A program made the translations under genes and the position numbers. A DNA stretch of 64,000 bases from Clostridia bacterium (GTDB lineage: Bacteria > Bacillota > Clostridia > Christensenellales > Aristaeellaceae). Below, in pieces: positions 1 through 64,000 of the stretch (positions within the stretch are counted from its first letter, which is position 1; each line of letters begins with the position of its first letter). Below the pieces are notes generated by a model that searched no databases, had not been told where the DNA came from, and saw nothing but the letters and a program-made list of their open reading frames with translations. The stretch spans positions 1-64,000 of the forward strand of contig JAFWQA010000011.1 of assembly GCA_017509255.1 (NCBI GenBank). The letters are read 5' to 3'.

Positions 1-78
1 CGGCAATGCCGCCGGTTTTCTGTCAAAGAAAAACAGTTCCTCAGAAGAAATCGTTTCCCGGCAGTTCTCTTCCCCCAT
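1..78 (-). CDS. 5' end of an unidentified gene running off the left edge
   Basis: A minus-strand ATG at 76-78 opens a frame of 26 codons that is still open at the window edge. The first residues read MGEENCRETISSEELFFFDR. A purine-rich ribosome binding site (GAGGGAAGAG) lies about 6 bases upstream, which is why this start was chosen. Too little is visible to name a family, and I do not recognise it. It may instead be a chance frame. Confidence 0.35.
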   Translation of the reverse strand, partial: MGEENCRETISSEELFFFDRKPAALP

Positions 79-238
79 ATGTCTCTTCCCTCATTTACCG
101 CTTTTCATTGTCAGATCGGGACCGTCAGAAGCAGCAGAAAAGTAATAAAACGCGCTTCGGTTTACTACTCGGAATACCCTGGGAGCCGTTTCTTTCTTGA
201 CATAGAATACCATAGAAAGAAAACCCGGGCAATAAAAA

Positions 239-260
239 CCGGCTGGATCGCTCCAGTCGG
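239..260 (-). terminator. Rho-independent terminator, minus strand
   Basis: On the minus strand CCGACTGGA and TCCAGCCGG pair (one mismatch) around a 4-base loop and are followed by a T-rich tract (GGTTTTTATT). It lies just downstream of the DUF262 remnant and of the 31-bp repeat copy. Confidence 0.6.
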
Positions 261-273
261 TATCATCGTTTTC

Positions 274-304
274 TGATATTCATGTTTTCAGCAAAATTTC
301 ACCA
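274..304. repeat. 31-bp direct repeat, copy 1
   Basis: The sequence beginning TGATATTCATGTTTTC and ending AAAATTTCACCA recurs at 12823-12853 in the same orientation with a single mismatch (A290 versus G12839). The stop codon of the DUF262 remnant lies inside this copy. The two copies bracket most of the low-GC region. Confidence 0.75.
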
Positions 305-490
305 ATCGTAGTTCGATTTCTCCCTACAAGCAAATGTCAGAGTATTTTTCACATCCTCGCCCAAACAGTTCAAAAGCAGATATAGCGCTGTCAATCTCTG
401 CTGACCATCGACCACTTCATACTGATCATTTTCTCGGGAAACAATCAGTGTGCCGAGATAATACGGTGCATCTTCAGAGGCATCGCCAAT
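299..490 (-). pseudogene. GmrSD/DUF262-family restriction protein remnant
   Basis: The minus-strand frame from 490 to the TGA at 299-301 encodes about 63 residues including APYYLGTLIVSREND and VVDGQQRLTALYLL. The DGQQR signature is the conserved core of the DUF262 domain found in GmrS and related type IV restriction enzymes, which cut glucosylated or otherwise modified phage DNA. The frame has a stop (TGA, 491-493) just upstream of the homology. A shifted frame continues a little further, which suggests a frameshift. The protein stops about 30 residues after DGQQR, whereas family members have several hundred more. It is therefore a non-functional relic of a defence gene, next to the 31-bp repeat. 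Confidence 0.7.
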
Positions 491-567
491 TCATTCACTT
501 TTTTCCCCGCGTCAATAGTAATAAAACAGTACCAGCTTGTTTCATCACAGCGGAAATAACTGTTGCA

Positions 568-630
568 AATATAAACCGGACGCAAATACGGGCAATAATA
601 TCTTCGTCCGATTTTGCGTCCGTTTATATT
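568..630. repeat. Long inverted repeat (hairpin) in noncoding DNA
   Basis: The arm AATATAAACCGGACGCAAA at 568-586 is matched by the reverse complement at 613-630 with one bulged base, leaving a loop of about 26 bases. There is no T-run, so it is not an ordinary terminator. The 491-720 interval has no gene. Besides this hairpin it holds only a 9-bp arm inverted repeat (AACCGGAAA/TTTCCGGTT, 689-722) just past the end of the MBL gene. Confidence 0.6.
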
Positions 631-720
631 ATGAGGACTGCGATGATCAGGATCGATCTTTTACGGATTCCCGGTTGACGCACCGCGGAACCGGAAAAGA
701 ACGCGGAAAGCGGTTTCCGG

Positions 721-1743
721 TTACAGCGCGCTACCCCGCTCTTCCTTGGGATCCCAGATGCGGTTGATGTAGTAGCAGACTCTGCAGTCGTTCATTTCCA
801 ACTGCCGGTCGAAAGCGCCGTCCGGCGTCAGCTTGCGCAGCCAGCAGAAGCAGCCCAGACCGCCGGAATTCTCCAGGTGCTTTTCCATACCCGCCGCGCG
901 CATCAGATCCACCACCATATCCATGTCCGGGCTGCGGCGCAGATGCACTTTTTTGCCGTCCAGCTCGGAGACTTTGGCCCGGTCGTCCATATGGGGCACA
1001 TAGTACTCCTTACCTTCGCCGATGTGGCCTTCCAGGATGTACTTGAGCGTATCATAATACCGGTCCACGTATTCCGCAGTATGGATGCCGTTTCCGGCGC
1101 AGAGCGTATCGTAATCCCCGCGGAGGGCCTTCCATGCGCACATGTTGCGGAAGGTGTGTTCCACGGAAATGCGGCTGTCGCAGAAGTTGCCGTTCAGCTC
1201 ATCGCCGCAGAACAGAATGCGTTCCTTTTTGTCCAGGAACTGCAGCGAACCCCTGCAGTGCTCCTCGATGTTCAGCACCTGAAGCTGCCTTCCGCCCAGA
1301 TCGATCACATCGCCGTGATGCAGGAAGACGACCGGATAATCGGTGGGCACCTTCAGCGCGCCGTAAACGCTGCCCATGGAATCCCAGCGCTTCTCGTAGC
1401 ACTTGGGGGACATATACACCGCGTCAAACAGATAGCAGTTCAGCGTATGGTCATAATGGTTGTGGGTCAGCAGCATCCGCCAGACAGGCTTATTCGTCAG
1501 GCTCTGGCAGAATTCACGGATATTTCCGCATCCGATGCCGCTGTCGATCACAATCGCTTCGTCCTCGCCCTCGACCAGGTAGATATAATCCCCGTGGGAC
1601 AGGATCTGCCAGGTGCCGGGAGCGATTTTCTTCTCTTTGAAATAGGGTACGTCTGCAGGCAGGATGTTGCCATCCTCGTCTTCCAGAAGATAATCGTGAA
1701 GGGGCGAAAAATCAATCAGTTCCGGATTCTTTTTCCAGTCCAT
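721..1743 (-). CDS. MBL-fold metallo-hydrolase
   Basis: A 340-residue cytoplasmic protein of the metallo-beta-lactamase fold. The zinc-binding signature THNHYDH (HxHxDH type) is at residues 93-99, preceded by the usual VIDSGIG strand-turn at about 65-71. Further metal ligands are likely in EEHCRGS and FCGDEL. The last 100 residues (KKVHLRRSPDMDMV onward) look like a family-specific C-terminal extension. The substrate cannot be read from sequence. The family includes thioesterases, lactonases and phosphodiesterases. It lies 46 bases downstream of the broken ribose-type permease on the same strand, so it may once have been the last gene of a sugar-uptake operon. Confidence 0.8.
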   Translation of the reverse strand: MDWKKNPELIDFSPLHDYLLEDEDGNILPADVPYFKEKKIAPGTWQILSHGDYIYLVEGEDEAIVIDSGIGCGNIREFCQSLTNKPVWRMLLTHNHYDHTLNCYLFDAVYMSPKCYEKRWDSMGSVYGALKVPTDYPVVFLHHGDVIDLGGRQLQVLNIEEHCRGSLQFLDKKERILFCGDELNGNFCDSRISVEHTFRNMCAWKALRGDYDTLCAGNGIHTAEYVDRYYDTLKYILEGHIGEGKEYYVPHMDDRAKVSELDGKKVHLRRSPDMDMVVDLMRAAGMEKHLENSGGLGCFCWLRKLTPDGAFDRQLEMNDCRVCYYINRIWDPKEERGSAL

Positions 1744-1789
1744 AAGCCTCTGTGCTCCTTTCTCCTCATTCCGGACGGATATCAGCCTT

Positions 1790-2404
1790 TTATTTACGGG
1801 TCCGCTGCGTGGCTGCGCTCATGATCAGCGCCAGCAGCAGAATCAGACCCTTAATGATGTTGATGGAGTAATACGGGAACGCCATTGCGTAAAGGCCGTT
1901 TTCAACGACACCGATCAGCGCCGCGCCTACGAAGGTACCCACCGCGTTGGCCTTGCCCCGGCCTCCGAAAGAGAAACCGATATTAGCTGCGGCGATGGCC
2001 GGCATCAGGAATGTGGTTCCAACGGTGGAAGCGACAGTCCCGGAGCGGGCAGCGATCATCATGCCGCTGAGGCTGGAGAATACTGCCGTCAGGCAGAAGG
2101 CAAGGGTGATATACGCGCCGACTTTGACGCCGGACAGGCGGGCAGCGCCGGGATTGGCGCCTACCATGTAGAGAATGCGGCCATGTTTTGTATAGGTGAG
2201 GAACAATTCAACCACTACCACAGCGATCAGCATAATAATGATGATCCAGGGCGAAGATCCCATGGCGAAGAAAGCATCCGGTACCGCACGCACAATCTGC
2301 CGCCCGGTGGCGCTGGCAACCTTGGGATTGATCATGGCGCCGCCGGAATACGTCATGATGACGCCATCCAGCACAAACTGCATATTGAAGACAATTATCT
2401 TCAC
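1790..2404 (-). pseudogene. Ribose-type ABC permease (RbsC family), N-terminus missing
   Basis: Homology to RbsC/AraH-type sugar permeases is continuous from QFVLDGVIMTYSGG to the C-terminus and includes the family hallmarks GRILYMVGANPGAARLSGVKV and FGGRGKANAVGTFVGA. Complete family members have about 150 more residues (four to five membrane helices and the SxGS segment) before this point. The only available start (ATG at 2402-2404) yields MKIIVFN, which is encoded by an inverted repeat and is not permease-like. Homology ends at about 2384, exactly where the truncated isomerase begins on the other strand. The protein is presumably non-functional in this arrangement. Confidence 0.85.
2386..2403. 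other. Rearrangement breakpoint at a short inverted repeat
   Basis: TGAAGA and TCTTCA flank a 6-base spacer (CAATTA) at 2386-2403. The minus-strand permease loses its N-terminus on one side and the plus-strand isomerase loses its N-terminus on the other, with no other DNA between. Short inverted repeats at an orientation switch are typical of fold-back or inversion junctions, either biological or from amplification or assembly. Confidence 0.75.
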
Positions 2405-3106
2405 AGCGTGGCTGAGCTAAAAGTGGCTATGAAGAGCCTGGCGGAGAAGTACGGCTGCAATGCCATTGCCATTCAGTGCTGGAACGCCCTGCAGTCCGAG
2501 ATTCATATCATGCCCTGTGCGGCAAACGCACTGCTGAATGAAGAAGGCATTCCGGTTGTCTGCGAAACAGATATCCACGGGGCAATTTCACAGCTGATCG
2601 CCGAGGCCGCTTCCATGAATGAGCGCCGGGTAATGTTCTCTGACTGGACGGTGCGCCATCCGGACAATGACAACGGCGAATTGCTGCAGCACTGCGGCCC
2701 CTGGCCGATTTCTGTCGCGAAGGAAAAGCCAACCATCTGTGTGCCGGTTGCTTTCCCGCAGAACGGAGCGGTTTCCGCCGAGGCCAAGCACGGACCCATG
2801 AGCCTGGTACGCTTTGACGGGGACGAAGGTGAATACTCCATTCTGCTTGGCCATGCCCGCGGAATTGACGGCCCCTGGACCCGGGGAACCTATGTATGGG
2901 TGGAGGTTAACAATCTCAAGAGGCTGGAAGCAAAAGTCGTGGAAGGTCCCTATATCCATCATGTCGCGGCAATCCACGGTGATGTTGTGCCGGTTGTTTA
3001 TGAAGCCTGCAAGTATATCGGCGTCAAGCCGGACCTGTACGATCCGATTGAGGATAAAGTGAAGGCTTATCTGCACGGCGAGGATGTTGTTTTTGATGAA
3101 GTCTGA
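2387..3106 (+). pseudogene. L-fucose/L-arabinose isomerase-family protein, N-terminus missing
   Basis: Residues from about HSVAELKVAMKSLAEKYGCN to the C-terminus match the C-terminal half of the fucose isomerase-like (COG2407) fold, with conserved AIQCWNALQ, VVCETDIHGA and an MSLVRF strand. These enzymes interconvert aldoses and ketoses using a divalent metal. The E of CETD is a likely metal ligand. Full-length members have around 450-500 residues, and only about 235 remain here. Upstream codons in this frame are antisense to the permease and carry no family signal. The gene heads the plus-strand sugar operon and ends 33 bases before the transketolase subunit. Confidence 0.8.
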
Positions 3107-3139
3107 GAATGAACAGGAAAGTAATCGGGGGATGAGCGA

Positions 3140-3970
3140 ATGAAGGAACTTGCGGTAAAAGCATATAAAATCCGGCAGGATGTGCTGGACATCATCGTTT
3201 CCGGCGGCGGCGGGCATATCGGCGGAGATATGAGCAGCGTGGAAATCATGCTGACACTCTATAACCGGATGAATGTCAGCCCGGAAAAGGCAAAGGATCC
3301 GGACAGGGACCGGTTTGTCCTCTCCAAAGGGCATTGCGTGGAAACCCTGTACGCGGTGCTGGCGGAGAAAGGATTCCTGGACATTGAAGAAGTCAAGGCA
3401 AAGTTTTCCAAATTCGGAAGTGAGTATATCGGTCATCCCCATAACACCATTCCGGGGATAGAGATGAACTCAGGCTCCCTGGGACACGGGCTTTCCGTAT
3501 GCGTAGGCATGGCTCTGGCCGGCCGTATGGACGGAAAAAAATACCGGGTCTACACTCTGATGGGTGACGGCGAACTTGCGGAAGGTTCCATCTGGGAGGG
3601 CCTGATGGCAGCGAGCCACTATAAACTGGACAATCTGTGCGCAGTGGTGGACCGGAACCATCTGCAGATTTCGGGTAATACAGAAGATGTGATGGGGCAT
3701 CATGACTTACATGCCCGCTTCTCATCCTTTGACTGGCACGTAATCAATGTGGCCGACGGAAATGATATCGACCAGCTGAATGCCGCTTTTGATGAAGCAG
3801 AAAAAATCAAGGGCTGCCCTACTGTGATTATTGCCGATACCGTGAAGGGAAAGGGAGCCGCCCTGATGGAAAACAAGGCATCGTGGCATCATCACCTGCC
3901 GAACCAGGAAGAGTATGAACAAATCAGCAAGGAACTGAAAGCCAGGAGGGAGGCGCTTGAGCATGAATAA
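3140..3970 (+). CDS. Transketolase, N-terminal (ThDP-binding) subunit
   Basis: A 276-residue protein matching the N-terminal half of transketolase: GGGGHIGGDMSS near residue 20, LSKGHCVETLYAVL, the GSLGHGLSVCVGMALAG stretch, and the thiamine diphosphate/metal motif GDGELAEGSIWE followed by DRNHLQ. Split transketolases act as heteromers with a separate C-terminal subunit, and that subunit is the next gene (8-bp overlap, so translation is probably coupled). It transfers two-carbon ketol units between sugar phosphates. The setting with an isomerase, FGGY kinase and sugar-kinase genes suggests a dedicated catabolic enzyme, not the housekeeping one. The ATG at 3140 follows a GGGGATGAGCGA stretch with a modest ribosome binding site. 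Confidence 0.92.
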   Translation: MKELAVKAYKIRQDVLDIIVSGGGGHIGGDMSSVEIMLTLYNRMNVSPEKAKDPDRDRFVLSKGHCVETLYAVLAEKGFLDIEEVKAKFSKFGSEYIGHPHNTIPGIEMNSGSLGHGLSVCVGMALAGRMDGKKYRVYTLMGDGELAEGSIWEGLMAASHYKLDNLCAVVDRNHLQISGNTEDVMGHHDLHARFSSFDWHVINVADGNDIDQLNAAFDEAEKIKGCPTVIIADTVKGKGAALMENKASWHHHLPNQEEYEQISKELKARREALEHE

Positions 3971-4898
3971 GATCGCAAACCGTGCCGTAATGTGCGAGGT
4001 ACTGAAAGAAGCTGCCTCCAAAGACAAAGATGTTGTGGTGCTTTGCAGTGACAGCCGCGGATCCGCTTCGCTGACTTCTTTTGCGGATACTTATCCGGAA
4101 CAGTTTGTGGAAGTGGGTATTGCTGAACAGAATCTGGTCAGTATTGCGGCCGGCCTGGCTTCTTGCGGCAAAAAATCCTTTGCGGTATCTCCTGCTTCGT
4201 TTATCTCCACCCGCAGTTACGAGCAGTGCAAGGTGGATTGTGCTTACTCCAACACAAACGTGAAGCTGGTCGGCATCTCCGGCGGCGTGTCCTATGGTGC
4301 GCTGGGCATGACCCATCATTCCGCGCAGGATATCGCGGCGATGAGCGCGATTCCCGGCATGAGAGTTTATCTTCCCAGCGACAGGCATCAGACCAGGAAG
4401 CTGTTTGAGACACTGCTTCAGGATCATCAAACCGCCTATATCCGATTGGGGCGCAATCCTGTGGAGGATACCTACGAAGAAGGAAACGTCCCCTTTGAGA
4501 TGGATCGTGCAACAGTACTGGGCGAGGGAACGGATGTGCTCCTGGTTGCCTGCGGCGAAATGGTGCGGCCGGCCAAGGACGCGATGGAACTGCTGAAACA
4601 AAAAGGCATTTCCGCAGGCGCACTGGATATGTACTGTGTCAAGCCGCTGGACAGTGAAGGACTGCTGAAAGCAGCTAAGGGCAAGAAGCTTGTTGTAACA
4701 GTGGAAGAACATGCGCCTTTCGGCGGCCTTGGCAGCATGGTGGCACAGGTGATCAGCGCGAATGATCCGAAGCGGGTGATAAACCTTGCACTGCCTGACA
4801 CGCCGGTGATTACCGGAACATCCGCTCAGGTGTTCCATTATTACGGACTCGATACGGAGGGAATCGCGGCAAGCGTTTGTAAGGCATTGGAGGAATAA
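3963..4898 (+). CDS. Transketolase, C-terminal (pyrimidine-binding) subunit
   Basis: A 311-residue partner of the preceding subunit. It carries the pyrimidine-domain signatures VLCSDSRGSASLTSF, FVEVGIAEQNLVSIAAGLA (the E of GIAEQ activates ThDP) and the C-terminal regulatory fold (DVLLVACGEMV, VTVEEHAPFGGLGS). ATG at 3963 was chosen over the in-frame TTG at 3957 because it overlaps the upstream stop in the ATGAATAA arrangement typical of coupled genes. The downstream kinase starts 4 bases after its stop. Confidence 0.92.
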   Translation: MNKIANRAVMCEVLKEAASKDKDVVVLCSDSRGSASLTSFADTYPEQFVEVGIAEQNLVSIAAGLASCGKKSFAVSPASFISTRSYEQCKVDCAYSNTNVKLVGISGGVSYGALGMTHHSAQDIAAMSAIPGMRVYLPSDRHQTRKLFETLLQDHQTAYIRLGRNPVEDTYEEGNVPFEMDRATVLGEGTDVLLVACGEMVRPAKDAMELLKQKGISAGALDMYCVKPLDSEGLLKAAKGKKLVVTVEEHAPFGGLGSMVAQVISANDPKRVINLALPDTPVITGTSAQVFHYYGLDTEGIAASVCKALEE

Positions 4899-4902
4899 AA
4901 CA

Positions 4903-6381
4903 ATGGCCAAGTATGTATTGTCTGTGGACCAGAGTACCCAGGGAACCAAAGCTCTGCTCTTTGACGATCAGGGGGCCCTCCTGTGCCGTACAGACAAGGC
5001 CCACCGACAGATAACCAATGCGCACGGATGGGTGGAGCATGATCCGGAAGAAATCTATGCCAATACGCTGCAGGTCATCCGTGACCTGGTTGAAAAAGCA
5101 GACATTGACAAAGAAGCTCTGGCAGTACTCGGTATCAGCAATCAGCGGGAGACATCTGTGTGCTGGGACCGGGAAACCGGAAAGCCGGTATGCAACGCCA
5201 TTGTCTGGCAGTGTGCCAGGGCAGCGGCTATTTGTGAAAACATGGAGCGGGAAGGCTATGGGGAAAAAGTCAGGCAGAAAACCGGTATCCGGCTTTCGCC
5301 GTACTTTCCTGCGGCAAAACTGTCCTGGGTTTTCAGGAATGTCAAAGGAACAGCCGAACGGGCCAGAGAAGGAAAAATCGCGGTCGGTACGGTGGACAGC
5401 TGGCTGATCTACCGGCTGACAGGCGGAAAGAGGCATCAGACGGATTATTCCAACGCGTCGCGCACACAGCTGTTTAATCTGAAAACCCTCTCATGGGATC
5501 CGGAACTGCTTGCGTTGTTTGGCATTCCGCATGAATGTTTGGCCAAGGTAACGGATTCAGACGGGGATTTCGGTGAAACCGATTTGGATGGATGGCTGGA
5601 GAAGCCGATTCCGATCCGGGGCGTGCTGGGCGACTCCCACGGGGCGCTGCTGGGACAGGGCTGCCTGGAACCCGGTATGGTCAAAGCGACCTACGGCACA
5701 GGCTCGTCCATCATGATGAACATCGGAGAAGAACCGGTATTCAGCGGATCGGGTGTGGTGACCTCCCTGGCGTGGAAACTCCGGGGGAAAATCAATTATG
5801 TGCTGGAAGGGAATATCAACTATACCGGCGCGGTGATTACCTGGCTGAAAGATGACCTGAAACTGATTGATCATCCCGGCGAGACGGAAGCGATGGCAAG
5901 GGCTGCCGCTAAAGAAGATACAACTTATCTGGTGCCGGCTTTTTCCGGCCTGGGAGCGCCTTACTGGGACAGCAGGGCAAAGGCATGCATCAGCGGGATG
6001 ACCCGTGTTACCGGTAAAAACGAGGTGGTAAGGGCTGCCCTGGACTGCATTGCCTATCAGATTACGGATATTGTGACCGCGATGAAAAAAAGCGCGCGGA
6101 CAACCATCAGCGAACTGAGAGTAGACGGAGGACCGACAAGGAACGCGTACCTGATGCAATTCCAGAGCGATCTGCTGAACATTCCTGTTCAGGTTCCGGA
6201 TCAGGAAGAACTGTCCGGTATCGGCGCTGCTTACGCTGCCGGTCTTTCAATCGGGTTGTATAATGATCAGGTCTTTACACGCCTGAAACGAACCGGATAT
6301 CAGCCGGAGATGAGCGCGTCGGAGCGAAAGAGCAAACTGGACGGCTGGCACGAGGCCGTTGACATGGTGAGAAGCAGATAA
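4903..6381 (+). CDS. FGGY-family carbohydrate kinase
   Basis: A 492-residue sugar kinase of the FGGY family (glycerol, xylulose, ribulose and apulose kinases). The N-terminal ATPase fold shows YVLSVDQSTQGTKALLFD (phosphate-1 loop), a central AVGTVDSWLIYRLTGG segment and GVLGDSHGALLGQG. The C-terminal domain shows AYGTGSS-type (ATYGTGSSIMMN) and DGGPTRNAYLMQFQSD motifs. Length fits the family. The specificity is not readable. Placement directly after a split transketolase suggests that it phosphorylates the ketose produced by the upstream isomerase and hands it to the transketolase. Confidence 0.9.
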   Translation: MAKYVLSVDQSTQGTKALLFDDQGALLCRTDKAHRQITNAHGWVEHDPEEIYANTLQVIRDLVEKADIDKEALAVLGISNQRETSVCWDRETGKPVCNAIVWQCARAAAICENMEREGYGEKVRQKTGIRLSPYFPAAKLSWVFRNVKGTAERAREGKIAVGTVDSWLIYRLTGGKRHQTDYSNASRTQLFNLKTLSWDPELLALFGIPHECLAKVTDSDGDFGETDLDGWLEKPIPIRGVLGDSHGALLGQGCLEPGMVKATYGTGSSIMMNIGEEPVFSGSGVVTSLAWKLRGKINYVLEGNINYTGAVITWLKDDLKLIDHPGETEAMARAAAKEDTTYLVPAFSGLGAPYWDSRAKACISGMTRVTGKNEVVRAALDCIAYQITDIVTAMKKSARTTISELRVDGGPTRNAYLMQFQSDLLNIPVQVPDQEELSGIGAAYAAGLSIGLYNDQVFTRLKRTGYQPEMSASERKSKLDGWHEAVDMVRSR

Positions 6382-6396
6382 AAAGGAGGAAGCAAT

Positions 6397-6840
6397 ATGC
6401 TGATCGGGATTCCTGATATCATTGGTTCGGATTTGCTGAAAGCCCTGGCAGACACGGGACACGGTGATCTGATTGTGATTGCGGATCATTTTTATCCGCC
6501 GGTTACCAAGGCGCCTCAGGCAGTCAGTATCCAGGCCAAAGGAGTCGGAGCGGCTCAGATGCTGGATGCTGTGCTGCAGCTGGTTCCGCTGGATGTCGAA
6601 TATGAGGCAAAACCCATATCCTATATCGTTCCTGACGCTGATTCCGGAATCGTCATGGAAGATTCTCCTGTCTGGCAGGAGGTCCGGAAGGTTGTGAAGC
6701 ATCACGGATATGATCCTGCGTGTATCGGCACTCTGGAACGGATGAAATTCTATGAGAAAGCCGGAAAGGCCTATGTGGTCATCTGTACAAGCGAAACACA
6801 GCCTTACGGATGCATTATACTCCAGAAGGGAGTAAAATAA
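6397..6840 (+). CDS. RbsD/FucU-family sugar mutarotase
   Basis: A 147-residue protein of the RbsD/FucU fold, which speeds the anomer interconversion of free sugars (pyranose/furanose for RbsD, alpha/beta for FucU). Visible family features are the N-terminal LIGIPDIIGSDLLKALADTGHGDLIVIADHF with its active-site histidine, the central VQAVLQLVPLDV-like stretch (MLDAVLQLVPLDVEYE) and the C-terminal VVICTSETQPYGCIILQKGV. It has a strong ribosome binding site (AAAAGGAGGAAGC). Pairing with a fucose-isomerase-like gene suggests that it feeds the correct anomer to the isomerase or transporter. Confidence 0.9.
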   Translation: MLIGIPDIIGSDLLKALADTGHGDLIVIADHFYPPVTKAPQAVSIQAKGVGAAQMLDAVLQLVPLDVEYEAKPISYIVPDADSGIVMEDSPVWQEVRKVVKHHGYDPACIGTLERMKFYEKAGKAYVVICTSETQPYGCIILQKGVK

Positions 6841-6923
6841 TCCGGGATTCTTCGGGCACATCCGAATCTGTCAAAGCAGCGCCGGCTTTCCGGCGCCGCG
6901 TCCATGCTTGTGAGGTTAAGAAT

Positions 6924-7814
6924 ATGCGCGTATTGAATTTCGGGTCCATGAATCTGGATTACGTTTATGCTGTGGATCATTTTGTAAAACCGGGAGAAAC
7001 CATCAGCTCCCGCTCCCGGACCGTGAAAAGCGGAGGAAAGGGACTGAACCAGTCCATCGCTCTCGCACGGGCAGGAGCGGATGTGGCTCATGCCGGATGC
7101 CTGGGGAAAGGCGGAGAAAGCCTGCGGCAGGTCCTGCGTGAAAACGGAGTGGATACGGAAGCGCTGGTACCGGTTGAAGAGATGCAGGGCCATACGGTGA
7201 TCCAGGTGAATCCTGACGGAGAGAACTGCATTATTCTGTATGGCGGATCCAATCAGCAGGTGACCGATGAACAAATCCGTGAAACGATTCAGAAGTTCGC
7301 GCCGGGTGACTGGCTGGTTCTTCAGAATGAGATCAATATGCTGCCGGAAATCGTGGAACAGGCATATGACAGGGGAATGCGGATTGTTCTGAATCCTTCC
7401 CCCTTTAACGAAAAGTTGGACAAGGTGGATTACCGGAAGCTGTCCTGGCTGCTGGTAAACGAAGTTGAAGCGGAACAGATCACCAGCTCCGGTGAACCGG
7501 AAGCAGTGTGGCAGATCCTGCATGAACGTTATCCGGATCTTTCTGTTCTGATCACTTTGGGAAAGAACGGAAGCGCTGCTTACGCCGTGACGGAAAACGG
7601 AATTGAGAATGTAAAGCAGGAAGCGGAAAAAGTAAAAGCTGTGGATACGACTGCCGCGGGAGATACGTTCACGGGCTATTTCATTGCGGGATTAATGGCC
7701 GGAAAGTCCTTAAAGCAATGTATGCAGGAAGCGGCAAAAGCTTCGGCAATCAGTGTGACCCGGCATGGCGCAGCGGATTCTATTCCATGGAGAAAAGAGA
7801 TCGCAGATAACTGA
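6924..7814 (+). CDS. PfkB-family carbohydrate kinase (ribokinase-like)
   Basis: A 296-residue kinase with the PfkB signatures: N-terminal NFGSMNLDYVYAV and a di-glycine motif in KSGGKGLNQSIALARAGA, and the C-terminal anion-hole/catalytic motif TTAAGDTFTGYFIAGL. Members phosphorylate ribose, fructose, adenosine and similar sugars. ATG 6924 was chosen because family homology begins immediately. The in-frame upstream starts add non-conserved residues. No strong Shine-Dalgarno is visible (GTGAGGTTAAGAAT), so translation may be weak. It closes the sugar operon and is followed by a terminator. Confidence 0.88.
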   Translation: MRVLNFGSMNLDYVYAVDHFVKPGETISSRSRTVKSGGKGLNQSIALARAGADVAHAGCLGKGGESLRQVLRENGVDTEALVPVEEMQGHTVIQVNPDGENCIILYGGSNQQVTDEQIRETIQKFAPGDWLVLQNEINMLPEIVEQAYDRGMRIVLNPSPFNEKLDKVDYRKLSWLLVNEVEAEQITSSGEPEAVWQILHERYPDLSVLITLGKNGSAAYAVTENGIENVKQEAEKVKAVDTTAAGDTFTGYFIAGLMAGKSLKQCMQEAAKASAISVTRHGAADSIPWRKEIADN

Positions 7815-7827
7815 ATACAGAATGATA

Positions 7828-7868
7828 CCCTCGGAGCCGGGAATCATTTCCTGTTCCGAGGGTTTTAT
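7828..7868 (+). terminator. Terminator of the sugar operon
   Basis: CCCTCGGA (7828-7835) pairs with TCCGAGGG (7855-7862) and is followed by TTTTATTATTTT. It lies 14 bases after the PfkB stop codon. The integrase remnant on the other strand abuts it. Confidence 0.75.
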
Positions 7869-8126
7869 TATTTTGGGCGCTGCCGGGGGCGTTTCCAGTC
7901 TCCTGCACCCGGCTCATCTCCTCAACTGAATCTTCCAGACCCGGATGTGTGTACGTGTTCATCGTCACGCTGATGTCGCTGTGACCCAACAGGTACTGTA
8001 ATCTCCGTCAGATTATGATTGGCAATTCCATCTGGATATCAAAAGGCTCCTCTCTGACACAGTCGTCATGCGCAAACTTCAGGAGTTTTTTATTTTCATC
8101 AATAGCGTTCAGTTCCGTCGATCTGT
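7865..8126 (-). pseudogene. Tyrosine recombinase/integrase remnant with internal deletion
   Basis: Two pieces of an integrase are visible on the minus strand. The C-terminal piece (8004 down to about 7870) reads LQYLLGHSDISVTMNTYTHPG, which includes the GHxxxxxTxxxYxH catalytic segment with the nucleophilic tyrosine. The upstream piece (8126-8008) reads ELNAIDENKKLLKFAHDDC then REEPFDIQMELPI, like the core-binding region, and runs into TGA at 8008-8010. The roughly 150-200 residues that would carry the first catalytic Arg and Lys are missing, and the two pieces are in different frames. The gene is dead. With the excisionase gene at 12.4 kb it marks a decayed integrative element. Confidence 0.75.
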
Positions 8127-9959
8127 TTATGGCTTTTGATCATCAGCCTTCAGGATGCTCATAAACTCTTCACCGGTAATTGTTTCTTTGTTTAGAAGGT
8201 ATTCTGCCAGTTCATGGAGTTTATCTTCGTGTTCCCGCAGAATACTATCTGCTTTCTTCCGGGCTTCTTCTACCAGCGCGACCACCTGTTCATCAACCTT
8301 TTCCGCAAAAGCAGGACTACATGCCAGGGAGGTATCCTGACCCAGATACTGACTGTTCAGTGTTTCCAGTGCCACCATGCCGAAATCACCCATGCCATAG
8401 CGGGTAATCATCCCGCGTGCCAGCCGGGTAGCCTTTTCAATATCGTTGCTCGCACCCGTGGTGATGGAATGGAAAACCAGTTGTTCAGCCGCCTGCCCGC
8501 CTGTCAGGGTAACAATCTTATTATACAGTTCTTCACGGGACATCAGATAATGCTCATCTTCATCCACCTGCATGGTATATCCAAGAGCGCCGGATGTTCT
8601 GGGGATAATCGTGATCTTTGTCACAGGTGCCGAATTGGTCTGCAGAGATGCCACCAGTGCGTGACCGATTTCGTGATAGGAAACAATCTTTTTTTCACTC
8701 TCAGACAAGACTGCATTTTTACGCTGATAACCGGCGATAACCGTTTCCACACTTTCCATCAGGTCGTCTTGTGTTACAGTATCGCGGCCCAACCGCACCG
8801 CACGCAGAGCTGCCTCATTGATGATATTGGCCAGTTCCGCACCGCTTGCACCGCTTGTTGCCCTGGCGACAGCTTTCAGGTCAATGTTATCGGCCATTCT
8901 GATCCCCTTGCTGTGCACACGCAGAATCGCTTCACGGCCGCCGACATCGGGCAGTTCAACCGGAATCCTTCTGTCAAAACGACCCGGGCGCAGAAGAGCT
9001 GGATCCAGGGATTCAGGCCGGTTGGTTGCTGCCAGTATGACCACACCCTTTTTCCCGTCAAAGCCATCCATTTCTGTCAGCAACTGATTCAGAGTCTGTT
9101 CACGCTCATCATTGCCGCCGATGCCGGCTCCGGTATCACGTTTTTTCCCGATTGTATCAATTTCATCAATAAAAACGATACAAGGTGCCTTTTCGTTCGC
9201 CTGTTTGAACAGGTCCCTGACTTTTGCTGCACCCATGCCAACAAACATCTCCACAAATTCGCTGCCGGAAATGGAAAAGAAAGGAACCTTGGCCTCGCCG
9301 GCCACAGCTTTCGCCAGCAAAGTTTTACCTGTTCCGGGCGGTCCGACAAGCAACGCGCCTTTAGGCAGTTTAGCGCCAATGGAGGCATATTTACCCGGGT
9401 GCTCCAGAAAATCAACAATCTCTTTCAGTGCTTCCTTGGCTTCTTCCTCACCGGCCACATCCTCGAAAGTCACGCCCGTTGATTCTGAAGCAACAATCTT
9501 TGCACCGGATTTGCCGAAGCTCAGCGCATTCATCCCGCCTGTCATCCGCCTGGATAATATCCGGCCCAGTGCCCAGAACAGCGCGATCGGGATTACCCAG
9601 CTGATTATAAAACTGATCAGCAGATTGTTCTGCGTTGGAATTTGTGCGGAAAACGAAACTCCGGCATCCTCCAGCCGTTGGCGCAGACTGTTATCCGGGA
9701 AAACCGCTGTCTTATAGATGCCGTCCTGTCCGTCTTTGCCTTTGGCGATGAAAATCAATTGTTCTCCGTTTTCATCCATGGATACTTCTGATACCTGTTT
9801 TGAATCCACCATTTTCAGAAAATCGCTGTAACCGACTTCCTGAACCTGGCGCTGCAAAAGCATCGGAAAAACGAACGCATTCAGCAGCATAATCACGATG
9901 ACTGCAACAGCCATGTAGAAAATGAGCGGCTTTTTATTCTGATTGGAATCTTTGATCAT
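8127..9959 (-). CDS. ftsH: ATP-dependent zinc metalloprotease FtsH
   Basis: A 610-residue membrane AAA+ protease that degrades misfolded and regulatory membrane proteins. It has an N-terminal membrane helix (about residues 12-34), a short extracytoplasmic domain, a second helix (about 113-133), and the AAA module with Walker A GPPGTGKT, Walker B IVFIDEID and second region of homology [19 protein letters not shown]. The peptidase zinc site is HEIGH, with a later acidic ligand. The C-terminal tail is acidic and short (KADDQKP). It is somewhat shorter than the usual 640-700 residues. It lies downstream of a small heat-shock gene on the same strand and is bracketed by integrase and excisionase debris. 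It could be an accessory rather than the only FtsH copy. Confidence 0.95.
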
Positions 9960-10056
9960 AAGGCCATCTCCTTCTTAGAGGTATCTTATATCCTGAACAT
10001 AAAAAGGGCAAGTGAAAAACGGAAGAATAACAGAAAAAAGCTGCAGAAAAGGCAGA

Positions 10057-10090
10057 GGGCTCCGACTCACTGTTGAGCCGGAGCCCTTTT
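10057..10090. terminator. Terminator between hsp20 and ftsH
   Basis: GGGCTCCG/CGGAGCCC with an inner CTCA/TGAG pair forms a 12-bp stem with a 4-base loop at 10057-10086. A T-run follows on the plus side and a weaker CTTTT on the minus side. It lies 38 bases past the hsp20 stop codon and so probably separates hsp20 from ftsH transcription. Confidence 0.65.
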
Positions 10091-10127
10091 GATTTGCTTT
10101 GCACATGCCGACTGGCGGCTATGCCGG

Positions 10128-10589
10128 TTAACCTTCGATCAGGATCTGTTTCTTCTCATTAACCTTCTGCTGTTCCTTCTTCGGAATCATCAGGCTCAGC
10201 ACGCCATTTTCGTACTTCGCCTTGATGTCTTCCTCGGTCACACTGTCACCGACATAGAAGCTGCGCTGCATTGTACCGGAGTACCGCTCCTGACGCAGGA
10301 CTTTACCTTTCTTGTTCTCCTGCTTCTTTTCCAGTGCTTTCTCTGTCGCAATGGTCAGATAACCATTTTCCAGATTCAGCTTGATTTCTTCCTTCTTGAA
10401 TCCGGGCAGATCCACATCGACTTCGTATCCTTCATCCGTTTCCTTTACATCCGTCTTCATCATGTGCTGTGCATTTCTGCCGTAAAGAACATGCTCAGGA
10501 CGGGTAAATCCACGGAAGAAGTTTCGGTCAAAGTCATCAAAGACATCCATCAGGTTCTCACCAAATACGCTGGGAAGATAAGTACTCAT
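10128..10589 (-). CDS. Hsp20/alpha-crystallin small heat-shock protein
   Basis: A 153-residue ATP-independent holdase. The alpha-crystallin domain spans about residues 40-140, with DVKETDEGYEVDVDLPGFKKEEI and the KYENGVLSLMIPK strand, and a short tail ending QILIEG. The GVL motif characteristic of the family is present. ATG at 10587-10589 was chosen because GGAGG lies 8 bases upstream. An upstream in-frame start would bury that site. Promoter-like hexamers lie 130 bases upstream and the leader can fold (GACCCGGC with hairpin partners), so temperature control at the RNA level is possible but unproven. Confidence 0.92.
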   Translation of the reverse strand: MSTYLPSVFGENLMDVFDDFDRNFFRGFTRPEHVLYGRNAQHMMKTDVKETDEGYEVDVDLPGFKKEEIKLNLENGYLTIATEKALEKKQENKKGKVLRQERYSGTMQRSFYVGDSVTEEDIKAKYENGVLSLMIPKKEQQKVNEKKQILIEG

Positions 10590-10718
10590 AATAACAACCT
10601 CCATTCATGGCCTTCATCGCCGGGCTTCTCACCCGTCATGCCGGGTCGCAATCTGGCCTTTATGCAGGTCGTGCACTTTGTGGTCTCCGGCCACCCCGTT
10701 CTTCCGAACGCTGATTAT

Positions 10719-10746
10719 ATTATATTCTAAGATCAAAGAAAGTCAA
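10719..10746 (-). promoter_or_regulatory. Sigma-A-type promoter for hsp20
   Basis: On the minus strand TTGACT (10741-10746) and TATAAT (10719-10724) are separated by 16 bases, with a second overlapping TATAAT one half-turn on. The roughly 120-base leader to the hsp20 start is GC-rich and hairpin-prone. No CIRCE element (TTAGCACTC-N9-GAGTGCTAA) is present. Confidence 0.6.
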
Positions 10747-10863
10747 ACTTAAGATTGGCCGATTTACTCCGTTATCCGGCGACTGTATGCTTTTTGTCCC
10801 TCTTAGTCTGTTTTCCTGAGAATTTCTGGATAATTCATTGTATTTCTAAAGATTTTCATTTTA

Positions 10864-11724
10864 TTAATTTACGCCCCTGAATCCTTTTCCGATAATCTCC
10901 GTACTGGAGGTAATGATCATAAAGGCTGCCGGATCCTGCTTGTGGATATAATTCCGCAGCTGCACCGCTTCATGCCGGGATACCACTGCCAGCAGCACAG
11001 TCTTCCCTTCATGGGTATAGGATCCTTCCCCGTGCAGCCGGGTCGCTCCGCGGTGAAGCTCCGCGGTAATAAACTGTTCGATGGGTTCAGGATTGGAGGT
11101 GATGATCTGGAAACACTTCTTGGTCTTCAGGTTGTCCATCACCTGGTCCATGAACAGCGATTGGATGATCAGTCCGAGAACGGAGAAAAGGCCCGTCTCC
11201 ATACCGAAGGCAAAACAGGCGGATACCGTAATGATGATATCGCTGCACAGCAGCGCGACACCGATGTTCAGTGCCGTATGCTTTTTCAGGATCATTGCGA
11301 TGATATCCGTTCCGCCGGAGGATGCATCCAGATTAAACAGGATGGCGGAGCCGACCGCCGGAAGTCCGACCGCGAAAAACAGTTCCACCAGCGGCTGTGA
11401 AGTCATCGGGCCGCTCATGGGACAAATAACCTCAAGCAGCCGCAGTGTGCCGGACATCAGCAGGGATGCGTAGACTGTCCTGATCCCGAAGGATCTTCCA
11501 AAGACCGCAAAGCCAAGAATCAGCAGCCCGATATTGATGATCGTCACAAGTGTGCCGGGTGTAATGGACGGAATATAATGGCCGAGAACAATGGCGATAC
11601 CCGTCACGCCGCCGGTGGAAAAATGGTTGGGGAATTTAAAGAAATAGATCCCCACCGTCATGATCAGGATACCGATCGTGATATACAGCCATTCCTTCAG
11701 GGTAACCTTCTGCTCTTTGGACAT
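10864..11724 (-). CDS. YitT family membrane protein (DUF161/DUF2179)
   Basis: A 286-residue integral membrane protein. Five to six hydrophobic helices occupy roughly residues 10-190 (LYITIGILIMTVGIYFF, LVTIINIGLLILGFAVFG and others) with the family signatures FSTGGVTGIAIVL and NLDASSGGTDIIAMIL. A cytoplasmic DUF2179 domain follows (EGKTVLLAVVSRHEAVQLRNYI). The molecular role of the family is unknown. ATG at 11722-11724 follows GGAGGAAAGAGG and was preferred over an upstream start lacking such a site. It sits in the same orientation as hsp20 and ftsH but with long gaps, so it is probably a separate transcript. Confidence 0.9.
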   Translation of the reverse strand: MSKEQKVTLKEWLYITIGILIMTVGIYFFKFPNHFSTGGVTGIAIVLGHYIPSITPGTLVTIINIGLLILGFAVFGRSFGIRTVYASLLMSGTLRLLEVICPMSGPMTSQPLVELFFAVGLPAVGSAILFNLDASSGGTDIIAMILKKHTALNIGVALLCSDIIITVSACFAFGMETGLFSVLGLIIQSLFMDQVMDNLKTKKCFQIITSNPEPIEQFITAELHRGATRLHGEGSYTHEGKTVLLAVVSRHEAVQLRNYIHKQDPAAFMIITSSTEIIGKGFRGVN

Positions 11725-11835
11725 GCGACTCCTCTTTCCTCCAAAACACAACCGTTTCCAACGATAAACCATTATACCATTATTCACCGTAAATCAGAAG
11801 GATCAGAAAGCAACTTTCCGTCATAAATCAAAGAA

Positions 11836-11904
11836 AACGCCTTCCGCCCCGGAAGCCGTTTCAGACTGTCGACAAAGTCCGAGGCAAAAGCCTCGGATTT
11901 TGTC
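11836..11904. repeat. Paired stem-loop element in intergenic DNA
   Basis: Two strong hairpins sit 10 bases apart. The first (11836-11860) pairs AACGCCTTCCG with CGGAAGCCGTT and is followed on the minus strand by TTTTCTTTG, so it can act as a terminator. The second (11871-11904) pairs GACAAA and TCCGAGGC with their complements around an AAAA loop. The doublet, within the 450-base gap between the YitT gene and the 63-residue ORF, looks like a small dispersed structured repeat or a double terminator. Confidence 0.6.
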
Positions 11905-11934
11905 ATATAAAAGTGCTGAAAAGCCTATAAAATC

Positions 11935-12132
11935 AACATTTAGAGGGTGATATGTAGTATAATAAGGGCATAAGGAGTGAGCCATGAATCCTTGATTCTT
12001 CTCCTCGATAGCATGGATAAACTTTTCCACGTCCTTCCTCCTGACATCACAGAATACAATGAGATTTTTTTCATCTTTCCTACGTGCCGCTTTTTTGAAC
12101 TTAATCCTTGTGTTTTCAAGTTCAGCGCTTTT
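11935..12132 (-). pseudogene. Coding-like remnant of unknown family
   Basis: The minus-strand frame from 12132 (after a TGA at 12133-12135) reads KSAELENTRIKFKKAARRKD and then NLIVFCDVRRKDVEKFIHAI. It has protein-like composition and no stop until 11821, where it runs into the paired hairpins. There is no ATG. A GTG at 12028-12030 has GGAGG upstream and could start a 69-residue product. I do not recognise the family. It looks like the C-terminal part of a gene lost from the decayed integrative element, or a small accessory gene. Confidence 0.35.
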
Positions 12133-12176
12133 TCATTTCCTTCCCAATAGTTTTATACAGAAATAGTAACTTTACC

Positions 12177-12368
12177 CTACTGTTCAATTATGCCTTCACT
12201 TCTAAATTTCGCCAGCATTTCCAACATATGTTTTCCAATCTTCTCAGGATCGTAATCAAGAGCAGCACAGATCAAGCGTAAACCATCCGGAGTAAGTATT
12301 CGCCCGTACAACCTGTCAATCTGGTATTTATGGTATCTTTCATATTCTTTGTTGGATATCTGTTTCAT
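12177..12368 (-). CDS. Small hypothetical protein of the integrative-element remnant
   Basis: A 63-residue, charged, probably helical protein (MKQISNKEYERYHKYQIDRL; then ILTPDGLRLICAALDYDPEK) with no membrane segment. ATG at 12366-12368 has GTGGAGG 6 bases upstream, which decides it over an in-frame start four codons earlier. It lies 37 bases downstream of the excisionase-like gene in the same direction. Small ORFs in this place occur in conjugative elements of Clostridia, but I cannot assign a function. Confidence 0.6.
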   Translation of the reverse strand: MKQISNKEYERYHKYQIDRLYGRILTPDGLRLICAALDYDPEKIGKHMLEMLAKFRSEGIIEQ

Positions 12369-12405
12369 AATTGCCTCCACATTTCTCGTTTCGCTCAGTT
12401 AACAA

Positions 12406-12621
12406 TCAAAGTATTTCTCTTTTCGTGCCTTCTTCTCCAAGGCCAACTCTTGCCACATAATCCTCCATTTTTTCTCGGATAATCCTCCAGCGTTTTCCGT
12501 AACGTATTGATACTTCCTGATGATCGGCAGCGAATTTGCGTAGTACTTTTGTCCCCATACCAAAGTACTCCGCTGCCTCGGTAATCGTAAGCATGTATTT
12601 CTGATTGATCGGCACTTTCAT
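12406..12621 (-). CDS. Excisionase-family DNA-binding protein (Tn916 Xis-like)
   Basis: A 71-residue protein with an N-terminal winged-helix of the excisionase/HTH_17 type: YMLTITEAAEYFGMGTKVLR is the helix-turn-helix, followed by the beta-wing RYGKRWRIIREKMEDYV. Tn916 Xis has the same size and layout and directs integrase towards excision. ATG at 12619-12621 has GAGGAGGAG 7 bases upstream. The longer upstream frame lacks family similarity. In intact elements the integrase gene follows immediately. Here only a collapsed integrase piece is found, 4 kb further on. Confidence 0.8.
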   Translation of the reverse strand: MKVPINQKYMLTITEAAEYFGMGTKVLRKFAADHQEVSIRYGKRWRIIREKMEDYVARVGLGEEGTKREIL

Positions 12622-12772
12622 TGACTGCTCCTCCTCAATAGAATCGTTGTAGTAATCACTCTGTTGCCGAACAAAGTCAACTATAAACCTTATCCGGCTG
12701 GCACTGATCAATCTACTCAGCCGATAAAGCCACAACATACCCGCTTGACCGGAAATATGAATAACCGCTAAG

Positions 12773-12810
12773 AAAGCGCTATGCCCTTGTTTTTCAAAGG
12801 CCAGCGCTTT
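12773..12810 (-). terminator. Stem-loop upstream of the excisionase gene
   Basis: AAAGCGCT (12773-12780) pairs with AGCGCTTT (12803-12810), with an inner GCCCTT/AAGGCC pairing and T-runs on both sides. It lies between the 31-bp repeat copy 2 and the excisionase gene. Confidence 0.5.
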
Positions 12811-12822
12811 TTCGTATGGTGT

Positions 12823-12853
12823 TGATATTCATGTTTTCGGCAAAATTTCACCA
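12823..12853. repeat. 31-bp direct repeat, copy 2
   Basis: Matches 274-304 in the same orientation with one mismatch (G12839). As with copy 1, a terminator-like hairpin lies a few dozen bases to its left. It sits in the gene-free 12622-13065 interval upstream of the excisionase gene. Confidence 0.75.
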
Positions 12854-12888
12854 GTAGTAGTAAAACAGTAGTAATTTCCTTTTTGCCT

Positions 12889-12918
12889 GCCGCGTTTTGT
12901 AGCGTTTTGCCGCGTTTT
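12889..12918. repeat. Three tandem 10-bp repeats (helically phased)
   Basis: GCCGCGTTTT, GTAGCGTTTT and GCCGCGTTTT follow one another without gaps. The GCGTTTT core recurs exactly every 10 bases, so all copies face the same side of the helix. They look like protein-binding sites (integrase arm sites, excisionase sites or iterons) within the 444-base noncoding interval between the excisionase gene and the TIR genes. Confidence 0.7.
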
Positions 12919-13065
12919 AGGGGCGTCCTGCCAACCCCTTAGTCACTGTTGCCGTGACATCTTCATCATTGCGAATCAAGACAAAACGCGTCAAACCGAC
13001 GCATTGAAAAGCAGTCAAATAACCGGGAGTCCGGATGCGTTCAGCCATCAAGCGTATCAGACAGT

Positions 13066-13866
13066 TCAGCCCTCATTTTGATGAAGCGTCTGTCCGATCA
13101 GGGTGGCGATCTGCTCGGCGGCAGCCTGCATATCTTCCCCTATCTCCGTACAGGCGGCATCTCTGATAAGGTATCGAAGTTTTAAGGGAATATCCCCTTC
13201 GCTGACTCCCAGAAACGCAACGACGATTCTGGCGCCGTACATAATTGCATATTCCAGTTCCTTGTGCATGATCAAAGCCTGTTTTGATTTCTCGGTCATA
13301 AGATAGAGAAAGCATCCGCGTTCTCCCGCTTTTCTGATCGCTTCCTCCGTACGCATCAGACTATCCGGCGATAAAAGATCATCCATCTCATCGCCGCAAC
13401 GGTCGTAAACGCGGAATTCCATATTGCTGAGTGCCTTCGCGAGCGGTCTCCCGTATTCCCTTTCTCTTGCGGAATAACATACGTACACGGTCATATAATC
13501 CGCAATCTGATTTGCGATATCTTTCGGCGAGTTCTCCTGCAGGTTATAGTGGATGATCTTTTTATCCCGGCTGTTCCGGATATAATCTCTCTCTTTTTTC
13601 ACCCAGGCAGACTGCAGGGAATTCGGGCTTTCCATAAAGGCAAACCAGTCTCTTGCGTCGATCTCCTTTTTCAGAAGCCCTTCGATCTCGTCTTCATCGG
13701 TCAGGCACTGCATATAGAAACAAAGAGGGTCAAACCCTTTTTCCTCAAGATAGTTGCGTATCAGGCGGACCTTTGGGAGATCCTTATGTGAATGCGAAAT
13801 GAAAACAGAACCGCCGCCCAGGTAATTCCAGAAAGACTTTCCTTTGTTTTGATCATGATAAGCCAT
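13066..13866 (-). CDS. Tandem TIR-domain protein
   Basis: A 266-residue protein with two TIR-like domains. The first spans about residues 20-105: SVFISHSHKDLPKVRLIRNY (betaA and BB-loop region) and SAWVKKE, where E92 lies at the position of the catalytic NADase glutamate of SARM1 (WVHKE). The second spans about 126-235: TVYVCYSAREREYG, then LIMHKELEYAIMYGARIVVAFLG with candidate catalytic E203. There is no membrane or signal segment, so it is cytoplasmic. Bacterial TIR proteins typically hydrolyse NAD or make cyclic-ADP-ribose isomers in antiphage defence, but no ThsA, STING or Argonaute partner lies nearby. Its start overlaps the upstream TIR gene by 14 bases, which implies coupled translation. 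Confidence 0.82.
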   Translation of the reverse strand: MAYHDQNKGKSFWNYLGGGSVFISHSHKDLPKVRLIRNYLEEKGFDPLCFYMQCLTDEDEIEGLLKKEIDARDWFAFMESPNSLQSAWVKKERDYIRNSRDKKIIHYNLQENSPKDIANQIADYMTVYVCYSAREREYGRPLAKALSNMEFRVYDRCGDEMDDLLSPDSLMRTEEAIRKAGERGCFLYLMTEKSKQALIMHKELEYAIMYGARIVVAFLGVSEGDIPLKLRYLIRDAACTEIGEDMQAAAEQIATLIGQTLHQNEG

Positions 13867-14212
13867 CTTTTGATCCTTTCATTTTTCCGATCATTCTGTT
13901 CAGTGTGATCTTTTGAAGAAACCAGGCCTTGTCCGGATCGATCCTGAATATATGCTTTTTCTGAATACTCCTGGCATACGAGACCTCCTCCTGAACACGG
14001 GCCGACTTTCTTGCATTCTCACTGTTCACATACAGGAACCATTTTCTTGCCTCGATCTCCCGTTTGACAAGGCTGGTCAGTTCATCGGAGTCTGTCAGAC
14101 ATTTCAGGTTGAAAATGATAGGCTCAAAAGACTTCTTTTCCAGATAATCCCTGATTTTTCTGACTTTTTTGATATCGTTCCGCGAATGAGAAAGAAAAAT
14201 GTATTGAGTCAT
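13853..14212 (-). CDS. Single TIR-domain protein
   Basis: A 119-residue TIR-like protein starting QYIFLSHSRNDIKKVRKIRD and containing FEPIIFNLKCLTDSDELTSL, clearly paralogous to the first domain of the next gene (FDPLCFYMQCLTDEDEIEGL). At the catalytic-glutamate position it has ARVQEE (E75/E76), with the usual tryptophan replaced by Arg. The domain ends shortly after the last conserved strand, so the chain is short for a TIR domain (usually 130-150 residues). It may work only together with the downstream tandem-TIR protein. The upstream 300 bases contain no other recognisable gene. Confidence 0.75.
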   Translation of the reverse strand: MTQYIFLSHSRNDIKKVRKIRDYLEKKSFEPIIFNLKCLTDSDELTSLVKREIEARKWFLYVNSENARKSARVQEEVSYARSIQKKHIFRIDPDKAWFLQKITLNRMIGKMKGSKDGLS

Positions 14213-14431
14213 TTTTTCACCTGCTTTGCGTGTTTATTTTCCCGGTTTAATTGCTTTTATATCAGTCCCGTTCATCATCCTCCGATTGTCATATGAATGT
14301 TTTGTTCCATAGCACACGATTTCAACCATCATTTTCGCCACCGGCCGGCATGAACCCTTGTTTCGCATGCTTTCCGGATCATACATTTTAAAGCAAGAAA
14401 ATTAACCGGCGCTATTTTGCTTGATTTGCCG

Positions 14432-14460
14432 TTGTACCGGAGAAGCATCCATGCTATGCT
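14432..14460 (+). promoter_or_regulatory. Promoter of the MutS-like gene
   Basis: TTGTAC (14432-14437) and TATGCT (14455-14460) are separated by 17 bases. They lie at the point where base composition changes from the low-GC left part to the GC-rich right part. The 14213-14431 interval otherwise holds only the upstream region of the TIR genes. Confidence 0.45.
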
Positions 14461-14500
14461 GTATCCGTCAAGACGGAAACCAACAGATGAACAGGGTCAT

Positions 14501-14530
14501 GCCACCGTCCTCCGGACGGCGGCTTTTTTA
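14501..14530 (+). terminator. Leader terminator (possible attenuator) before the MutS-like gene
   Basis: GCCACCGTCC pairs with GGACGGCGGC around a 3-base loop, followed by six T. The ribosome binding site (CAGGAGGTG) and ATG of the next gene start only 3 and 15 bases later. A terminator between promoter and start codon suggests attenuation or insulation. Confidence 0.75.
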
Positions 14531-14544
14531 TCAGGAGGTGTCCC

Positions 14545-16131
14545 ATGAGCCGTAAAAAGAAGCTGGCCGCGCAGTTCCGGGCGGGCTACGGAAAAACGCC
14601 CGACGTGGACTACCTGTCCGGAGACATGGACGGGATCCGCTCCTATTTCGACATGTGCCGGAGGCAGGAGCCGGACGCCTTCTGGATCGACGACACCACC
14701 TGGAACGACCTGGACATGGACAGCGTGTACAGGCGGATCAACCCGGGCCTGTCCACCGCCGGCGAGCAGTATCTGTACCGCATGCTGCGCTCCCCCGCGG
14801 ATCCCGCCTCCTTTGAGCGGCAGAAAAGGCTGATCGCCATTGCCGAAAATGAGCCGGAGACCAGGCTGAAGCTGCAGCTGATCCTGAACCGGATCGGGCG
14901 GAAGCGGCATGTGGACCTGGCCGGCGAGCGCGTGAGCCGCCGGCCCTCCGGAAAGCAGCTGGCCGTATACCTGCTGCTGGGGTGCCTGCTGCCCGTGTGC
15001 GCCCTGCTGCTGCTGGCGCTGCAGCCGAAGCTTGGCGCGCTGCTGCTGGTCGGCACACTGGCGGGGAACGGCTATTATCACACATGGAAGACCCGAAAGC
15101 TGGAGATGGACATGGACACGCAGGACACCTGCGTGGAGCTGCTTTTCGCCCTGCGCCGGCTGCAGCGCCTGCGCCACGCCGGGCTGGACGAAACGCTGCG
15201 GGACATCTACCCCTGCCTGAGCCGTCTGAAGGCCCTGCTGTGGCTGGGCCCTGTCTCCGCCATCAAGGCAAGCCAGATCGGGTCCCTGCTTTCCCCCATA
15301 TTCCTGACCGACCTGCAGGTATACGAGATCACAAAGGGCCAGCTGTCGAAACACTACGCGGATTACCTGAAGATCCACGAGGCCGTGGGCCGGATCGACG
15401 CGGCGATCGCCGCCGCCTCCTTCCGGCAGAGCCTGCCCGTATACTGCAAGCCGGAGATCGCCTTTGAGGCGGAAAAGCCCTTCCTGCATGCCAAAGGCCT
15501 GATCCATCCCCTGCTTGGGGAGCCCGTGCCCAACGACGCGGAGCTGGACAGGCCGCTGCTGATCACCGGCGCCAACGCCAGCGGCAAATCCACCTATATC
15601 AAGACCGCGCTGCTCTGCGCCCTGCTGTCCCAGAGCCTGTGCACCTCGCCCTGCGAAAGCTACAAAGCCTCCGCCTTCCGCGTCTATTCCTCCATGGCGC
15701 CGGAGGACAGCGTGCAGAGCGGCGACAGCTATTACGTGGCCGAGATCAAATCCCTGAAGCGGATCCTGGACGATGACAGCGGAAAGCCGGTGCTGTGCGG
15801 CATCGACGAGGTGCTGCGCGGCACCAACACCGTGGAGCGCATCGCCGCGTCCACGGAGGTGCTGCGGGCACTGAAGGAGAAGGGCTTCCTGTGCGTGGCG
15901 GCCACCCACGACATGGAGCTGTGCGCCCTGCTGAAGGAGGACTACACCCTCGCGCACTTTGAGGAGACAGTGACAGAAAAAGAGATCCGGTTCGACTACC
16001 GGATCCGCAGCGGTCCCGCGACCACGAGAAACGCCATCAACCTGCTGAGGCTGATCGGCTTTGACGAAAAAATCACCGGCCGGGCCCATGAGCGGGCCGA
16101 CCGGTATGCAGAGACGGGCAAATGGAGTTAA
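14545..16131 (+). CDS. Membrane-anchored MutS-like ATPase
   Basis: A 528-residue protein with the C-terminal MutS core/ATPase domains but no mismatch-recognition domain. Two membrane helices lie at about residues 139-177 (LAVYLLLGCLLPVCALLLLA and the following LGALLLVGTLAG). The ATPase shows Walker A TGANASGKST at 341-350, GIDEVLRGTNTVERIAAS (Walker B and dimer-crossing loop) and VAATHDMEL. This lineup matches the membrane MutS-related proteins common in Firmicutes, whose function is not established. It is unlikely to act in canonical mismatch repair. The start has a strong AGGAGG and sits just after the leader terminator. Confidence 0.88.
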   Translation: MSRKKKLAAQFRAGYGKTPDVDYLSGDMDGIRSYFDMCRRQEPDAFWIDDTTWNDLDMDSVYRRINPGLSTAGEQYLYRMLRSPADPASFERQKRLIAIAENEPETRLKLQLILNRIGRKRHVDLAGERVSRRPSGKQLAVYLLLGCLLPVCALLLLALQPKLGALLLVGTLAGNGYYHTWKTRKLEMDMDTQDTCVELLFALRRLQRLRHAGLDETLRDIYPCLSRLKALLWLGPVSAIKASQIGSLLSPIFLTDLQVYEITKGQLSKHYADYLKIHEAVGRIDAAIAAASFRQSLPVYCKPEIAFEAEKPFLHAKGLIHPLLGEPVPNDAELDRPLLITGANASGKSTYIKTALLCALLSQSLCTSPCESYKASAFRVYSSMAPEDSVQSGDSYYVAEIKSLKRILDDDSGKPVLCGIDEVLRGTNTVERIAASTEVLRALKEKGFLCVAATHDMELCALLKEDYTLAHFEETVTEKEIRFDYRIRSGPATTRNAINLLRLIGFDEKITGRAHERADRYAETGKWS

Positions 16132-16135
16132 TGGG

Positions 16136-16642
16136 TCACTTTTCGCCTTCCGCGACGCGGAACAGCGCCGGGGGCAGGTGGCAGTAGCCAGTGGGGTTTT
16201 TGTCCAGATACTTCTGGTGGTACTCCTCCGCGGAGAAGAACTGCTCCAGCGGCCTGAGCTCCACGGCGATCCTTTTGCCCGCGCGCTCCAGCTCCGCCGC
16301 CTTGCGGTCATATACCTCACGGATGGCGGGCAGCAAAGCCGCGTCCTCATAATAGATGCCGGTGCGGTACTGCTCGCCGGTGTCCTCTCCCTGCTTATTC
16401 ACGCTGGCGGGATCGATGGCCAGGAAATAGTAATCCAGCAGCTTTCCCAGGGGCAGCCTTGCCTCGTCAAAGACCACCTTCACGGTCTCCGCGTGGCCGC
16501 TGCCGCCGCATACCTCTTTATACGTCGGGTTCTCCGTGCGTCCGTTGGCATAGCCGGTCTGCGTGGAGACCACGCCCGGAAACTGGTCCAGGAATTTCTG
16601 CGTGCCCCAGAAGCAGCCACCCGCCAGATAGATCGTCTTCAT
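16136..16642 (-). CDS. msrA: Peptide methionine sulfoxide reductase A
   Basis: A 168-residue repair enzyme that reduces methionine-S-sulfoxide. The active-site motif GGCFWG is at residues 8-13 and the conserved QYRTGIYY and EYHQKYLDKNPTGYC segments are present. The C-terminal Cys in GYCH is a candidate resolving residue. It is convergent with the MutS-like gene (4-base gap) and appears monocistronic. The start ATG has GGAGG upstream. Confidence 0.95.
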   Translation of the reverse strand: MKTIYLAGGCFWGTQKFLDQFPGVVSTQTGYANGRTENPTYKEVCGGSGHAETVKVVFDEARLPLGKLLDYYFLAIDPASVNKQGEDTGEQYRTGIYYEDAALLPAIREVYDRKAAELERAGKRIAVELRPLEQFFSAEEYHQKYLDKNPTGYCHLPPALFRVAEGEK

Positions 16643-16770
16643 CCGTTTTTCCTCCTTATTCGCGGAACCTTCCGCAGCCTTATCTTACCCCATCCGGAGG
16701 CCGGCTTCAAGCCCCGCGCCGGGAAAAGTGAAGATATCTTTTTACAATCGGTTTCTACGAAAAATTGTTC

Positions 16771-16800
16771 TTGACTGATTTGTACGGATAAGCTTATCAT
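16771..16800 (+). promoter_or_regulatory. Promoter of the amino-acid ABC transporter operon
   Basis: TTGACT (16771-16776) and TATCAT (16795-16800) are separated by 18 bases, about 60 bases before the ribosome binding site of the binding-protein gene. The local DNA is AT-rich against GC-rich surroundings. Confidence 0.55.
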
Positions 16801-16862
16801 AGGACCGTAGCAAAAGGTTTTTACCGCCCGGAAGGGCACGGAACGAATCAAGGAGGTACCCC

Positions 16863-17774
16863 ATGAAGAATAAAAAGCTGCTCGCCGTGATCTGCGCCAT
16901 CCTCGTGCTGGCGATCCTCGCAGGCATTTATTTCCTGTTCATCCGCAAGCCGGCGGAAACGCCCGCTCCCGCGGCGACCGAAGCACCCGCTGAGACCGAA
17001 GCGCCCGCTGAGACCGAGGCGCCCGCTGAGACCGAGGCGCCCGCCGCCGACCTGCTGAGCACGATCAAAGAGCGCGGCTACATCACCATCGCCACCGAGG
17101 GCGACTGGGCTCCCTACACCTTCCATGACGAAGCCAACGAGCTGGTCGGCTACGACGTGGAGATCGGCAAGGAGATCGCCGCGATCCTGGGCGTGGAAGC
17201 CCGCTTTGAGGAGACCAACTGGGACTCCATCCTCGCCGGCGTGGATTCCGGCCGCTTCGACATCGCCTGCAACGGCGTCGGCTACAACGAGACCCGCGCG
17301 GAAAAGTACAGCTTCTCCACCCCCTACATGGTCAGCGAAATGGTGCTCGTGGTCCGTATCGACAACGATGAGATCAAGAGCTATGAGGACCTGAAGGGCA
17401 AAAAGACCGCCAACACCATCTCCAGCAACTACGCCACCAAGGCTCAGGCCTACGGCGCCGAGGTCACCGGCGTGGACGCCCTGATCGACACCATCCACCT
17501 GGTGGAGCAGGGCCGCGTGGACGCCACGCTGAACGCGGACGTCGCCATCCACGACTACCTGAAGGAGCATCCGGACGCCCAGATCAAGATCGCCGCGACC
17601 CAGGACGGTGAAAAGTGCTGCATCCCCGTGCGCAAGAGCGCGGAGGCAGCCACGCTGGTCGCCGCCATCGACGAAGCCCTGCAGACCCTGCGGGAGAACG
17701 GGAAGCTGGCTGAGCTGAGCAAAAAATACTTTGACGGAATGGACCTGACGGGTTATACTCCTGCTGCAGAGTAA
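16863..17774 (+). CDS. Polar amino-acid ABC transporter substrate-binding protein
   Basis: A 303-residue extracytoplasmic solute receptor of the type-3 family. Residues 5-28 form one hydrophobic helix (LLAVICAILVLAILAGIYFL) without a lipobox cysteine, so it is probably a membrane-anchored receptor and not a lipoprotein. Residues about 33-61 are a Pro/Glu/Thr linker made of repeated AETEAP units. The binding domain follows: ITIATEGDWAPYTFHDEANE, VGYDVEIGKEIAAILG, FDIACNGVGYNETRAEKYSF and a C-terminal lobe. It is the first gene of an operon with a permease and ATPase. The ligand is probably a polar amino acid such as cystine, glutamine or arginine, but this is not decidable here. Confidence 0.9.
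   Translation: MKNKKLLAVICAILVLAILAGIYFLFIRKPAETPAPAATEAPAETEAPAETEAPAETEAPAADLLSTIKERGYITIATEGDWAPYTFHDEANELVGYDVEIGKEIAAILGVEARFEETNWDSILAGVDSGRFDIACNGVGYNETRAEKYSFSTPYMVSEMVLVVRIDNDEIKSYEDLKGKKTANTISSNYATKAQAYGAEVTGVDALIDTIHLVEQGRVDATLNADVAIHDYLKEHPDAQIKIAATQDGEKCCIPVRKSAEAATLVAAIDEALQTLRENGKLAELSKKYFDGMDLTGYTPAAE
16989..17042 (+). repeat. Three tandem 18-bp repeats inside the binding-protein gene
   Basis: Units GCTGAGACCGARGCGCCC at 16989-17006, 17007-17024 and 17025-17042 are identical apart from one A/G and encode AETEAP each. Being in frame, copy-number slippage would only change the length of the surface linker. Confidence 0.85.
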
Positions 17775-17847
17775 TACGGCTCAAGCATGATTTTTCCGGG
17801 GAGCGGCAGCCTGCCGCTCCCCGTATGTTTCCTGAGAAGGAGAAAAA

Positions 17848-18519
17848 ATGAACGACCGTCTTATCCGGATCCTGACAGACGCCTTTCCCCAGCTGATGGA
17901 GAAATTCTTCACCATGACGCTGCCCCTGACGGCGCTGTCCTTTGCCCTGGCGCTGCTCATCTCCGTCGGCGTGGCCATGATCCAGTACGCCCGGGTGCGC
18001 GGACTGCAGCGCCTGTGCCGGATCTATATCTGGATCATCCGGTGCACGCCGCTGCTGGTGCAGCTGTATCTGGTCTTCTACGGGCTGCCGAGCCTGGGCA
18101 TCCTGCTGGACGCCTTTCCCACCGCGGTGATCGTGTTCGGCATCAACGAGGGCGCCTACATGGCGGAGAGCATGCGCGCCGCGCTGGAGGCCGTGCCCAG
18201 CGGCCAGCTGGAGGCCGGCTACTGCGTGGGCATGAGCTACATGAGCATCATGCGCCACGTGATCCTGCCCCAGGCCTTCCGCACCGCGTTCCCCTCCCTG
18301 TTCAACAGCCTGATCTCCATGGTCAAGGGGACCTCCCTGGCCTCCGTGATCACCGTGACGGAAATGTTCCGCCAGGCCATCGTGATCAACGGGCGCGTGT
18401 ACGAATCCCTGGCGCTGTACACCGAGGTGGCGCTGATCTATCTGGCCTTCTGCTCGCTGCTGACGCTGATCCAGCGCTGGGGTGAGAAGAGGCTGGGTGC
18501 TTACGGAGGTGCGAGATGA
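17848..18519 (+). CDS. Amino-acid ABC transporter permease
   Basis: A 223-residue inner-membrane permease of the HisMQ type. It has the His/Glu/Gln/Arg permease topology with about five helices (TLPLTALSFALALLISVGVA-like start, IWIIRCTPLLVQLYLVFYGL) and the ATPase-contact EAA loop in EAGYCVGMSYMSIMRHVILPQ. It follows the binding protein after a 73-base gap and overlaps the ATPase start by 4 bases (ATGA), so the two are translationally coupled. Confidence 0.93.
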   Translation: MNDRLIRILTDAFPQLMEKFFTMTLPLTALSFALALLISVGVAMIQYARVRGLQRLCRIYIWIIRCTPLLVQLYLVFYGLPSLGILLDAFPTAVIVFGINEGAYMAESMRAALEAVPSGQLEAGYCVGMSYMSIMRHVILPQAFRTAFPSLFNSLISMVKGTSLASVITVTEMFRQAIVINGRVYESLALYTEVALIYLAFCSLLTLIQRWGEKRLGAYGGAR

Positions 18520-19268
18520 TGCTGAGCGTACGGGATATCCGCAAGAGCTTTGACGGAAAGACGGAGGTGCTCAAGGGCATCAGCCTGGACGTGAACAAAG
18601 GCGACGTGATCGCCATCCTCGGCCCCTCCGCGTCCGGCAAAACCACGCTGCTGCGGTGCATCAACTTCCTGGAGCGCGCGGACAGCGGGCGCATGACCTT
18701 TGACGGGCAGGAGTTCGACATGCACACCGTGAGCAAGAGGGACATTGCCGCCATCCGGCGGAAAACGGCCTTCGTGTTCCAGAACTACAACCTTTTCCTG
18801 AACAAGACCGTGCTGCAGAACGTGACGCTGGGCCTGACCACCGCGCGCGGCATCCCGCGGGCCGAGGCGGAAAAGACCGCCATGGCCGCCCTGAAGCGCG
18901 TGGGCATGGCGGAACGGGCGGACGCCTTTCCCCTGCAGCTCAGCGGCGGGCAGCAGCAGCGCGTGGCCATCGCCCGGGGCCTTGCCGCCGGGCCGGAGAT
19001 CATCTATTTTGACGAGCCCACCAGCGCGCTGGACCCGGAGCTGATCGGCGAGGTGCTGGCCGTGATGCGGCAGCTGGCCGAGGAGGGCATGACCATGCTG
19101 GTGGTGACCCACGAGATGGAGTTTGCCCGCAGCGTATCCAACAAGGTCGTGTTCATGGACGGCGGCCGGGTGATCGAGGCCGGGCCCACGGCGGAGTTCT
19201 TTTCAAACCCGAAGGAGGAACGGACGCGGGCCTTCGTCCGCTCGATCCTGAGCAAGGGTCAGGAGTAA
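18516..19268 (+). CDS. Amino-acid ABC transporter ATP-binding protein
   Basis: A 250-residue ABC ATPase of the polar amino-acid (GlnQ/HisP) family: Walker A GPSASGKTT, Q-loop VFQNYNLFLN, signature LSGGQQQRVAIARGLA, Walker B IIYFDEPTSALDPEL and H-loop VTHEM. It powers uptake by the preceding permease and receptor. The start overlaps the permease stop. A terminator follows about 90 bases later. Confidence 0.95.
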   Translation: MMLSVRDIRKSFDGKTEVLKGISLDVNKGDVIAILGPSASGKTTLLRCINFLERADSGRMTFDGQEFDMHTVSKRDIAAIRRKTAFVFQNYNLFLNKTVLQNVTLGLTTARGIPRAEAEKTAMAALKRVGMAERADAFPLQLSGGQQQRVAIARGLAAGPEIIYFDEPTSALDPELIGEVLAVMRQLAEEGMTMLVVTHEMEFARSVSNKVVFMDGGRVIEAGPTAEFFSNPKEERTRAFVRSILSKGQE

Positions 19269-19354
19269 AAACCACCGCGGGTACGGGAAAACGCCGGCCG
19301 GGCCGTGACGCCGGATACGGATCCCCGCGGGAAAATGAGAATCAGATGAAAAAT

Positions 19355-19385
19355 CGCCCGGAAGCATTGCCCCGGGCGGTTTTTT
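19355..19385 (+). terminator. Terminator of the amino-acid ABC operon
   Basis: CGCCCGG pairs with CCGGGCG, followed by GTTTTTTATG. It lies about 55 bases before the TldD ribosome binding site. Confidence 0.8.
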
Positions 19386-19441
19386 ATGTTTTAATTTTTT
19401 CATAAAGCATCCATATATTCCTAACGGGAGGTTAAAAAACT

Positions 19442-20827
19442 ATGTTGCAGGATGTTATCTCCGCCGTCAGGGCGGACTTTTCCGCCGGAGCCAGCACCGA
19501 GCTGCGCGCCCAGCTGAACCGGAGCCGGAGCGTGGCCCTGCTGGCCGGGAACGTGGTCAGCAACGGCCGGTCCGACGTTTCCGGCGTTTCCGCCCGGGTC
19601 TACCGCAGCGGCTCCTACGGCTTCTCCTCCATGGCGGAGCTTTCGGAGGAGGCCGCGAGATCCGTACTGAAGGCCGCTTCCGAAAACGCCGCCTTCATGG
19701 AGAAGCACGCCGGCCGCGGCAAGCCCGCGCTGCCGAAGCTTCCCCGCGCCGTGCGCCCGCTGGAGAAGGATATCAGCGATCCGGCGCAGAGCGTGTATAT
19801 CGACTTTCTCCGGCAGGTGGACGCCTATATAACGTCCCACTGCCCGAACCTGATCAGCCGCACCGTGGTCGCCAGCGAGGACTCCATGGAGAAGCTGCTC
19901 TGCACCTCGGACGCGACGGACGCGCACTTCATCATGCCGCGCTCCTATGTGTACGTGATCCTGACCGCCGCCACACCGGACGGAAAGCCGGTGGAAATGT
20001 TCCGCGCCTTCGGCGGGCGGAACACCTTTGACGTCAACTTTACCGATCCCGCCGCGCTGTATCCGGGGATCGACAAGCTGTACAGCCAGCTGATGGAAAA
20101 GCGCGAGGGCGTCTATGCCGACGCGGGCGTGAAGACCGTGATCCTGGGCGGCATGATGACCGGCATGCTCTCCCACGAGGCCGTGGGCCACACGGTGGAG
20201 GCGGACCTGGTGCTGGGCGGCAGCGTGGCCGGACCCAACCTGAACAAACAGGTCGCCAGCGAAAAGGTGACCATGACGGACTTTGCCCACACCGCCTTCG
20301 GCGAGACCGCTCCCCTGCCCGTGTATACGGACGACGAGGGCACGCCCGCCGAGGATGCCCTGCTGATCGAAAACGGCATCCTGAAGGGCTACATGAACAG
20401 CCGGGAGACCGCGCAGCACTTCGGCATGAAGCCGCAGGGCAACGCGAGGGCCTGGTCCTTCTCCGACGAGCCGCTGATCCGCATGCGCAACACCTCCATC
20501 CATCCCGGAACGGACAAGCTGGAGGACATGATCGCCTCGGTGGACGACGGCTATTACCTGATCGAATCCAACAACGGCCAGGCGGACACGACCGGCGAAT
20601 TCATGTTCGGTGTGACGATGGGCTATGAAATCAAGCACGGCAAGCTGGGCAAGGCGCTGCTGGACACCACCATCTCCGGTGTCGCCTTCGATATGCTCAA
20701 GACCGTGGACATGGTCGGAGACAAGATCTGGTGGACCTCCTCCGGCATGTGCGGCAAGAAGCAGCCGATGCCGGTGGGCATGGGCGGTCCCGCGCTCCGC
20801 TGCAAAGTGATGATCGGAGGACGTTAA
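19442..20827 (+). CDS. tldD: TldD-family metalloprotease subunit
   Basis: A 461-residue protein of the TldD/PmbA family. The zinc-binding motif HEAVGH is in GMLSHEAVGHTVEADLVLGG (about residue 244), with a later GYMNSRETAQHFG loop and the C-terminal GxMGGP-type end. In E. coli TldD forms a heterodimer with TldE that degrades unfolded peptides and matures microcin B17 and other RiPP-like peptides. The partner lies immediately downstream (1-base gap), so a TldD-TldE complex is likely. No modified-peptide gene was recognised nearby. The start ATG follows GGGAGGTTAAAAAACT. Confidence 0.92.
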   Translation: MLQDVISAVRADFSAGASTELRAQLNRSRSVALLAGNVVSNGRSDVSGVSARVYRSGSYGFSSMAELSEEAARSVLKAASENAAFMEKHAGRGKPALPKLPRAVRPLEKDISDPAQSVYIDFLRQVDAYITSHCPNLISRTVVASEDSMEKLLCTSDATDAHFIMPRSYVYVILTAATPDGKPVEMFRAFGGRNTFDVNFTDPAALYPGIDKLYSQLMEKREGVYADAGVKTVILGGMMTGMLSHEAVGHTVEADLVLGGSVAGPNLNKQVASEKVTMTDFAHTAFGETAPLPVYTDDEGTPAEDALLIENGILKGYMNSRETAQHFGMKPQGNARAWSFSDEPLIRMRNTSIHPGTDKLEDMIASVDDGYYLIESNNGQADTTGEFMFGVTMGYEIKHGKLGKALLDTTISGVAFDMLKTVDMVGDKIWWTSSGMCGKKQPMPVGMGGPALRCKVMIGGR

Positions 20828-20828
20828 A

Positions 20829-22127
20829 ATGGAAAGAATGATCAAGATCGGCCGGATGATAATCGATGAGGCCAAAGCGCTCGGCGCGCAGACCGTTGTC
20901 TGCCGGATCTCCGAGAGCGAAAAAAAGGAATTCAATGTGGACGGCGGCGAGTTCTCCCTGATGCGCACGCTGTTCAACCGCGGCGTGTCCGTGACCGTGC
21001 TGAAGGATCAGCGCAAGGGCTCCGTGAACATCAACCGCTTTGACGAGGCGGCCGTAAAGGCGGCCGTACGCGACTGCATCGCGGCCAGCGAGAGCGCCGA
21101 GCCGGACCCCGCCTGGGAATACGCCAAGGGCCCCGCGGAAAAGCAGTTCTGCAGCGGCAGCCCCGAATGCGACACCGACCTGCTCTTTTCCCGCACGAAG
21201 GAGCTGATGGCGGACATCGCCGAAAAGCACCCGAAGATCCTGATGGAGCAGATGATCACCAGCCATGACTTCTGGCACGGCGTGTTCATGACCTCCGACG
21301 ATATCACCTATTATTCCAAGACCGGCAGCTATAACTTCAGCCTAATGTATTCCGCCCACGAGGGCGATAAGGCCACCTCCTTCTTCGGCAGCGGCATCAA
21401 GCTGGCGAAGCTGGACAGGCCCGTCATCGAAACCGGCTTCATCGAGCGTGAGCTTTCCGCCATTGAAAAGCAGCTGGATCCGGAAAGCGTGCAGGGCAAG
21501 TTCACCGGCCCGGTCATCATGGCCCCCAGCGCGGCGGACGTCGTGCTCGGGACCGTGCTGGGCAACTTCGTATCCGACGGCAGCCTGATCGACGGCACCT
21601 CCATCTGGAAGGATAAGCTGAACACGCAGGTAGCGGACGAGCGCATCACCGTTTCCCTGACGCCCTCCGCTGACTGGGCGCTGGGCAGCGAGGATTACAC
21701 CGGCGAGGGCTTCCCGTCCGAGGATTATGACGTGATCAAAGACGGCAAGCTGGTCAGCTTCATGCTCAGCCAGTACGCCGCCAACAAGACCGGCGGAAAG
21801 CGCTGCGGAAACACCGGCTGGAACGTCTGCGTCCCCGCGGGCGAAAAGAGCGTGGACGAGATCATCGCCGGCATCGACCGCGGCGTGCTGGTGCTCCGCT
21901 TCTCCGGCGGCCAGCCCTCCCCCTCCGGCGAGTTCTCCGGCGTGGCCAAGAACAGCTTCCTGATCGAGAACGGAAAGATCGCCAAAGCGCTGAACGAGAC
22001 CATGATCAGCGGCAACGTGACGGACATGCTGATGGACCTGCGGGCGATCAGCAGCGACGTGCTGTACGACGGCTCCAACGCCATCCCCTACATGGCCTTC
22101 AACGGCGTGACCATCTCCGGCAAATAA
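20829..22127 (+). CDS. tldE: TldE/PmbA-family metalloprotease subunit
   Basis: A 432-residue partner of TldD lacking the HExxxH zinc motif, as expected for the TldE/PmbA type. It shares the fold (GEFSLMRTLFNRGVSVTVL at the N-terminus, GFPSEDYDVIKDGKLVSFML and NSFLIENGKIAKALNETMIS at the C-terminus). GGAGG lies inside the end of tldD, so expression is coupled. It is followed by a strong terminator. Confidence 0.9.
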   Translation: MERMIKIGRMIIDEAKALGAQTVVCRISESEKKEFNVDGGEFSLMRTLFNRGVSVTVLKDQRKGSVNINRFDEAAVKAAVRDCIAASESAEPDPAWEYAKGPAEKQFCSGSPECDTDLLFSRTKELMADIAEKHPKILMEQMITSHDFWHGVFMTSDDITYYSKTGSYNFSLMYSAHEGDKATSFFGSGIKLAKLDRPVIETGFIERELSAIEKQLDPESVQGKFTGPVIMAPSAADVVLGTVLGNFVSDGSLIDGTSIWKDKLNTQVADERITVSLTPSADWALGSEDYTGEGFPSEDYDVIKDGKLVSFMLSQYAANKTGGKRCGNTGWNVCVPAGEKSVDEIIAGIDRGVLVLRFSGGQPSPSGEFSGVAKNSFLIENGKIAKALNETMISGNVTDMLMDLRAISSDVLYDGSNAIPYMAFNGVTISGK

Positions 22128-22141
22128 GCCCCATAAAAAGC

Positions 22142-22175
22142 ATCTCCGGCGGACCTCCGCCGGAGATTTTTTTTT
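22142..22175 (+). terminator. Terminator of tldD-tldE
   Basis: ATCTCCGGCGG pairs with CCGCCGGAGAT around a 4-base loop and is followed by eight or more T. Confidence 0.9.
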
Positions 22176-22244
22176 GTGTGTTTACGAGGTAAACCGCGCT
22201 CCCGCGGGAACGCCTTCCTTTTTTCCTTCAGATATCAGCAAAAG

Positions 22245-22274
22245 AATTCCCGCGGAGCTTTCTCCGCGGGAATT
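22245..22274 (-). terminator. Terminator of the PspC-DUF4097 operon
   Basis: AATTCCCGCGGAG pairs with CTCCGCGGGAATT around a 4-base loop. On the minus strand it is followed by a CTTTTGC tract, and it lies 16 bases past the DUF4097 stop. It may also serve plus-strand read-through. Confidence 0.75.
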
Positions 22275-22290
22275 TGTTTGCCATTGGCCT

Positions 22291-23319
22291 TTATTTCACT
22301 GTCAGGTCGCCGCTGGTGGTGCCGACCCGGATCCTGCAGCTTCCGTCGCCGAAGATCACGGTGTCGTCGCCGCCCTTGCCGTTCAGATCGCCGCTGGCAG
22401 TATCGAAGCGCACGGTGGCGCCGAGGCCGGACAGCAGCGTCAGCCGGACGGCGCCGCTGGTGGAGCCGAAGTCCGCGGATTTCACCTGCTTCAGGCCGGC
22501 CGTGACGGTGCCGGAGGTGGTACCCATCTTCAGCTCCTCCACATTCGCCTCCTCCACGCTGTGGGAGCCGGAGGTGGAGCCGATGTCCGCCTTCTTCGCC
22601 GTAAGCGTCTTCAGGGAAGCGCCGCCGGAGGTGCTGACGATCTTGACTTCCTCCTCCGCCTCCAGCGCGGTGATCTTCACGCTGCCGGAGGTACCGGAGA
22701 TCCGCGCGTTCTTCGCCTTCACGCTGTCCCCGTAAATGCTGCCGGAGGTGCTCGTCACCTTCAGGTCATCCTTCACCCGCAGATCTCCCAGGGAAATGCT
22801 GCCGGAGGTCTGGGCGGCGTCCAGGCTGTCCGCCCGCAGGGCCTTCATGGAAATATCGCCGGAGGTGGCGTCGAACTCCACCTTCTTCAGGTCGTGCTCG
22901 TCCAGCAGGACATTGCCGCTGGTCACGGCGACCCGCAGGTCGATGCCGGAGGGGATCTCCACGGTCAGCTTCTTTTCCCGGCTGATCACGCCGACGTAGC
23001 CGGATTCGCAGAACTGGATCCGCAGGGTGCGGCCGTCCAGGCGCCAGCGCATCTTCTGCGCTTGGGACAGGCCCGATTCCTCCTCGCTGACCTTCAGGCC
23101 GTTTCCGTCCTTCTGCGTCAGGGTCACGGAGCCGGAGACCCAGTTGACGACGACCGCGTCCACATCCGCCGCGTTATACTCGAACGCGCCGGTCTTATAC
23201 TTGTTTCCGTCCGCGTAGTCAAAGCCGGAAAAGAGCCCGCCGAAGCCCCAGTTCCAGGAGCAGCCGGCCAGGCAGAATACCGCCAGGACGGCGAGCGCCG
23301 CCAGTGCAAGCTTTTTCAT
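22291..23319 (-). CDS. DUF4097 beta-helix lipoprotein
   Basis: A 342-residue surface protein. A lipoprotein signal peptide (LAVFCLAGCSW, lipobox LAGC with Cys19) is followed by a long right-handed beta-solenoid made of repeated strands ending in TSG (VAVTSGNVLLDEHDLKKVEF, and many TTSG, STSG and GTSGSV units), which is the DUF4097/adhesin-like repeat. Such proteins accompany PspC and LiaF-type envelope-stress systems, with no known biochemical activity. It is cotranscribed with the PspC gene (6-base gap). Confidence 0.85.
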   Translation of the reverse strand: MKKLALAALAVLAVFCLAGCSWNWGFGGLFSGFDYADGNKYKTGAFEYNAADVDAVVVNWVSGSVTLTQKDGNGLKVSEEESGLSQAQKMRWRLDGRTLRIQFCESGYVGVISREKKLTVEIPSGIDLRVAVTSGNVLLDEHDLKKVEFDATSGDISMKALRADSLDAAQTSGSISLGDLRVKDDLKVTSTSGSIYGDSVKAKNARISGTSGSVKITALEAEEEVKIVSTSGGASLKTLTAKKADIGSTSGSHSVEEANVEELKMGTTSGTVTAGLKQVKSADFGSTSGAVRLTLLSGLGATVRFDTASGDLNGKGGDDTVIFGDGSCRIRVGTTSGDLTVK

Positions 23320-23325
23320 CTCTCA

Positions 23326-23526
23326 TCATTCCTCGTATTTTTCTTCTTCGGGATCCGGCATGACCACGGCGGCCACGATGTAGGCCAGCAGGCCGCTGCC
23401 GGCAGCCATCATCAGGGCGATCGTCACCAGGCGCACGACCGTGACGTCCACATTCAGATATTCCGCGATGCCGCCGCAAACGCCGGCGATCTTTCTCTGT
23501 CTCAGGCTCTTGGTAAGCTTCTTCAT
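23326..23526 (-). CDS. PspC-domain envelope stress protein
   Basis: A 66-residue small membrane protein: a KKLTKSLRQRKIAGVCGGIA start with the PspC motif GVCGGIAEYLNVDVTVVRL, one or two membrane helices (LVTIALMMAAGSGLLAYIVA) and an acidic tail. PspC proteins sense envelope stress. The upstream DNA carries a perfect 15-bp-arm inverted repeat and 11-bp-spaced direct repeats that could be control sites. Confidence 0.88.
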   Translation of the reverse strand: MKKLTKSLRQRKIAGVCGGIAEYLNVDVTVVRLVTIALMMAAGSGLLAYIVAAVVMPDPEEEKYEE

Positions 23527-23585
23527 TTTCTTTCATCCTCCCGTATCTGTCCGGCATTTCCTGCCGACGGGATGAATGATAGCAG

Positions 23586-23642
23586 TTTTCCGGCCGGATT
23601 GCTTGAGAATCCGGCCGGAAAATGATGAGAAGAAAATGAGAA
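23586..23642 (-). promoter_or_regulatory. Palindrome and phased direct repeats upstream of pspC
   Basis: TTTTCCGGCCGGATT (23586-23600) is the exact reverse complement of 23608-23622 (7-base spacer). Next to it ATGAGAA occurs twice, at 23625-23631 and 23636-23642, with an 11-base period like OmpR-family response-regulator sites. A TATCAT hexamer lies downstream on the minus strand. The palindrome has no T-run in the minus direction, so an operator role is more likely than a terminator. Confidence 0.5.
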
Positions 23643-23654
23643 TTTACTGAGAGC

Positions 23655-24437
23655 TTATTTCAGCGCCGCGAGACGGGAGGCGTACACCTTGCGGAACTCG
23701 GGATACTCGCCCATGCCCTTGCCGGTGAACACCGTGCGGAAGCCCGCCTTGCGCAGCTGCCACATGAAGGAATCCTCGGAGTTGTACAGCTCGCCCGCCA
23801 TGTAGTCGCCCCAGGCCACCACCAGCGGCACGATCTCCACCTGCTCATCACGCATGTCCGCGCCGCGCGCCTTCAGCCACGCAATGGCCTGGCCCACGCA
23901 GTCCCTGTCCTTGAGGCGGATGACCTTGATATTCTCATAGCCCCGGGAGTTCAGGTACTCCTCCAGGATGCCGTAGCCCTCGCTGTGATAGCCCTGCGCG
24001 CCGTGGCCGACCAGCAGGTATTCCCTGCCGAAGGTGGGCCGGAGGATGCTCAGCAGGATATTGCCGACCTCCTTGCAGCTGTCCGCCTCATAGAGCACGG
24101 AGTCCGTCATGGAGATATCGATGCGGTCGCGGTAGTAGTCCAGCCGGGTCCGCAGGCTGTGGTACAGCTCGCCCTCCGCGAAGAAGACCGGCACCGCGAT
24201 GATCTTTTCATACCCATGCATGACGGCCGTCTCCACCGCGTCCTCCACGGTGAAGATCGTACGCCCGTCCACGCCGCTCATGGCGCGGGCCGTGGCGTCG
24301 TCCGTGAAGACCTGCCACACCGGCAAGCCGGTGGATTCCTCCAGATCCTTCTGGATCATGTCATAGCTGACCTCCTTGGCCCGCAGGATGCTGGTCCCGA
24401 AGCTGGCCAGGAACAAGACGGTTTTGGGTTCACTCAT
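23655..24437 (-). CDS. cbiK: Sirohydrochlorin cobaltochelatase, CbiK type
   Basis: A 260-residue class II chelatase of the CbiK family, which inserts Co2+ (or other metal) into sirohydrochlorin on the anaerobic B12 route. Features are the N-terminal KTVLFLASFGTSILRAKEVS, VIAVPVFFAEGELYHSLRTR-type substrate loop with the metal-binding residues (E and H of FAEGELYHS), LLVGHGAQGYHSEGY with the catalytic histidine, and WGDYMAGELYNSEDSF. ATG at 24435-24437 follows GGAGGAAACGACC. The longer frame upstream overlaps pflA and lacks homology. It sits 23 bases after pflA in the anaerobic operon. No other cobalamin gene is in the window. Confidence 0.9.
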   Translation of the reverse strand: MSEPKTVLFLASFGTSILRAKEVSYDMIQKDLEESTGLPVWQVFTDDATARAMSGVDGRTIFTVEDAVETAVMHGYEKIIAVPVFFAEGELYHSLRTRLDYYRDRIDISMTDSVLYEADSCKEVGNILLSILRPTFGREYLLVGHGAQGYHSEGYGILEEYLNSRGYENIKVIRLKDRDCVGQAIAWLKARGADMRDEQVEIVPLVVAWGDYMAGELYNSEDSFMWQLRKAGFRTVFTGKGMGEYPEFRKVYASRLAALK

Positions 24438-24460
24438 GGTCGTTTCCTCCGATTTCAAAA

Positions 24461-25198
24461 TCATTTCCGGTTCAGCAGCTTTTCCGCGTTCCGCACGCGG
24501 TCCTCCGCCGGCGGCTGCACGCCGTGCAGGGTATAGGGGATGCCCAGGCGTTCCCATTTGGCCTCCCCCATGCTGTGGTAGGGCAGGACCTCCGTCCTCT
24601 CCACATTCTTCAGCGTGGCTATAAAATCGCCCAGGGCTTTCAGATCCTCATCGGTATCCGTCACGCCCGGGACCAGCACATGCCGGATCCAGACGGGCTT
24701 GCCGATATCGCTCAGGTACCGGGCGCAGTCCAGGATGTTTTCATTGCCCCAGCCGGTCAGGGCACGGTGACTGTCGGGGCGGATCTCCTTCAGGTCCAGC
24801 AGGACCAGGTCCGTCAGAGCCATCAGCTCCGCAAAGCGGGAAAAGAAGGGCTCCTCCCGCGTGAAGGGCTGCGCCGCGGTGTCCAGCGCGGTATGGATGC
24901 CGCGCTCCTTCGCCCCGCGGAACAGCTGCAGCAGGAAACCGATCTGCAGCAGCGGCTCCCCGCCGCTGACCGTGATCCCGCCGGTCTTGCCCCAGTAGGA
25001 GCGGTAGCGCTCCGCCCGGTCCAGCAGCTGCTTCGCCGTCATTTCCTGCCCGCCCGCCGGGTCCCAGGTGTCCGGGTTATGGCAGTAGCGGCAGCGCATG
25101 CGGCAGCCGGAGAGAAAGATCAGGAAGCGGATCCCCGGCCCGTCCACCGCGCCGAAGGACTCGGTGCTGTGGACCCTTCCCGTGATCTCCTGCTCCAT
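24461..25198 (-). CDS. pflA: Pyruvate formate-lyase activating enzyme
   Basis: A 245-residue radical-SAM activase. The cluster motif CRMRCRYC (CxxxCxxC) is at about residues 32-39 within FLSGCRMRCRYCHNPDTWD, followed by the GGEPLLQ SAM-binding strand. It abstracts hydrogen from the C-terminal glycine of PflB to create the glycyl radical under anoxia. It is 12 bases downstream of pflB with its own GGAGGTCAGG site, so the two are coexpressed. Confidence 0.95.
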   Translation of the reverse strand: MEQEITGRVHSTESFGAVDGPGIRFLIFLSGCRMRCRYCHNPDTWDPAGGQEMTAKQLLDRAERYRSYWGKTGGITVSGGEPLLQIGFLLQLFRGAKERGIHTALDTAAQPFTREEPFFSRFAELMALTDLVLLDLKEIRPDSHRALTGWGNENILDCARYLSDIGKPVWIRHVLVPGVTDTDEDLKALGDFIATLKNVERTEVLPYHSMGEAKWERLGIPYTLHGVQPPAEDRVRNAEKLLNRK

Positions 25199-25210
25199 GG
25201 CCTGACCTCC

Positions 25211-27463
25211 TTACAGCGCTTCGTGGCAGGTGCGGGCGATGACGTCCAGCTGCTGCTCACGGGTGAGGCTGATGAACTTGACCGCGTAGCCGGAAACGCG
25301 GATGGTGAAGTTGGCGTACTCCGGCTTCTCCGGATGCTCCATCGCGTCGATCAGCTTTTCGGTGCCGAACACGTTCACGTTCAGGTGGTGCGCGCCACGG
25401 TCAAAATACCCGTCCAGCAGGGAGACCAGCGTGGTCACGCGCTCCTGCTCGTTATGGCCCAGCGCGCCGGGGCTGATGGTCTGTGTGTTGGAAATGCCGT
25501 CCAGCGCGTATTCGTAGGGCAGCTTGGCCACCGAGTTCAGGGAGGCCAGCAGGCCGTTCTTTTCCGCCCCGTAGGAGGGATTCCCGCCGGGGGCGAAGGG
25601 CGTGAAGGCCTTGCGCCCGTCCGGCGTGGCGCCTGTCGCCTTGCCGTAGACCACGTTGGAGGTGATCGTCAGGATCGAGGTGCTGGGCTCGGAATTCCGG
25701 TAGGTGTGGTACTGGCGGATCTTGGTCATGAAGGTCTTGAGCAGCCACACGGCGATCTCGTCCGCCCGGTCGTCGTCGTTGCCGTAGCGGGGGAATTCCC
25801 CCTCGATCTCATAATCGACCGCCAGGCCATCCTCATCCCGGACGGGCTTCACCTTCGCGTATTTGATGGCGGACAGGGAGTCCACCACATGGCTGAAGCC
25901 GGCGATGCCCGTGGCGAAGGAGCGGCGCACGTCCGTATCGATCAGGGCCATTTCCGCCGCCTCATAGTAATATTTGTCATGCATGTAGTGGATCAGGTTC
26001 AGGATGTTGACGTACAGCCCGGCCAGCCAGTCCAGCATGCGGTCATAGCTGCGCATGACCTCATCGTAGTCCAGGATCTCCGAGGTGATCTTCGGATACT
26101 CCGGGCCGACCTGCTCGCGGGTCTTGGTGTCCACACCGCCGTTGATCGCGTAAAGCAGCGCCTTGGCCAGGTTCGCCCGGGCGCCGAAGAACTGCATCTC
26201 CTTGCCAGTCTCCGTGGCGGACACGCAGCAGCAGATGGAATAGTCGTCCTTCCATACCGGGCGCATGACGTCGTCGTTTTCATACTGGATGGAGCTGGTG
26301 GTGACGGAGATCTTGGCCGCGTACCTCCGGAAGTTTTCCGGCAGGCGAGCGGAATACAGCACCGTCAGGTTCGGCTCCGGGGACGGGCCCATGTTCTCCA
26401 GCGTGTGCAGGAAGCGGTAGTCGTTCTTCGTGACCATGCTGCGGCCGTCCATGCCGATGCCGGCAACCTCCAGGGTCGCCCAGACCGGGTCGCCCGAGAA
26501 CAGCTGATTGTAGGAAGGGATGCGGGCAAACTTGACCATGCGGAACTTCATGACCAGGTGGTCGATCAGCTCCTGGGCCTCCTCCTCGGTGATCCTTCCC
26601 TCGCGGAGATCCCGCTCGATGTAGATATCCAGGAAGGTGGAAACACGCCCGACGCTCATGGCGGCGCCGTTCTGCGTTTTGATGGCCGCCAGGTAGCCGA
26701 AGTACAGCCACTGCACCGCCTCCGCCGCGGTCTCCGCCGGGCGGGAGATGTCAAAGCCGTAGGCGCCCGCCATCTGCTTCATCTGGTCCAGGGCGCGCAG
26801 CTGGTCCGCCAGCTCCTCACGGCGGCGGATGACCTCCTCAAACATGGTGCCGCTGCCGCAGTTGTCAAAGTCCTCCTGCTTTTTGCGCATGAGGAAATCG
26901 ATGCCGTAGAGCGCCACGCGGCGGTAGTCGCCCACGATGCGCCCGCGGCCGTAGGTGTCCGGCAGGCCGGTGATGATGTGCGCGTGGCGCGCCTTTTTCA
27001 TCTCCGGAGTGTAGCAGTCGAACACGCCCTGATTATGCGTCTTGTGATATTCGGTAAAGATCTTGTGGAACTTGGGGTTGACCTTGTAGCCGTAGGTGGC
27101 CGCCGCCTGCTCCGCCATTTTGATGCCGCCGTAGGGCATGAAGGCGCGCTTGAGCGGCTTGTCCGTCTGCAGGCCGACGACCTTTTCCAGGTCCTTCATG
27201 CCCGCGTCGATATAGCCGGGGCCGTAGGCGGTGATGGAGGAAACGATCTCCGTTTCACATTCCAGCACGCCGTTGTGCTCCCGCTCCTCCTTCTGCAGCT
27301 CCTGCAGACGGGTCCAGAGCCGGTCGGTCGCCTCCGTGGGGCCGGCGAGGAAGCCCTCGTCGCCCTCATAGGGGGTATAGTTGTTCTGAATGAAATCACG
27401 GACATTGATCTCATCCCGCCAATGCTTACCGCGAAAATCTCTCCAGGCTGCAGTATTGTTCAT
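25211..27463 (-). CDS. pflB: Formate acetyltransferase (pyruvate formate-lyase)
   Basis: A 750-residue glycyl-radical enzyme that converts pyruvate and CoA to acetyl-CoA and formate. The adjacent catalytic cysteines are in [20 protein letters not shown], and the C-terminal glycyl-radical motif is RVSGYAVKF. Substrate-site residues such as [19 protein letters not shown] are conserved. The full family length is present. It is the key anaerobic energy enzyme here and is preceded by a perfect Fnr-type box 131 bases upstream of the start, between it and the regulator gene. Confidence 0.97.
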
Positions 27464-27593
27464 GGATTCCTCCGTGCCGAGCGCCCGCGGCTCCGACGCG
27501 CGGCGTGCGCTTGATATTCGGATCCGGGAAGCGGGTCATTCCGCTCCCCTTCCCGCCGCAGGACCATCTTATCCGATCCCGCTTCCTTATTCC

Positions 27594-27607
27594 TTGATTT
27601 AAATCAA
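27594..27607. promoter_or_regulatory. Fnr/Crp-type box upstream of pflB
   Basis: TTGATTTAAATCAA is a perfect TTGAT-N4-ATCAA dyad. It lies in the 148-base gap between the regulator stop and the pflB start. Activation of pflB by the neighbouring regulator is the natural inference. Confidence 0.85.
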
Positions 27608-27611
27608 GAAA

Positions 27612-28337
27612 TTACTTTTCTTCTTCCTGTTCCGCCTGCCCGCGGAAGATCTCCCGCAGGGCGGACTCCCGCAGGATCCGCAGCTTTCCGTTCCCGCTGC
27701 GCCGGACGATGCCCGCCTCCCGGAGCAGCTTCAGCTTCCGGCTGACCGTTTCCATCCGCAGGCCGTTGGCCGCGGCGATATCCTCCAGGCGGAGCTTCAG
27801 CTCCCCGTCCTCCGACCGCTCGGCGGAATACAGCAGGAAGCCCGCGATCCGGGACAGCGGGTCCTGGGTGGAAAGGATCAGGTTCCGCTCATTGGCGTCA
27901 TGCAGCTTGCGGCTCAGCAGCGTCACGATCTGCAGCGCCGCCTCCCGGTTGTCCAGGATATGGTAGAAATTGCGCAGGTAGATCTTACCCACGCGCACGT
28001 CCGTCATGGTGACCGCGGAATACGGGAACACGCCTCCGTAAAGGAACAGGCTCTCCCAGATGGTGTCGTGCTCCGAAAGGATCATCACGATGCTCTCCCG
28101 GCCCTCGGCGTCAAAGCGGGACAGCTTGACCCGGCCGGAAAGGATCACGCAGATATAGTCCGCGCTCTGCCCCTCCTCAAAGATGAACTTGTTCTTCGGC
28201 ACCGTGCGGAAGACCACGCCCTCCAGCAGCTTCTGCCGGCTTTCCTCGGGCAGGTACTCCAGCAGGAAGCTGCCGAAGCCGCCCATGCCGCGCTCCCGAT
28301 AGGGCTGCCCCGCCAAAACCCGATCCGCTTCGCTCAC
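27612..28337 (-). CDS. Crp/Fnr-family transcriptional regulator
   Basis: A 241-residue regulator with an N-terminal cyclic-nucleotide-binding-like barrel (VFRTVPKNKFIFEEGQSADY, VILSGRVKLSRFD) and a C-terminal winged helix. The recognition helix reads METVSRKLKLLREAG with the E-xx-SR pattern that Fnr uses to read TTGAT. Unlike classical Fnr it has only one cysteine (in DYICVIL), so the four-cysteine iron-sulfur sensor is absent. The start is GTG at 28335-28337 after GGAGGGGTTTCC. Boxes of the predicted type lie both upstream of this gene and upstream of pflB, so autoregulation is likely. Confidence 0.9.
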   Translation of the reverse strand: MSEADRVLAGQPYRERGMGGFGSFLLEYLPEESRQKLLEGVVFRTVPKNKFIFEEGQSADYICVILSGRVKLSRFDAEGRESIVMILSEHDTIWESLFLYGGVFPYSAVTMTDVRVGKIYLRNFYHILDNREAALQIVTLLSRKLHDANERNLILSTQDPLSRIAGFLLYSAERSEDGELKLRLEDIAAANGLRMETVSRKLKLLREAGIVRRSGNGKLRILRESALREIFRGQAEQEEEK

Positions 28338-28363
28338 GGAAACCCCTCCGTTTTTCCAAAAGT

Positions 28364-28377
28364 TTGATCCAAATCAA
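28364..28377. promoter_or_regulatory. Fnr/Crp-type box upstream of the regulator gene
   Basis: TTGATCCAAATCAA is a perfect TTGAT-N4-ATCAA dyad, 27 bases before the GTG of the regulator and in the divergent region shared with the ABC exporter gene. A half site (TTGATCC) recurs near 28463. Confidence 0.85.
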
Positions 28378-28518
28378 ATTTATGGATTTTTCCCTTCCCT
28401 GTCAAGCGGAAAAAAGAAGAAGGAAAACCCCTTTCCCGTGTCAAAATACAGTAAAAACATCTTTTGATCCAGAAAAAACGGCCCGGGCGTCCGGACCGGA
28501 TCACGGGAGGAAAAGCGA

Positions 28519-30378
28519 ATGCAGCGAATGGGCGGAATGGGCCCCCGCGGTTTTCTGACGGACGCGGAAAAAGCGAACCAGCCGAAGATCACCAAAGATC
28601 TGCTGCGCCGGATCGTTTCCTACATGCTTCCATACAAGGTGAAATTCATCCTGGTGTTCATCACGATCCTGATCAGCTCCGTGCTCGGGCTGCTGCCCGC
28701 GATCATCACCGGGCGGATCGTGGATCAGGCGATCGTGCCCGGCGGGCAGCTTTCCCGCCTGGTGTGGCTGCTGCTGGCTTCCCTGGCCACGCTGACCGCC
28801 AGCCAGCTGGTATCCCTGCTGACCACCTATCTGAACGCGTGGATCAGCCAGCACATCATCTACGATATGAAGAACCAGATGTACGCCCACCTGCAGAGGA
28901 TGAGCCACCAGTTCTTCACCACGGAAAAGCAGGGCGACATCATCACCCGCATGAACACGGACATCAGCGGCGTGTCCTCCGTGATCAGCGGCACGCTGCA
29001 GAGCATCCTGAGCAACGTGGCCACCGTGGTGACCTCCGTGATCGCCATGTTCACCATGAACTGGCTGATGGCCCTGGTCGGCATCGTGGTCATCCCGCTG
29101 ATGATCCTGCCGACCCGCAGCGCCGGCAAATCCCGCTGGAAGCTGCTGACCGAGAGCCAGGCCAAGCATGACGAGATGAACCAGCTGATCAACGAAACGC
29201 TGTCCGTTTCCGGATCGCTGCTGACCAAGCTGTTCACCCGGGAGAAGACCGAATACGAGCGCTTTGAGAAGGTGAACGGCGAGGTGACGAAGCTCTCCCT
29301 GAAGGAGCAGCTTTCCGGCCGCCTGTTCTTCCTGATGATGGGCATCTTTACCCAGATCGGGCCGCTGCTGATCTACTTCGTGGGCGGCTGCCTGATCATG
29401 GGCGTGATGGACAGCAGCCTCTTCCCCACGCCCCTGACCATCGGCGCGGTGACCGCCATGGTCTCCATGGTGAACCGCCTGTACCGCCCGGTGGAATCCC
29501 TGCTGAACATCTCCGTCGACTTTACCCGGAGCATGGCGCTCTTTACCCGCATCTTTGACTACTTCGACCGGCCCATCGACATCCAGAGCCCGCCGGACGC
29601 CGTTTCTCCCCCGCTGGACCGCGCCGTGATCCGCTACGACCACGTGGCCTTCGGCTATTCAGAGGACGTGCAGATCTTCAGCGACGTGAGCTTTGAGATC
29701 CAGCCCGGGCAGATGGTGGCCGTCGTCGGGCCCTCCGGCTCCGGCAAGAGCACGCTGGTGAACCTGCTGCCCCGCCTGTACGACGTGGACGCCGGCAGCG
29801 TCAGCATAGCCGGGGTGGACGTGCGGAAATTCGACCTGACCTACCTGAGGTCGCAGATCGGCGTGGTGACGCAGGATACCTACCTGTTCAACGGCACCAT
29901 CCGGGACAACCTGCTCTACGCCAACCCGGAGGCCACGCAGGAGGAGATCGAGTCCGCCTGCCGCGCCGCCGCGATCCACGACTTCATCGCCTCCCAGCCC
30001 AACGGCTACGACACCGAGGTCGGCAACCGCGGGCTAAAGCTCTCCGGCGGCGAGAAGCAGCGCATCTCCATCGCCCGCGTGATCCTGAAGGATCCGCGGA
30101 TCCTGATCCTGGACGAGGCCACCTCCGCGCTGGACTCCATCTCCGAGGCCGCGATCCAGGAGGCGCTCTCCCTGCTGATGAAGGACCGCACCAGCATCGT
30201 GATCGCCCACCGGCTGAGCACGATCCTCGCCGCGGACCGCATCCTGGCCATCAACGAAGGGAAGATCGCCCAGAGCGGCACCCACGAGGAGCTGCTGGCT
30301 CAGGAGGGCATCTACCGCAGGCTGTATGAGACCCAGTTCATGAAGAGCTCCGACTTCGAGAGCGAATCGGACCAGTAA
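28519..30378 (+). CDS. ABC exporter (fused membrane and ATPase domains)
   Basis: A 619-residue half-transporter of the multidrug/lipid exporter type. Six membrane helices lie within roughly residues 38-330 (FILVFITILISSVLGLLPAI and others), followed by an ATPase with Walker A GPSGSGKST, Q-loop VTQDTYLFNG, signature LSGGEKQRISIARVIL, Walker B ILILDEATSALD and H-loop IAHRLST. It probably works as a homodimer. A partner half-gene is not adjacent. ATG 28519 follows GGGAGGAAAAGCGA. The N-terminus is Met/Gly-rich (MQRMGGMGPRGF). It is divergent from the regulator across the Fnr box. Confidence 0.93.
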   Translation: MQRMGGMGPRGFLTDAEKANQPKITKDLLRRIVSYMLPYKVKFILVFITILISSVLGLLPAIITGRIVDQAIVPGGQLSRLVWLLLASLATLTASQLVSLLTTYLNAWISQHIIYDMKNQMYAHLQRMSHQFFTTEKQGDIITRMNTDISGVSSVISGTLQSILSNVATVVTSVIAMFTMNWLMALVGIVVIPLMILPTRSAGKSRWKLLTESQAKHDEMNQLINETLSVSGSLLTKLFTREKTEYERFEKVNGEVTKLSLKEQLSGRLFFLMMGIFTQIGPLLIYFVGGCLIMGVMDSSLFPTPLTIGAVTAMVSMVNRLYRPVESLLNISVDFTRSMALFTRIFDYFDRPIDIQSPPDAVSPPLDRAVIRYDHVAFGYSEDVQIFSDVSFEIQPGQMVAVVGPSGSGKSTLVNLLPRLYDVDAGSVSIAGVDVRKFDLTYLRSQIGVVTQDTYLFNGTIRDNLLYANPEATQEEIESACRAAAIHDFIASQPNGYDTEVGNRGLKLSGGEKQRISIARVILKDPRILILDEATSALDSISEAAIQEALSLLMKDRTSIVIAHRLSTILAADRILAINEGKIAQSGTHEELLAQEGIYRRLYETQFMKSSDFESESDQ

Positions 30379-30417
30379 GCCGCCGAAAGAAACCGTTATT
30401 TTCGGACAAAGGAACGG

Positions 30418-30464
30418 TTGGCAAAAAAGGAATTTGGTTTATAATAAGCCTGATTCCTTTTTTT
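30418..30464 (+). promoter_or_regulatory. Promoter nested in a terminator-like hairpin before the sigma gene
   Basis: TTGGCA (30418-30423) and TATAAT (30440-30445) are 16 bases apart. AAAAAAGGAAT (30423-30433) pairs with ATTCCTTTTTT (30453-30463), so the -10 box lies in the loop of an 11-bp hairpin that ends in a T-run. Read-through transcripts of the ABC exporter gene would form the terminator, whereas transcripts starting at this promoter would lack its left arm. Confidence 0.6.
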
Positions 30465-30540
30465 GGATCTTTTTTTTCGCCGGGTGTAACATGGCCGGCG
30501 CCTGTGCGTGTATAAGAGCAGGAAGGGGGAACGGCTGCAG

Positions 30541-31071
30541 ATGGACGACCGGGAGCTGGCGCTCCGCTTCAGCCGGGGAGACACCGAAGCGTTTTCCGGG
30601 CTGATCGCGATGCACCGCGGCGGCGCCGAACGGCTGGCGAACAGCCTGCTGCACGACCCCCAGCTGGCCGAGGACGCGGTGCAGGAGGCATTCGCGCGGA
30701 TCTATGCCGCGAGGGACCGATATGGGACGGGCTACGCCTTCGGGACCTACCTGTCCGCGGTGGTGCGGCGCGTCTGCATCGACGAGCTGCGCAGACGGAA
30801 GCACCGGCCGGTGCCGTCGGAAAAGCTGCCCGAGCCGCCGGCGGATTCCGCGGAGGCAGAATGCCTGCAGCGGCTGGAAAGCCGGCAGCTGCTGGATACC
30901 GTGGCGAAGCTGGACGAAAAGGACAGACGCCTGCTGCTGGGCTTTTCCCTGGAGGGAAGGTCCGCCCGGGAGCTGGCTGAGGAAACGGGAATGACCCCCG
31001 GACAGGTCCGCGTGCGGCTGCACCGGATCCGCAGAAAGATCAGGGAAGGAGCGCGTGAACAGGATGGATGA
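30541..31071 (+). CDS. RNA polymerase sigma factor, sigma-70/ECF type
   Basis: A 176-residue alternative sigma factor. Region 2 spans LALRFSRGDTEAFSGLIAMH to VVRRVCIDELRRRK (with DAVQEAFARIYAARDRY), and region 4 is LLLGFSLEGRSARELAEETG followed by VRVRLHRIRRKI. ECF-type factors are usually held by a membrane anti-sigma factor. The next gene, overlapping its 3' end, encodes a 62-residue single-helix protein that could fill this role. ATG 30541 was chosen because GGAAGGGGGAA lies at a suitable distance. A GTG at 30508 would add eleven residues. Confidence 0.88.
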   Translation: MDDRELALRFSRGDTEAFSGLIAMHRGGAERLANSLLHDPQLAEDAVQEAFARIYAARDRYGTGYAFGTYLSAVVRRVCIDELRRRKHRPVPSEKLPEPPADSAEAECLQRLESRQLLDTVAKLDEKDRRLLLGFSLEGRSARELAEETGMTPGQVRVRLHRIRRKIREGAREQDG

Positions 31072-31243
31072 ATATCTGAAGAAGGTACTCGACCGGGCCG
31101 GCGAGCTGGCTCTGCTGGAAAAAGCGGCGGAGCATTTCCCCTCCCGCGCGCCCGTGACCGCGCGCCTGCTCGGCGCCCTTGCCGCCGCGCTGGCCGCGCT
31201 GCTGCTGCCCGTGACGGGGGCAGCCCAGTGGATGATCCTGTAA
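31055..31243 (+). CDS. Small single-helix membrane protein (putative anti-sigma partner)
   Basis: A 62-residue product: a charged N-terminal half (DEYLKKVLDRAGELALLEKA) and a C-terminal membrane helix (LLGALAAALAALLLPVTGAA). It overlaps the sigma gene by 17 bases. The start may be GTG 31055 or ATG 31064, both near AAGGAG. It is too short to contain a classical anti-sigma domain, so the proposed role rests only on position and topology. It could also be a small membrane protein of unrelated function. Confidence 0.55.
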   Translation: MNRMDEYLKKVLDRAGELALLEKAAEHFPSRAPVTARLLGALAAALAALLLPVTGAAQWMIL

Positions 31244-31269
31244 TCAAAAAACGAAACGGAGAGACGAAC

Positions 31270-31950
31270 ATGAACGAGAACCCCATGACGGAAACCGCGG
31301 AACCCAAAAAGAAAAACAAAAAGGAAAAGGTCAAGCAGCCCCTGTGGAAGGAGATCCTGAGCTGGGTGCTGACCATCGTGATCGCCGTGGCGGCCGCGCT
31401 GGTGATCCGCTCCTTTATCTTTGAGCCCGTGAAGGTGGACGGGCATTCCATGGACGATACGCTCGCGGACGGCGAGATCATGCTGGTGTCCAAGTATGAC
31501 TACGGCTCCGTGTGGCTGAGCTTCCCCTGGCAGGATGACAACGCCAAGGAAAACGCACCGCGCTTTGCCGTGGGCACCAGGGATCCGGAGCGGTTCGACG
31601 TGGTGATCTGCCGGTATCCGGGCCGGGGCGACACGAACTTCGTGAAGCGGATCGTGGGGATCCCCGGGGACGAGCTGTACATTGAGGACGGCTACCTGTA
31701 CGTGAACGGGGAAAAGCAGCCAGAGGAATACGTGAGCGACGGATACCGCGTGCAGGGCGGCAGCAACGGCTGGCGGTACCGCAGCGCGGAGGATCCCTAC
31801 AAGGTGCCGGAGGGAGAGTATTTCGTGATGGGCGACCACCGGAACAACTCCAACGACAGCCGCTCGCAGGGGCCGATCACGAGGGATATGATCGTGGGGC
31901 ACGTACGCCGGGTCGTTTTCCCCTTCGACCACTGGAGGGGCATCGAGTAA
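31270..31950 (+). CDS. Signal peptidase I
   Basis: A 226-residue type I signal peptidase that removes signal peptides at the membrane outer face. A lysine-rich N-terminus (EPKKKNKKEKVKQPLWKE) precedes one membrane helix (LTIVIAVAAALVIRSFIF). The catalytic Ser is in GHSMDDTL and the general-base Lys in FVKRIVGIPGD. The boxes GYLYVNG and MGDHRNNSNDSR are conserved. ATG 31270 has GGAGAGACGAAC upstream. It may be cotranscribed with the sigma factor, which would link secretion capacity to envelope signalling. Confidence 0.95.
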   Translation: MNENPMTETAEPKKKNKKEKVKQPLWKEILSWVLTIVIAVAAALVIRSFIFEPVKVDGHSMDDTLADGEIMLVSKYDYGSVWLSFPWQDDNAKENAPRFAVGTRDPERFDVVICRYPGRGDTNFVKRIVGIPGDELYIEDGYLYVNGEKQPEEYVSDGYRVQGGSNGWRYRSAEDPYKVPEGEYFVMGDHRNNSNDSRSQGPITRDMIVGHVRRVVFPFDHWRGIE

Positions 31951-31964
31951 GGCATGGCATAAGA

Positions 31965-31997
31965 AACGCCCGCCGGAGTTTTTCCGGCGGGCGTTTT
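31965..31997. terminator. Bidirectional terminator
   Basis: AACGCCCGCCGGA pairs with TCCGGCGGGCGTT around a 5-base T loop. It is shared by the signal peptidase gene and the convergent esterase gene. Confidence 0.8.
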
Positions 31998-32008
31998 CCG
32001 TATCCGCG

Positions 32009-32701
32009 TTATTCTGCTTTGCGCAGCAGCCAGGCGATCCCCTTTGCCGTGCGCAGGGCGCTGTCCATGAAATGATTGCCGGGGTTCCATTCCAGCGCGC
32101 AATCCCCTCCGGCCTCCGACAGGAGCCGGTACTGCTCCCGGATGCAGTCCCCGACCCGGGCCATGACGGGATTCCGGGTCTTTTCCTCCCGGTCGCCGAG
32201 GCTCAGGTATACCGGGACCGCGGGCGCCGGCCGGGAAGCGGCGAAGGAGATCCAGTCCGGGTACCACACGGAGGGCGACGCCGCCGCCGCGCCGGAAAAG
32301 CGGTCTGACGAATAGACGCCCCACAGGGCGAACAGCCCGGCCAGCGAGTAGCCGCAGAGAGCGTATTTCGCTGCCTGCCCGGACGGGTACAGCCTTTCCA
32401 GCTCCGGGATCAGCCTGCCCTCCGCGAAGGAAAGCGTTTCCCGCGCGCCGCTGCCGAAGGGCGTCTTGCCGAAGGCCGGGGGCGCTTCCCAGGGCGTCAG
32501 CTCCCGGTTCCAGTCCTCCACCGAAAAGGCGGCGATGCAGAAGGGGATGCCCGGCGCCAGGCGCTTCACCGCCTCCGCCTCCTCCGCCATGCCGCGCAGG
32601 TCGCTCTCATCCACCGGCTGCAGAAAGCGGCAGCGCGCCGCGGGGTCTCCGTACAGGGCTGTCTGCTTCCCTGCGATACAAAGGCTTTCCGGTCCGTTCA
32701 C
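32009..32701 (-). CDS. Alpha/beta-hydrolase esterase
   Basis: A 230-residue hydrolase of the enterochelin-esterase/S-formylglutathione-hydrolase-like superfamily. The nucleophile elbow is CGYSLAGLFALWG (GxSxxG) at about residue 117, an acid is likely in LSLGDREEKT, and the C-terminal histidine is in PGNHFMDS. A GTG start (32699-32701) was chosen because AAGGAA lies 7 bases upstream and homology starts there. The long frame further upstream is antisense to the nuclease gene. Family members cleave siderophore or aryl esters. The substrate is unknown. Confidence 0.78.
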   Translation of the reverse strand: MNGPESLCIAGKQTALYGDPAARCRFLQPVDESDLRGMAEEAEAVKRLAPGIPFCIAAFSVEDWNRELTPWEAPPAFGKTPFGSGARETLSFAEGRLIPELERLYPSGQAAKYALCGYSLAGLFALWGVYSSDRFSGAAAASPSVWYPDWISFAASRPAPAVPVYLSLGDREEKTRNPVMARVGDCIREQYRLLSEAGGDCALEWNPGNHFMDSALRTAKGIAWLLRKAE

Positions 32702-32791
32702 GGGTATTCCTTTCCGGCAGTTGAAATCTCTGCCAAAATGCTTTATAACTGAACCATAGAAAGCGCGGCCGGACCGCGCCGGGGAGGAAAC

Positions 32792-33490
32792 ATGGGCATT
32801 ACCAAAACGGATTTCATGCGCGGCATGCAGTGTCCGAAAATGCTGTGGCTGGACAAGCACAAGCCGAAGCTGAGGGTGATCCCGCCGGAAACACAGGCCC
32901 GGCTGGACGCGGGAAACGACTTCGGCGACAGGGCCATGGGCATGTTCGGCCCCTACGAGGAGATGACCGCCTATCTGCCCGGGACGCGCATCCCGGACAA
33001 GAAAAGAATGGCGGCGCGCACGCAGGAGCATCTGCGGCTCGGCACGCCGGTCATCTGCGAGGCAGCCTTCCTGTACTACAACAATTACTGCGCCGTGGAC
33101 ATCCTGCGCAAAACGGAAACGGGCTATGATTTCTACGAGGTCAAGAACGCCTCCGCGGTGCACCCGCAGTTCGTGAAGGACGCCGGCTTCCAGTACTACA
33201 TCCTGCACCGCAGCGGCCTGAAGATCGGCCGGATCTGTATCGTCACCCACGGGGAGGATGAAAGCGATCCCTTCGTGCCCGTGGAGATCACCGCGGAGGC
33301 GAAGGGATACGAGGGCTGGATCAACGATCACATATGGGAACTGAACCGGATGCAGAAGCAGCCGGAGGAGGTGTACGCCGAGCCCGGCGAGCAGTGCCTG
33401 CACCCGTACGAATGCTGGTACTACGGCTACTGCCATCCGGAGGCGGAAAACCGCGGCTTCCTTACCGCAGACTTATTTCCTGAGCGATGA
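32792..33490 (+). CDS. Stand-alone Cas4-like PD-(D/E)XK nuclease (DUF2779 N-terminal part)
   Basis: A 232-residue protein matching the N-terminal nuclease of DUF2779-type proteins. It has GITKTDFMRGMQCPKMLWL (first Cys at residue 14), then ICEAAFLYYNNYCAVDILRK and YDFYEVKNAS, which supply the D and ExK of the PD-(D/E)XK site, then DAGFQYYILHRSGL. The C-terminal trio in QCLHPYECWYYGYC completes the four cysteines that hold a [4Fe-4S] cluster in Cas4 and AddB relatives. Longer relatives carry a further C-terminal DUF2779 domain that is absent here. The last 28 bases overlap the 3' end of the convergent gene. No CRISPR array or cas gene is present. GGGGAGGAAAC precedes the ATG. Confidence 0.8.
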   Translation: MGITKTDFMRGMQCPKMLWLDKHKPKLRVIPPETQARLDAGNDFGDRAMGMFGPYEEMTAYLPGTRIPDKKRMAARTQEHLRLGTPVICEAAFLYYNNYCAVDILRKTETGYDFYEVKNASAVHPQFVKDAGFQYYILHRSGLKIGRICIVTHGEDESDPFVPVEITAEAKGYEGWINDHIWELNRMQKQPEEVYAEPGEQCLHPYECWYYGYCHPEAENRGFLTADLFPER

Positions 33491-34697
33491 GGTCTCCGTC
33501 CTCCCCGCTGATCTCAATAGTATACGCATGCTCCGCTCCGGCTTCGTCCGTATAGGCAAAGCCGTTGGAGGGAATATCTCCGTAAAAGGTCATATAGATC
33601 AGCAGATGGCTGAATCCCGCCGGGCCGTCCCAGCGCTTCAGCTCCTGTGCCGTCCAAATCGGCTCATCGCCGTCCGCGGACAGCTCCAGCTCCAGCAGGC
33701 GGAGATCGCTGACCGCGGCGTCCAGGGACAGGAGCACCTTGGCCACGGGCTCCTCCATGCTGATGACAAAATACTCGTCCGGCTCGGCCCCGCTGTATTC
33801 CTCCCACTCCAGGCTCACCGGAAGCGCCTTGCGCGTATCGAGGATATGGCCGTCCGTCCTGGAGAAGGAGACGATGGCCGGCGCGCCCTCCTCCGGGCCG
33901 TGCTCATAGGTCACGTCGATCCGGTCCGGCCGGATCCCGATCCGGTAGGGCCAGTAAATGTCCTCCTCCGGCGCGGAGCCCTGCCACAGGATCTCCCCGT
34001 CCGGGGAGACGCAGGTCGGGGCGGTGCCGAAATAGCCGGTCACATACAGGGTGCCGTTGTCATCCACTGCCGTGGCAAAGCCGCTGCCGATAAAGGGGAT
34101 CGACCAGAGCTTCCGCCGGCTCAGGTTCTCCCCGACCTCATAGGCCGACAGGAGATTCTCCTCCCCGTCCAGCAGATACAGCCGGGACCGGTCCGCGCCG
34201 CCGAGGACGGCATGCAGCTGAGAGGCCTGGCTCCCGCCGCCCGCGTCCATCCACAGGCTGCTGAGCTGACGGCCCTGCGCGTCAAACACCGTCGCGCGCA
34301 GGCGTTCCCTGTCCGGAGAATAATATCTGACGGCCAGCAGGCGCTGCGTTTTCCCGATGCCCACGGGCTCATCGATGACCGGGTCCCCGAGCGAGAGCAG
34401 CTGCTCCGGCGTGTGGGCGTCCGGGATCAGGTCCAGATAGATGGAACGGATATATCCCTTCTGACCCTGATACACACAGGAGATAAAGCCCGTGCCGTCA
34501 ACCGCCTCACAGTCCGTCACCTCCGCGCCCAGGGGCACCGTGGTCAGCCGTTTGGATTTGATATCCGCCTTCTCGCGCAGGGATACCCATTCCTCGCAGT
34601 TGACCACATACTCGGTGACGGTGTCCTCCTCCGCGCAGGCGGGCGCCAGGACGAGCAGGAACGCCGCGCACAGCAGCCAGGCCAGTAATCTCTTCAT
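33462..34697 (-). CDS. Secreted SH3b-domain protein with repeat (propeller-like) domain
   Basis: A 411-residue exported protein. The signal peptide LLAWLLCAAFLLVLAPACAE ends near residue 22. A bacterial SH3 domain follows (WVSLREKADIKSKRLTTVPL to GYIRSIYL, about 35-85). The remainder contains short beta-rich repeats reminiscent of a PQQ/WD-type propeller (RLYLLDGEENLLSAYEVG, GTLYVTGYFG, CVSPDGEILWQG). No catalytic motif is visible. It may bind the cell wall and sense or present something outside. ATG at 34695-34697 follows GGAGGTGCTTTTC. Confidence 0.75.
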   Translation of the reverse strand: MKRLLAWLLCAAFLLVLAPACAEEDTVTEYVVNCEEWVSLREKADIKSKRLTTVPLGAEVTDCEAVDGTGFISCVYQGQKGYIRSIYLDLIPDAHTPEQLLSLGDPVIDEPVGIGKTQRLLAVRYYSPDRERLRATVFDAQGRQLSSLWMDAGGGSQASQLHAVLGGADRSRLYLLDGEENLLSAYEVGENLSRRKLWSIPFIGSGFATAVDDNGTLYVTGYFGTAPTCVSPDGEILWQGSAPEEDIYWPYRIGIRPDRIDVTYEHGPEEGAPAIVSFSRTDGHILDTRKALPVSLEWEEYSGAEPDEYFVISMEEPVAKVLLSLDAAVSDLRLLELELSADGDEPIWTAQELKRWDGPAGFSHLLIYMTFYGDIPSNGFAYTDEAGAEHAYTIEISGEDGDLIAQEISLR

Positions 34698-34958
34698 GAA
34701 AAGCACCTCCGACGGTCTTGTCTTTCCCCGGTCTTTTTTCTTTTGACGCAGGAGCATTATACCATGAAGCGGGGCGATCCGCCACTTTCCGGGCGAAAAC
34801 AATTCTGTGCGGCGATCGGGCCCTTTCCTGCAGGATTCCAGCGATCGGACAGCGAATTTTATATGACAGGTTTTCGCGGGCGGGCAGCCCGCGCACATGA
34901 GCATCCCCTTCGCCGCCCCGCCCGGGCGCGGCGGATCAGAAAAAGGAGTGAACCGGAA

Positions 34959-35474
34959 ATGAAAAAAGTGATTTCCCTGCTTCTCTGCATCCTGATGATG
35001 ACAGCCTGCGCCTTCGCGGAGGAAAACGACGCGGAGACCCTGCTGCTGACCTTTGAGATCAACGATATCGGATACGTCCTCGGCGAAACGGCTCCGGACG
35101 ACCTGGCCGCCGTCGGCTGGCCCGTGAGCACGGAGGAGGACGGCACCTTTGTCTTCGCCACGCCGGAAGGCAATTTCTTCTACGCGAAAACCGAGGACGG
35201 CACCTCCGCCTCCCCGATCGTATATATCGACCTGATGTGGGCCGATGACGTGGTGACGAGCTGGAACAGCTATTCCTCCGACCCGGAGGAGGGCACCACC
35301 GCCAATTTGTGGGACTGGCTGGTCAAGAGCTACGGCGCGCAGGAGAGCGACGAGGGCTATCTGGTCGCGACGATCCGGATGAGCGGCGACAGGAGCCTGA
35401 CCGTGGAGACGGACGGCATCCGCGTGCGCCTGTACCTGGGCGCCTTTGTGGAAACAGAGGAAGCGGACGGCTGA
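34959..35474 (+). CDS. Small secreted protein of unknown function
   Basis: A 171-residue acidic exported protein. The signal peptide is KKVISLLLCILMMTACAFAE, cleaved after AFA (the internal TAC is not a convincing lipobox). The mature part has repeated acidic beta-strands (GTFVFATPEGNFFYAKTEDG) and no known catalytic motif. The family is not recognised. AAAAAGGAGTGAACCGG precedes the ATG. It is divergent from the SH3b gene across 261 bases that contain a TGGTATAAT extended -10 on the minus strand (near 34760). A terminator follows. Confidence 0.7.
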   Translation: MKKVISLLLCILMMTACAFAEENDAETLLLTFEINDIGYVLGETAPDDLAAVGWPVSTEEDGTFVFATPEGNFFYAKTEDGTSASPIVYIDLMWADDVVTSWNSYSSDPEEGTTANLWDWLVKSYGAQESDEGYLVATIRMSGDRSLTVETDGIRVRLYLGAFVETEEADG

Positions 35475-35500
35475 GCAGAAGGCCGGAAAGGAAACAAAGA

Positions 35501-35530
35501 CCCGCGGGGGCATCAGCCTCCGCGGGTTTC
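35501..35530. terminator. Terminator between the secreted-protein gene and pepF
   Basis: CCCGCGGGGGC pairs with GCCTCCGCGGG (one wobble), followed by TTTCGCG. It serves the plus-strand gene and probably also the convergent oligoendopeptidase gene. Confidence 0.65.
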
Positions 35531-35543
35531 GCGTATATCCGGA

Positions 35544-37238
35544 TCAGTACCGGGCCCTGAGCTCCGCGATCACATGGCCGACGCTTTCCGCCACGGTGCC
35601 CGGCCGGAAGGGATTGAGCAGGTTCCCCTCCTGCAGCAGCTCGAAGTAGCCCTTCGTGCCGCCGGCCCGGCAGAGCCGGAGGTAATCCTTCCACGCCTGT
35701 TCCCGGTCCGTCTTCATGCGGCCGTAGTACTGGAAGGCGCACATCTGCGCCAGGGCGTAATCGATATAGTAGAACGGATAGAGGAAGATGTGCTGCTTCT
35801 GCATCCAGAAGCCGCCCTGCTCCAGGAACTCCACCCCGTCGTAATCCCGCCAGGGCATGTATTTCCTTTCGATCTCCCGCCAGACGGCACGGCGCGCCAT
35901 GGCGTCCATTTCCGGCTCCGCGTAGACCCGGTGCTGGAACTCGTCCACACAGCACATATACGGCAGGACCGTCAGCGCGCCGATCAGGTGCGCCGTAATG
36001 TATTCCTCGCTCCTGTCTCCGAAGAACAGCGGCATCCACGGGTAGGCGAAATGCTCCATGGACATGGAGTGGATCTCATTGATCTCCGCCGTGGAGCCGG
36101 TCAGCTCCTCCAGCGGGATGGAGCGCATGGCCAGATAGCCCTGGAAGGCATGGCCCGCCTCATGGGTCAGCACGTCCACGTCCGCGGAGGTGCCGTTGAA
36201 ATTGGAGAAGATGAACGGCGCCTTGTAGCCCGGGAAGGACGTCATATAGCCGCCCATGCGCTTGCCGGGCCGGGTCTCCAGGTCAAAGAGCCGGTACCTG
36301 ACCATGAAGTCAAAGAACTCACCGGTCTCCGCGCTCATCTCCCGGTACATGCGCTGCGCCTTGGCCACCAGCTCCTCCGCGGTGCCCTCCGGGTCAGCGT
36401 TGCCGCCGGGGAAGATCAGGGACTCGTCATAAAAGCGCAGGGAATCCAGCCCGAGGCGCTTTCTCTGCCGCTCCCGCAGCTCCGCGACCGCCGGCGTCAC
36501 CGTTTCCAGGATGCCCTGACGGAAGACCGCCACGTCCTCCGGCGTGTAGTCGAAGCGGGAACGCTGGAGATACGCCAGCTCCGTATAGGAGGGGAAGCCC
36601 AGCGTCTTTGCCATTTTCGTACGCAGCCGCACCAGCTCGGTATACTGCTCATCCAGCTTCGGGCTGATGCTCTCGTAGAGCTTTGCCCAGGCCAGGAACG
36701 CTTCCTTTCTCTCGCCGCGGTCCGGGCTCTCCATATGCTTGAGCAGCCCGTAGAAATTGCAGCTCTCCCCGCGGAACTCCGTCTGCGCCATGGCGCTGTC
36801 CTTCTGATACTGCTGGGTCAGCTGCCCGGCGCGGATGGTGTCCTGAATGACGCGCTCATCCGCCGTTTTCAGGGAGGCGTCCGTCAGCTTCAGCAGCTGC
36901 TTTCCGAACTCCTTTTCAAAATCCGGGCGGAAGGGAGATGACACAAAGACCTTTTCCAGCTCCTTGAACAGCGGGATCATATTCGCGTTCTGCTCACGGA
37001 GCCACGCCATCTCGCCGTCATAATAGTCGTCCCGGGTGTCCAGGGTGTTGCGCACATGCGCCAGGGAGAACATGGTGTAGACCTTTTCCCCCTCCTGCTG
37101 CAGGTCAAAGTACGCTTTGCGCGCCTCCTCATAGGTTTTCGCGCCCTTCAGGGCCGCGATCGCCGTCCTGTGCGCCTGAGCGTAGCGCTCCATGTCCGGC
37201 CGCTGATAGGGCATACCGGTGAATTCAATCATTTCCAT
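35544..37238 (-). CDS. M3-family oligoendopeptidase (PepF type)
   Basis: A 564-residue zinc peptidase that cleaves short peptides in the cytoplasm. The HExxH motif lies in VLTHEAGHAFQGYLA (about residue 358), with the third ligand in EINEIHSMSMEHF. The N-terminal helical domain is complete. It is the last gene of a minus-strand run with an esterase and nitroreductase (27-base gap to the esterase gene). Length fits the family. Confidence 0.93.
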   Translation of the reverse strand: MEMIEFTGMPYQRPDMERYAQAHRTAIAALKGAKTYEEARKAYFDLQQEGEKVYTMFSLAHVRNTLDTRDDYYDGEMAWLREQNANMIPLFKELEKVFVSSPFRPDFEKEFGKQLLKLTDASLKTADERVIQDTIRAGQLTQQYQKDSAMAQTEFRGESCNFYGLLKHMESPDRGERKEAFLAWAKLYESISPKLDEQYTELVRLRTKMAKTLGFPSYTELAYLQRSRFDYTPEDVAVFRQGILETVTPAVAELRERQRKRLGLDSLRFYDESLIFPGGNADPEGTAEELVAKAQRMYREMSAETGEFFDFMVRYRLFDLETRPGKRMGGYMTSFPGYKAPFIFSNFNGTSADVDVLTHEAGHAFQGYLAMRSIPLEELTGSTAEINEIHSMSMEHFAYPWMPLFFGDRSEEYITAHLIGALTVLPYMCCVDEFQHRVYAEPEMDAMARRAVWREIERKYMPWRDYDGVEFLEQGGFWMQKQHIFLYPFYYIDYALAQMCAFQYYGRMKTDREQAWKDYLRLCRAGGTKGYFELLQEGNLLNPFRPGTVAESVGHVIAELRARY

Positions 37239-37265
37239 TCTTCTTCTCCTTCTGCGCCGGCCGTT

Positions 37266-38114
37266 TCAGTTCTGCGGCGCGAAATACTTTTCGCAGGCCT
37301 CCCGGAAGCGCTGCAGGAATTTCTCCGCCGCCTGCTTCGATTCCGGCTTTTCGGCGTGCATCACGTCATAGGCGTGCCAGAAGCCGGGCCATACGTCCGC
37401 CTCGGCCTCCACGCCTGCCTTTTTCAGGTTCTCCACATAGGTCAGCGTCTCATCCAGGAAGGGCTCCAGATCGCCCACAAAGGTATAGCAGGGCGGCAGG
37501 CCGCTGTAATCCTCCCGGCGGGAGGGCGACGCGTAGCAGGGGATCGGCTCGTCCCTGTTCAGGCCGCGCAGGTACAGTTTCCAGGCCAGATGGTTCTGCC
37601 GGGTGTCCCAGCCCTTGGCGTGATTGTCCCGGGAGGAGGGCGTGTCATAGCAGTCCAGCATCGGATAGAGCGGCATCTGGAAGGCCACGTTGACCTCCCC
37701 CCTGTCCTTCGCGTACATGCACACCGCCGCCGTCAGCCCGCCGCCGGCGCTTTCCCCGCCGACCATGAGCTGGTCGTCCCGGATGCCCAGCTCCTTCGCG
37801 TTATTCTTCATATACAGCAGGGCGTTGTAGCAGTCCTCCATGGCCGCGGGATAGGGCGCCTTGAAGGACAGCGTGTAGCCCGGGGAAACCACCACGGCCC
37901 CGCCCGCGGCCACCAGGTCGAAGGCCCGCGTGGCGTAGACCATTTCCGTCATGCCGGAAACATAGCCGCCGCCGTGGATCCACAGCACGCCGGGCAAAAG
38001 CCTGTCCTCCGGCTGATCCGCCGGACGGAGGATCAGTATCCGGTGCCTGCGGCTTCCCAGCTGGACGGTGCGGTATTCCGAATGGATCTTTGCTCCCAAA
38101 TGGATCGATATCAT
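37266..38114 (-). CDS. Alpha/beta-hydrolase (acetyl esterase/lipase, HSL family)
   Basis: A 282-residue esterase with the hormone-sensitive-lipase oxyanion motif HGGGY (WIHGGGYVSGM) and nucleophile elbow GESAGGG. The acid is likely in FVGDLEPFLDET and the histidine in WPGFWHAYDVM. It acts on short-chain acyl or acetyl esters, perhaps decorations on plant glycans. It is 15 bases downstream of the nitroreductase gene and so probably in one transcript. Confidence 0.9.
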   Translation of the reverse strand: MISIHLGAKIHSEYRTVQLGSRRHRILILRPADQPEDRLLPGVLWIHGGGYVSGMTEMVYATRAFDLVAAGGAVVVSPGYTLSFKAPYPAAMEDCYNALLYMKNNAKELGIRDDQLMVGGESAGGGLTAAVCMYAKDRGEVNVAFQMPLYPMLDCYDTPSSRDNHAKGWDTRQNHLAWKLYLRGLNRDEPIPCYASPSRREDYSGLPPCYTFVGDLEPFLDETLTYVENLKKAGVEAEADVWPGFWHAYDVMHAEKPESKQAAEKFLQRFREACEKYFAPQN

Positions 38115-38129
38115 GTACTGTTCCGTTCC

Positions 38130-38810
38130 TTATTTCATTCCGTCCCAGAATTTGGGCAGGCCGGCTTCCTCCCGGGCCAGGTCAAAGTGATACTTCACGA
38201 TGCCCAGGTCCACTTTGCTGAAGGGACCGCCTTTGTCGACCGCGGTGACCGTATCGTCGTCATTGAGCCGGAGCTCAAATTTCTGCTGGTTGATGGCCGT
38301 GGGCGCCAGCAGCGCCAGCTCCGCGCCTCGGGTGAACCACGCCGGACGGTCCGCCCTGCCGGACGTTACCTGCTCGATCGTTTTGGACCTGTGCGGCCTG
38401 CCCTGATCCGCGCCGTAGCCGACGGCGATGGCGATCACGGCGCGTTCGCCCTCCACAGGCTTTACCGGCGCGTTCTTCGCGCTGAAGGTACCGGCCCAGC
38501 AGGTATTCAGCCCCAGCTCCTGCGCCCGGAGCACGACCTTTTCGCCCCAGTAGCCGATCCGCTCCTCCAGGGTGTCGCTCTCCCGGCCGGCGCAGATGAT
38601 CACGCTGGGCGCGCTGCCCAGGCCCATCACCCGGTTCAGCAGGCGGCTGAAGGTCTTTCCCGCGTCCTTCAGCAGCTGAAGGTGCAGGTCCCCGGCCCGG
38701 TTGCAGTCATCGATCATGACCCCGAGCTTTTCCAGCACCTCCGGCCCGATCTTTCTGTCCGTGTAATTCCTGACGGAATGCCGCTGCAGCAGCGCGTCGA
38801 TCTCCCTCAC
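38130..38810 (-). CDS. Nitroreductase-family flavoprotein
   Basis: A 226-residue FMN enzyme of the nitroreductase fold: the start has RHSVRNYTDRKI (FMN phosphate loop), then SAPSVIICAGRE, ELGLNTCWAGTFSAKNA and LLAPTAINQQKF. It has the plain family length without a ferredoxin domain. The substrate is unknown. The ATG lies 43 bases downstream of a -10 box (TGGTATAAT, minus strand) set inside a CTGTGG/CCACAG dyad. Confidence 0.9.
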   Translation of the reverse strand: MREIDALLQRHSVRNYTDRKIGPEVLEKLGVMIDDCNRAGDLHLQLLKDAGKTFSRLLNRVMGLGSAPSVIICAGRESDTLEERIGYWGEKVVLRAQELGLNTCWAGTFSAKNAPVKPVEGERAVIAIAVGYGADQGRPHRSKTIEQVTSGRADRPAWFTRGAELALLAPTAINQQKFELRLNDDDTVTAVDKGGPFSKVDLGIVKYHFDLAREEAGLPKFWDGMK

Positions 38811-38852
38811 GGCGCCTCACTCCTTTTTGACGGATATTTCCGGATTTGTTTC

Positions 38853-38870
38853 CTGTGGATTATACCACAG
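38853..38870 (-). promoter_or_regulatory. Extended -10 promoter inside a dyad, nitroreductase operon
   Basis: On the minus strand CTGTGG-TATAAT-CCACAG is a perfect 6+6 dyad centred on the -10 box, with TG two bases before TATAAT. The -35 region is weak (TTCCCA). A repressor binding the dyad would cover the -10. Confidence 0.6.
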
Positions 38871-38897
38871 ATCCGTCCCGGTGGGAACCGCCCTCAG

Positions 38898-38926
38898 TTG
38901 ACATCCTCCCCGTTTCGTGGTATCTC
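38898..38926 (+). promoter_or_regulatory. Promoter of the acyltransferase operon
   Basis: TTGACA (38898-38903) and TATCTC (38921-38926) are 17 bases apart with TGG before the -10. It lies 40 bases ahead of the GTG start. Confidence 0.6.
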
Positions 38927-38966
38927 TTTAGCGAGGATTTTTTGTGAAAAAATACAGGAGGAAGCC

Positions 38967-40454
38967 GTGAGCAGGAGCAAGAAGGAGCCCTTTGCCGCCC
39001 TGGCGCAGAACGAGGAGGAGCTGGCCGCCTATACCGTGTTCGGCCGCTCCTTTCAGGAGCATGTGAAGCTCCCCGCCGGGGACGTGAAGCGCATGGAAAA
39101 ATGCTTCTCCGAGGCGCTGGAATGGTACCGGGAGCAGGGGCTTGCCCCGGAGGAGGCCGTGCGCCGGCTGGATCCGGCGCAGCTGGGCGGCTTCTACGTC
39201 CGCCCGGCGGACCGCTGGTTCCCGCTGGATGAAGCCGCGGTGATCTATCCGATCAACATGGCCCAGAGCGGGCCCTCCCTTTTCCGGCTGGCCATGACGC
39301 TGAAGGAGGAGGTGCAGCCCGCGCTGCTCAAGGTGGCGCTGGCCTTTGTCATCAAGCGCTTCCCCACCTTTTCCACCGTTGTCCGCCGGGGCTTTTTCTG
39401 GCATTATCTGGACACGGTGAAGCGCTTTTATGAAGCGGAAGAGGATACCGACCGGCCCCTGCGGCCGAAAGGATTCGGCTCCTCCGCCATGCCCTCCTTC
39501 CGCGTGCTGTATTCGGGCAAACGGATCGCCGTGGAGTGCTTCCACGTGCTGACGGACGGCAGCGGCGGCACCGTTTTCCTGAAAACGCTGGTGGCGGAAT
39601 ACCTGCGCCTGACCGGGGCGGAGATCCCCAACGAAAAGGGCGTGATGGACCCCGAGGCAGTCCCCCTGCCCTCCGAAATGCGCAGCGCCTTCCGGGATAC
39701 CGGGGCCAGGGGCGGATCCCTGACCGAAAAGCGCGCCGTGCAGATGAGCGGCCGCATCGTGGACGCCCTGCCCTACCGCGTGCTGCATTTTGAAATGCCC
39801 GCGTCCCGGCTGGTCGACGCGGCGCACCGCGCCGGCGTGACCGTGACGGCCTTCCTGAGCGTGCTGATCTACCGGGCGGCGCGCGGCTCCGCCGATACGA
39901 CGGACGGCGTGTTCCGCATCCAGATCCCCGTCAACATGCGCAAGTTCCAGGAGGGGACGCCCACCCTGAGAAACGATTCCATGTTCGGCTCCGTCGCCTT
40001 TGCCATGGACCGGGAGGATCCCGAGGATGTCCTGTTCCGGGAGGCCGGGGAGCAGCTGGTGGAAAACTGCAGCCGGGAAAATATGGAAAAGCAGATGACC
40101 GACGCCGTGCGCACCAAGCGCCTCGTCCGCTTCCTGCCGCTGTTCATCAAGGGACCCGTGGAGCGCTCCATTTTCCGCACCATCGGCATCGGCGCCTATA
40201 CCACGGTGCTGTCCAACCTGGGCGTGGTGGAGATGCCGGAGGAGATGGCGGCGCGCGTGGAGCGCGCGGAGTTCACCCTGAGCGGCTGCAAAAAGAACCG
40301 CGGCGTGTGCGCCATGGTCACGCTGGGAGACAGATCCGTGCTGACCGTCACCGAGTCCACGGCGGACCCGAGCTTCTCGGAGTCGCTGTACCGGGAGCTG
40401 GAGCAGCACGGGCTGGAAACGACTGTAACAGGGAGCCTGCCCTATGAAAACTGA
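38967..40454 (+). CDS. Condensation/alcohol-acetyltransferase-like acyltransferase
   Basis: A 495-residue protein of the chloramphenicol-acetyltransferase/condensation superfamily. The catalytic HxxxDG motif is HVLTDG in VECFHVLTDGSGGTVFLK (about residue 193). The C-terminal half has IQIPVNMRKFQ and the TVLSNLGVVEMPEEM bridge. Members transfer acyl groups to alcohols, sugars or lipids. The GTG start (38967) follows CAGGAGGAAGCC. It overlaps the next membrane gene by 11 bases. The acceptor is unknown. A cell-envelope lipid is plausible because of the membrane partner. Confidence 0.78.
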   Translation: MSRSKKEPFAALAQNEEELAAYTVFGRSFQEHVKLPAGDVKRMEKCFSEALEWYREQGLAPEEAVRRLDPAQLGGFYVRPADRWFPLDEAAVIYPINMAQSGPSLFRLAMTLKEEVQPALLKVALAFVIKRFPTFSTVVRRGFFWHYLDTVKRFYEAEEDTDRPLRPKGFGSSAMPSFRVLYSGKRIAVECFHVLTDGSGGTVFLKTLVAEYLRLTGAEIPNEKGVMDPEAVPLPSEMRSAFRDTGARGGSLTEKRAVQMSGRIVDALPYRVLHFEMPASRLVDAAHRAGVTVTAFLSVLIYRAARGSADTTDGVFRIQIPVNMRKFQEGTPTLRNDSMFGSVAFAMDREDPEDVLFREAGEQLVENCSRENMEKQMTDAVRTKRLVRFLPLFIKGPVERSIFRTIGIGAYTTVLSNLGVVEMPEEMAARVERAEFTLSGCKKNRGVCAMVTLGDRSVLTVTESTADPSFSESLYRELEQHGLETTVTGSLPYEN

Positions 40455-41016
40455 GATCGTTTATCCGCCGGTCAGCACGAATGACCGGAAAAAGGCGCGC
40501 TGGAACCGGATCGTGACCCGCGCGCTGGTGATCCTGCTGATCGCCGCGCCGATCGTGAACTGGCGCGTCGGCGGCCCGGCCTGGAGCGCCGTGGCCGTGT
40601 GGGTGCTGCTGGCGCTGTACCGCCTGGTCCTTTCCCCGGAGCCCGTGGAAAAGGGGACCGTGAGCATTCTGGTGCGCGCGCTGCTGTACCTGATCGTGAC
40701 CATGGTGCTGATCGAGCTGCTGCTGGCGCCCGGCTGGGCGGACATGGCCATCCCGCTGGCCACGCTCTGCGCGCTGATCGTGTCCGCCGTGCTGTCCGTG
40801 ATCGACATGGAAAGGCAGCAGCCGCTGGCCATGAGCATGCTGGTGCTGGTGGTGTTTTCCGGCAGCGCGATCTTCCTGTACAAGCTGCTGGGGAAGCGGA
40901 TCACCTGGCCCGTATGGACGCTGAGCGCCCTGGCCGCGCTGCTTTTCCTGCTGGGGCTGATGATCTACCGCCGGCAGATCTTCCAGCTGCTGAAAAAATA
41001 CTGGCACACCAAATAA
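40444..41016 (+). CDS. DUF6320-like integral membrane protein
   Basis: A 190-residue protein with about five to six membrane helices (IVTRALVILLIAAPIVNW, AVAVWVLLALYRLVL, LLYLIVTMVLIELLLAP and others) and short basic ends (RRQIFQLLKKYWHTK). It starts inside the acyltransferase gene, and the two are a recurring pair in Clostridia as far as I know. It could anchor the acyltransferase or present its acceptor. The family assignment is from memory of domain pairings and is only moderate. Confidence 0.65.
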   Translation: MKTEIVYPPVSTNDRKKARWNRIVTRALVILLIAAPIVNWRVGGPAWSAVAVWVLLALYRLVLSPEPVEKGTVSILVRALLYLIVTMVLIELLLAPGWADMAIPLATLCALIVSAVLSVIDMERQQPLAMSMLVLVVFSGSAIFLYKLLGKRITWPVWTLSALAALLFLLGLMIYRRQIFQLLKKYWHTK

Positions 41017-41029
41017 GGTCCAGAATGAA

Positions 41030-41064
41030 CGAAGGCCCTGCATTCCGCAGGGCCTTCGTTTTTA
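41030..41064. terminator. Terminator of the acyltransferase operon
   Basis: CGAAGGCCCTGC pairs with GCAGGGCCTTCG around a 5-base loop, followed by TTTTTAT. It also lies at the 3' end of the convergent DUF308 gene. Confidence 0.9.
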
Positions 41065-41078
41065 TACGGGCACGCGCT

Positions 41079-41768
41079 TTATTCCTTTTCCGCCTCCGGG
41101 GGGATCTCCGCGGGCTTTTCCGCGGCCTCCCCGGGCTTTTCCGCGGTCTCCGCGGGAAGGGCCGCCGGCTTTTCCGGCGGGGTCTCCTCCGGCTCCTCCG
41201 CCTTATCCGCCTTCGCTGCCTTCCTGCGGGGCATCAGGCAGAGCAGTACCGTCTGCATGACCGCGGAGACGATATAGCTGATGCCGGTGAGGATCCAGAC
41301 CGCGGATTCCGAAGCGAAGGGATTGACCAGGATCAGGACCGCCAGGATCAGCGTCAGCCCGGTCAGCACCGCGCTGAGCTTCCAGACGGAATGATGCAGG
41401 CGGATCATATCCACCGTGTCCTGCACGCGGAAGAGCATATGCACCAGCAGGATCACGCCGTAGAGAACGGTGAGCATCGGGAAGGCCGCCATCACGCTGC
41501 TGTAGCCGAACAGGCAGAAGACGCCGCCCAGCAGGGCGATCAGCGCCCGGGACAGGTACCGCTTTTCCGGGCTGATGACCGCGGGAGCGCGGAAATAGCG
41601 GATGAAGAAAAGAACGGAGGCCAGGATCAGCCCGATGCCGAAGACCATGATGATCTTTTCGGTAAAGGCGACCGCGTCGATCAGCAGCAGGACGCCGATC
41701 GCCAGCTCGACCAGGATGACCAGCAGCGTGCCGAGCCTGCCCCTGAGGAAACCGTGAAGCTTATTCAT
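41079..41768 (-). CDS. DUF308 (HdeD-like) membrane protein
   Basis: A 229-residue protein with six hydrophobic helices (LLVILVELAIGVLLLIDAVA, ALIALLGGVFCLFGY, LTGLTLILAVLILVNPFA and others), the layout of DUF308/HdeD proteins. The C-terminal 50 residues are a low-complexity Pro/Glu/Ala/Lys tail (EETPPEKPAALPAETAEKPG). The function is unknown. HdeD relatives are linked to acid stress. Confidence 0.75.
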   Translation of the reverse strand: MNKLHGFLRGRLGTLLVILVELAIGVLLLIDAVAFTEKIIMVFGIGLILASVLFFIRYFRAPAVISPEKRYLSRALIALLGGVFCLFGYSSVMAAFPMLTVLYGVILLVHMLFRVQDTVDMIRLHHSVWKLSAVLTGLTLILAVLILVNPFASESAVWILTGISYIVSAVMQTVLLCLMPRRKAAKADKAEEPEETPPEKPAALPAETAEKPGEAAEKPAEIPPEAEKE

Positions 41769-41806
41769 GCAATGATTCTCCTTTTCTGTTTCAGGGACCG
41801 GATCCC

Positions 41807-43969
41807 TTATTCACTCCAGAAGGTATAGGTGCCGGGCGCGGCGGTCACGGTCCGTCCCCCGATCACGATCTCCGCGGGCATTTCCGCGGTGATCTCATAG
41901 CGGAAGCCGCCCTCCGGCAGCGCCGTCCACCGGGAGGAGACCAGCCCGTGCTCCGTGCGGATGGAGGCCTCCAGCCAGCCGAGGCGCGCGTCCGGCTCCG
42001 GGGCGACCCGGACCGCGGCAAAGCCGGGCTTCGCGGGGGTGATGCCCGCCGCCCGCTCATAGACCCAGTCCGCCACGGCGCCGTAGGCGTAATGGTTGAA
42101 GGAATTCATGTCCGGGCTCCAGAAATCGCCGTTTTCCATGATGCCGTCCCAGTGCTCCCAGACCGTGGTCGCGCCCTTGCCGACCTGGTACAGCCAGGAG
42201 GGATATTCCTTCCGCAGCAGCAGGGAATACGCCAGATCCCCGTGCCCGAAGCGGCTCAGGACATGCAGCAGGTACGGCGTGCCGAGGAAGCCGGTGCGCG
42301 TCATTCCGCCGTCCGCCGCGATCCGTTCCGCCAGTTCGTTTACCGCGGCCTGCGGGTCCTCCGCGATGCCGAACTGCACGGACAGGACCAGCTCCGTTTC
42401 CGTAAGGCAGGCCGGGAAGGCCTTCCGGAAGGCGGCAAGAAGCACCGGCAGGAGCTTTCCGTATTTTTCCGTATCCCGCCCGATGACCCCGCCGGCCAGG
42501 ATCAGCAGCCGCACCGCGTAAATATGGAACGCGTTGGCGATGAAATCGTGCCGGGTGGCGCCGGTATAGCTGCCCACCGGAGAATCCAGGCCCAGCCAGT
42601 CCCCGTAATGGAAATGCCCGATCCACAGATGGTCCTCATTCATCTGGTTCTCCACATAATCCACCCAGGCGGCCATGCTGTCAAACTGCTCCTCCAGCAC
42701 GCCCGCATCCCCGTAGGTCTGATAAACCTGCCAGGGGATGATGACCGCCGCGTCGCCCCAGGCGGAGCTGCAGGGGCTTTCCCGCAGCACGTCCGGGATC
42801 ACCTGGCCGACTTCGCCGTCCGGTCGCTGATCTGCCTTCAGGTCCCGCAGCCATTTGCGGAAGAAGCGCTCCACGTCATAATTATAGGTCGCGGCCTTGC
42901 AGAAGACCTGCGCGTCGCCGGTCCAGCCGAGCCGCTCGTCCCGCTGCGGGCAGTCCGTCGGCACTTCCAGGAAATTGCCCTTCTGGCCCCAGAAAATATT
43001 GCTGAAGAGCCGGTTGAGCTCCGGGACGCCGCTGCGCAGGAAGCCGGTGCGCTTCAGCTCCGAGCAGAGCACCACCGCCGTGAACTGGCCGGGCTCCGGA
43101 TCCGCCGGATATTCCGCCAGCTTCAGATAGCGGAAGCCGAAGAAGGTAAGCGCGGGATGCCAGGTCTGCTCCCCGTCCCGGCAGATATACTCCGCCTCCG
43201 CCTTCGCGGAGCGGTAGTTCGCGTTATAGAAATTCCCGTTTTTATCCAGGACCTCCCCGTGCAGGAGGCGGACCCGGTCCCCGGCCTTTGCCGTCAGGCG
43301 GATCTCCGCGTAGCCGGTGATCTCCTGGCCGAAGTCCACCACCGTTTCCCCGGCAGGCGTATGCAGGATCCTCCGGGCGGCGACCCGCTCCGTTTCCAGG
43401 ACCCTTTCCCCCTCCTGCGGGATCAGGATCTCTTTGGACCAGTCCAGCAGCTTCACGCTCTGCCGTCCGGACGGCACGAAGGTGGCGTCATATTTCTCAC
43501 CGTCATAGATCTCCGAGAAACGCACCGGGCTCTCCGCCCACTGCCAGTCCGCGCCCGTGCGCACGGTGTCCTCCGATCCGTCCGCGTAAACGATATGCAT
43601 TTCCCCGATCAGCCCGCAGGGCTGCCCGACGCGGCGGGTCTTGTACTCCTGCTCCGTCCAGCCGGCCAGCGGGGAGCGGAACCAGCCCCTGCCCACCGTG
43701 ACGCCGATCCGGTTGACGCCCTGCCGCAGCAGCTCCGTGACCGGATAGGTCTGCACCTGCAGGCGTTTTTCATAGGCCGTCCAGCCGGGCGCCAGCACAA
43801 AGCGGCCGACCCGCGCGCCGTTGATCCGGGCCTCATAAACGCCCAGAGCGGTCAGGCTCAGCTCTGCCCGGACGACCTTTTTTCCGATTTCCAGCTCCCG
43901 CAGGAACACGGGACATACGTCCCCGGTGTCCTCCGATACCGTGATCCAGTCCGCATTGACCGGCAGCAT
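41807..43969 (-). CDS. Alpha-L-rhamnosidase, GH78
   Basis: A 720-residue cytoplasmic (no signal peptide) glycosidase. N-terminal beta-domains (RAELSLTALGVYEARINGAR; GWFRSPLAGW) lead into the alpha/alpha-barrel with the GH78 signature VPTDCPQRDERLGWTGDAQV, which holds catalytic-site acids, then FFRKWLRDLKADQRPDGEVG and GDWLGLDSPVG. The C-terminal domain is beta-rich. It releases rhamnose from plant glycosides or pectin side chains. ATG at 43967-43969 follows GGAGGGAAAAGGC. The long upstream extension is antisense noise. It appears monocistronic, and the 43970-44061 gap has no gene. Confidence 0.9.
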   Translation of the reverse strand: MLPVNADWITVSEDTGDVCPVFLRELEIGKKVVRAELSLTALGVYEARINGARVGRFVLAPGWTAYEKRLQVQTYPVTELLRQGVNRIGVTVGRGWFRSPLAGWTEQEYKTRRVGQPCGLIGEMHIVYADGSEDTVRTGADWQWAESPVRFSEIYDGEKYDATFVPSGRQSVKLLDWSKEILIPQEGERVLETERVAARRILHTPAGETVVDFGQEITGYAEIRLTAKAGDRVRLLHGEVLDKNGNFYNANYRSAKAEAEYICRDGEQTWHPALTFFGFRYLKLAEYPADPEPGQFTAVVLCSELKRTGFLRSGVPELNRLFSNIFWGQKGNFLEVPTDCPQRDERLGWTGDAQVFCKAATYNYDVERFFRKWLRDLKADQRPDGEVGQVIPDVLRESPCSSAWGDAAVIIPWQVYQTYGDAGVLEEQFDSMAAWVDYVENQMNEDHLWIGHFHYGDWLGLDSPVGSYTGATRHDFIANAFHIYAVRLLILAGGVIGRDTEKYGKLLPVLLAAFRKAFPACLTETELVLSVQFGIAEDPQAAVNELAERIAADGGMTRTGFLGTPYLLHVLSRFGHGDLAYSLLLRKEYPSWLYQVGKGATTVWEHWDGIMENGDFWSPDMNSFNHYAYGAVADWVYERAAGITPAKPGFAAVRVAPEPDARLGWLEASIRTEHGLVSSRWTALPEGGFRYEITAEMPAEIVIGGRTVTAAPGTYTFWSE

Positions 43970-44061
43970 GCCTTTTCCCTCCGTTTTTCTGTTTTTATCC
44001 CTGATGGAATGATTGTACATCTCCTGCCCGAATTCCTGCTTCCTGCCGGAAACCGGCGCGC

Positions 44062-44093
44062 AAAAAACGGCAGGGTGCCCGGGGCTCCTGCCG
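44062..44093 (-). terminator. Terminator of the pncB/ABC exporter operon
   Basis: On the minus strand CGGCAGG pairs with CCTGCCG across a GC-rich loop and is followed by TTTTTTG. It lies 22 bases past the ABC exporter stop. Confidence 0.75.
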
Positions 44094-44114
44094 CTTCTGA
44101 AAGCTTTTTTTGTT

Positions 44115-45890
44115 TTACAGCGCCGCTTCCTCCTGGACGCGGAACTGGAGCTGATACAGCTCCTTATACATGCCGCCGAGGGCCATGAGCTGATCGTGGG
44201 TGCCCTGCTCGATGATCCTCCCGTCCGAAACGACCGCGATCTCATCGGCGTTCTTGATGGTGCTGAGCCGGTGCGCGACCACCAGCGTCGTGCGGCCCAC
44301 GCACAGCTCGTCCAGCGCCTGCTGGATCAGGATCTCGGTGGTGTTGTCCAGCGCGCGGGTCGCCTCGTCCAGGATCAGGATGGGCGGGTTCTTCAGAAAG
44401 ACCCGGGCGATGCTCAGGCGCTGCTTCTGGCCGCCGGAGAGGCGGATGCCGCGCTCGCCGATGGGCGTATCGTAGCCGCGGGGCAGGGACATGATATAGT
44501 CATGGATATTGGCGCGCTTCGCCGCGGCGACGATCTCCTCATCCGTCGCGTCCAGCCTGCCGTAGCGGATATTCTCCTTCATCGTGTCATTGAAGAGGTA
44601 GATATCCTGCTGCACGATGCCGATGTTCCGGCGCAGGCTCTCGTTGGTCAGGGTATGGATCTCCTTCCCGTCCAGCAGGATCTCGCCGCTGATAACGTCA
44701 TAGAAGTGCGGGATCAGGTGGCAGATGGTCGTCTTGCCGCCGCCGCTGGGACCGACGAGCGCGAACTTTTTGCCCTTGCCGATATCCAGGTCCACGTGGC
44801 GGAGCACGGTCTTGTCCTCGTCATAGGCATAATTGACGTCCTTGAACTGGATATGCCCCTCCAGCGTGCCGGCGTCCACGGCGTCCTCCCGGTCCCTTTC
44901 CGGCTCGGCGTCCATGATCTCGCAGAAGCGCTCAAAGCCGGTGATCCCGTTCTCGAACTGCTCCATGAAGTTGATCAGGGTCATGACCGGGCCGATGAAC
45001 ATATTGACGGAAACGATGAAGGCGGAATAATCGCCGAACCGGATCTTTCCGTTATAGAGGAAAAAGCCGCCGGCGATCAGCACCACCACGTTGAAGACGT
45101 CCGTCACGAAGGTATTGCCGGAATGGAAGCGGCCCATGGCGCTGTAGGAATCCCTGCGCGCGGTCTGGAATTTTTTGTTCCCCTCCTCGAACTTCTCCTG
45201 CTCCTTGTCCGAGTTGGTATAGGCCTTGGTGACACGGATGCCGCTGACCGAGCTTTCCAGGCTGGCGTTGATATCCGCCATGGCCGAGCGCGTGTCCCGG
45301 AAGGCCTTGCGCATCTTCTGCCGCAGCGTCCAGGAAATGACCACCAGGAAGGGAACGCAGGCGAAAATGATCAGGGTGAGCCAGATGTTGATCGTGCTCA
45401 GATAGGTGAAGCTGATGACGATGCTGAGCACGGAGATAATGATGTTTTCCGGCCCGTGGTGCGCCAGCTCGCTGATATCGAACAGGTCGTTGGTCATGCG
45501 GCTCATGATCTTGCCGGTCTCATGCGTATCAAAGAAGCTGTAGGGCAGCGTTTCCAGATGCGCGAACATATCCGAGCGCATGCGCGCCTGCATGTATACG
45601 CCCATCATATGGCCCTGATACTGGATGAAATAGTTCAGCAGCATTTTGACGAAATACAGGCACAGCAGCGTGACGCCGAAAATGACCACCATGCGGTAAT
45701 TGCGGTTGGGGATCAGGTCGTTGAGCATGGTGCGGGTGATGATCGGATACACGACGCCGATCACGGACACGAGCAGCGACGCGGTCATGTCCATGGCAAA
45801 GAGCTTTTTATGCGGTTTGTAATAAGTGACGAAGCGGCGCAGCAGCCCCGCGGTCTTCTTTTTATCCCGGCGCGCTTTCGGCTCGGACAT
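44115..45890 (-). CDS. ABC exporter (fused membrane and ATPase domains)
   Basis: A 591-residue half-transporter. Six membrane helices lie in the first 310 residues (LFAMDMTASLLVSVIGVVYP, VVIFGVTLLCLYFVKMLL and others). The ATPase has Walker A GPSGGGKTT, Q-loop VQQDIYLFND, signature LSGGQKQRLSIARVFL, Walker B ILILDEATRALD (Arg replacing the common Ser) and H-loop VAHRLST. It is probably a homodimeric multidrug or lipid exporter. It is 21 bases downstream of pncB, with which it is likely cotranscribed. Confidence 0.92.
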   Translation of the reverse strand: MSEPKARRDKKKTAGLLRRFVTYYKPHKKLFAMDMTASLLVSVIGVVYPIITRTMLNDLIPNRNYRMVVIFGVTLLCLYFVKMLLNYFIQYQGHMMGVYMQARMRSDMFAHLETLPYSFFDTHETGKIMSRMTNDLFDISELAHHGPENIIISVLSIVISFTYLSTINIWLTLIIFACVPFLVVISWTLRQKMRKAFRDTRSAMADINASLESSVSGIRVTKAYTNSDKEQEKFEEGNKKFQTARRDSYSAMGRFHSGNTFVTDVFNVVVLIAGGFFLYNGKIRFGDYSAFIVSVNMFIGPVMTLINFMEQFENGITGFERFCEIMDAEPERDREDAVDAGTLEGHIQFKDVNYAYDEDKTVLRHVDLDIGKGKKFALVGPSGGGKTTICHLIPHFYDVISGEILLDGKEIHTLTNESLRRNIGIVQQDIYLFNDTMKENIRYGRLDATDEEIVAAAKRANIHDYIMSLPRGYDTPIGERGIRLSGGQKQRLSIARVFLKNPPILILDEATRALDNTTEILIQQALDELCVGRTTLVVAHRLSTIKNADEIAVVSDGRIIEQGTHDQLMALGGMYKELYQLQFRVQEEAAL

Positions 45891-45911
45891 CCGGCATCCC
45901 CTCCCGTGTCT

Positions 45912-47117
45912 TTATCTGTATCTTTCCTTTTCCCGGCTCATGCGGAAGGCCACGGAACGCTTCAGGTATTCCAGATACTCCGGATCCCTGCACATGGACT
46001 TGCCGGCCGAGTCCGAGAGCTTGGCCACGGCGCGGTCGTTGACCGTCTGCAGCTTGATGACGATGTTCAGCGCCTCCGCGCAGGTGTCGTTGGAGCAGAA
46101 GGTGCCGATGCCGAAGGAGACCTTTGCCCGGTCCCGGAAGCGTTCATACAGCGCCTGCGCCCGGTCAAAGTCCAGGCTGTCGCTGAAGAGCAGGAGCTTG
46201 GTCCTCGGGTCCACGCCGTATTTCTGATAATGCGCGATGATCTTTTCGCCCCACTCGAAGGGGTCCCCGCTGTCATGCCGCACGCCGGTGAAATTGTTGA
46301 CCATGGCGCGGTTGAAATCCAGCAGGAAAAGGTCCGTGGTGATCGTATCCGTCAGCGCGGTGCCGTTGTCGCCCCGGTATTCGTCATACCAGTCCTCCAT
46401 GGCGTAATGGTTGGTATAGGCCAGGGGGATCGAGTCGATGCCCTGGTACATCTGCACGAACTCATGGGCGTAGGTGCCCACCGGCGTCAGGCCCAGCTTC
46501 CACGCCAGGTACACATTGGAGGTGCCGACGCACCTGTCCGTTTCCTCCGCCAGGCGGCGCACCACGACCTCCAGCCATTCCCGGCTCAGGCGCCGGCGGC
46601 AGCCGAACTCCGCAAAGCGGAAGGTGTACTTCCCGCTGCGGAAATCCCCGATCTTGCGGTCCAGCCGTTCCTTTGCCGAGGCCAGCAGCATATTGTAATC
46701 AAAGCCCATGCGGAAATAGACCTCGTTGATGATCTCCAGCAGATAGATCTCAAACTGCATGGCGGAGAAGAGCGGCCCGCGGATCACCACGTGCAGGTGA
46801 TGCCGCTCGGACAGGGAGGTCTGTACATAGTCCCGGATCGGATGCCAGAGGCGCAGGAACTCCACATAGTCGTCCTTGAGGAAACGGATGGAGCGCAGGT
46901 AGTCCAGCTCTTCCTTCCGGAAACGGAGCGTGCAGAGATGGTCGATCTGCTCATTGATCTCCCGGAACATCTCCTCCGTGAAGGTGACCTCCGCGTTCCT
47001 GCAGCGGAAATAGTATTCCCCGCTCAGGTTCGTGTGCTTATGAAAAATGACCTGGTTCATGTTGAACTTGTACAGGTCCGTATCCAGCAGGGAAACGATG
47101 ATGGGCTCCAGCTTCAT
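45912..47117 (-). CDS. pncB: Nicotinate phosphoribosyltransferase
   Basis: A 401-residue NAD-salvage enzyme that makes nicotinate mononucleotide from nicotinate and PRPP. Conserved segments are LLDTDLYKFNMNQVIFHKHT at the N-terminus, GTYAHEFVQMYQG, the phosphohistidine-loop region with GVRHDSGDPFEWGEK and LLLFSDSLDF, and FGIGTFCSND. The length equals that of the short PncB class. It is the first gene of a pair with the ABC exporter. Confidence 0.93.
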   Translation of the reverse strand: MKLEPIIVSLLDTDLYKFNMNQVIFHKHTNLSGEYYFRCRNAEVTFTEEMFREINEQIDHLCTLRFRKEELDYLRSIRFLKDDYVEFLRLWHPIRDYVQTSLSERHHLHVVIRGPLFSAMQFEIYLLEIINEVYFRMGFDYNMLLASAKERLDRKIGDFRSGKYTFRFAEFGCRRRLSREWLEVVVRRLAEETDRCVGTSNVYLAWKLGLTPVGTYAHEFVQMYQGIDSIPLAYTNHYAMEDWYDEYRGDNGTALTDTITTDLFLLDFNRAMVNNFTGVRHDSGDPFEWGEKIIAHYQKYGVDPRTKLLLFSDSLDFDRAQALYERFRDRAKVSFGIGTFCSNDTCAEALNIVIKLQTVNDRAVAKLSDSAGKSMCRDPEYLEYLKRSVAFRMSREKERYR

Positions 47118-47241
47118 GATCCTATTCCTCCGTTTTCGGCGCGGTCCTCCGCGCCCCCTCCGGGGCAGCGGGGCCGCTCCCTCTATTGTACCCGTTTCCC
47201 CGTGATTTGCAACCCTGCGCCCCGCGCGGAAAGCATTTCTG

Positions 47242-47270
47242 TTGCGCCCGAACAGCGCCCCGGGTATAAT
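47242..47270 (+). promoter_or_regulatory. Promoter for the membrane-protein gene at 47340
   Basis: TTGCGC (47242-47247) and TATAAT (47265-47270) are 17 bases apart. The region between pncB and this gene (222 bases) holds nothing else recognisable. Confidence 0.6.
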
Positions 47271-47339
47271 GGGGCTGAGCCTGTAAAAAACCGATCGCCG
47301 AAGAAGACCCCCTGCTCCCGGGCAAAGGAGGAACCACCC

Positions 47340-48206
47340 TTGAAAAAGTTTTCCGGATCACGGAGCTGGCTGCTTTTCTGCATCCTGCTCTCCCTGAACG
47401 CCGCGCTGACGGTATGCGGCTTCGCGCTTCATCTGAGCCGGCCGCCCCACAGCGTGGTGCAGCATGAGGCCGACACCTATATCTATCTGCAGAACGTGCT
47501 CTGGGTCTTCCGCTGCCTGTTCTCCGGCGCGCCCTGCCTGGGCGCCTGGCTGATCCGCGGCGGAAAGCACCGGGCGGGCGCCATCGCGCTGGAGTTCACC
47601 TCCTGGGTGCTGTGGGCGCTGCTGCTTTTCTTCGGCGCGCTGCTGACCAGCGGCACCATGAACGTCTACCGGAACCGGGTGACCGCGGACGGGCGCGTGC
47701 CCGCCGGCGGAAGCGAATACACCGTTTCAGCGGTGCTCGCCTTCGGCGTTCTGGTGATCCTGCTGTGCATGCTGTTTTTCGTCACGCGGGCGCTGCGCTA
47801 TATCGCCAACCAGAAGCGGGACAAAACCGAGGTCACCCTCTTTGCCCGCCTGACCTCCGTGCTGGCCGGGACCCTGTTTGTGCTGCTGGCGCTGAACCTG
47901 GCGCTGCCGCAGATCCTTCCCGCCCTCCGGATGGGACCCGGAAGCTGGCCCGAGGCCGTCGGGCCCTTCTATTTCAACTACAGTGAAAGCGAGCTGTATG
48001 TGCTGTCCCTGTTTGCCAACGGCACCCTGATGACAGACCTGCTGCCGCCCGACACGGGCCTGACCGCGGGCTCCGCGGCCTATGCCGCCGCGGTCACGGC
48101 GGTCTCCCTGGCCGTATACCTGCTTTCCGCCCTGAACGCCGGGCGCTTCGCGAAGCTGCTGGACCGGGCGAAAAGCAACGATGAGTTCATTTTCGACTGG
48201 GAATGA
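47340..48206 (+). CDS. Integral membrane protein of unknown function
   Basis: A 288-residue protein with about six helices (WLLFCILLSLNAALTVCGFA, FTSWVLWALLLFFGALLT, VLAFGVLVILLCMLFFVT, LTSVLAGTLFVLLALNLALP and a C-terminal one). No family motif is recognised. A TTG start (47340-47342) was chosen because AAAGGAGG lies 8 bases upstream and the N-terminus (KKFSGSRSWLL) fits a membrane insertion signal. The C-terminus is acidic (DEFIFDWE). A terminator follows. Confidence 0.65.
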   Translation: MKKFSGSRSWLLFCILLSLNAALTVCGFALHLSRPPHSVVQHEADTYIYLQNVLWVFRCLFSGAPCLGAWLIRGGKHRAGAIALEFTSWVLWALLLFFGALLTSGTMNVYRNRVTADGRVPAGGSEYTVSAVLAFGVLVILLCMLFFVTRALRYIANQKRDKTEVTLFARLTSVLAGTLFVLLALNLALPQILPALRMGPGSWPEAVGPFYFNYSESELYVLSLFANGTLMTDLLPPDTGLTAGSAAYAAAVTAVSLAVYLLSALNAGRFAKLLDRAKSNDEFIFDWE

Positions 48207-48220
48207 CCCCCGGCCGGACA

Positions 48221-48256
48221 AAAACGCCGCCCCGCAAAGCCGCGGGACGGCGTTTT
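48221..48256. terminator. Bidirectional terminator
   Basis: AAAACGCCGCCCCGC pairs with GCGGGACGGCGTTTT (one mismatch). It separates two convergent genes. Confidence 0.8.
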
Positions 48257-48266
48257 CCGTATGCTC

Positions 48267-48869
48267 TTACATTTTCCTTCTCAGGCCGTCCACGGTATCC
48301 CGGACGCGGGTGATCGCGTCATCAAGATCCCGGCGGGCTTCCCGGACGCGGTCCTGCGCCGACAAATCAGAAAGGAAGCCGTCAAAGAAGCGGTCACAGA
48401 AGATCTGCATGGTGCCGGTGTCCGTCTCCAGGAGATCCGCGGGCACTTCCCGGAGCTCCTTGCCGAAGCGCTTAAGATCCGCCCTGGCCTGCTCGATGCA
48501 GCGCTCGGCGGAATCCCTGCTGCTCTGCCTGAGCATGCCCGCCACCATGTCGCCGCCGAGATCCGTCATGCCCCAGCCGCGGACCCTGTCCATCATGGAA
48601 CGGGCCATGCGCAGGCTTCCCAGCGCGCGCTCGCCGTAATGGACGGCTTCCAGCAGCTCCCTGGGGCCGTCCTTGGCCGCGGGCGCCTCCCGGGTCACGC
48701 GGGGTTTGGCATAGAAGCTGTCACCGCTGTTTCCGCCGCGGCGGACCGGTTCGGTCTCTTCTTCATCCTCTTCATTCCTGTTCTTCCGGGGGTGGTTGCG
48801 GACGTAATGATAAATGCCGCCCGCCATGCCGACGCCGACCGAGGCCAGCCACATGAACATGGGATCCAT
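48267..48869 (-). CDS. Conserved hypothetical membrane-anchored protein
   Basis: A 200-residue protein with one short N-terminal hydrophobic segment (MFMWLASVGVGMAGGIYHYV), a charged linker (NEEDEEETEPVRRGG) and a C-terminal helical region rich in Arg/Asp/Glu, probably coiled-coil (SSRDSAERCIEQARADLKRF; REARRDLDDAITRVRDTVDG). No known domain is recognised. It is transcribed towards the terminator shared with the upstream membrane gene. Confidence 0.6.
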   Translation of the reverse strand: MDPMFMWLASVGVGMAGGIYHYVRNHPRKNRNEEDEEETEPVRRGGNSGDSFYAKPRVTREAPAAKDGPRELLEAVHYGERALGSLRMARSMMDRVRGWGMTDLGGDMVAGMLRQSSRDSAERCIEQARADLKRFGKELREVPADLLETDTGTMQIFCDRFFDGFLSDLSAQDRVREARRDLDDAITRVRDTVDGLRRKM

Positions 48870-48985
48870 GATTTCCTTCCTCCCTGTATCCGGCGGACAT
48901 CCTTTTCCGCCGTGAAGCTACTGTACCATATCCGGATCGGAAAAAACAGGGCCTGTTCCGCAAATTACCGCCCCATATTTTCCCT

Positions 48986-49975
48986 TTACCATTCCGCCTT
49001 CCGGTCCCGCGCCATGAGCCGGCGGACCTCCTCCTCGGGATCCGCGCCGGAGCGGATCACCCGGTCCACCGCGCGGACGATCGGCATTTCCACGCCGTAC
49101 CTTTCCGCCAGCGTCATGGCGGCGGGCAGCGCGTTCACTCCCTCCACCACCATGCCGACCTTCGCGATGGCCTCCCGCGGCTTCATCCCGCTGCCGATCA
49201 GATAACCGCAGCGGTTGTTCCGGCTGTGGCGGCTGGTGGCCGTGACGATCAGGTCGCCCATGCCCGCCAGGCCGGAGAAGGTGTTCCGCTCACAGTTCAT
49301 TTTATCGCCCAGGCGTACCATTTCCGCCAGCCCGCGGGTGATCAGCGCCGCCTTGGTATTGTCCCCGTAGCCGAGGCCCTCGGAGATCCCGGCCGCCAGC
49401 GCCATGATGTTTTTCAGCGCCCCGCAGAGCTCCACGCCCTTCACGTCCCGGTTGGTATAGACGCGCATGCAGGTGTTCATAAAGATATCCTGCGTCCGCT
49501 CGGCCGCCTCCATGTCCTCACTGGCGGAAACCACCGTGGTGGGCAGGTCCCGCGCCACCTCCTCCGCGTGGGTCGGCCCGGACAGCGCCACCGCGCGGAT
49601 ACCCGGGATCTCCTGCTTCAGGATCTCCGTCATGGTCATGAGCGTGTCCGGCTCTATGCCCTTCGCCGCGTCCGCCACCAGCTGCCCGGCCGGCACGAAG
49701 GGCGCCGCCGCGCGGGCCGTGGAGCGGACGTAGACCGACGGGACAACGAAGAGCAGGAGCTCACGCCCGGTACAAACCTCCGCGACGCTCTGCGTGAAGG
49801 CGATCCCGTCCGGGATGACCATATCCGGCAGGTTCGCCTGGCGGCGCGTTTGCCGCAGCTGCTCCACCTCCGCGGGGATCGCGGACCAGACCGTTACGGC
49901 GTGCCCGCTGTTGTACAGCATACGCGCCAGGGCCATGCCCCAGGTGCCCGCGCCGAGAATTCCGATCTCCGACAT
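48986..49975 (-). CDS. gpsA: Glycerol-3-phosphate dehydrogenase [NAD(P)+]
   Basis: A 329-residue enzyme that makes sn-glycerol-3-phosphate from DHAP for phospholipid synthesis. The N-terminal Rossmann motif is GILGAGTWGMALA, then VVPSVYVR, AKGIEPDTLMTM and LSGPTHAEEVA. The catalytic Lys lies in CGALKNIMALAAGISEGLGY, with GLAGMGDLIVT near the active site. It appears to be a single gene with no ribosome-assembly neighbour (der/plsY), unlike many Firmicutes. Confidence 0.95.
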   Translation of the reverse strand: MSEIGILGAGTWGMALARMLYNSGHAVTVWSAIPAEVEQLRQTRRQANLPDMVIPDGIAFTQSVAEVCTGRELLLFVVPSVYVRSTARAAAPFVPAGQLVADAAKGIEPDTLMTMTEILKQEIPGIRAVALSGPTHAEEVARDLPTTVVSASEDMEAAERTQDIFMNTCMRVYTNRDVKGVELCGALKNIMALAAGISEGLGYGDNTKAALITRGLAEMVRLGDKMNCERNTFSGLAGMGDLIVTATSRHSRNNRCGYLIGSGMKPREAIAKVGMVVEGVNALPAAMTLAERYGVEMPIVRAVDRVIRSGADPEEEVRRLMARDRKAEW

Positions 49976-50178
49976 GCTTTCATCCGGGCAGCCGGCGGCA
50001 TCCGCCGCGCCTGCCCTTCTCCTTTCGTTTCCTGTCCTTCAATATACCGCAGCGGGAAGCAAATGACAAGCCCGTTCCCGCCCCGATCCGCCATGATAAT
50101 ACCATCGGAAAACAGGTTTTTACAATTTCCGTCCCTTCCCCTGTCCGTTCCGGGCCCGATTTGACCGGAATATCCGTC

Positions 50179-50237
50179 TTGCATCCTTCCGCGGTTTGTG
50201 GTACAACTCTTGCGCATACGGCTGTATGCGATTTTTT
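50179..50237 (+). promoter_or_regulatory. Promoter and immediate hairpin-terminator of the first MATE gene
   Basis: TTGCAT (50179-50184) and TACAAC (50202-50207, preceded by TGTGG) are 17 bases apart. The expected transcript begins with CGCATAC (50213-50219) that pairs with GTATGCG (50224-50230), followed by ATTTTTT. The coding start is 24 bases further on. The layout suggests attenuation of the exporter gene. Confidence 0.55.
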
Positions 50238-50260
50238 CATGCACTGAAAGGAATTTCCCC

Positions 50261-51637
50261 ATGAACCGTACCGGCACGAAGGATATGACCGTGGGCTCCC
50301 CGCTCCGGCTGATCGCGGGATTTGCGCTGCCGCTGCTTTTCGGCTTCCTGTTCCAGCAGTTTTACAGCTTTGTGGATACCGCCATCGTGGGCAAGTATCT
50401 CGGAGCCGCCAAGCTGGCCGCCGTCGGCGATACCGGGTCCATCAACTTCCTGGTGCTCGGCTTCTGCCAGGGGGTGTGCGCGGGCTTTTCCGTACCGATC
50501 GCCCAGGCCTTCGGCGCGAAGGATCACCATGAGATGCGCCGCCGCGTGTCTGCCTCCGTGCTTCTGAGCGCCGCCGTGAGCGTGATCATGGCCGTGGCGA
50601 CCGCCCTGCTGTGCCCCGCCATGCTGCGGCTGATGAACACGCCGGAGGAGATCATCGGGGATTCCGTTTCCTATATCCGCATCATCTTTATCGGCATCCC
50701 GGTCACCGTGCTCTTCAATATGGCCAGCGGTATCCTCCGCTCCCTCGGCGACAGCCGCACGCCGGTCTTTTTCCTGATCGTGGCCTCCCTGGTCAACGTG
50801 GCGCTGGACCTGCTGCTGATCCTCGTCTTCCGCATGGACGTGGCGGGCGCCGCAGTCGCCACGCTGGTCTCCCAGCTGACCGCCGGCATCGGCTGCGTGA
50901 TCGTGATCCGCCGCCGCTATCCGATCCTGCGCCCCACCGGGGAGGAGAAGAAGGCCGATCCCGCGCTGATGAAGCGCATGCTGATGACCGGGCTGCCCAT
51001 GGGGCTGCAGTTTTCCATCACGGCCGTCGGCGCCGTGATCGTGCAGTGGTCCGTGAACGCGCTGGGAGTGGACGCCGTGGCCGCCATCGCCGCCAGCAGC
51101 AAGCTGAGCATGTTCTTTGCCTGCGTGTTTGACGCGCTGGCCACCACCATGGCCACCTATGCCGGGCAGAACATGGGCGCCGGAAAGATCAGCCGGATCC
51201 ACCGCGGGCTGAAGGTCACCTCCGTCATCGGGTGCGTCTACTGCGCGCTGGCCATGGCCGTCATCTGGTTCCTCGGCCGGACGCTGCTTTCCCTTTTCAT
51301 TGACGGGGAGACCGACCCGGCCGTGATGGACATGGCGCAGACCTATATCCGCCTGAACGGCGCGTTCTATATTCCCCTGCTTTTCGTGAACATCGTGCGT
51401 CTGAGCGTGCAGGGCATGGGCTTTACCCGGATCGCCATGCTCGCCGGCGTGTTCGAGATGGCCGCGCGGACGGCCGTGGCTCTTTTCGTGGTGCCCGTAC
51501 TGGGCTTTACCGGCGCGTGCGTCGCCAACCCCGCCGCCTGGATCATGGCGGACATATTCCTTTTTCCCTGCTATTTCCGGTGCATCCGCGCGCTGCGGGA
51601 GCGCCTGCAGGTACCGGCCGTTTCCGAGGCCGCGTAA
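50261..51637 (+). CDS. MATE-family multidrug exporter
   Basis: A 458-residue cation-coupled exporter of the MATE family (12 helices). The N-terminal part reads MTVGSPLRLIAGFALPLLFG then FQQFYSFVDTAIVGKYLGAA, and the repeat half starts MLMTGLPMGLQFSITAVGAV with SKLSMFFACVFDALATTMAT. ATG 50261 follows GAAAGGAATTTCCCC and a leader terminator. Longer in-frame starts would include the hairpin. The substrate is unknown. Confidence 0.92.
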   Translation: MNRTGTKDMTVGSPLRLIAGFALPLLFGFLFQQFYSFVDTAIVGKYLGAAKLAAVGDTGSINFLVLGFCQGVCAGFSVPIAQAFGAKDHHEMRRRVSASVLLSAAVSVIMAVATALLCPAMLRLMNTPEEIIGDSVSYIRIIFIGIPVTVLFNMASGILRSLGDSRTPVFFLIVASLVNVALDLLLILVFRMDVAGAAVATLVSQLTAGIGCVIVIRRRYPILRPTGEEKKADPALMKRMLMTGLPMGLQFSITAVGAVIVQWSVNALGVDAVAAIAASSKLSMFFACVFDALATTMATYAGQNMGAGKISRIHRGLKVTSVIGCVYCALAMAVIWFLGRTLLSLFIDGETDPAVMDMAQTYIRLNGAFYIPLLFVNIVRLSVQGMGFTRIAMLAGVFEMAARTAVALFVVPVLGFTGACVANPAAWIMADIFLFPCYFRCIRALRERLQVPAVSEAA

Positions 51638-51652
51638 GTCATCCGCCGTTCC

Positions 51653-51690
51653 GCCCGGGGAGAGCAACGCTCTCCCCGGGCTTTTTCTTT
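51653..51690 (+). terminator. Terminator of the first MATE gene
   Basis: GCCCGGGGAGAG pairs with CTCTCCCCGGGC around a 5-base loop, followed by TTTTTCTTTTT. Confidence 0.92.
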
Positions 51691-51829
51691 TTGCTGGACA
51701 AGAAGGGAAAAAGCGGTACAATAAAGGAAGAGAGCAGAACGAGATCAGCCATATACGGAAGGGGTCACCGACAGCGGCGCTGCACTACGCCGGGCCCCGG
51801 ACGCGCGCGACAATAAAGGAGGTTTTCCT

Positions 51830-52453
51830 ATGGACAGCAAAGCCATGTACTCGCTCACCTACGGCCTGTTCGTCGTCACAGCGAACGAGAACGGCAGGGA
51901 CAACGGCTGCATCACCAACACCGTGGGCCAGGTCACGACCGCCCCGAACCAGATCTCCGTTGCCGTCAACAAGGACAACTATACCTGCGGCATGATCCGG
52001 CGCACCCGGAAGCTGACCGTGTCGGTCATCAGCGAAGAGGCGGACTTTGAGCTCTTCCGCCATTTCGGCTTCCAGTCCGGCCGGGACACGGACAAGTTCG
52101 CGGACTTCAGGGACTGCCGGCGCGGCTTCAACGGCACGATGATCGTCACCAGGGGGACGAACGCCTTCATTTCCGCCTGGGTACAGCAGGAGGTCGACCT
52201 GGGAACGCACATCCTGTTCATCGCGCAGGTGACGGACATGGAGACCCTTTCCTCCGCGCCGAGCGCGACCTATGCCTATTACCACGCGAACATCAAGCCG
52301 AAGCCCGAAAAGGTCGGCACCACGCCCAAGGGCGAGACCGTCTGGCGCTGCACGGTATGCGGCTACGAATACGTCGGGGAGGAGCTGCCGGAGGACTTCA
52401 TCTGCCCCGTCTGCAAGCATCCCGCGTCCGACTTTGAAAAAATCACCCGGTAA
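51830..52453 (+). CDS. Flavin reductase-rubredoxin fusion (high-molecular-weight rubredoxin)
   Basis: A 207-residue two-domain electron carrier. Residues 1-150 form an FMN-binding flavin-reductase domain (YSLTYGLFVVTANENGRDNG; QISVAVNKDNYTCGMI). Residues about 167-207 form a rubredoxin with two CxxCG-type knuckles (WRCTVCGYEYVG and FICPVCKHPASDFE). In Clostridia and Moorella, such Hrb proteins pass electrons from NAD(P)H to flavodiiron proteins that reduce O2 or NO. No flavodiiron gene is nearby. It has its own AAAGGAGG site. Confidence 0.92.
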   Translation: MDSKAMYSLTYGLFVVTANENGRDNGCITNTVGQVTTAPNQISVAVNKDNYTCGMIRRTRKLTVSVISEEADFELFRHFGFQSGRDTDKFADFRDCRRGFNGTMIVTRGTNAFISAWVQQEVDLGTHILFIAQVTDMETLSSAPSATYAYYHANIKPKPEKVGTTPKGETVWRCTVCGYEYVGEELPEDFICPVCKHPASDFEKITR

Positions 52454-52477
52454 AGGGAAGCGAGGAGACCGAACGGC

Positions 52478-53161
52478 ATGGATATCCGTCTTCCGCTCCT
52501 GCGCAGCGAAAAGGATCTGACAGAGCTCGTGCGGGAGCTGGGCTTTCTGCCCTTTTTTCAGAATGAGATCAGCGGCTTTTCCATCGAAGACTGCACGCCG
52601 CCGGACCGGTGGTTCTCCCCGGACAACGACGGCCCCTGGGAATGGAAGGGGCCCGTCGCGCAGACGAAAACCTGCATCTACGGCAAGCTCTTCGGCAAAA
52701 AGGCCGGCTTCGTCAGCCGGGAATGGATGCCCCGCTTCTGCAATTACCGCAGGGACGGCTATGACTTTGAAGCCCGCTGGGAGGACCAGCTGGTCCCCTA
52801 TCAGGACAAGCGCGTGTACGACCGGATCTGCGAGCGCACGGCCATCGAGACCGGCTTTCTCAAGAGCGACCTCAACTTCCGCAAGGGCGGAAACAAAGGC
52901 TTCGACACCATCATCACCCGGCTGCAGATGCAGACCTACGTGATCATCGGCGACTTCGTTTATCACCGGGACAAGCACTTCCGGCCCTACGGCTGGGGCG
53001 TTTCCCTGTACACCACGCCCGAGGCCGTTTTCGGCTGCGACGAGGTGAACGCCGCCTGTGACGAAGCGCCGGAGGAAAGCCGGGACGCCATGCTGGCCCA
53101 TCTGAAAAGGATCCTTCCCCGCACGGAGGAAAAGAAGCTGCTCCGGCTGCTGCGCGGTTAA
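52478..53161 (+). CDS. AlkZ-related/YcaQ-like hypothetical protein
   Basis: A 227-residue protein. Central segments DRWFSPDNDGPWEWKGPVAQ, YGKLFGKKAGFVSREWMPRF and NYRRDGYDFEARWEDQLV are strongly patterned, and a C-terminal helical end is present. It resembles proteins annotated as AlkZ-related (winged-helix, DNA glycosylase-like) in Firmicutes, but I cannot point to a catalytic motif and the assignment is from remembered family patterns. It is 24 bases after the Hrb gene, so probably cotranscribed, and ends with a terminator. Confidence 0.6.
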   Translation: MDIRLPLLRSEKDLTELVRELGFLPFFQNEISGFSIEDCTPPDRWFSPDNDGPWEWKGPVAQTKTCIYGKLFGKKAGFVSREWMPRFCNYRRDGYDFEARWEDQLVPYQDKRVYDRICERTAIETGFLKSDLNFRKGGNKGFDTIITRLQMQTYVIIGDFVYHRDKHFRPYGWGVSLYTTPEAVFGCDEVNAACDEAPEESRDAMLAHLKRILPRTEEKKLLRLLRG

Positions 53162-53186
53162 GCCCGCTGCCGGGCTTTCTTTTTTC
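53161..53186 (+). terminator. Terminator after the AlkZ-related gene
   Basis: AGCCCG and CGGGCT pair around CTGC, followed by TTCTTTTTT. Confidence 0.75.
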
Positions 53187-53200
53187 GGTATATTTACCCC

Positions 53201-53229
53201 TTGACAAGGTAGGTAATTGATGGTATATT
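53201..53229 (+). promoter_or_regulatory. Strong promoter of cysK with an overlapping dyad
   Basis: TTGACA (53201-53206) and TATATT (53224-53229) are exactly 17 bases apart. The -35 box sits inside the 11-bp dyad CCTTGACAAGG (53199-53209), a candidate operator for the Rrf2 regulator encoded downstream. Confidence 0.75.
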
Positions 53230-53271
53230 TGGCAAAACCCGCAGAAGCGGAGAAGGAAGGAGGCCGAACCC

Positions 53272-53379
53272 GTGAGAAACCGGGCAGAAGAGTTCCGATG
53301 TACCCGCGCCGGAGTCCGGCCCTCCGCGCAGAGGCGGCCGGTTCCGGAGAGAGAACGGATATCCCGGATGCATATCTGA
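53272..53379 (+). CDS. Possible leader peptide upstream of cysK
   Basis: A 35-codon frame starting GTG after GAAGGAGGCCGAACCC and reading MRNRAEEFRCTRAGVR, then Arg/Pro-rich to a TGA at 53377-53379, 35 bases before cysK. It has one Cys codon and ten Arg codons. The ribosome binding site is good, but coding character is uncertain. It may be an uORF that senses translation state or merely a structured leader. No T-box or SAM-box consensus was seen. Confidence 0.35.
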   Translation: MRNRAEEFRCTRAGVRPSAQRRPVPERERISRMHI

Positions 53380-53414
53380 TTTCTGAATGAATTTATTTGA
53401 AGGAGGAATCTCTC

Positions 53415-54347
53415 ATGAGCCAGATCTATACCACCGCCGACCAGCTGATCGGAAAGACCCCGCTGCTGGAGCTCACCCACATTGAAGAAGAAGACAACCT
53501 GCAGGCGAAGATCATCGCCAAGCTGGAATACTTCAACCCCGCCGGTTCCGTCAAGGACCGCATTGCCAAGGCCATGATCGACGACGCGGAAGCAAAGGGC
53601 CTGCTGAAGAAGGGCTCCGTGATCATTGAGCCCACCTCCGGCAACACCGGCATCGGCCTGGCCTCCGTGGCGGCCGCCCGCGGCTACCGGATCATCATCG
53701 TTATGCCCGAGACCATGAGCGTGGAACGCCGCCAGCTGATGAAGGCCTACGGCGCCGAGCTGGTGCTTTCCGAGGGCTCCAAGGGCATGAAGGGCGCCAT
53801 CGCCAAGGCGGACGAGCTGGCGAAGGAGATCCCGGACAGCTTCATCCCCGGCCAGTTTGTGAACCCCGCGAATCCCGCCGCCCATCTCGCCACCACCGGC
53901 CCCGAGATCTGGGAGGATACGGACGGCAAGGTGGACATCTTTGTCGCGGGCGTCGGCACGGGCGGGACCGTGACCGGCGTCGGTGAATACCTGAAGAGCA
54001 AAAACCCGGCCGTGAAGGTCGTGGCCGTCGAGCCCGCCTCCTCCCCCGTCCTGTCCGCCGGGACCGCCGGCGCGCACAAGATCCAGGGCATCGGCGCGGG
54101 CTTTGTGCCGGACGTGCTGAACACCAAAGTGTACGATGAGATCATTACCGTGACGAACGAGGATGCCTTTGCCGTCGGGAAGCGCATCGGCCGGAAAGAG
54201 GGCGTGCTGGTGGGCATTTCCTCCGGCGCCGCCGTCTGGGCCGCTCTGGAGCTGGCAAAACGTCCGGAAAACAAGGGCAAGACCATCGTGGCCCTGCTGC
54301 CCGACACCGGGGACCGCTATCTGTCCACTCCCCTTTTCGCGGAATAA
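53415..54347 (+). CDS. cysK: Cysteine synthase A (O-acetylserine sulfhydrylase)
   Basis: A 310-residue PLP enzyme that makes cysteine from O-acetylserine and sulfide. The PLP-lysine is in [16 protein letters not shown], the substrate loop is [16 protein letters not shown], the phosphate-binding glycine loop is [15 protein letters not shown], and the C-terminal [15 protein letters not shown] is conserved. ATG 53415 was chosen because AAGGAGG lies 10 bases upstream. It is followed after 62 bases by an Rrf2 regulator gene, the classic cysK-iscR/cymR arrangement. Confidence 0.96.
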
Positions 54348-54409
54348 CAGCCGTTGCGTTCAGGCCATAAAAGGATTATGATAAATCACGAAAGGGAGGG
54401 ATGACAGCC

Positions 54410-54820
54410 ATGATGATCTCCAGCCGGGGCCGCTACGCGCTGCGCGTGATGATTGACCTGGCCGAAAACAGCCACGGGAACTATACAGCCATGAAAACCG
54501 TTTCCGAGCGTCAGGGCATCTCCCTCAAATATCTGGAAAAGATCCTGCCCGTCCTCGTTTCGGCCCGGCTGATCGAGGGCATCCAGGGCAAGGGCGGCGG
54601 CTACCGCCTGACCCGGGATCCGGAGGACTATCCCGTGGGAGAGATCCTGCGGCTGACGGAGAACGATCTGGCGCCGGTCTCCTGCCTTTCCTGCGACGCC
54701 ACCCCCTGCAAGCGAAAGGCCGAATGCCGGACCCTTCCGCTGTGGAACGAGCTGAGCGACCGGATCAACGGTTTCCTGGACAGCGTGTCGCTGGCGGACC
54801 TGATGAAAAAAGCTGAATGA
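54410..54820 (+). CDS. Rrf2-family transcriptional regulator
   Basis: A 136-residue regulator. The N-terminal winged helix is ISSRGRYALRVMIDLAENSH, KTVSERQGISLKYLEKILPV and GIQGKGGGYRLTRDPEDYPV. The C-terminal part carries four cysteines in CLSCDATPCKRKAEC, compatible with an iron-sulfur cluster as in IscR. ATG 54410 is preferred over 54401 because GGGAGGG has proper spacing only to it. It probably controls cysK (CymR-like) or cluster assembly. The dyad over the cysK promoter is a candidate target. Confidence 0.9.
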   Translation: MMISSRGRYALRVMIDLAENSHGNYTAMKTVSERQGISLKYLEKILPVLVSARLIEGIQGKGGGYRLTRDPEDYPVGEILRLTENDLAPVSCLSCDATPCKRKAECRTLPLWNELSDRINGFLDSVSLADLMKKAE

Positions 54821-54833
54821 CCCGGTGCGAAAG

Positions 54834-54881
54834 CCTCCCGGATGTGGTATAATCCTGAAACCACGACCGGGAGGTTTTTTT
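54834..54881 (+). promoter_or_regulatory. Hairpin containing promoter and ribosome binding site of the second MATE gene
   Basis: CCTCCCGG (54834-54841) pairs with CCGGGAGG (54867-54874), and inside it GTGGT (54844-54848) pairs with ACCAC (54860-54864). Seven T follow, then CATG. The loop contains an extended -10 (TGGTATAAT), and the right arm (GGGAGG) is the only ribosome binding site for the ATG at 54883. In read-through RNA the hairpin would terminate transcription and hide this site. Confidence 0.65.
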
Positions 54882-54882
54882 C

Positions 54883-56283
54883 ATGCGTCAAAGCAGGCGG
54901 TTCGACTTTTCCATGCTCAGCACGGTGTTCACGCTCGCGTGGCCGACCATGCTGGAGCAGTTTATGCAGACCGCCGTGCAGTATATCGACACCGCCATGG
55001 TCGGCAGTCTCGGCACCCAGGCGACCGCTGCGGTCGGCTCCACCGGCACGGTCAGCTGGCTGATCGGCAGCGTGGTGTCCGCCATCGGCGTCGGCTTCCT
55101 TGCCTTTATCGCCCAGTCCCTGGGCGCCGGGAAGGAAGAGAACGCCCGGCGCGCCAGCGCGCAGGCCTGCACCGTGGCCGTGCTGCTCGGGCTTGCCCTG
55201 ACCGCGCTGATCCAGCTTTTTGCCGACAGGGTGCCCGCATGGATGCAGGCGGATCCGCGCATCCGGGACCTGGCCGGGCGGTATTTCCGCATCCTGTATC
55301 TGCCGATGCTTTTCCGCACCTTTTCCATTCTTTTCGGCACCCTGCTGCGCGCCGCGGGAGATACCCGGACGCCCATGCGCATCGGGGTCGCCATGAACCT
55401 GATCAACGTCGTGCTGAATTACCTGCTGATCTATCCCTCGCGGGAGGTCACCGTCGCACAGCTGGCCTTCACCATGCCCGGCGCCGGGCTCGGCGTGGAG
55501 GGCGCGGCATGGGCCAGCGCGGCCGCCTTTACCGCCGGCGGCATCGCCATGGCCGTTACGCTCTGGCGGCACCGGGAGATCTCCCCGCGGGGGCAGGCCT
55601 TCCGGCCGGACCGGCAGATCCTGCTGCCCTGCTTCCGGGTCGCCTTTCCCAACATGCTGCAGCGCTTTGCCACCAGCTTCGGCTACGTGGTTTTCGCCTC
55701 CATGATCAACGCGCTGGGCGAGGTCTCCTCCGCGGCGCACACCGTGGCCAACACGGTGGAAAGCGCCTTCTACATCCCCGGCTGGGGCATGCAGACCGCC
55801 GCCGCCGCGCTCAGCGGCCGGGCCTGGGGCGCGAAGGATCACGACCGCTTCCGGCAGCTGGGCAGCACCATATTGCCTTTGGAGATCGCGCTGATGCTCG
55901 TTTCCGGCACGCTGCTCCTCGTACTGGCGGAGCCGCTGGTGCGCCTGTTCAGCCGCGAGGAGGAGGTCATCCGGCTCGGCGTGACCGTGCTGCGCATGGT
56001 CGCCGTATCCGAGCCCTTCTACGGCATTCCCATCGTGATCGAGGGACTGATGCAGGGCGTGGGCAAAACCACCGCGCCCTTCCTGTACAACGTGGCCGGC
56101 ATGTGGGGCGTGCGCATCCTCGGCACCTGGATCTGCACCTGCCTGCTCGGCCTCGGGCTGGTTTCCGCCTGGGGCTGCATGATCGGGCACAACATGCTGC
56201 TTTTCATCCTTTTCCTGATCCATTACCTGACCGGGCGCTGGGACCCCTGGCGCTATCCGGACAGGCTCCGCTCCTTTTCCTGA
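54883..56283 (+). CDS. MATE-family exporter
   Basis: A 466-residue 12-helix exporter of the MATE superfamily: TLAWPTMLEQFMQTAVQYID-type start, MVGSLGTQATAAVGSTGTVS, FRILYLPMLFRTFSILFGTL and GMQTAAAALSGRAWGAKDHD. It is only distantly similar to the exporter at 50.3 kb, so the two are not a recent duplication. It lacks a ribosome binding site other than the GGGAGG in the preceding hairpin. The substrate is unknown. Confidence 0.9.
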   Translation: MRQSRRFDFSMLSTVFTLAWPTMLEQFMQTAVQYIDTAMVGSLGTQATAAVGSTGTVSWLIGSVVSAIGVGFLAFIAQSLGAGKEENARRASAQACTVAVLLGLALTALIQLFADRVPAWMQADPRIRDLAGRYFRILYLPMLFRTFSILFGTLLRAAGDTRTPMRIGVAMNLINVVLNYLLIYPSREVTVAQLAFTMPGAGLGVEGAAWASAAAFTAGGIAMAVTLWRHREISPRGQAFRPDRQILLPCFRVAFPNMLQRFATSFGYVVFASMINALGEVSSAAHTVANTVESAFYIPGWGMQTAAAALSGRAWGAKDHDRFRQLGSTILPLEIALMLVSGTLLLVLAEPLVRLFSREEEVIRLGVTVLRMVAVSEPFYGIPIVIEGLMQGVGKTTAPFLYNVAGMWGVRILGTWICTCLLGLGLVSAWGCMIGHNMLLFILFLIHYLTGRWDPWRYPDRLRSFS

Positions 56284-56310
56284 GCGGCTCAGCCCTCCCC
56301 CATGACGCGA

Positions 56311-56357
56311 AACCGGCCGGGAAGCCGATCAAGCCGCTTCCCGGCCGGTTTTTTTCT
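56311..56357. terminator. Terminator of the second MATE gene
   Basis: AACCGGCCGGGAAG pairs with CTTCCCGGCCGGTT across a 12-base loop, followed by TTTTTTC. The convergent GH38 gene ends 13 bases further on. Confidence 0.92.
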
Positions 56358-56369
56358 GCCTGTACGGAA

Positions 56370-58814
56370 TCAGACGCGGAATACCGCGAAGCCTTCGTTC
56401 AGCGCCCCGCACAGGGCAAAGGTCTCCGCCGGATCCCCGCTGTCCGTCAGGGACACGGTGTAACGGAATTCATAATGCCCCGCCAGGCAGACGTTGAAAT
56501 TGGTTTCCCAGAAATTATTCATGACCCAGGACCAGAGCGGCGCGCGGTTCTTTTCCGCGTCATTGCCCGCGCAGAGCCGGACCGGGCCCGCCTCCGGCAG
56601 GCCGAGGGTGATCAGGGGCGTATCCCGCACGGCGATCACCGTGCTGCCTTTTCCGTTATCCCGCACGGCGCCGCTCTGCAGCAGCCAGAATTCCCCGCAG
56701 GTCCCCGGCAGCTGATCGATCCCCGGCCGGAGGATACAGCCGGTCTTGTCGATCCGGGTATCGCCGGCGGCGCGGAAGGGCAGCGCGACATAGAGACTTT
56801 CATAATCCTGCGTGCTCTGCTTGTGCAGCCGGACGTCCGCCTGCAGCAGCGGATGATGCCGGTACAGCTTCAGCCGCGTTTCCAGCAGCGGGCAGCCCGG
56901 CAGCTCCCAGGAGAGCTTCAGCACCGTATAAACCGGGCCGTTTTCCTCCAGCGTCAGGCTCCGGACCCGGGAAAAGCCGCGCTTTGTGTTGACCGACACC
57001 CTTTTGCGCCCCATAGACCGCCTGGCGGCCGTCTGGGACTGCCCGGCGGGAGCCGTGACGTCATATGCCGCGCCAAAGGCGCCGCAGGGCGGCACGTCGG
57101 AAAGCAGCTCCGCGCCCGTGCGGAGGTCCCGCAGGGAAAAGACCCCCTGCTCCGCGGACGCGCGCAGCTCCAGAAAGTCCGTCCGGATCAGGGACGGCAG
57201 CACGGAATCCGGCGCGCCCTCGATATCCGTCACGCCGTCGGCGCCGATACGGGGAACATGGTCCAGCTTTCTTTCCGGGTCCGGACCGGCGCAGATCTCC
57301 ACCTCCGCGGCCTCTCCGGCGTCCAGCGTCATCACGGTCTCAATGACCAGGCCCCGGGAGCCCCAGCGGTTCTGGCAGGTCAGAAGCTCCCCGGTCCGCC
57401 TGTTTCTCAGCGCCAGCGGCCGGTCCCGGTCCACATAGCAGCCCTTTACGTATTCCCAGTTGGCCAGCGTGATCTCCACAGGCAGAGAGACCCGGAAGCC
57501 GTGCGGGTTGACAACCCGGTAGTTCTGCGTGCCCTCCGCGGACAGGGTCTTCATGCCCCGGGAAAGCAGCACGCTGTTCAGCGCGCGGCAGGCGGCGCTG
57601 TCCGCCTCTGCCGCGAAGGCCGCCTTGCGGGAGGATACCGTATTCACCTGAGGCTCCCACGGCCGGTAGACCGAGGAGGAATAGCTCCAGGTGTGCTCCG
57701 CGTACAGCATCAGCGCGCGCCGCGCCTTTTCCAGCGCCGCCCGGTCCGTTTCGCTTCCGTCCGGATCCAGCTTTTCCGTCAGGCGCGCGCTCCGCTGCGC
57801 GGCCCGGTACAGGCTGACCGCCGCCGGCGCGGAGCCGACGCCGTCCGCCCACCAGTCCGTAAAGTCCCCGCGGCAGACCGGGATCTGTCCGGCCTCCGCG
57901 CGCAGGTCCTGAAAAAAGTCATCCAGCACCGCCATGCGGATCCGGACCGCCGGGCCCAGCAGCCGGTTCAGCTTTGTGACCCGCTCCGCGATCCTGCCGT
58001 TCGGCGGGCCGTTGTCCGAAATAATGCCCGAAACCATGAGCGGGACCGTGGAGAGCGGATAGGCGGCGTCCTCCAGCCCCTGCAGATAGCGCGTGATCCG
58101 GGCCGACGCCAGGGCCAGCTCTTCCTCCTCCGTCCTTTCCGCGCTCGTCCGCAGCAGCGTGCCGTCATCCATGCCGGTATGGAACTCGTCATGGATCATG
58201 AAGGAGGAGTTCCCGTTCGGGCAGAAGCCCAGCACATTGCCCCAGTGATAATGCTCCCCGACAAAGGTCAGCACGCGCCCGCCGGCCGGTCCCTCCCAGA
58301 GAAAGAAGGACGGATTCCGGTACTGCGGGAACATCCCGTGATGCGTGTGCAGCGCGCAGAAAAGATTTTCCATGCCCGCGCGGGCCATGAGATCCGGCGT
58401 GCCCCAGGCGTAGCCGTTGATATCCGCCGTCATGGCGCTCCGGATCGGCCTGCCGGCGCTCCTGCCCCATTCCGCCGCCCGTTCCAGTGCCTCGGAGAGC
58501 GTACGTTCGTCCACCAGCTCCGTCAGGTTCAGATAACTGCCGCTCAGGCCGATCTTTCCCTCCCGGATGAAGCGGATCAGGTCCGCCTTTTCCTCCTCCG
58601 CCGCGAAGGCCAGGAAGTTTTCCACCTGCCAGAAGTTTTCGCACTGCCAGCGAAAGCCCTCATACCGCGGCTCCGCTCCGCTTTCCGCCTGCTTCAGGAT
58701 GCCGACCGCCTGCCGGAGGAAGCCCTCGTGCTGCAGGCGGATATTCTCCTGCCGGTCCGTGTAGCCGATATCCGTATGGGAATGATGGATCAGATCGATC
58801 TGCCATGTTCTCAT
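56370..58814 (-). CDS. GH38-family glycosidase (alpha-mannosidase-like)
   Basis: A 814-residue cytoplasmic protein with the GH38 N-terminal zinc-site motif HHSHTDIGYT (residues 10-19: H11, H13, D15) and SAMTADINGYAWGTPDLM, where D131 is the probable nucleophile/zinc ligand. Another ligand is in LHTHHG. A C-terminal beta-sandwich follows. GH38 enzymes remove alpha-linked mannose with a divalent metal. This divergent subtype (annotated also as DUF5054-like) is of unproven specificity. It is 34 bases downstream of a second, different GH38 gene. Confidence 0.8.
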   Translation of the reverse strand: MRTWQIDLIHHSHTDIGYTDRQENIRLQHEGFLRQAVGILKQAESGAEPRYEGFRWQCENFWQVENFLAFAAEEEKADLIRFIREGKIGLSGSYLNLTELVDERTLSEALERAAEWGRSAGRPIRSAMTADINGYAWGTPDLMARAGMENLFCALHTHHGMFPQYRNPSFFLWEGPAGGRVLTFVGEHYHWGNVLGFCPNGNSSFMIHDEFHTGMDDGTLLRTSAERTEEEELALASARITRYLQGLEDAAYPLSTVPLMVSGIISDNGPPNGRIAERVTKLNRLLGPAVRIRMAVLDDFFQDLRAEAGQIPVCRGDFTDWWADGVGSAPAAVSLYRAAQRSARLTEKLDPDGSETDRAALEKARRALMLYAEHTWSYSSSVYRPWEPQVNTVSSRKAAFAAEADSAACRALNSVLLSRGMKTLSAEGTQNYRVVNPHGFRVSLPVEITLANWEYVKGCYVDRDRPLALRNRRTGELLTCQNRWGSRGLVIETVMTLDAGEAAEVEICAGPDPERKLDHVPRIGADGVTDIEGAPDSVLPSLIRTDFLELRASAEQGVFSLRDLRTGAELLSDVPPCGAFGAAYDVTAPAGQSQTAARRSMGRKRVSVNTKRGFSRVRSLTLEENGPVYTVLKLSWELPGCPLLETRLKLYRHHPLLQADVRLHKQSTQDYESLYVALPFRAAGDTRIDKTGCILRPGIDQLPGTCGEFWLLQSGAVRDNGKGSTVIAVRDTPLITLGLPEAGPVRLCAGNDAEKNRAPLWSWVMNNFWETNFNVCLAGHYEFRYTVSLTDSGDPAETFALCGALNEGFAVFRV

Positions 58815-58848
58815 GGAAAAACCTTCTCCTCGCTTTTCGAATTCAGGG

Positions 58849-61818
58849 TCATCCGAAGAGCCAGGCCCGCGCCTGCTCCGGCGTCAGCGCCGCCGTGACG
58901 ATCTCAAAGGGCCCGTAGGCCAGCGTGTCCGTTTCACCCGCTTCATCCTCCGTCAGGGTCAGGAGCCGCGCCGGGAACGGCAGCTTCAGCTCCCCGCGCC
59001 GGCCGTCCTGCTCCGTCAGGCGCAGGATGACGCTCCGCCCGTCCTCCGACTGCTTCAGGCTCTGCAGGAACAGGGAGCCCGTGTCCGGCCAGCGGACCGC
59101 CGGCAGCTCGCAGCGCCGCAGCGGGGTATTGTATTCCAGCGCCAGGCGGTTGATGCCCGCCTCCACGGCGCCGCCGTCATGGAAGACGGTCAGGTAGCCG
59201 AAGGTATGCTCCCCGCGGTCGGACAGCAGGTCCGGCCGGCAGGTGGCGCGCAGCAGGCTGAGGGACAGGCGGTTGTCCTGAATGCCGACGCCGTAGCGGC
59301 CGTTGTTCACCACGGCCACACCGCCGCCCGTTTCGCTCAGGTCCACCCACTTGTGGTGGCAGACTTCGAAGCGGGCCTGCTGCCAGCCCGTGTTCCGGTT
59401 CGTTTCCCGGGGCAGGAAGCCGGCGCCGAGGTCGCACAGCGCGTAGGGCGCGCGGACATTGCACTCGAACTCCGCTTTGGCCAGTACATGGTCCTCCCGC
59501 CAGGAGACCGTATAGTCCGTTTCCACAAAGCGCTGCCCGCGGAAGAAGCGGATCCGCCGCGTAAAGACGCTCTTTTCCGTCGCCAGCTCGCAGAGGAAGA
59601 CCGCCGTTTCCCCGTCCGCCTTTTCCGGTCGCAGCGGCGCGCGCACCGTCAGGGGCAGCTCCGTCTCCCGGTAGGTGGGCAGGATGTCCCACGCGTCATA
59701 GTTCCCGGGCACGTCCCGGAAAAGCCGCAGGACGTTGAACGCGCCCCGGACGTATTCCCTTCCGCCCGCGTCCTTCACGGACGCGAAGCTTCCGTCCTCC
59801 GTCACCAGCACGCGCAGGCAGCCGGTATCCACCAGCAGCCCGGCCTGCGTTTTTTCCGTGCGGAGCCAGGCGTCCGTCCGCGCGGGCGCGGGCCGGACCG
59901 GGGACAGCGCGGGCATCTCCCCGCGCAGGAAGCTGCCCCGCTCGCCGCAGTGCAGCTCCTCCCCGGCCGGGTCCGGCAGGAAGGCGAAGCCTTCACGGGC
60001 AAAGGGCAGAGTGTTCCAGGGCGCGCCGCCCGGTCCGAGCAGCGCGGCGCAGTCAGCGCCGATCTTCGCGTAATCCGCCATGGCGTCCTCGTAGACCGGC
60101 CGGATATGGCTGCCGGGCAGGATGTCATGGAACTGGTTGATGAGCAGGGTCTTCCAGGCCGCGCGCAGCTCCCGCGCCGGATACTCCGACCCGCGCAGCC
60201 ACCTCAGCGCGGAGATCAGCTCCGCGTCCCGCAGCAGCAGCTCCAGCCGGCGGTTGTTCTTTTTCAGGTCCGCTTTCGTGGTGAAGGTGCCGCGGTGCAT
60301 TTCCAGATACAGCTCCCCGTCCCAGACGGCGAGCTTTTTATCCGGCGTGAAGCTCTGCTTCAGGTATTCCTCCCCGCCCGTTACGCGGATCTCCGGCAGC
60401 GCCGAGACCCTGCCGAGGCGCTCCACGGTCTTCATCATTTCCTCCGTCACGCCGCTGCCGCCGTCGCCGTAGCCGTACATGCACAGCGTGTCGATGCCGG
60501 AATCCTTGTCCTGATAGGCATTCCAGTTTTCCATGATCTCCGTGGGCAGCGCCGCCGTGATGAAGTGCGTCGGCGGCACGCAGGCATAGACCTCGCTGCC
60601 GTCCAGCCCGCGCCAGAGAAAGCTGTTGTGCGGGAAGCGGTTCGTGTCGTTCCAGGTGGACATCTTGTTGGAGACAAAATATTCGATGCCGCTCTTTTTC
60701 AGGATCTGCGGCAGGACCGCGCTGTTGCCGAACACGTCCGGGAGCCAGCAGTTGGTGCAGGCCCTGCCGAAGCGGCTGCGGAAGTACAGCTGCCCGTACA
60801 GGAACTGACGGATCAGGCTCTCCGCCCCCGGCAGGTTGCAGTCAGACTCGACGTACATGCCGCCCGCCGGCTCAAACTGCCCGGTCTTCACCTTTTCCCT
60901 GACGCGCTCAAAGAGCTCCGGATAATACTTTTCCAGCGTCTCGAACAGATAGGCCTGGGTGTGGGTATAGCGCAGGGCGGGATACCGGTCCATCAGCTCC
61001 AGCTGGATCAGGCAGGTGCGCGCGTTTTTCTGCACGGCATGGTGCCGCCGCCAGTAATACGCGATATCCAGATGCGAGTGCGCCACCAGCGCCACGCCCC
61101 CCGCTCCGCGGTACCGCCGGTTTTCGTACAGCTCCCGCCGGAGGTACTCCCGGGCTTCCTTCAGCCCCGTCCGGCTTTCGTAATCCACCAGGGACAGCGC
61201 GTGGTACAGCCGGTCCGACACCAGGGCGGTATAGTCCTCGTCAAACGCGCCGCCCCGCAGGATGTTCAGGAACAGGTTCGCGTCCCAGTACAGCTCCGCC
61301 GCGTCCTCATTGAGCGTGACAAAGAAGCCGCCCTGGAAGACCTGGCGGCAGCCCTTGAGGCGGATCGCGTCCTCATTCCGGTCATCATCCGGCTTGGAGC
61401 GGTTGTAGCCTTCTATTTCAAAGAGATAACGGCCGTCCTCCGCGGGCGGAAGCACCAGCGTGTCCCGGTTCGGATCGATCCCCCCGGTCAGGCGGCCGTT
61501 CACGCGCACCAGCATCTCGGCCGCGGTGGCCAGCCTCAGGCGGACCTCCTTTTCCCCGCGGAATTCCGGCGGCAGCACCGCCTCCGCCCGCAGGAAGGCC
61601 GTGCCGTCCGGCGTGAAATACTCGTCGCCCCGGCGCAGCGGCCGGGGCGCTTCGTCATCCATCTCATAGGTGTCGTCCCCGGTCTGGCGGCCCTCCTGCA
61701 CGGTCCAGGAGGTGATCTCCGCGCTGCGGCCGATCATCATCGCGCGCAGCCAGCGGACGCGGACGGCCGTCCATTCATCCGGCAGCATGGAGCGCCGGAT
61801 CACCTTGACATGTGCCAT
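58849..61818 (-). CDS. GH38 alpha-mannosidase
   Basis: A 989-residue enzyme. An N-terminal beta-domain (about 1-235) precedes the GH38 barrel with zinc motif AHSHLDIAYYW (247-251), the nucleophile D361 in NCWLPDVFGNSAVLPQIL, and FLWRGLDGSEVYACVPPTHF. The C-terminal mannosidase beta-domains run to the end (RRIRFFRGQRFVETDYTVSW). The length equals the bacterial/vacuolar alpha-mannosidase type. It has no signal peptide, so it acts on imported oligosaccharides. It lies between the other GH38 gene and the NifU-like gene (7-base gap), in one operon with a glycyl-radical system. Confidence 0.92.
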   Translation of the reverse strand: MAHVKVIRRSMLPDEWTAVRVRWLRAMMIGRSAEITSWTVQEGRQTGDDTYEMDDEAPRPLRRGDEYFTPDGTAFLRAEAVLPPEFRGEKEVRLRLATAAEMLVRVNGRLTGGIDPNRDTLVLPPAEDGRYLFEIEGYNRSKPDDDRNEDAIRLKGCRQVFQGGFFVTLNEDAAELYWDANLFLNILRGGAFDEDYTALVSDRLYHALSLVDYESRTGLKEAREYLRRELYENRRYRGAGGVALVAHSHLDIAYYWRRHHAVQKNARTCLIQLELMDRYPALRYTHTQAYLFETLEKYYPELFERVREKVKTGQFEPAGGMYVESDCNLPGAESLIRQFLYGQLYFRSRFGRACTNCWLPDVFGNSAVLPQILKKSGIEYFVSNKMSTWNDTNRFPHNSFLWRGLDGSEVYACVPPTHFITAALPTEIMENWNAYQDKDSGIDTLCMYGYGDGGSGVTEEMMKTVERLGRVSALPEIRVTGGEEYLKQSFTPDKKLAVWDGELYLEMHRGTFTTKADLKKNNRRLELLLRDAELISALRWLRGSEYPARELRAAWKTLLINQFHDILPGSHIRPVYEDAMADYAKIGADCAALLGPGGAPWNTLPFAREGFAFLPDPAGEELHCGERGSFLRGEMPALSPVRPAPARTDAWLRTEKTQAGLLVDTGCLRVLVTEDGSFASVKDAGGREYVRGAFNVLRLFRDVPGNYDAWDILPTYRETELPLTVRAPLRPEKADGETAVFLCELATEKSVFTRRIRFFRGQRFVETDYTVSWREDHVLAKAEFECNVRAPYALCDLGAGFLPRETNRNTGWQQARFEVCHHKWVDLSETGGGVAVVNNGRYGVGIQDNRLSLSLLRATCRPDLLSDRGEHTFGYLTVFHDGGAVEAGINRLALEYNTPLRRCELPAVRWPDTGSLFLQSLKQSEDGRSVILRLTEQDGRRGELKLPFPARLLTLTEDEAGETDTLAYGPFEIVTAALTPEQARAWLFG

Positions 61819-61825
61819 TTCTGCC

Positions 61826-62065
61826 TCACTTTCTCCACAGGAAGGGTTCCCGGGTCACCGAGAGCTCCGGCCGGACGCCGGTTCGCTTTTCCGCCCCGTC
61901 CGCGACCCATTTCAGGCAGCGGTCCAGCGCCGCGCAGCGGGCGCACTCCCCTTTGGCGGTCAGGCGCAGCGTTCTCCCTTCCTCGCCGTCATAGTCCAGC
62001 CAGCCGCCGTCCGCGCGGACCCGGGGCGCGACCCGCTCCCGCAGATATTCCTCCCAGCGCGTCAT
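61826..62065 (-). CDS. NifU C-terminal-like small iron-sulfur protein
   Basis: A 79-residue protein resembling the NifU/Nfu C-terminal scaffold: VAPRVRADGGWLDYDG corresponds to the IRPxLxxDGG motif, and GECARCAALDRC carries a CxxC plus a third Cys. Nfu domains hand over [4Fe-4S] clusters. It sits between the activase and mannosidase genes, 27 bases from the activase stop, suggesting a dedicated cluster donor or a small electron carrier for the radical-SAM activase. The similarity is short and the assignment moderate. Confidence 0.6.
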   Translation of the reverse strand: MTRWEEYLRERVAPRVRADGGWLDYDGEEGRTLRLTAKGECARCAALDRCLKWVADGAEKRTGVRPELSVTREPFLWRK

Positions 62066-62092
62066 GCGTTTCCCTCCGTTTTCCTTCCCGTT

Positions 62093-62983
62093 TCAGCCGA
62101 GCCGGACGGGCTTCCGGCACAGCCCCCGCAGGGCTGCTGCCCAGCCTTCCTTTTCCCCCTGCTCCGGCGGCGTGAAGCCGTCCGGCGGCAGGCCCAGCTT
62201 TTTCCTTTTATCGTTGCCGATATTATGATACGGCAAAAGGTCCACCGCTTCAATACCCTTCATGCTGTCCGCCAGGGCGGCGATCCCCGCCAGGTGCTCC
62301 GGGGAATCGTTGACGCCCGGGATCAGCGGGCAGCGCAGGACGATCCTCGCACCGGCCGCGTCCAGCCGGCGCAGGCGCTCCCGCACGGGCGCGTTGTCCT
62401 CCCCGGTCAGGAGCCGGTGCTTTTCCGGGTCCGTTTCCTTCCAGTCGCAGAGCCACAGGTCCACGGCGTCCAGCAGGCTGTCCACGGCGTCCGCCGGGGC
62501 AAAGAGCGACGTCTCCACCGCGGAGGGGATCCCCCTCCGCCTGAGAAGCAGCGCCGTCTCCTTCACAAAGGCCGCCTGCAGCAGCGGCTCCCCGCCGGTA
62601 AAGGTCGCGCCGCCGCGCCCCCGGAAAAAGGGCCGGTCCCGCTCGATGCGCGCCGCCGCCGCCTCCGGAGTGACGCGCCGTCCCTTCATGACGCTGGCGC
62701 CGGCCGGGCAGGCCCGGACGCAGGCGCCGCAGCCGACACAGGCCGCGCCGTCCGTCCGCCAGGAGCCGTCCTCCGCCCGCAGGCCCTTCGGACAGGCCCG
62801 GGCGCAGGCGCCGCAGTGAACGCAGCGCGCCGCGAACCACATCGCCTGCGGCGTTCCCGACAGCGTCTCCGGGTTGTGGCACCAGGGACAGCGCAGCGGG
62901 CAGCCCTTGAGAAACACCGCGGTGCGGATGCCGGGACCGTCATTGAGCGAAAAGCTCAGGATATCCGTAATGATCCCGTTCAT
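62093..62983 (-). CDS. Glycyl-radical enzyme activating protein (radical SAM)
   Basis: A 296-residue activase. The radical-SAM motif CPLRCPWC (CxxxCxxC) lies in FLKGCPLRCPWCHNPETLSG. An inserted bacterial ferredoxin domain (about residues 52-95) carries two cluster motifs, CVHCGACARACP and CVGCGACVRACP, as in activases of non-PFL glycyl-radical enzymes (glycerol/diol dehydratase, choline lyase, HPA decarboxylase). The SAM strand is FTGGEPLLQ. The target enzyme is the adjacent gene 11 bases upstream. Confidence 0.93.
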   Translation of the reverse strand: MNGIITDILSFSLNDGPGIRTAVFLKGCPLRCPWCHNPETLSGTPQAMWFAARCVHCGACARACPKGLRAEDGSWRTDGAACVGCGACVRACPAGASVMKGRRVTPEAAAARIERDRPFFRGRGGATFTGGEPLLQAAFVKETALLLRRRGIPSAVETSLFAPADAVDSLLDAVDLWLCDWKETDPEKHRLLTGEDNAPVRERLRRLDAAGARIVLRCPLIPGVNDSPEHLAGIAALADSMKGIEAVDLLPYHNIGNDKRKKLGLPPDGFTPPEQGEKEGWAAALRGLCRKPVRLG

Positions 62984-62994
62984 GATCTCCTACC

Positions 62995-64000
62995 TCAGTA
63001 CATGGTCCGGTGCAGCACGTCCTGCTGCGTGCCCGGATCCAGTTCCGTAAAGCGCGCGCTGAAGCCTCCGACCCGGACGAACAGGTTCGGATATTTCTCC
63101 GGATGCGCCATCGCGTCCTCCATATCCCCGGGATTCATCACGCTGACGTTCAGGGAAAGGATCCCCAGATCCCAGGCCGCGTCGATCAGGTCGTTCAGCT
63201 CATCCCGGTGGCGGACGAACAGGTCCCGGCTGAGCTTCAGGTTCTGGGCCGTGCCCGCCGTGAGGGACATGTCTGTCGAGGCCATGGAGCGGATCAGGCT
63301 GGTCAGCCCGCTGCGGTCCATGCCGGCCATGGGGCCGTTGCCGTTGGACAGATAGGTGTATGCCCTGCGCCCGTCCGCCGTGGCCAGCGTTTTCCGGCCC
63401 AGCACGACGTTCGCGTCATTGTTGATCATGACCACCAGGTAGGAGCTAAGGCCCTGCTTTTCCGCCTGCGCGGCGGTGAACTCAAAGATGTGCCGGTCGA
63501 TCTCCCCGGCCATGCCGTCCGCGGCGGGATCGTCATTGCCGAACTTCGGGCAGGCCAGCAGCTTCGCGCGCCATTCCTCCGCGCCCTCGAAATCCCGGTC
63601 CAGGATCTCCCTGAGCTCCCGGAGGGAAAGCAGCTTCTGCTCATAGACCAGGCTGCGGATCGCCGTCAGGCTGTCCGCAGCGGTGATGTTCCCGTAGGTC
63701 TCATAGGTGCCCGCCAGATAGCGGATACCGCCGTCGATCGCCGCCCGGCCCCGGGCGACGCAGTCCTTCAGGAGCAGGCTCATCATCAGCATGGCGCCGC
63801 TGTCCCGGACGGTATCGTACACGAGGCGCTGATGCCGCGCGGCCAGCTCCGTGAAGTATTCCACCTGCTTTTTATAGGCCGCCAGCAGCTTCTCAAAGGT
63901 ATCGAAGTCCTCCGGCGCTCCCAGGTCCAGCCCGTGCTCCTTGCCGTCCACCGGGTCCCGGCCCCCGTGCAGGGTCACCTCCAGCGCCTTCGCCAGATTG
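62995..64000 (-). CDS. Glycyl-radical enzyme (PFL-like), N-terminal part beyond the right edge
   Basis: The last 335 codons of a glycyl-radical enzyme, with the frame still open at 64000. The radical loop is FVRVGGFSARF (glycine in the RVxG[FY] position). Other conserved parts are TADGRRAYTYLSNGNGPMAG and SLNVSVMNPGDMEDAMAHPE. The PFL-specific RVSGYAVKF end is not matched exactly (FSARF). The catalytic Cys region lies outside the window. The dedicated activase with extra clusters shows that this is not the housekeeping PFL, which is at 25.2 kb. The substrate is unknown. The mannosidase neighbours suggest a link to sugar or polyol catabolism. Confidence 0.88.
   Translation of the reverse strand, partial: NLAKALEVTLHGGRDPVDGKEHGLDLGAPEDFDTFEKLLAAYKKQVEYFTELAARHQRLVYDTVRDSGAMLMMSLLLKDCVARGRAAIDGGIRYLAGTYETYGNITAADSLTAIRSLVYEQKLLSLRELREILDRDFEGAEEWRAKLLACPKFGNDDPAADGMAGEIDRHIFEFTAAQAEKQGLSSYLVVMINNDANVVLGRKTLATADGRRAYTYLSNGNGPMAGMDRSGLTSLIRSMASTDMSLTAGTAQNLKLSRDLFVRHRDELNDLIDAAWDLGILSLNVSVMNPGDMEDAMAHPEKYPNLFVRVGGFSARFTELDPGTQQDVLHRTMY

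Follow-up and report, generated by a model that had tools for sequence, protein, structure and literature searches.

Main

The arrangement analysed here, in which a sugar permease gene and a sugar isomerase gene stand head to head and both lack their 5′ parts, has its closest described counterparts among amplification chimeras and illegitimate deletions. According to PMC1855051, 85% of 475 chimeras arising in MDA were inverted sequences, and such fold-back chimeras resemble the present locus in that segments are joined in opposite orientation with a short overlap while the sequence between them is missing. However, the flanks of both segments here keep the order and strand that they have in relatives. 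Illegitimate short-homology deletions in bacterial genomes likewise show one junction with few shared bases, loss of the intervening sequence and pseudogenes in an accessory island, but at our locus both retained parts are 3′ parts pointing apart, as the deletion that we propose would span a divergent promoter region. In PMC3411829, verified deletions had at least 8 bp of junction microhomology and shorter overlaps were treated as being like chimeric reads; at most 3 bases are shared here, which by that standard counts against a real junction. The nearest operon is an RbsABC-type transporter–metallo-beta-lactamase-fold hydrolase (MBL)–isomerase–split transketolase–kinase operon at locus L071, which has the same genes and belongs to the same pathway, although it is colinear and intact whereas the genes described here are head to head and truncated.

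The window, that is, the whole stretch of DNA analysed, comprises bases 1–64,000 of contig C36 (78,376 bp) of the host assembly G000 (62 contigs, 73.9% complete), and its base 1 is the start of the contig. We favour, with a probability of about 0.53, a real junction left by a single illegitimate deletion within an accessory island next to ftsH, in which case the ancestor and the single event would be as inferred below. No inversion would then be required for this striking double truncation, since a plain deletion spanning a divergent promoter could explain it.

Results

The permease and isomerase parts meet at 2383|2384 with zero bases between them. To the left, rbsC′ (1790–2383, minus strand) encodes the C-terminal 197 residues (129–325) of a sugar ABC permease, as placed by domain search and homologue alignment. 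It aligns without gaps to residues 129–325 of the 325-residue RbsC of L067 at 84% identity, and DNA similarity to rbsC homologues ends at 2383, at the ATG, in all seven compared (L067–L073). To the right, isomerase′ (2384–3106, plus strand) encodes the C-terminal 240 residues (235–474) of an L-fucose-isomerase-like protein, placed by domain search and congener alignment; it matches residues 235–474 of a 474-residue congener protein without gaps at 98% identity, and similarity ends at 2384 in the nine same-genus isomerases and L071. The original prediction that both genes are cut at one point with no DNA between them holds, the point being 2383|2384, and the truncated permease lacks about 128 residues instead of 150. 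The predicted loss of the front half of the isomerase is likewise borne out, and because the relatives' genes are full length with a single exception, the assembly holds a genuine truncation. As both genes are broken at one point, one event is enough and two independent deletions, which had been considered the poorer explanation, are not needed. The nearest NCBIfam isomerase model is sulfoquinovose isomerase, far under its cut-off (57.6 versus 700 bits).

Comparison with homologues gives 0–3 shared bases at the exact junction. The two ends share a CTGCA 5-mer offset by one base, a match equalled by 540 of 20,000 pairs of randomly placed breaks. A repeat search and fold test identified TGAAGACAATTATCTTCA at 2386–2403, a near-palindrome pairing at 16 of 18 positions. 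It had been said to coincide with the break, but it adjoins the break without crossing it, lying wholly on the isomerase side within retained codons, and it encodes conserved residues that relatives retain without retaining the palindrome. Near-palindromes of such quality number 21 in the 64 kb, 13% of the window is no more than 10 bp from an inverted repeat whose arms are 6 bp long, and DNA near the junction folds only slightly better than shuffled sequence (z −1.70; 11 of 200 shuffles as good), amounting to a weak hairpin. The near-palindrome may have helped breakage. For a phase-variable switch the partner inverted repeat is absent, the 18-mer (up to 3 mismatches) occurring in the window solely at 2386–2403, and the junction 33-mer has 0 matches in viral_contigs. 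GC3 steps from 0.71–0.75 on the left of the junction to 0.53–0.63 on the right.

Several of these features would also suit a chimera formed within the island during assembly or amplification, in which halves from one or two real loci were joined and no molecule carries the junction. The short overlap, the adjacent near-palindrome and the GC3 step fit this reading, as do the position of the locus at contig ends and an isomerase half that shows no decay. However, a k-mer assembler would presumably require the two sides to have a longer word in common than is compatible with the homologues, and a chimera of the inverted type would flip the left arm, which is not the orientation seen in relatives (below). 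We regard a chimera as unlikely.

The isomerase half has a mean dN of 0.029 to nine relatives, versus 0.033 among the relatives themselves, and carries one private change at otherwise invariant columns (relatives, 0–4). It is thus without relaxed selection, and the event is therefore either recent or not biological; given this lack of decay, a real junction would be young. With dN equally low, its dS to the nine relatives is 1.1–1.7, compared with a mean of 0.65 among them, so the isomerase operon of the island is not simply the genus's own copy.

The junction lies in a 7,789-bp island (274–8062) between two flanks. The left flank (1–273, minus strand) consists of the upstream part and start of a DUF5655 gene and is 96% identical to L108:9184–9457 of G170, a genome of the same genus whose gene carries Pfam DUF5655. 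The right flank holds ftsH (8127–9959, minus strand; Pfam), with 95% DNA identity to G170 from 8063 onward. In G170, window segments 1–273 and 8063–8523 follow each other in the same order and strand, and 210 unrelated bases stand where the island would be. G008 (contig C7, next to where ftsH ends) and G009 (contig C31, in a stretch where ftsH is not seen) have segments 115–272 and 7888–8001 or further only 81 bp apart, again with order and strand kept. These three are the genomes with natively arranged flanks among 45 same-genus genomes searched. The left arm is therefore not reversed relative to its flank, and rbsC and MBL would already have faced away from the isomerase operon when the event took place. 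The stretch from 273 to about 7888 has thus been inserted into an integrase-end/terminator region that adjoins ftsH.

Variation at the site counts against this. The empty sites of G170, G008 and G009 differ from one another, the DUF5655 gene adjoins ftsH in one of 13 loci and sits elsewhere in others (L203–L205), and next to ftsH in G149 there are just two relatives of the flank, both weaker (59% and 50%). Many contigs of the genus start or stop at this locus, including C36 and the witness contigs of G170 and G008, which makes the locus assembly-prone.

Within the island, the left end carries a scrap of a GmrSD_N (DUF262) gene (299–490, minus strand; Pfam E 9.7e-12 over 36 residues), followed by an intact MBL gene (721–1743, minus strand; Pfam Lactamase_B). 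MBL is an operon partner of rbsC, adjoining the close rbsC in six of the seven loci L067–L073; the contig of L069 stops just past rbsC. To the right of isomerase′, all on the plus strand, are the N-terminal (TkN; 3140–3970; Pfam Transketolase_N) and C-terminal (TkC; 3963–4898; Pfam Transket_pyr and Transketolase_C) subunits of a transketolase, an FGGY kinase of the glycerol kinase type (4903–6381; NCBIfam glycerol_kin just above cut-off, 591.6 versus 590.35 bits), an RbsD/FucU-type mutarotase (6397–6840) and a ribokinase-type PfkB kinase (6924–7814), the last two assigned by domain searches. A C-terminal scrap of a tyrosine recombinase (7888–7998, minus strand) was recognized by an 83% DNA match to L206:2244–2134, whose 224-residue frame is a Phage_integrase; the region 7783–7989 itself has no Pfam match. 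A self-complementary inverted repeat at 568–630 (64 columns, 78%) is probably a terminator-like hairpin.

If a simple local inversion inside one operon had made the junction, as was proposed, the N-terminal half of the isomerase should lie on the minus strand to the left of MBL, and if a fold-back chimera had made it, MBL should continue into the isomerase. Positions 1–720 contain neither, and the unflipped flanks also speak against the fold-back; neither proposal is supported. The N-terminal halves of isomerase and rbsC, the binding protein, the ATPase and the regulator are absent from 1–720, 2384–8126 and 10000–64000 apart from chance-level matches or distant ABC ATPases. In the rest of the assembly, searches for the two N-terminal halves, the binding protein and rbsA gave only distant or short matches, which is weak evidence of absence as G000 is 73.9% complete. 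A compound alternative, in which the rbsC(C-half)–MBL–isomerase(N-half) segment of an L071-like operon was inverted and everything left of MBL save the flank was then deleted, has the merit that L071 shows exactly the colinear order required and that inversion alone yields the junction. However, it calls for a second deletion ending just past MBL, the displaced halves, rbsA and the binding-protein gene are missing as above, and the window has no partner inverted repeat. We consider it very unlikely.

At L071, one colinear operon, preceded by a divergent LacI-type gene, encodes a binding protein, rbsA, rbsC, MBL, isomerase, TkN, TkC and kinase, and its proteins are 64–76% identical to those of the window. 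The prediction that both truncated genes belong to one sugar pathway is supported by this operon, and the suggested search of relatives for an intact operon linking rbsC and the isomerase succeeded here, in colinear form. Because L071 carries both modules at one locus, side-by-side ancestry is plausible. The genomes whose rbsC–MBL comes nearest to that of the window, G253 and G254 (which contain L067 and L068), carry the isomerase operon and the transporter on different contigs.

None of the loci opened, a part of those that matched in 61 related genomes, 200 family genomes, the seven genomes behind L067–L073 and 397 genomes of the G254 family, has an intact divergent rbsC/isomerase pair. MBL homologues from family and other draws (13 regions, 12 new loci) lack a close rbsC or isomerase as a neighbour; the one exception, L168, is the L068 operon met a second time. 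Of the 101 records from a plasmid search, not one covers 80% of the query; the best match, from Monoglobus pectinilyticus, has the isomerase operon and a distant transporter on one strand.

Nine of 36 other same-genus genomes have the close form of the isomerase (94–98% identical), with the gene complete at each of the nine loci (one match stops at residue 471). TkN, TkC and kinase follow it in every case, the kinase of L057 reaching the contig end, and a divergent regulator adjoins the operon in eight of the nine. Outside the genus, 19 family genomes from the draw of 200 matched at 77% or more and 11 of their loci were opened; the isomerase is full length in ten (one match begins at residue 5 and one at residue 2). 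In G234 (L114:7292–8714) it has a frameshift at codon 234, adjacent to the codon broken in the window; this frameshift could be an assembly error.

The left module has a different distribution. Its nearest relative is L067 (79% DNA identity across rbsC and MBL), and its nearest relatives are in Lachnospiraceae-labelled and similar MAGs. In 60 other related genomes the best match of rbsC is 40% and that of MBL 56%, the 200 family genomes match the rbsC region over 113 bp or less, and the G254 family has matches in 16 of 397 genomes, the best at 76%. Contamination from another organism was considered and rejected, as no close source was found, the left module having a best DNA identity of 79% (L067). 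Codon use of rbsC′ (z −0.47) and MBL (z 0.83) is within the range of 31 host ORFs and does not discriminate.

This distribution, set against an isomerase of the genus type, together with the GC3 step, would fit a foreign segment of about 274–2383 (DUF262 scrap, MBL and rbsC′) illegitimately joined in place of the front of the isomerase operon, so that the two modules were never intact together. Such a graft needs two boundaries instead of one, however, and L071 holds both modules at one locus; we think it quite unlikely.

In L070 (7754–8591), a transporter operon of the same kind is independently truncated, its binding-protein gene running into rbsC around codon 114 in the wrong frame, which places the rbsC break within about 15 codons of that in the window.

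Discussion

The single-deletion reading supposes an ancestor in which a transporter operon (binding protein, rbsA, rbsC and MBL) ran leftward and an isomerase–transketolase–kinase operon ran rightward, back to back. One non-homologous deletion, with no more than 3 bp of microhomology, would have removed the start of rbsC together with rbsA, the binding-protein gene and the promoter region common to the two operons, as well as the start of the isomerase gene, leaving both genes without their 5′ parts at one point. Most simply, the junction would be ordinary decay of an accessory gene cluster. Two 5′-truncated genes back to back with nothing between them, outer flanks in native order and strand, the separate transporter and isomerase units of G253 and G254, the divergent regulator that borders most same-genus isomerase operons and the independent truncation of the same transporter in L070 all argue for this reading. 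Against it stand the absence of an intact divergent sister among the compared loci, the closest (L071) being colinear and Monoglobus same-strand, the GC3 step, which also fits two joined sources, and the variable, assembly-prone site, whose DUF5655 gene is also found away from ftsH.

That the isomerase frameshift in G234 and the rbsC break in L070 fall so near the two ends of the junction might suggest a recurrent weak point, at which the same two spots are hit repeatedly and strains lose the sugar pathway reversibly or recurrently; we hold this to be highly improbable.

Judging from the sequence, a permease without its first 128 residues and an isomerase without its first 234 are most likely dead, while the frames of MBL, TkN, TkC, kinase, mutarotase and ribokinase are still open. 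With transporter and isomerase probably dead and the five downstream genes and MBL open, the pathway would now be off. If the junction is real, a sugar pathway otherwise widespread in the family has recently been broken in the host genome. For metagenome assemblies in general, comparison with the empty site of related genomes offers an inexpensive check for flipped-arm chimeras.

The gene cluster at 2384–7814 (isomerase, split transketolase, glycerol-kinase-type kinase, mutarotase and ribokinase) is widespread in the family; we found no literature joining apiose, apulose and transketolase. In the genus, remnants of tyrosine recombinases turn up repeatedly at the 3′ end of ftsH or close to it, as a Phage_integrase in G001 and as scraps in G002, G008, G009 and the window (window 7888–7998; L206:1645–2319; L200:12516–12626; L212:1–332; L214:5556–5669), which suggests that this site is an integration hot spot. 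A 39-bp sequence at 274–312 is found again at 12823–12861 of the contig (92%) and in other members of the genus; once, in G009 (L214:6192–6154), it lies near the integrase scrap.
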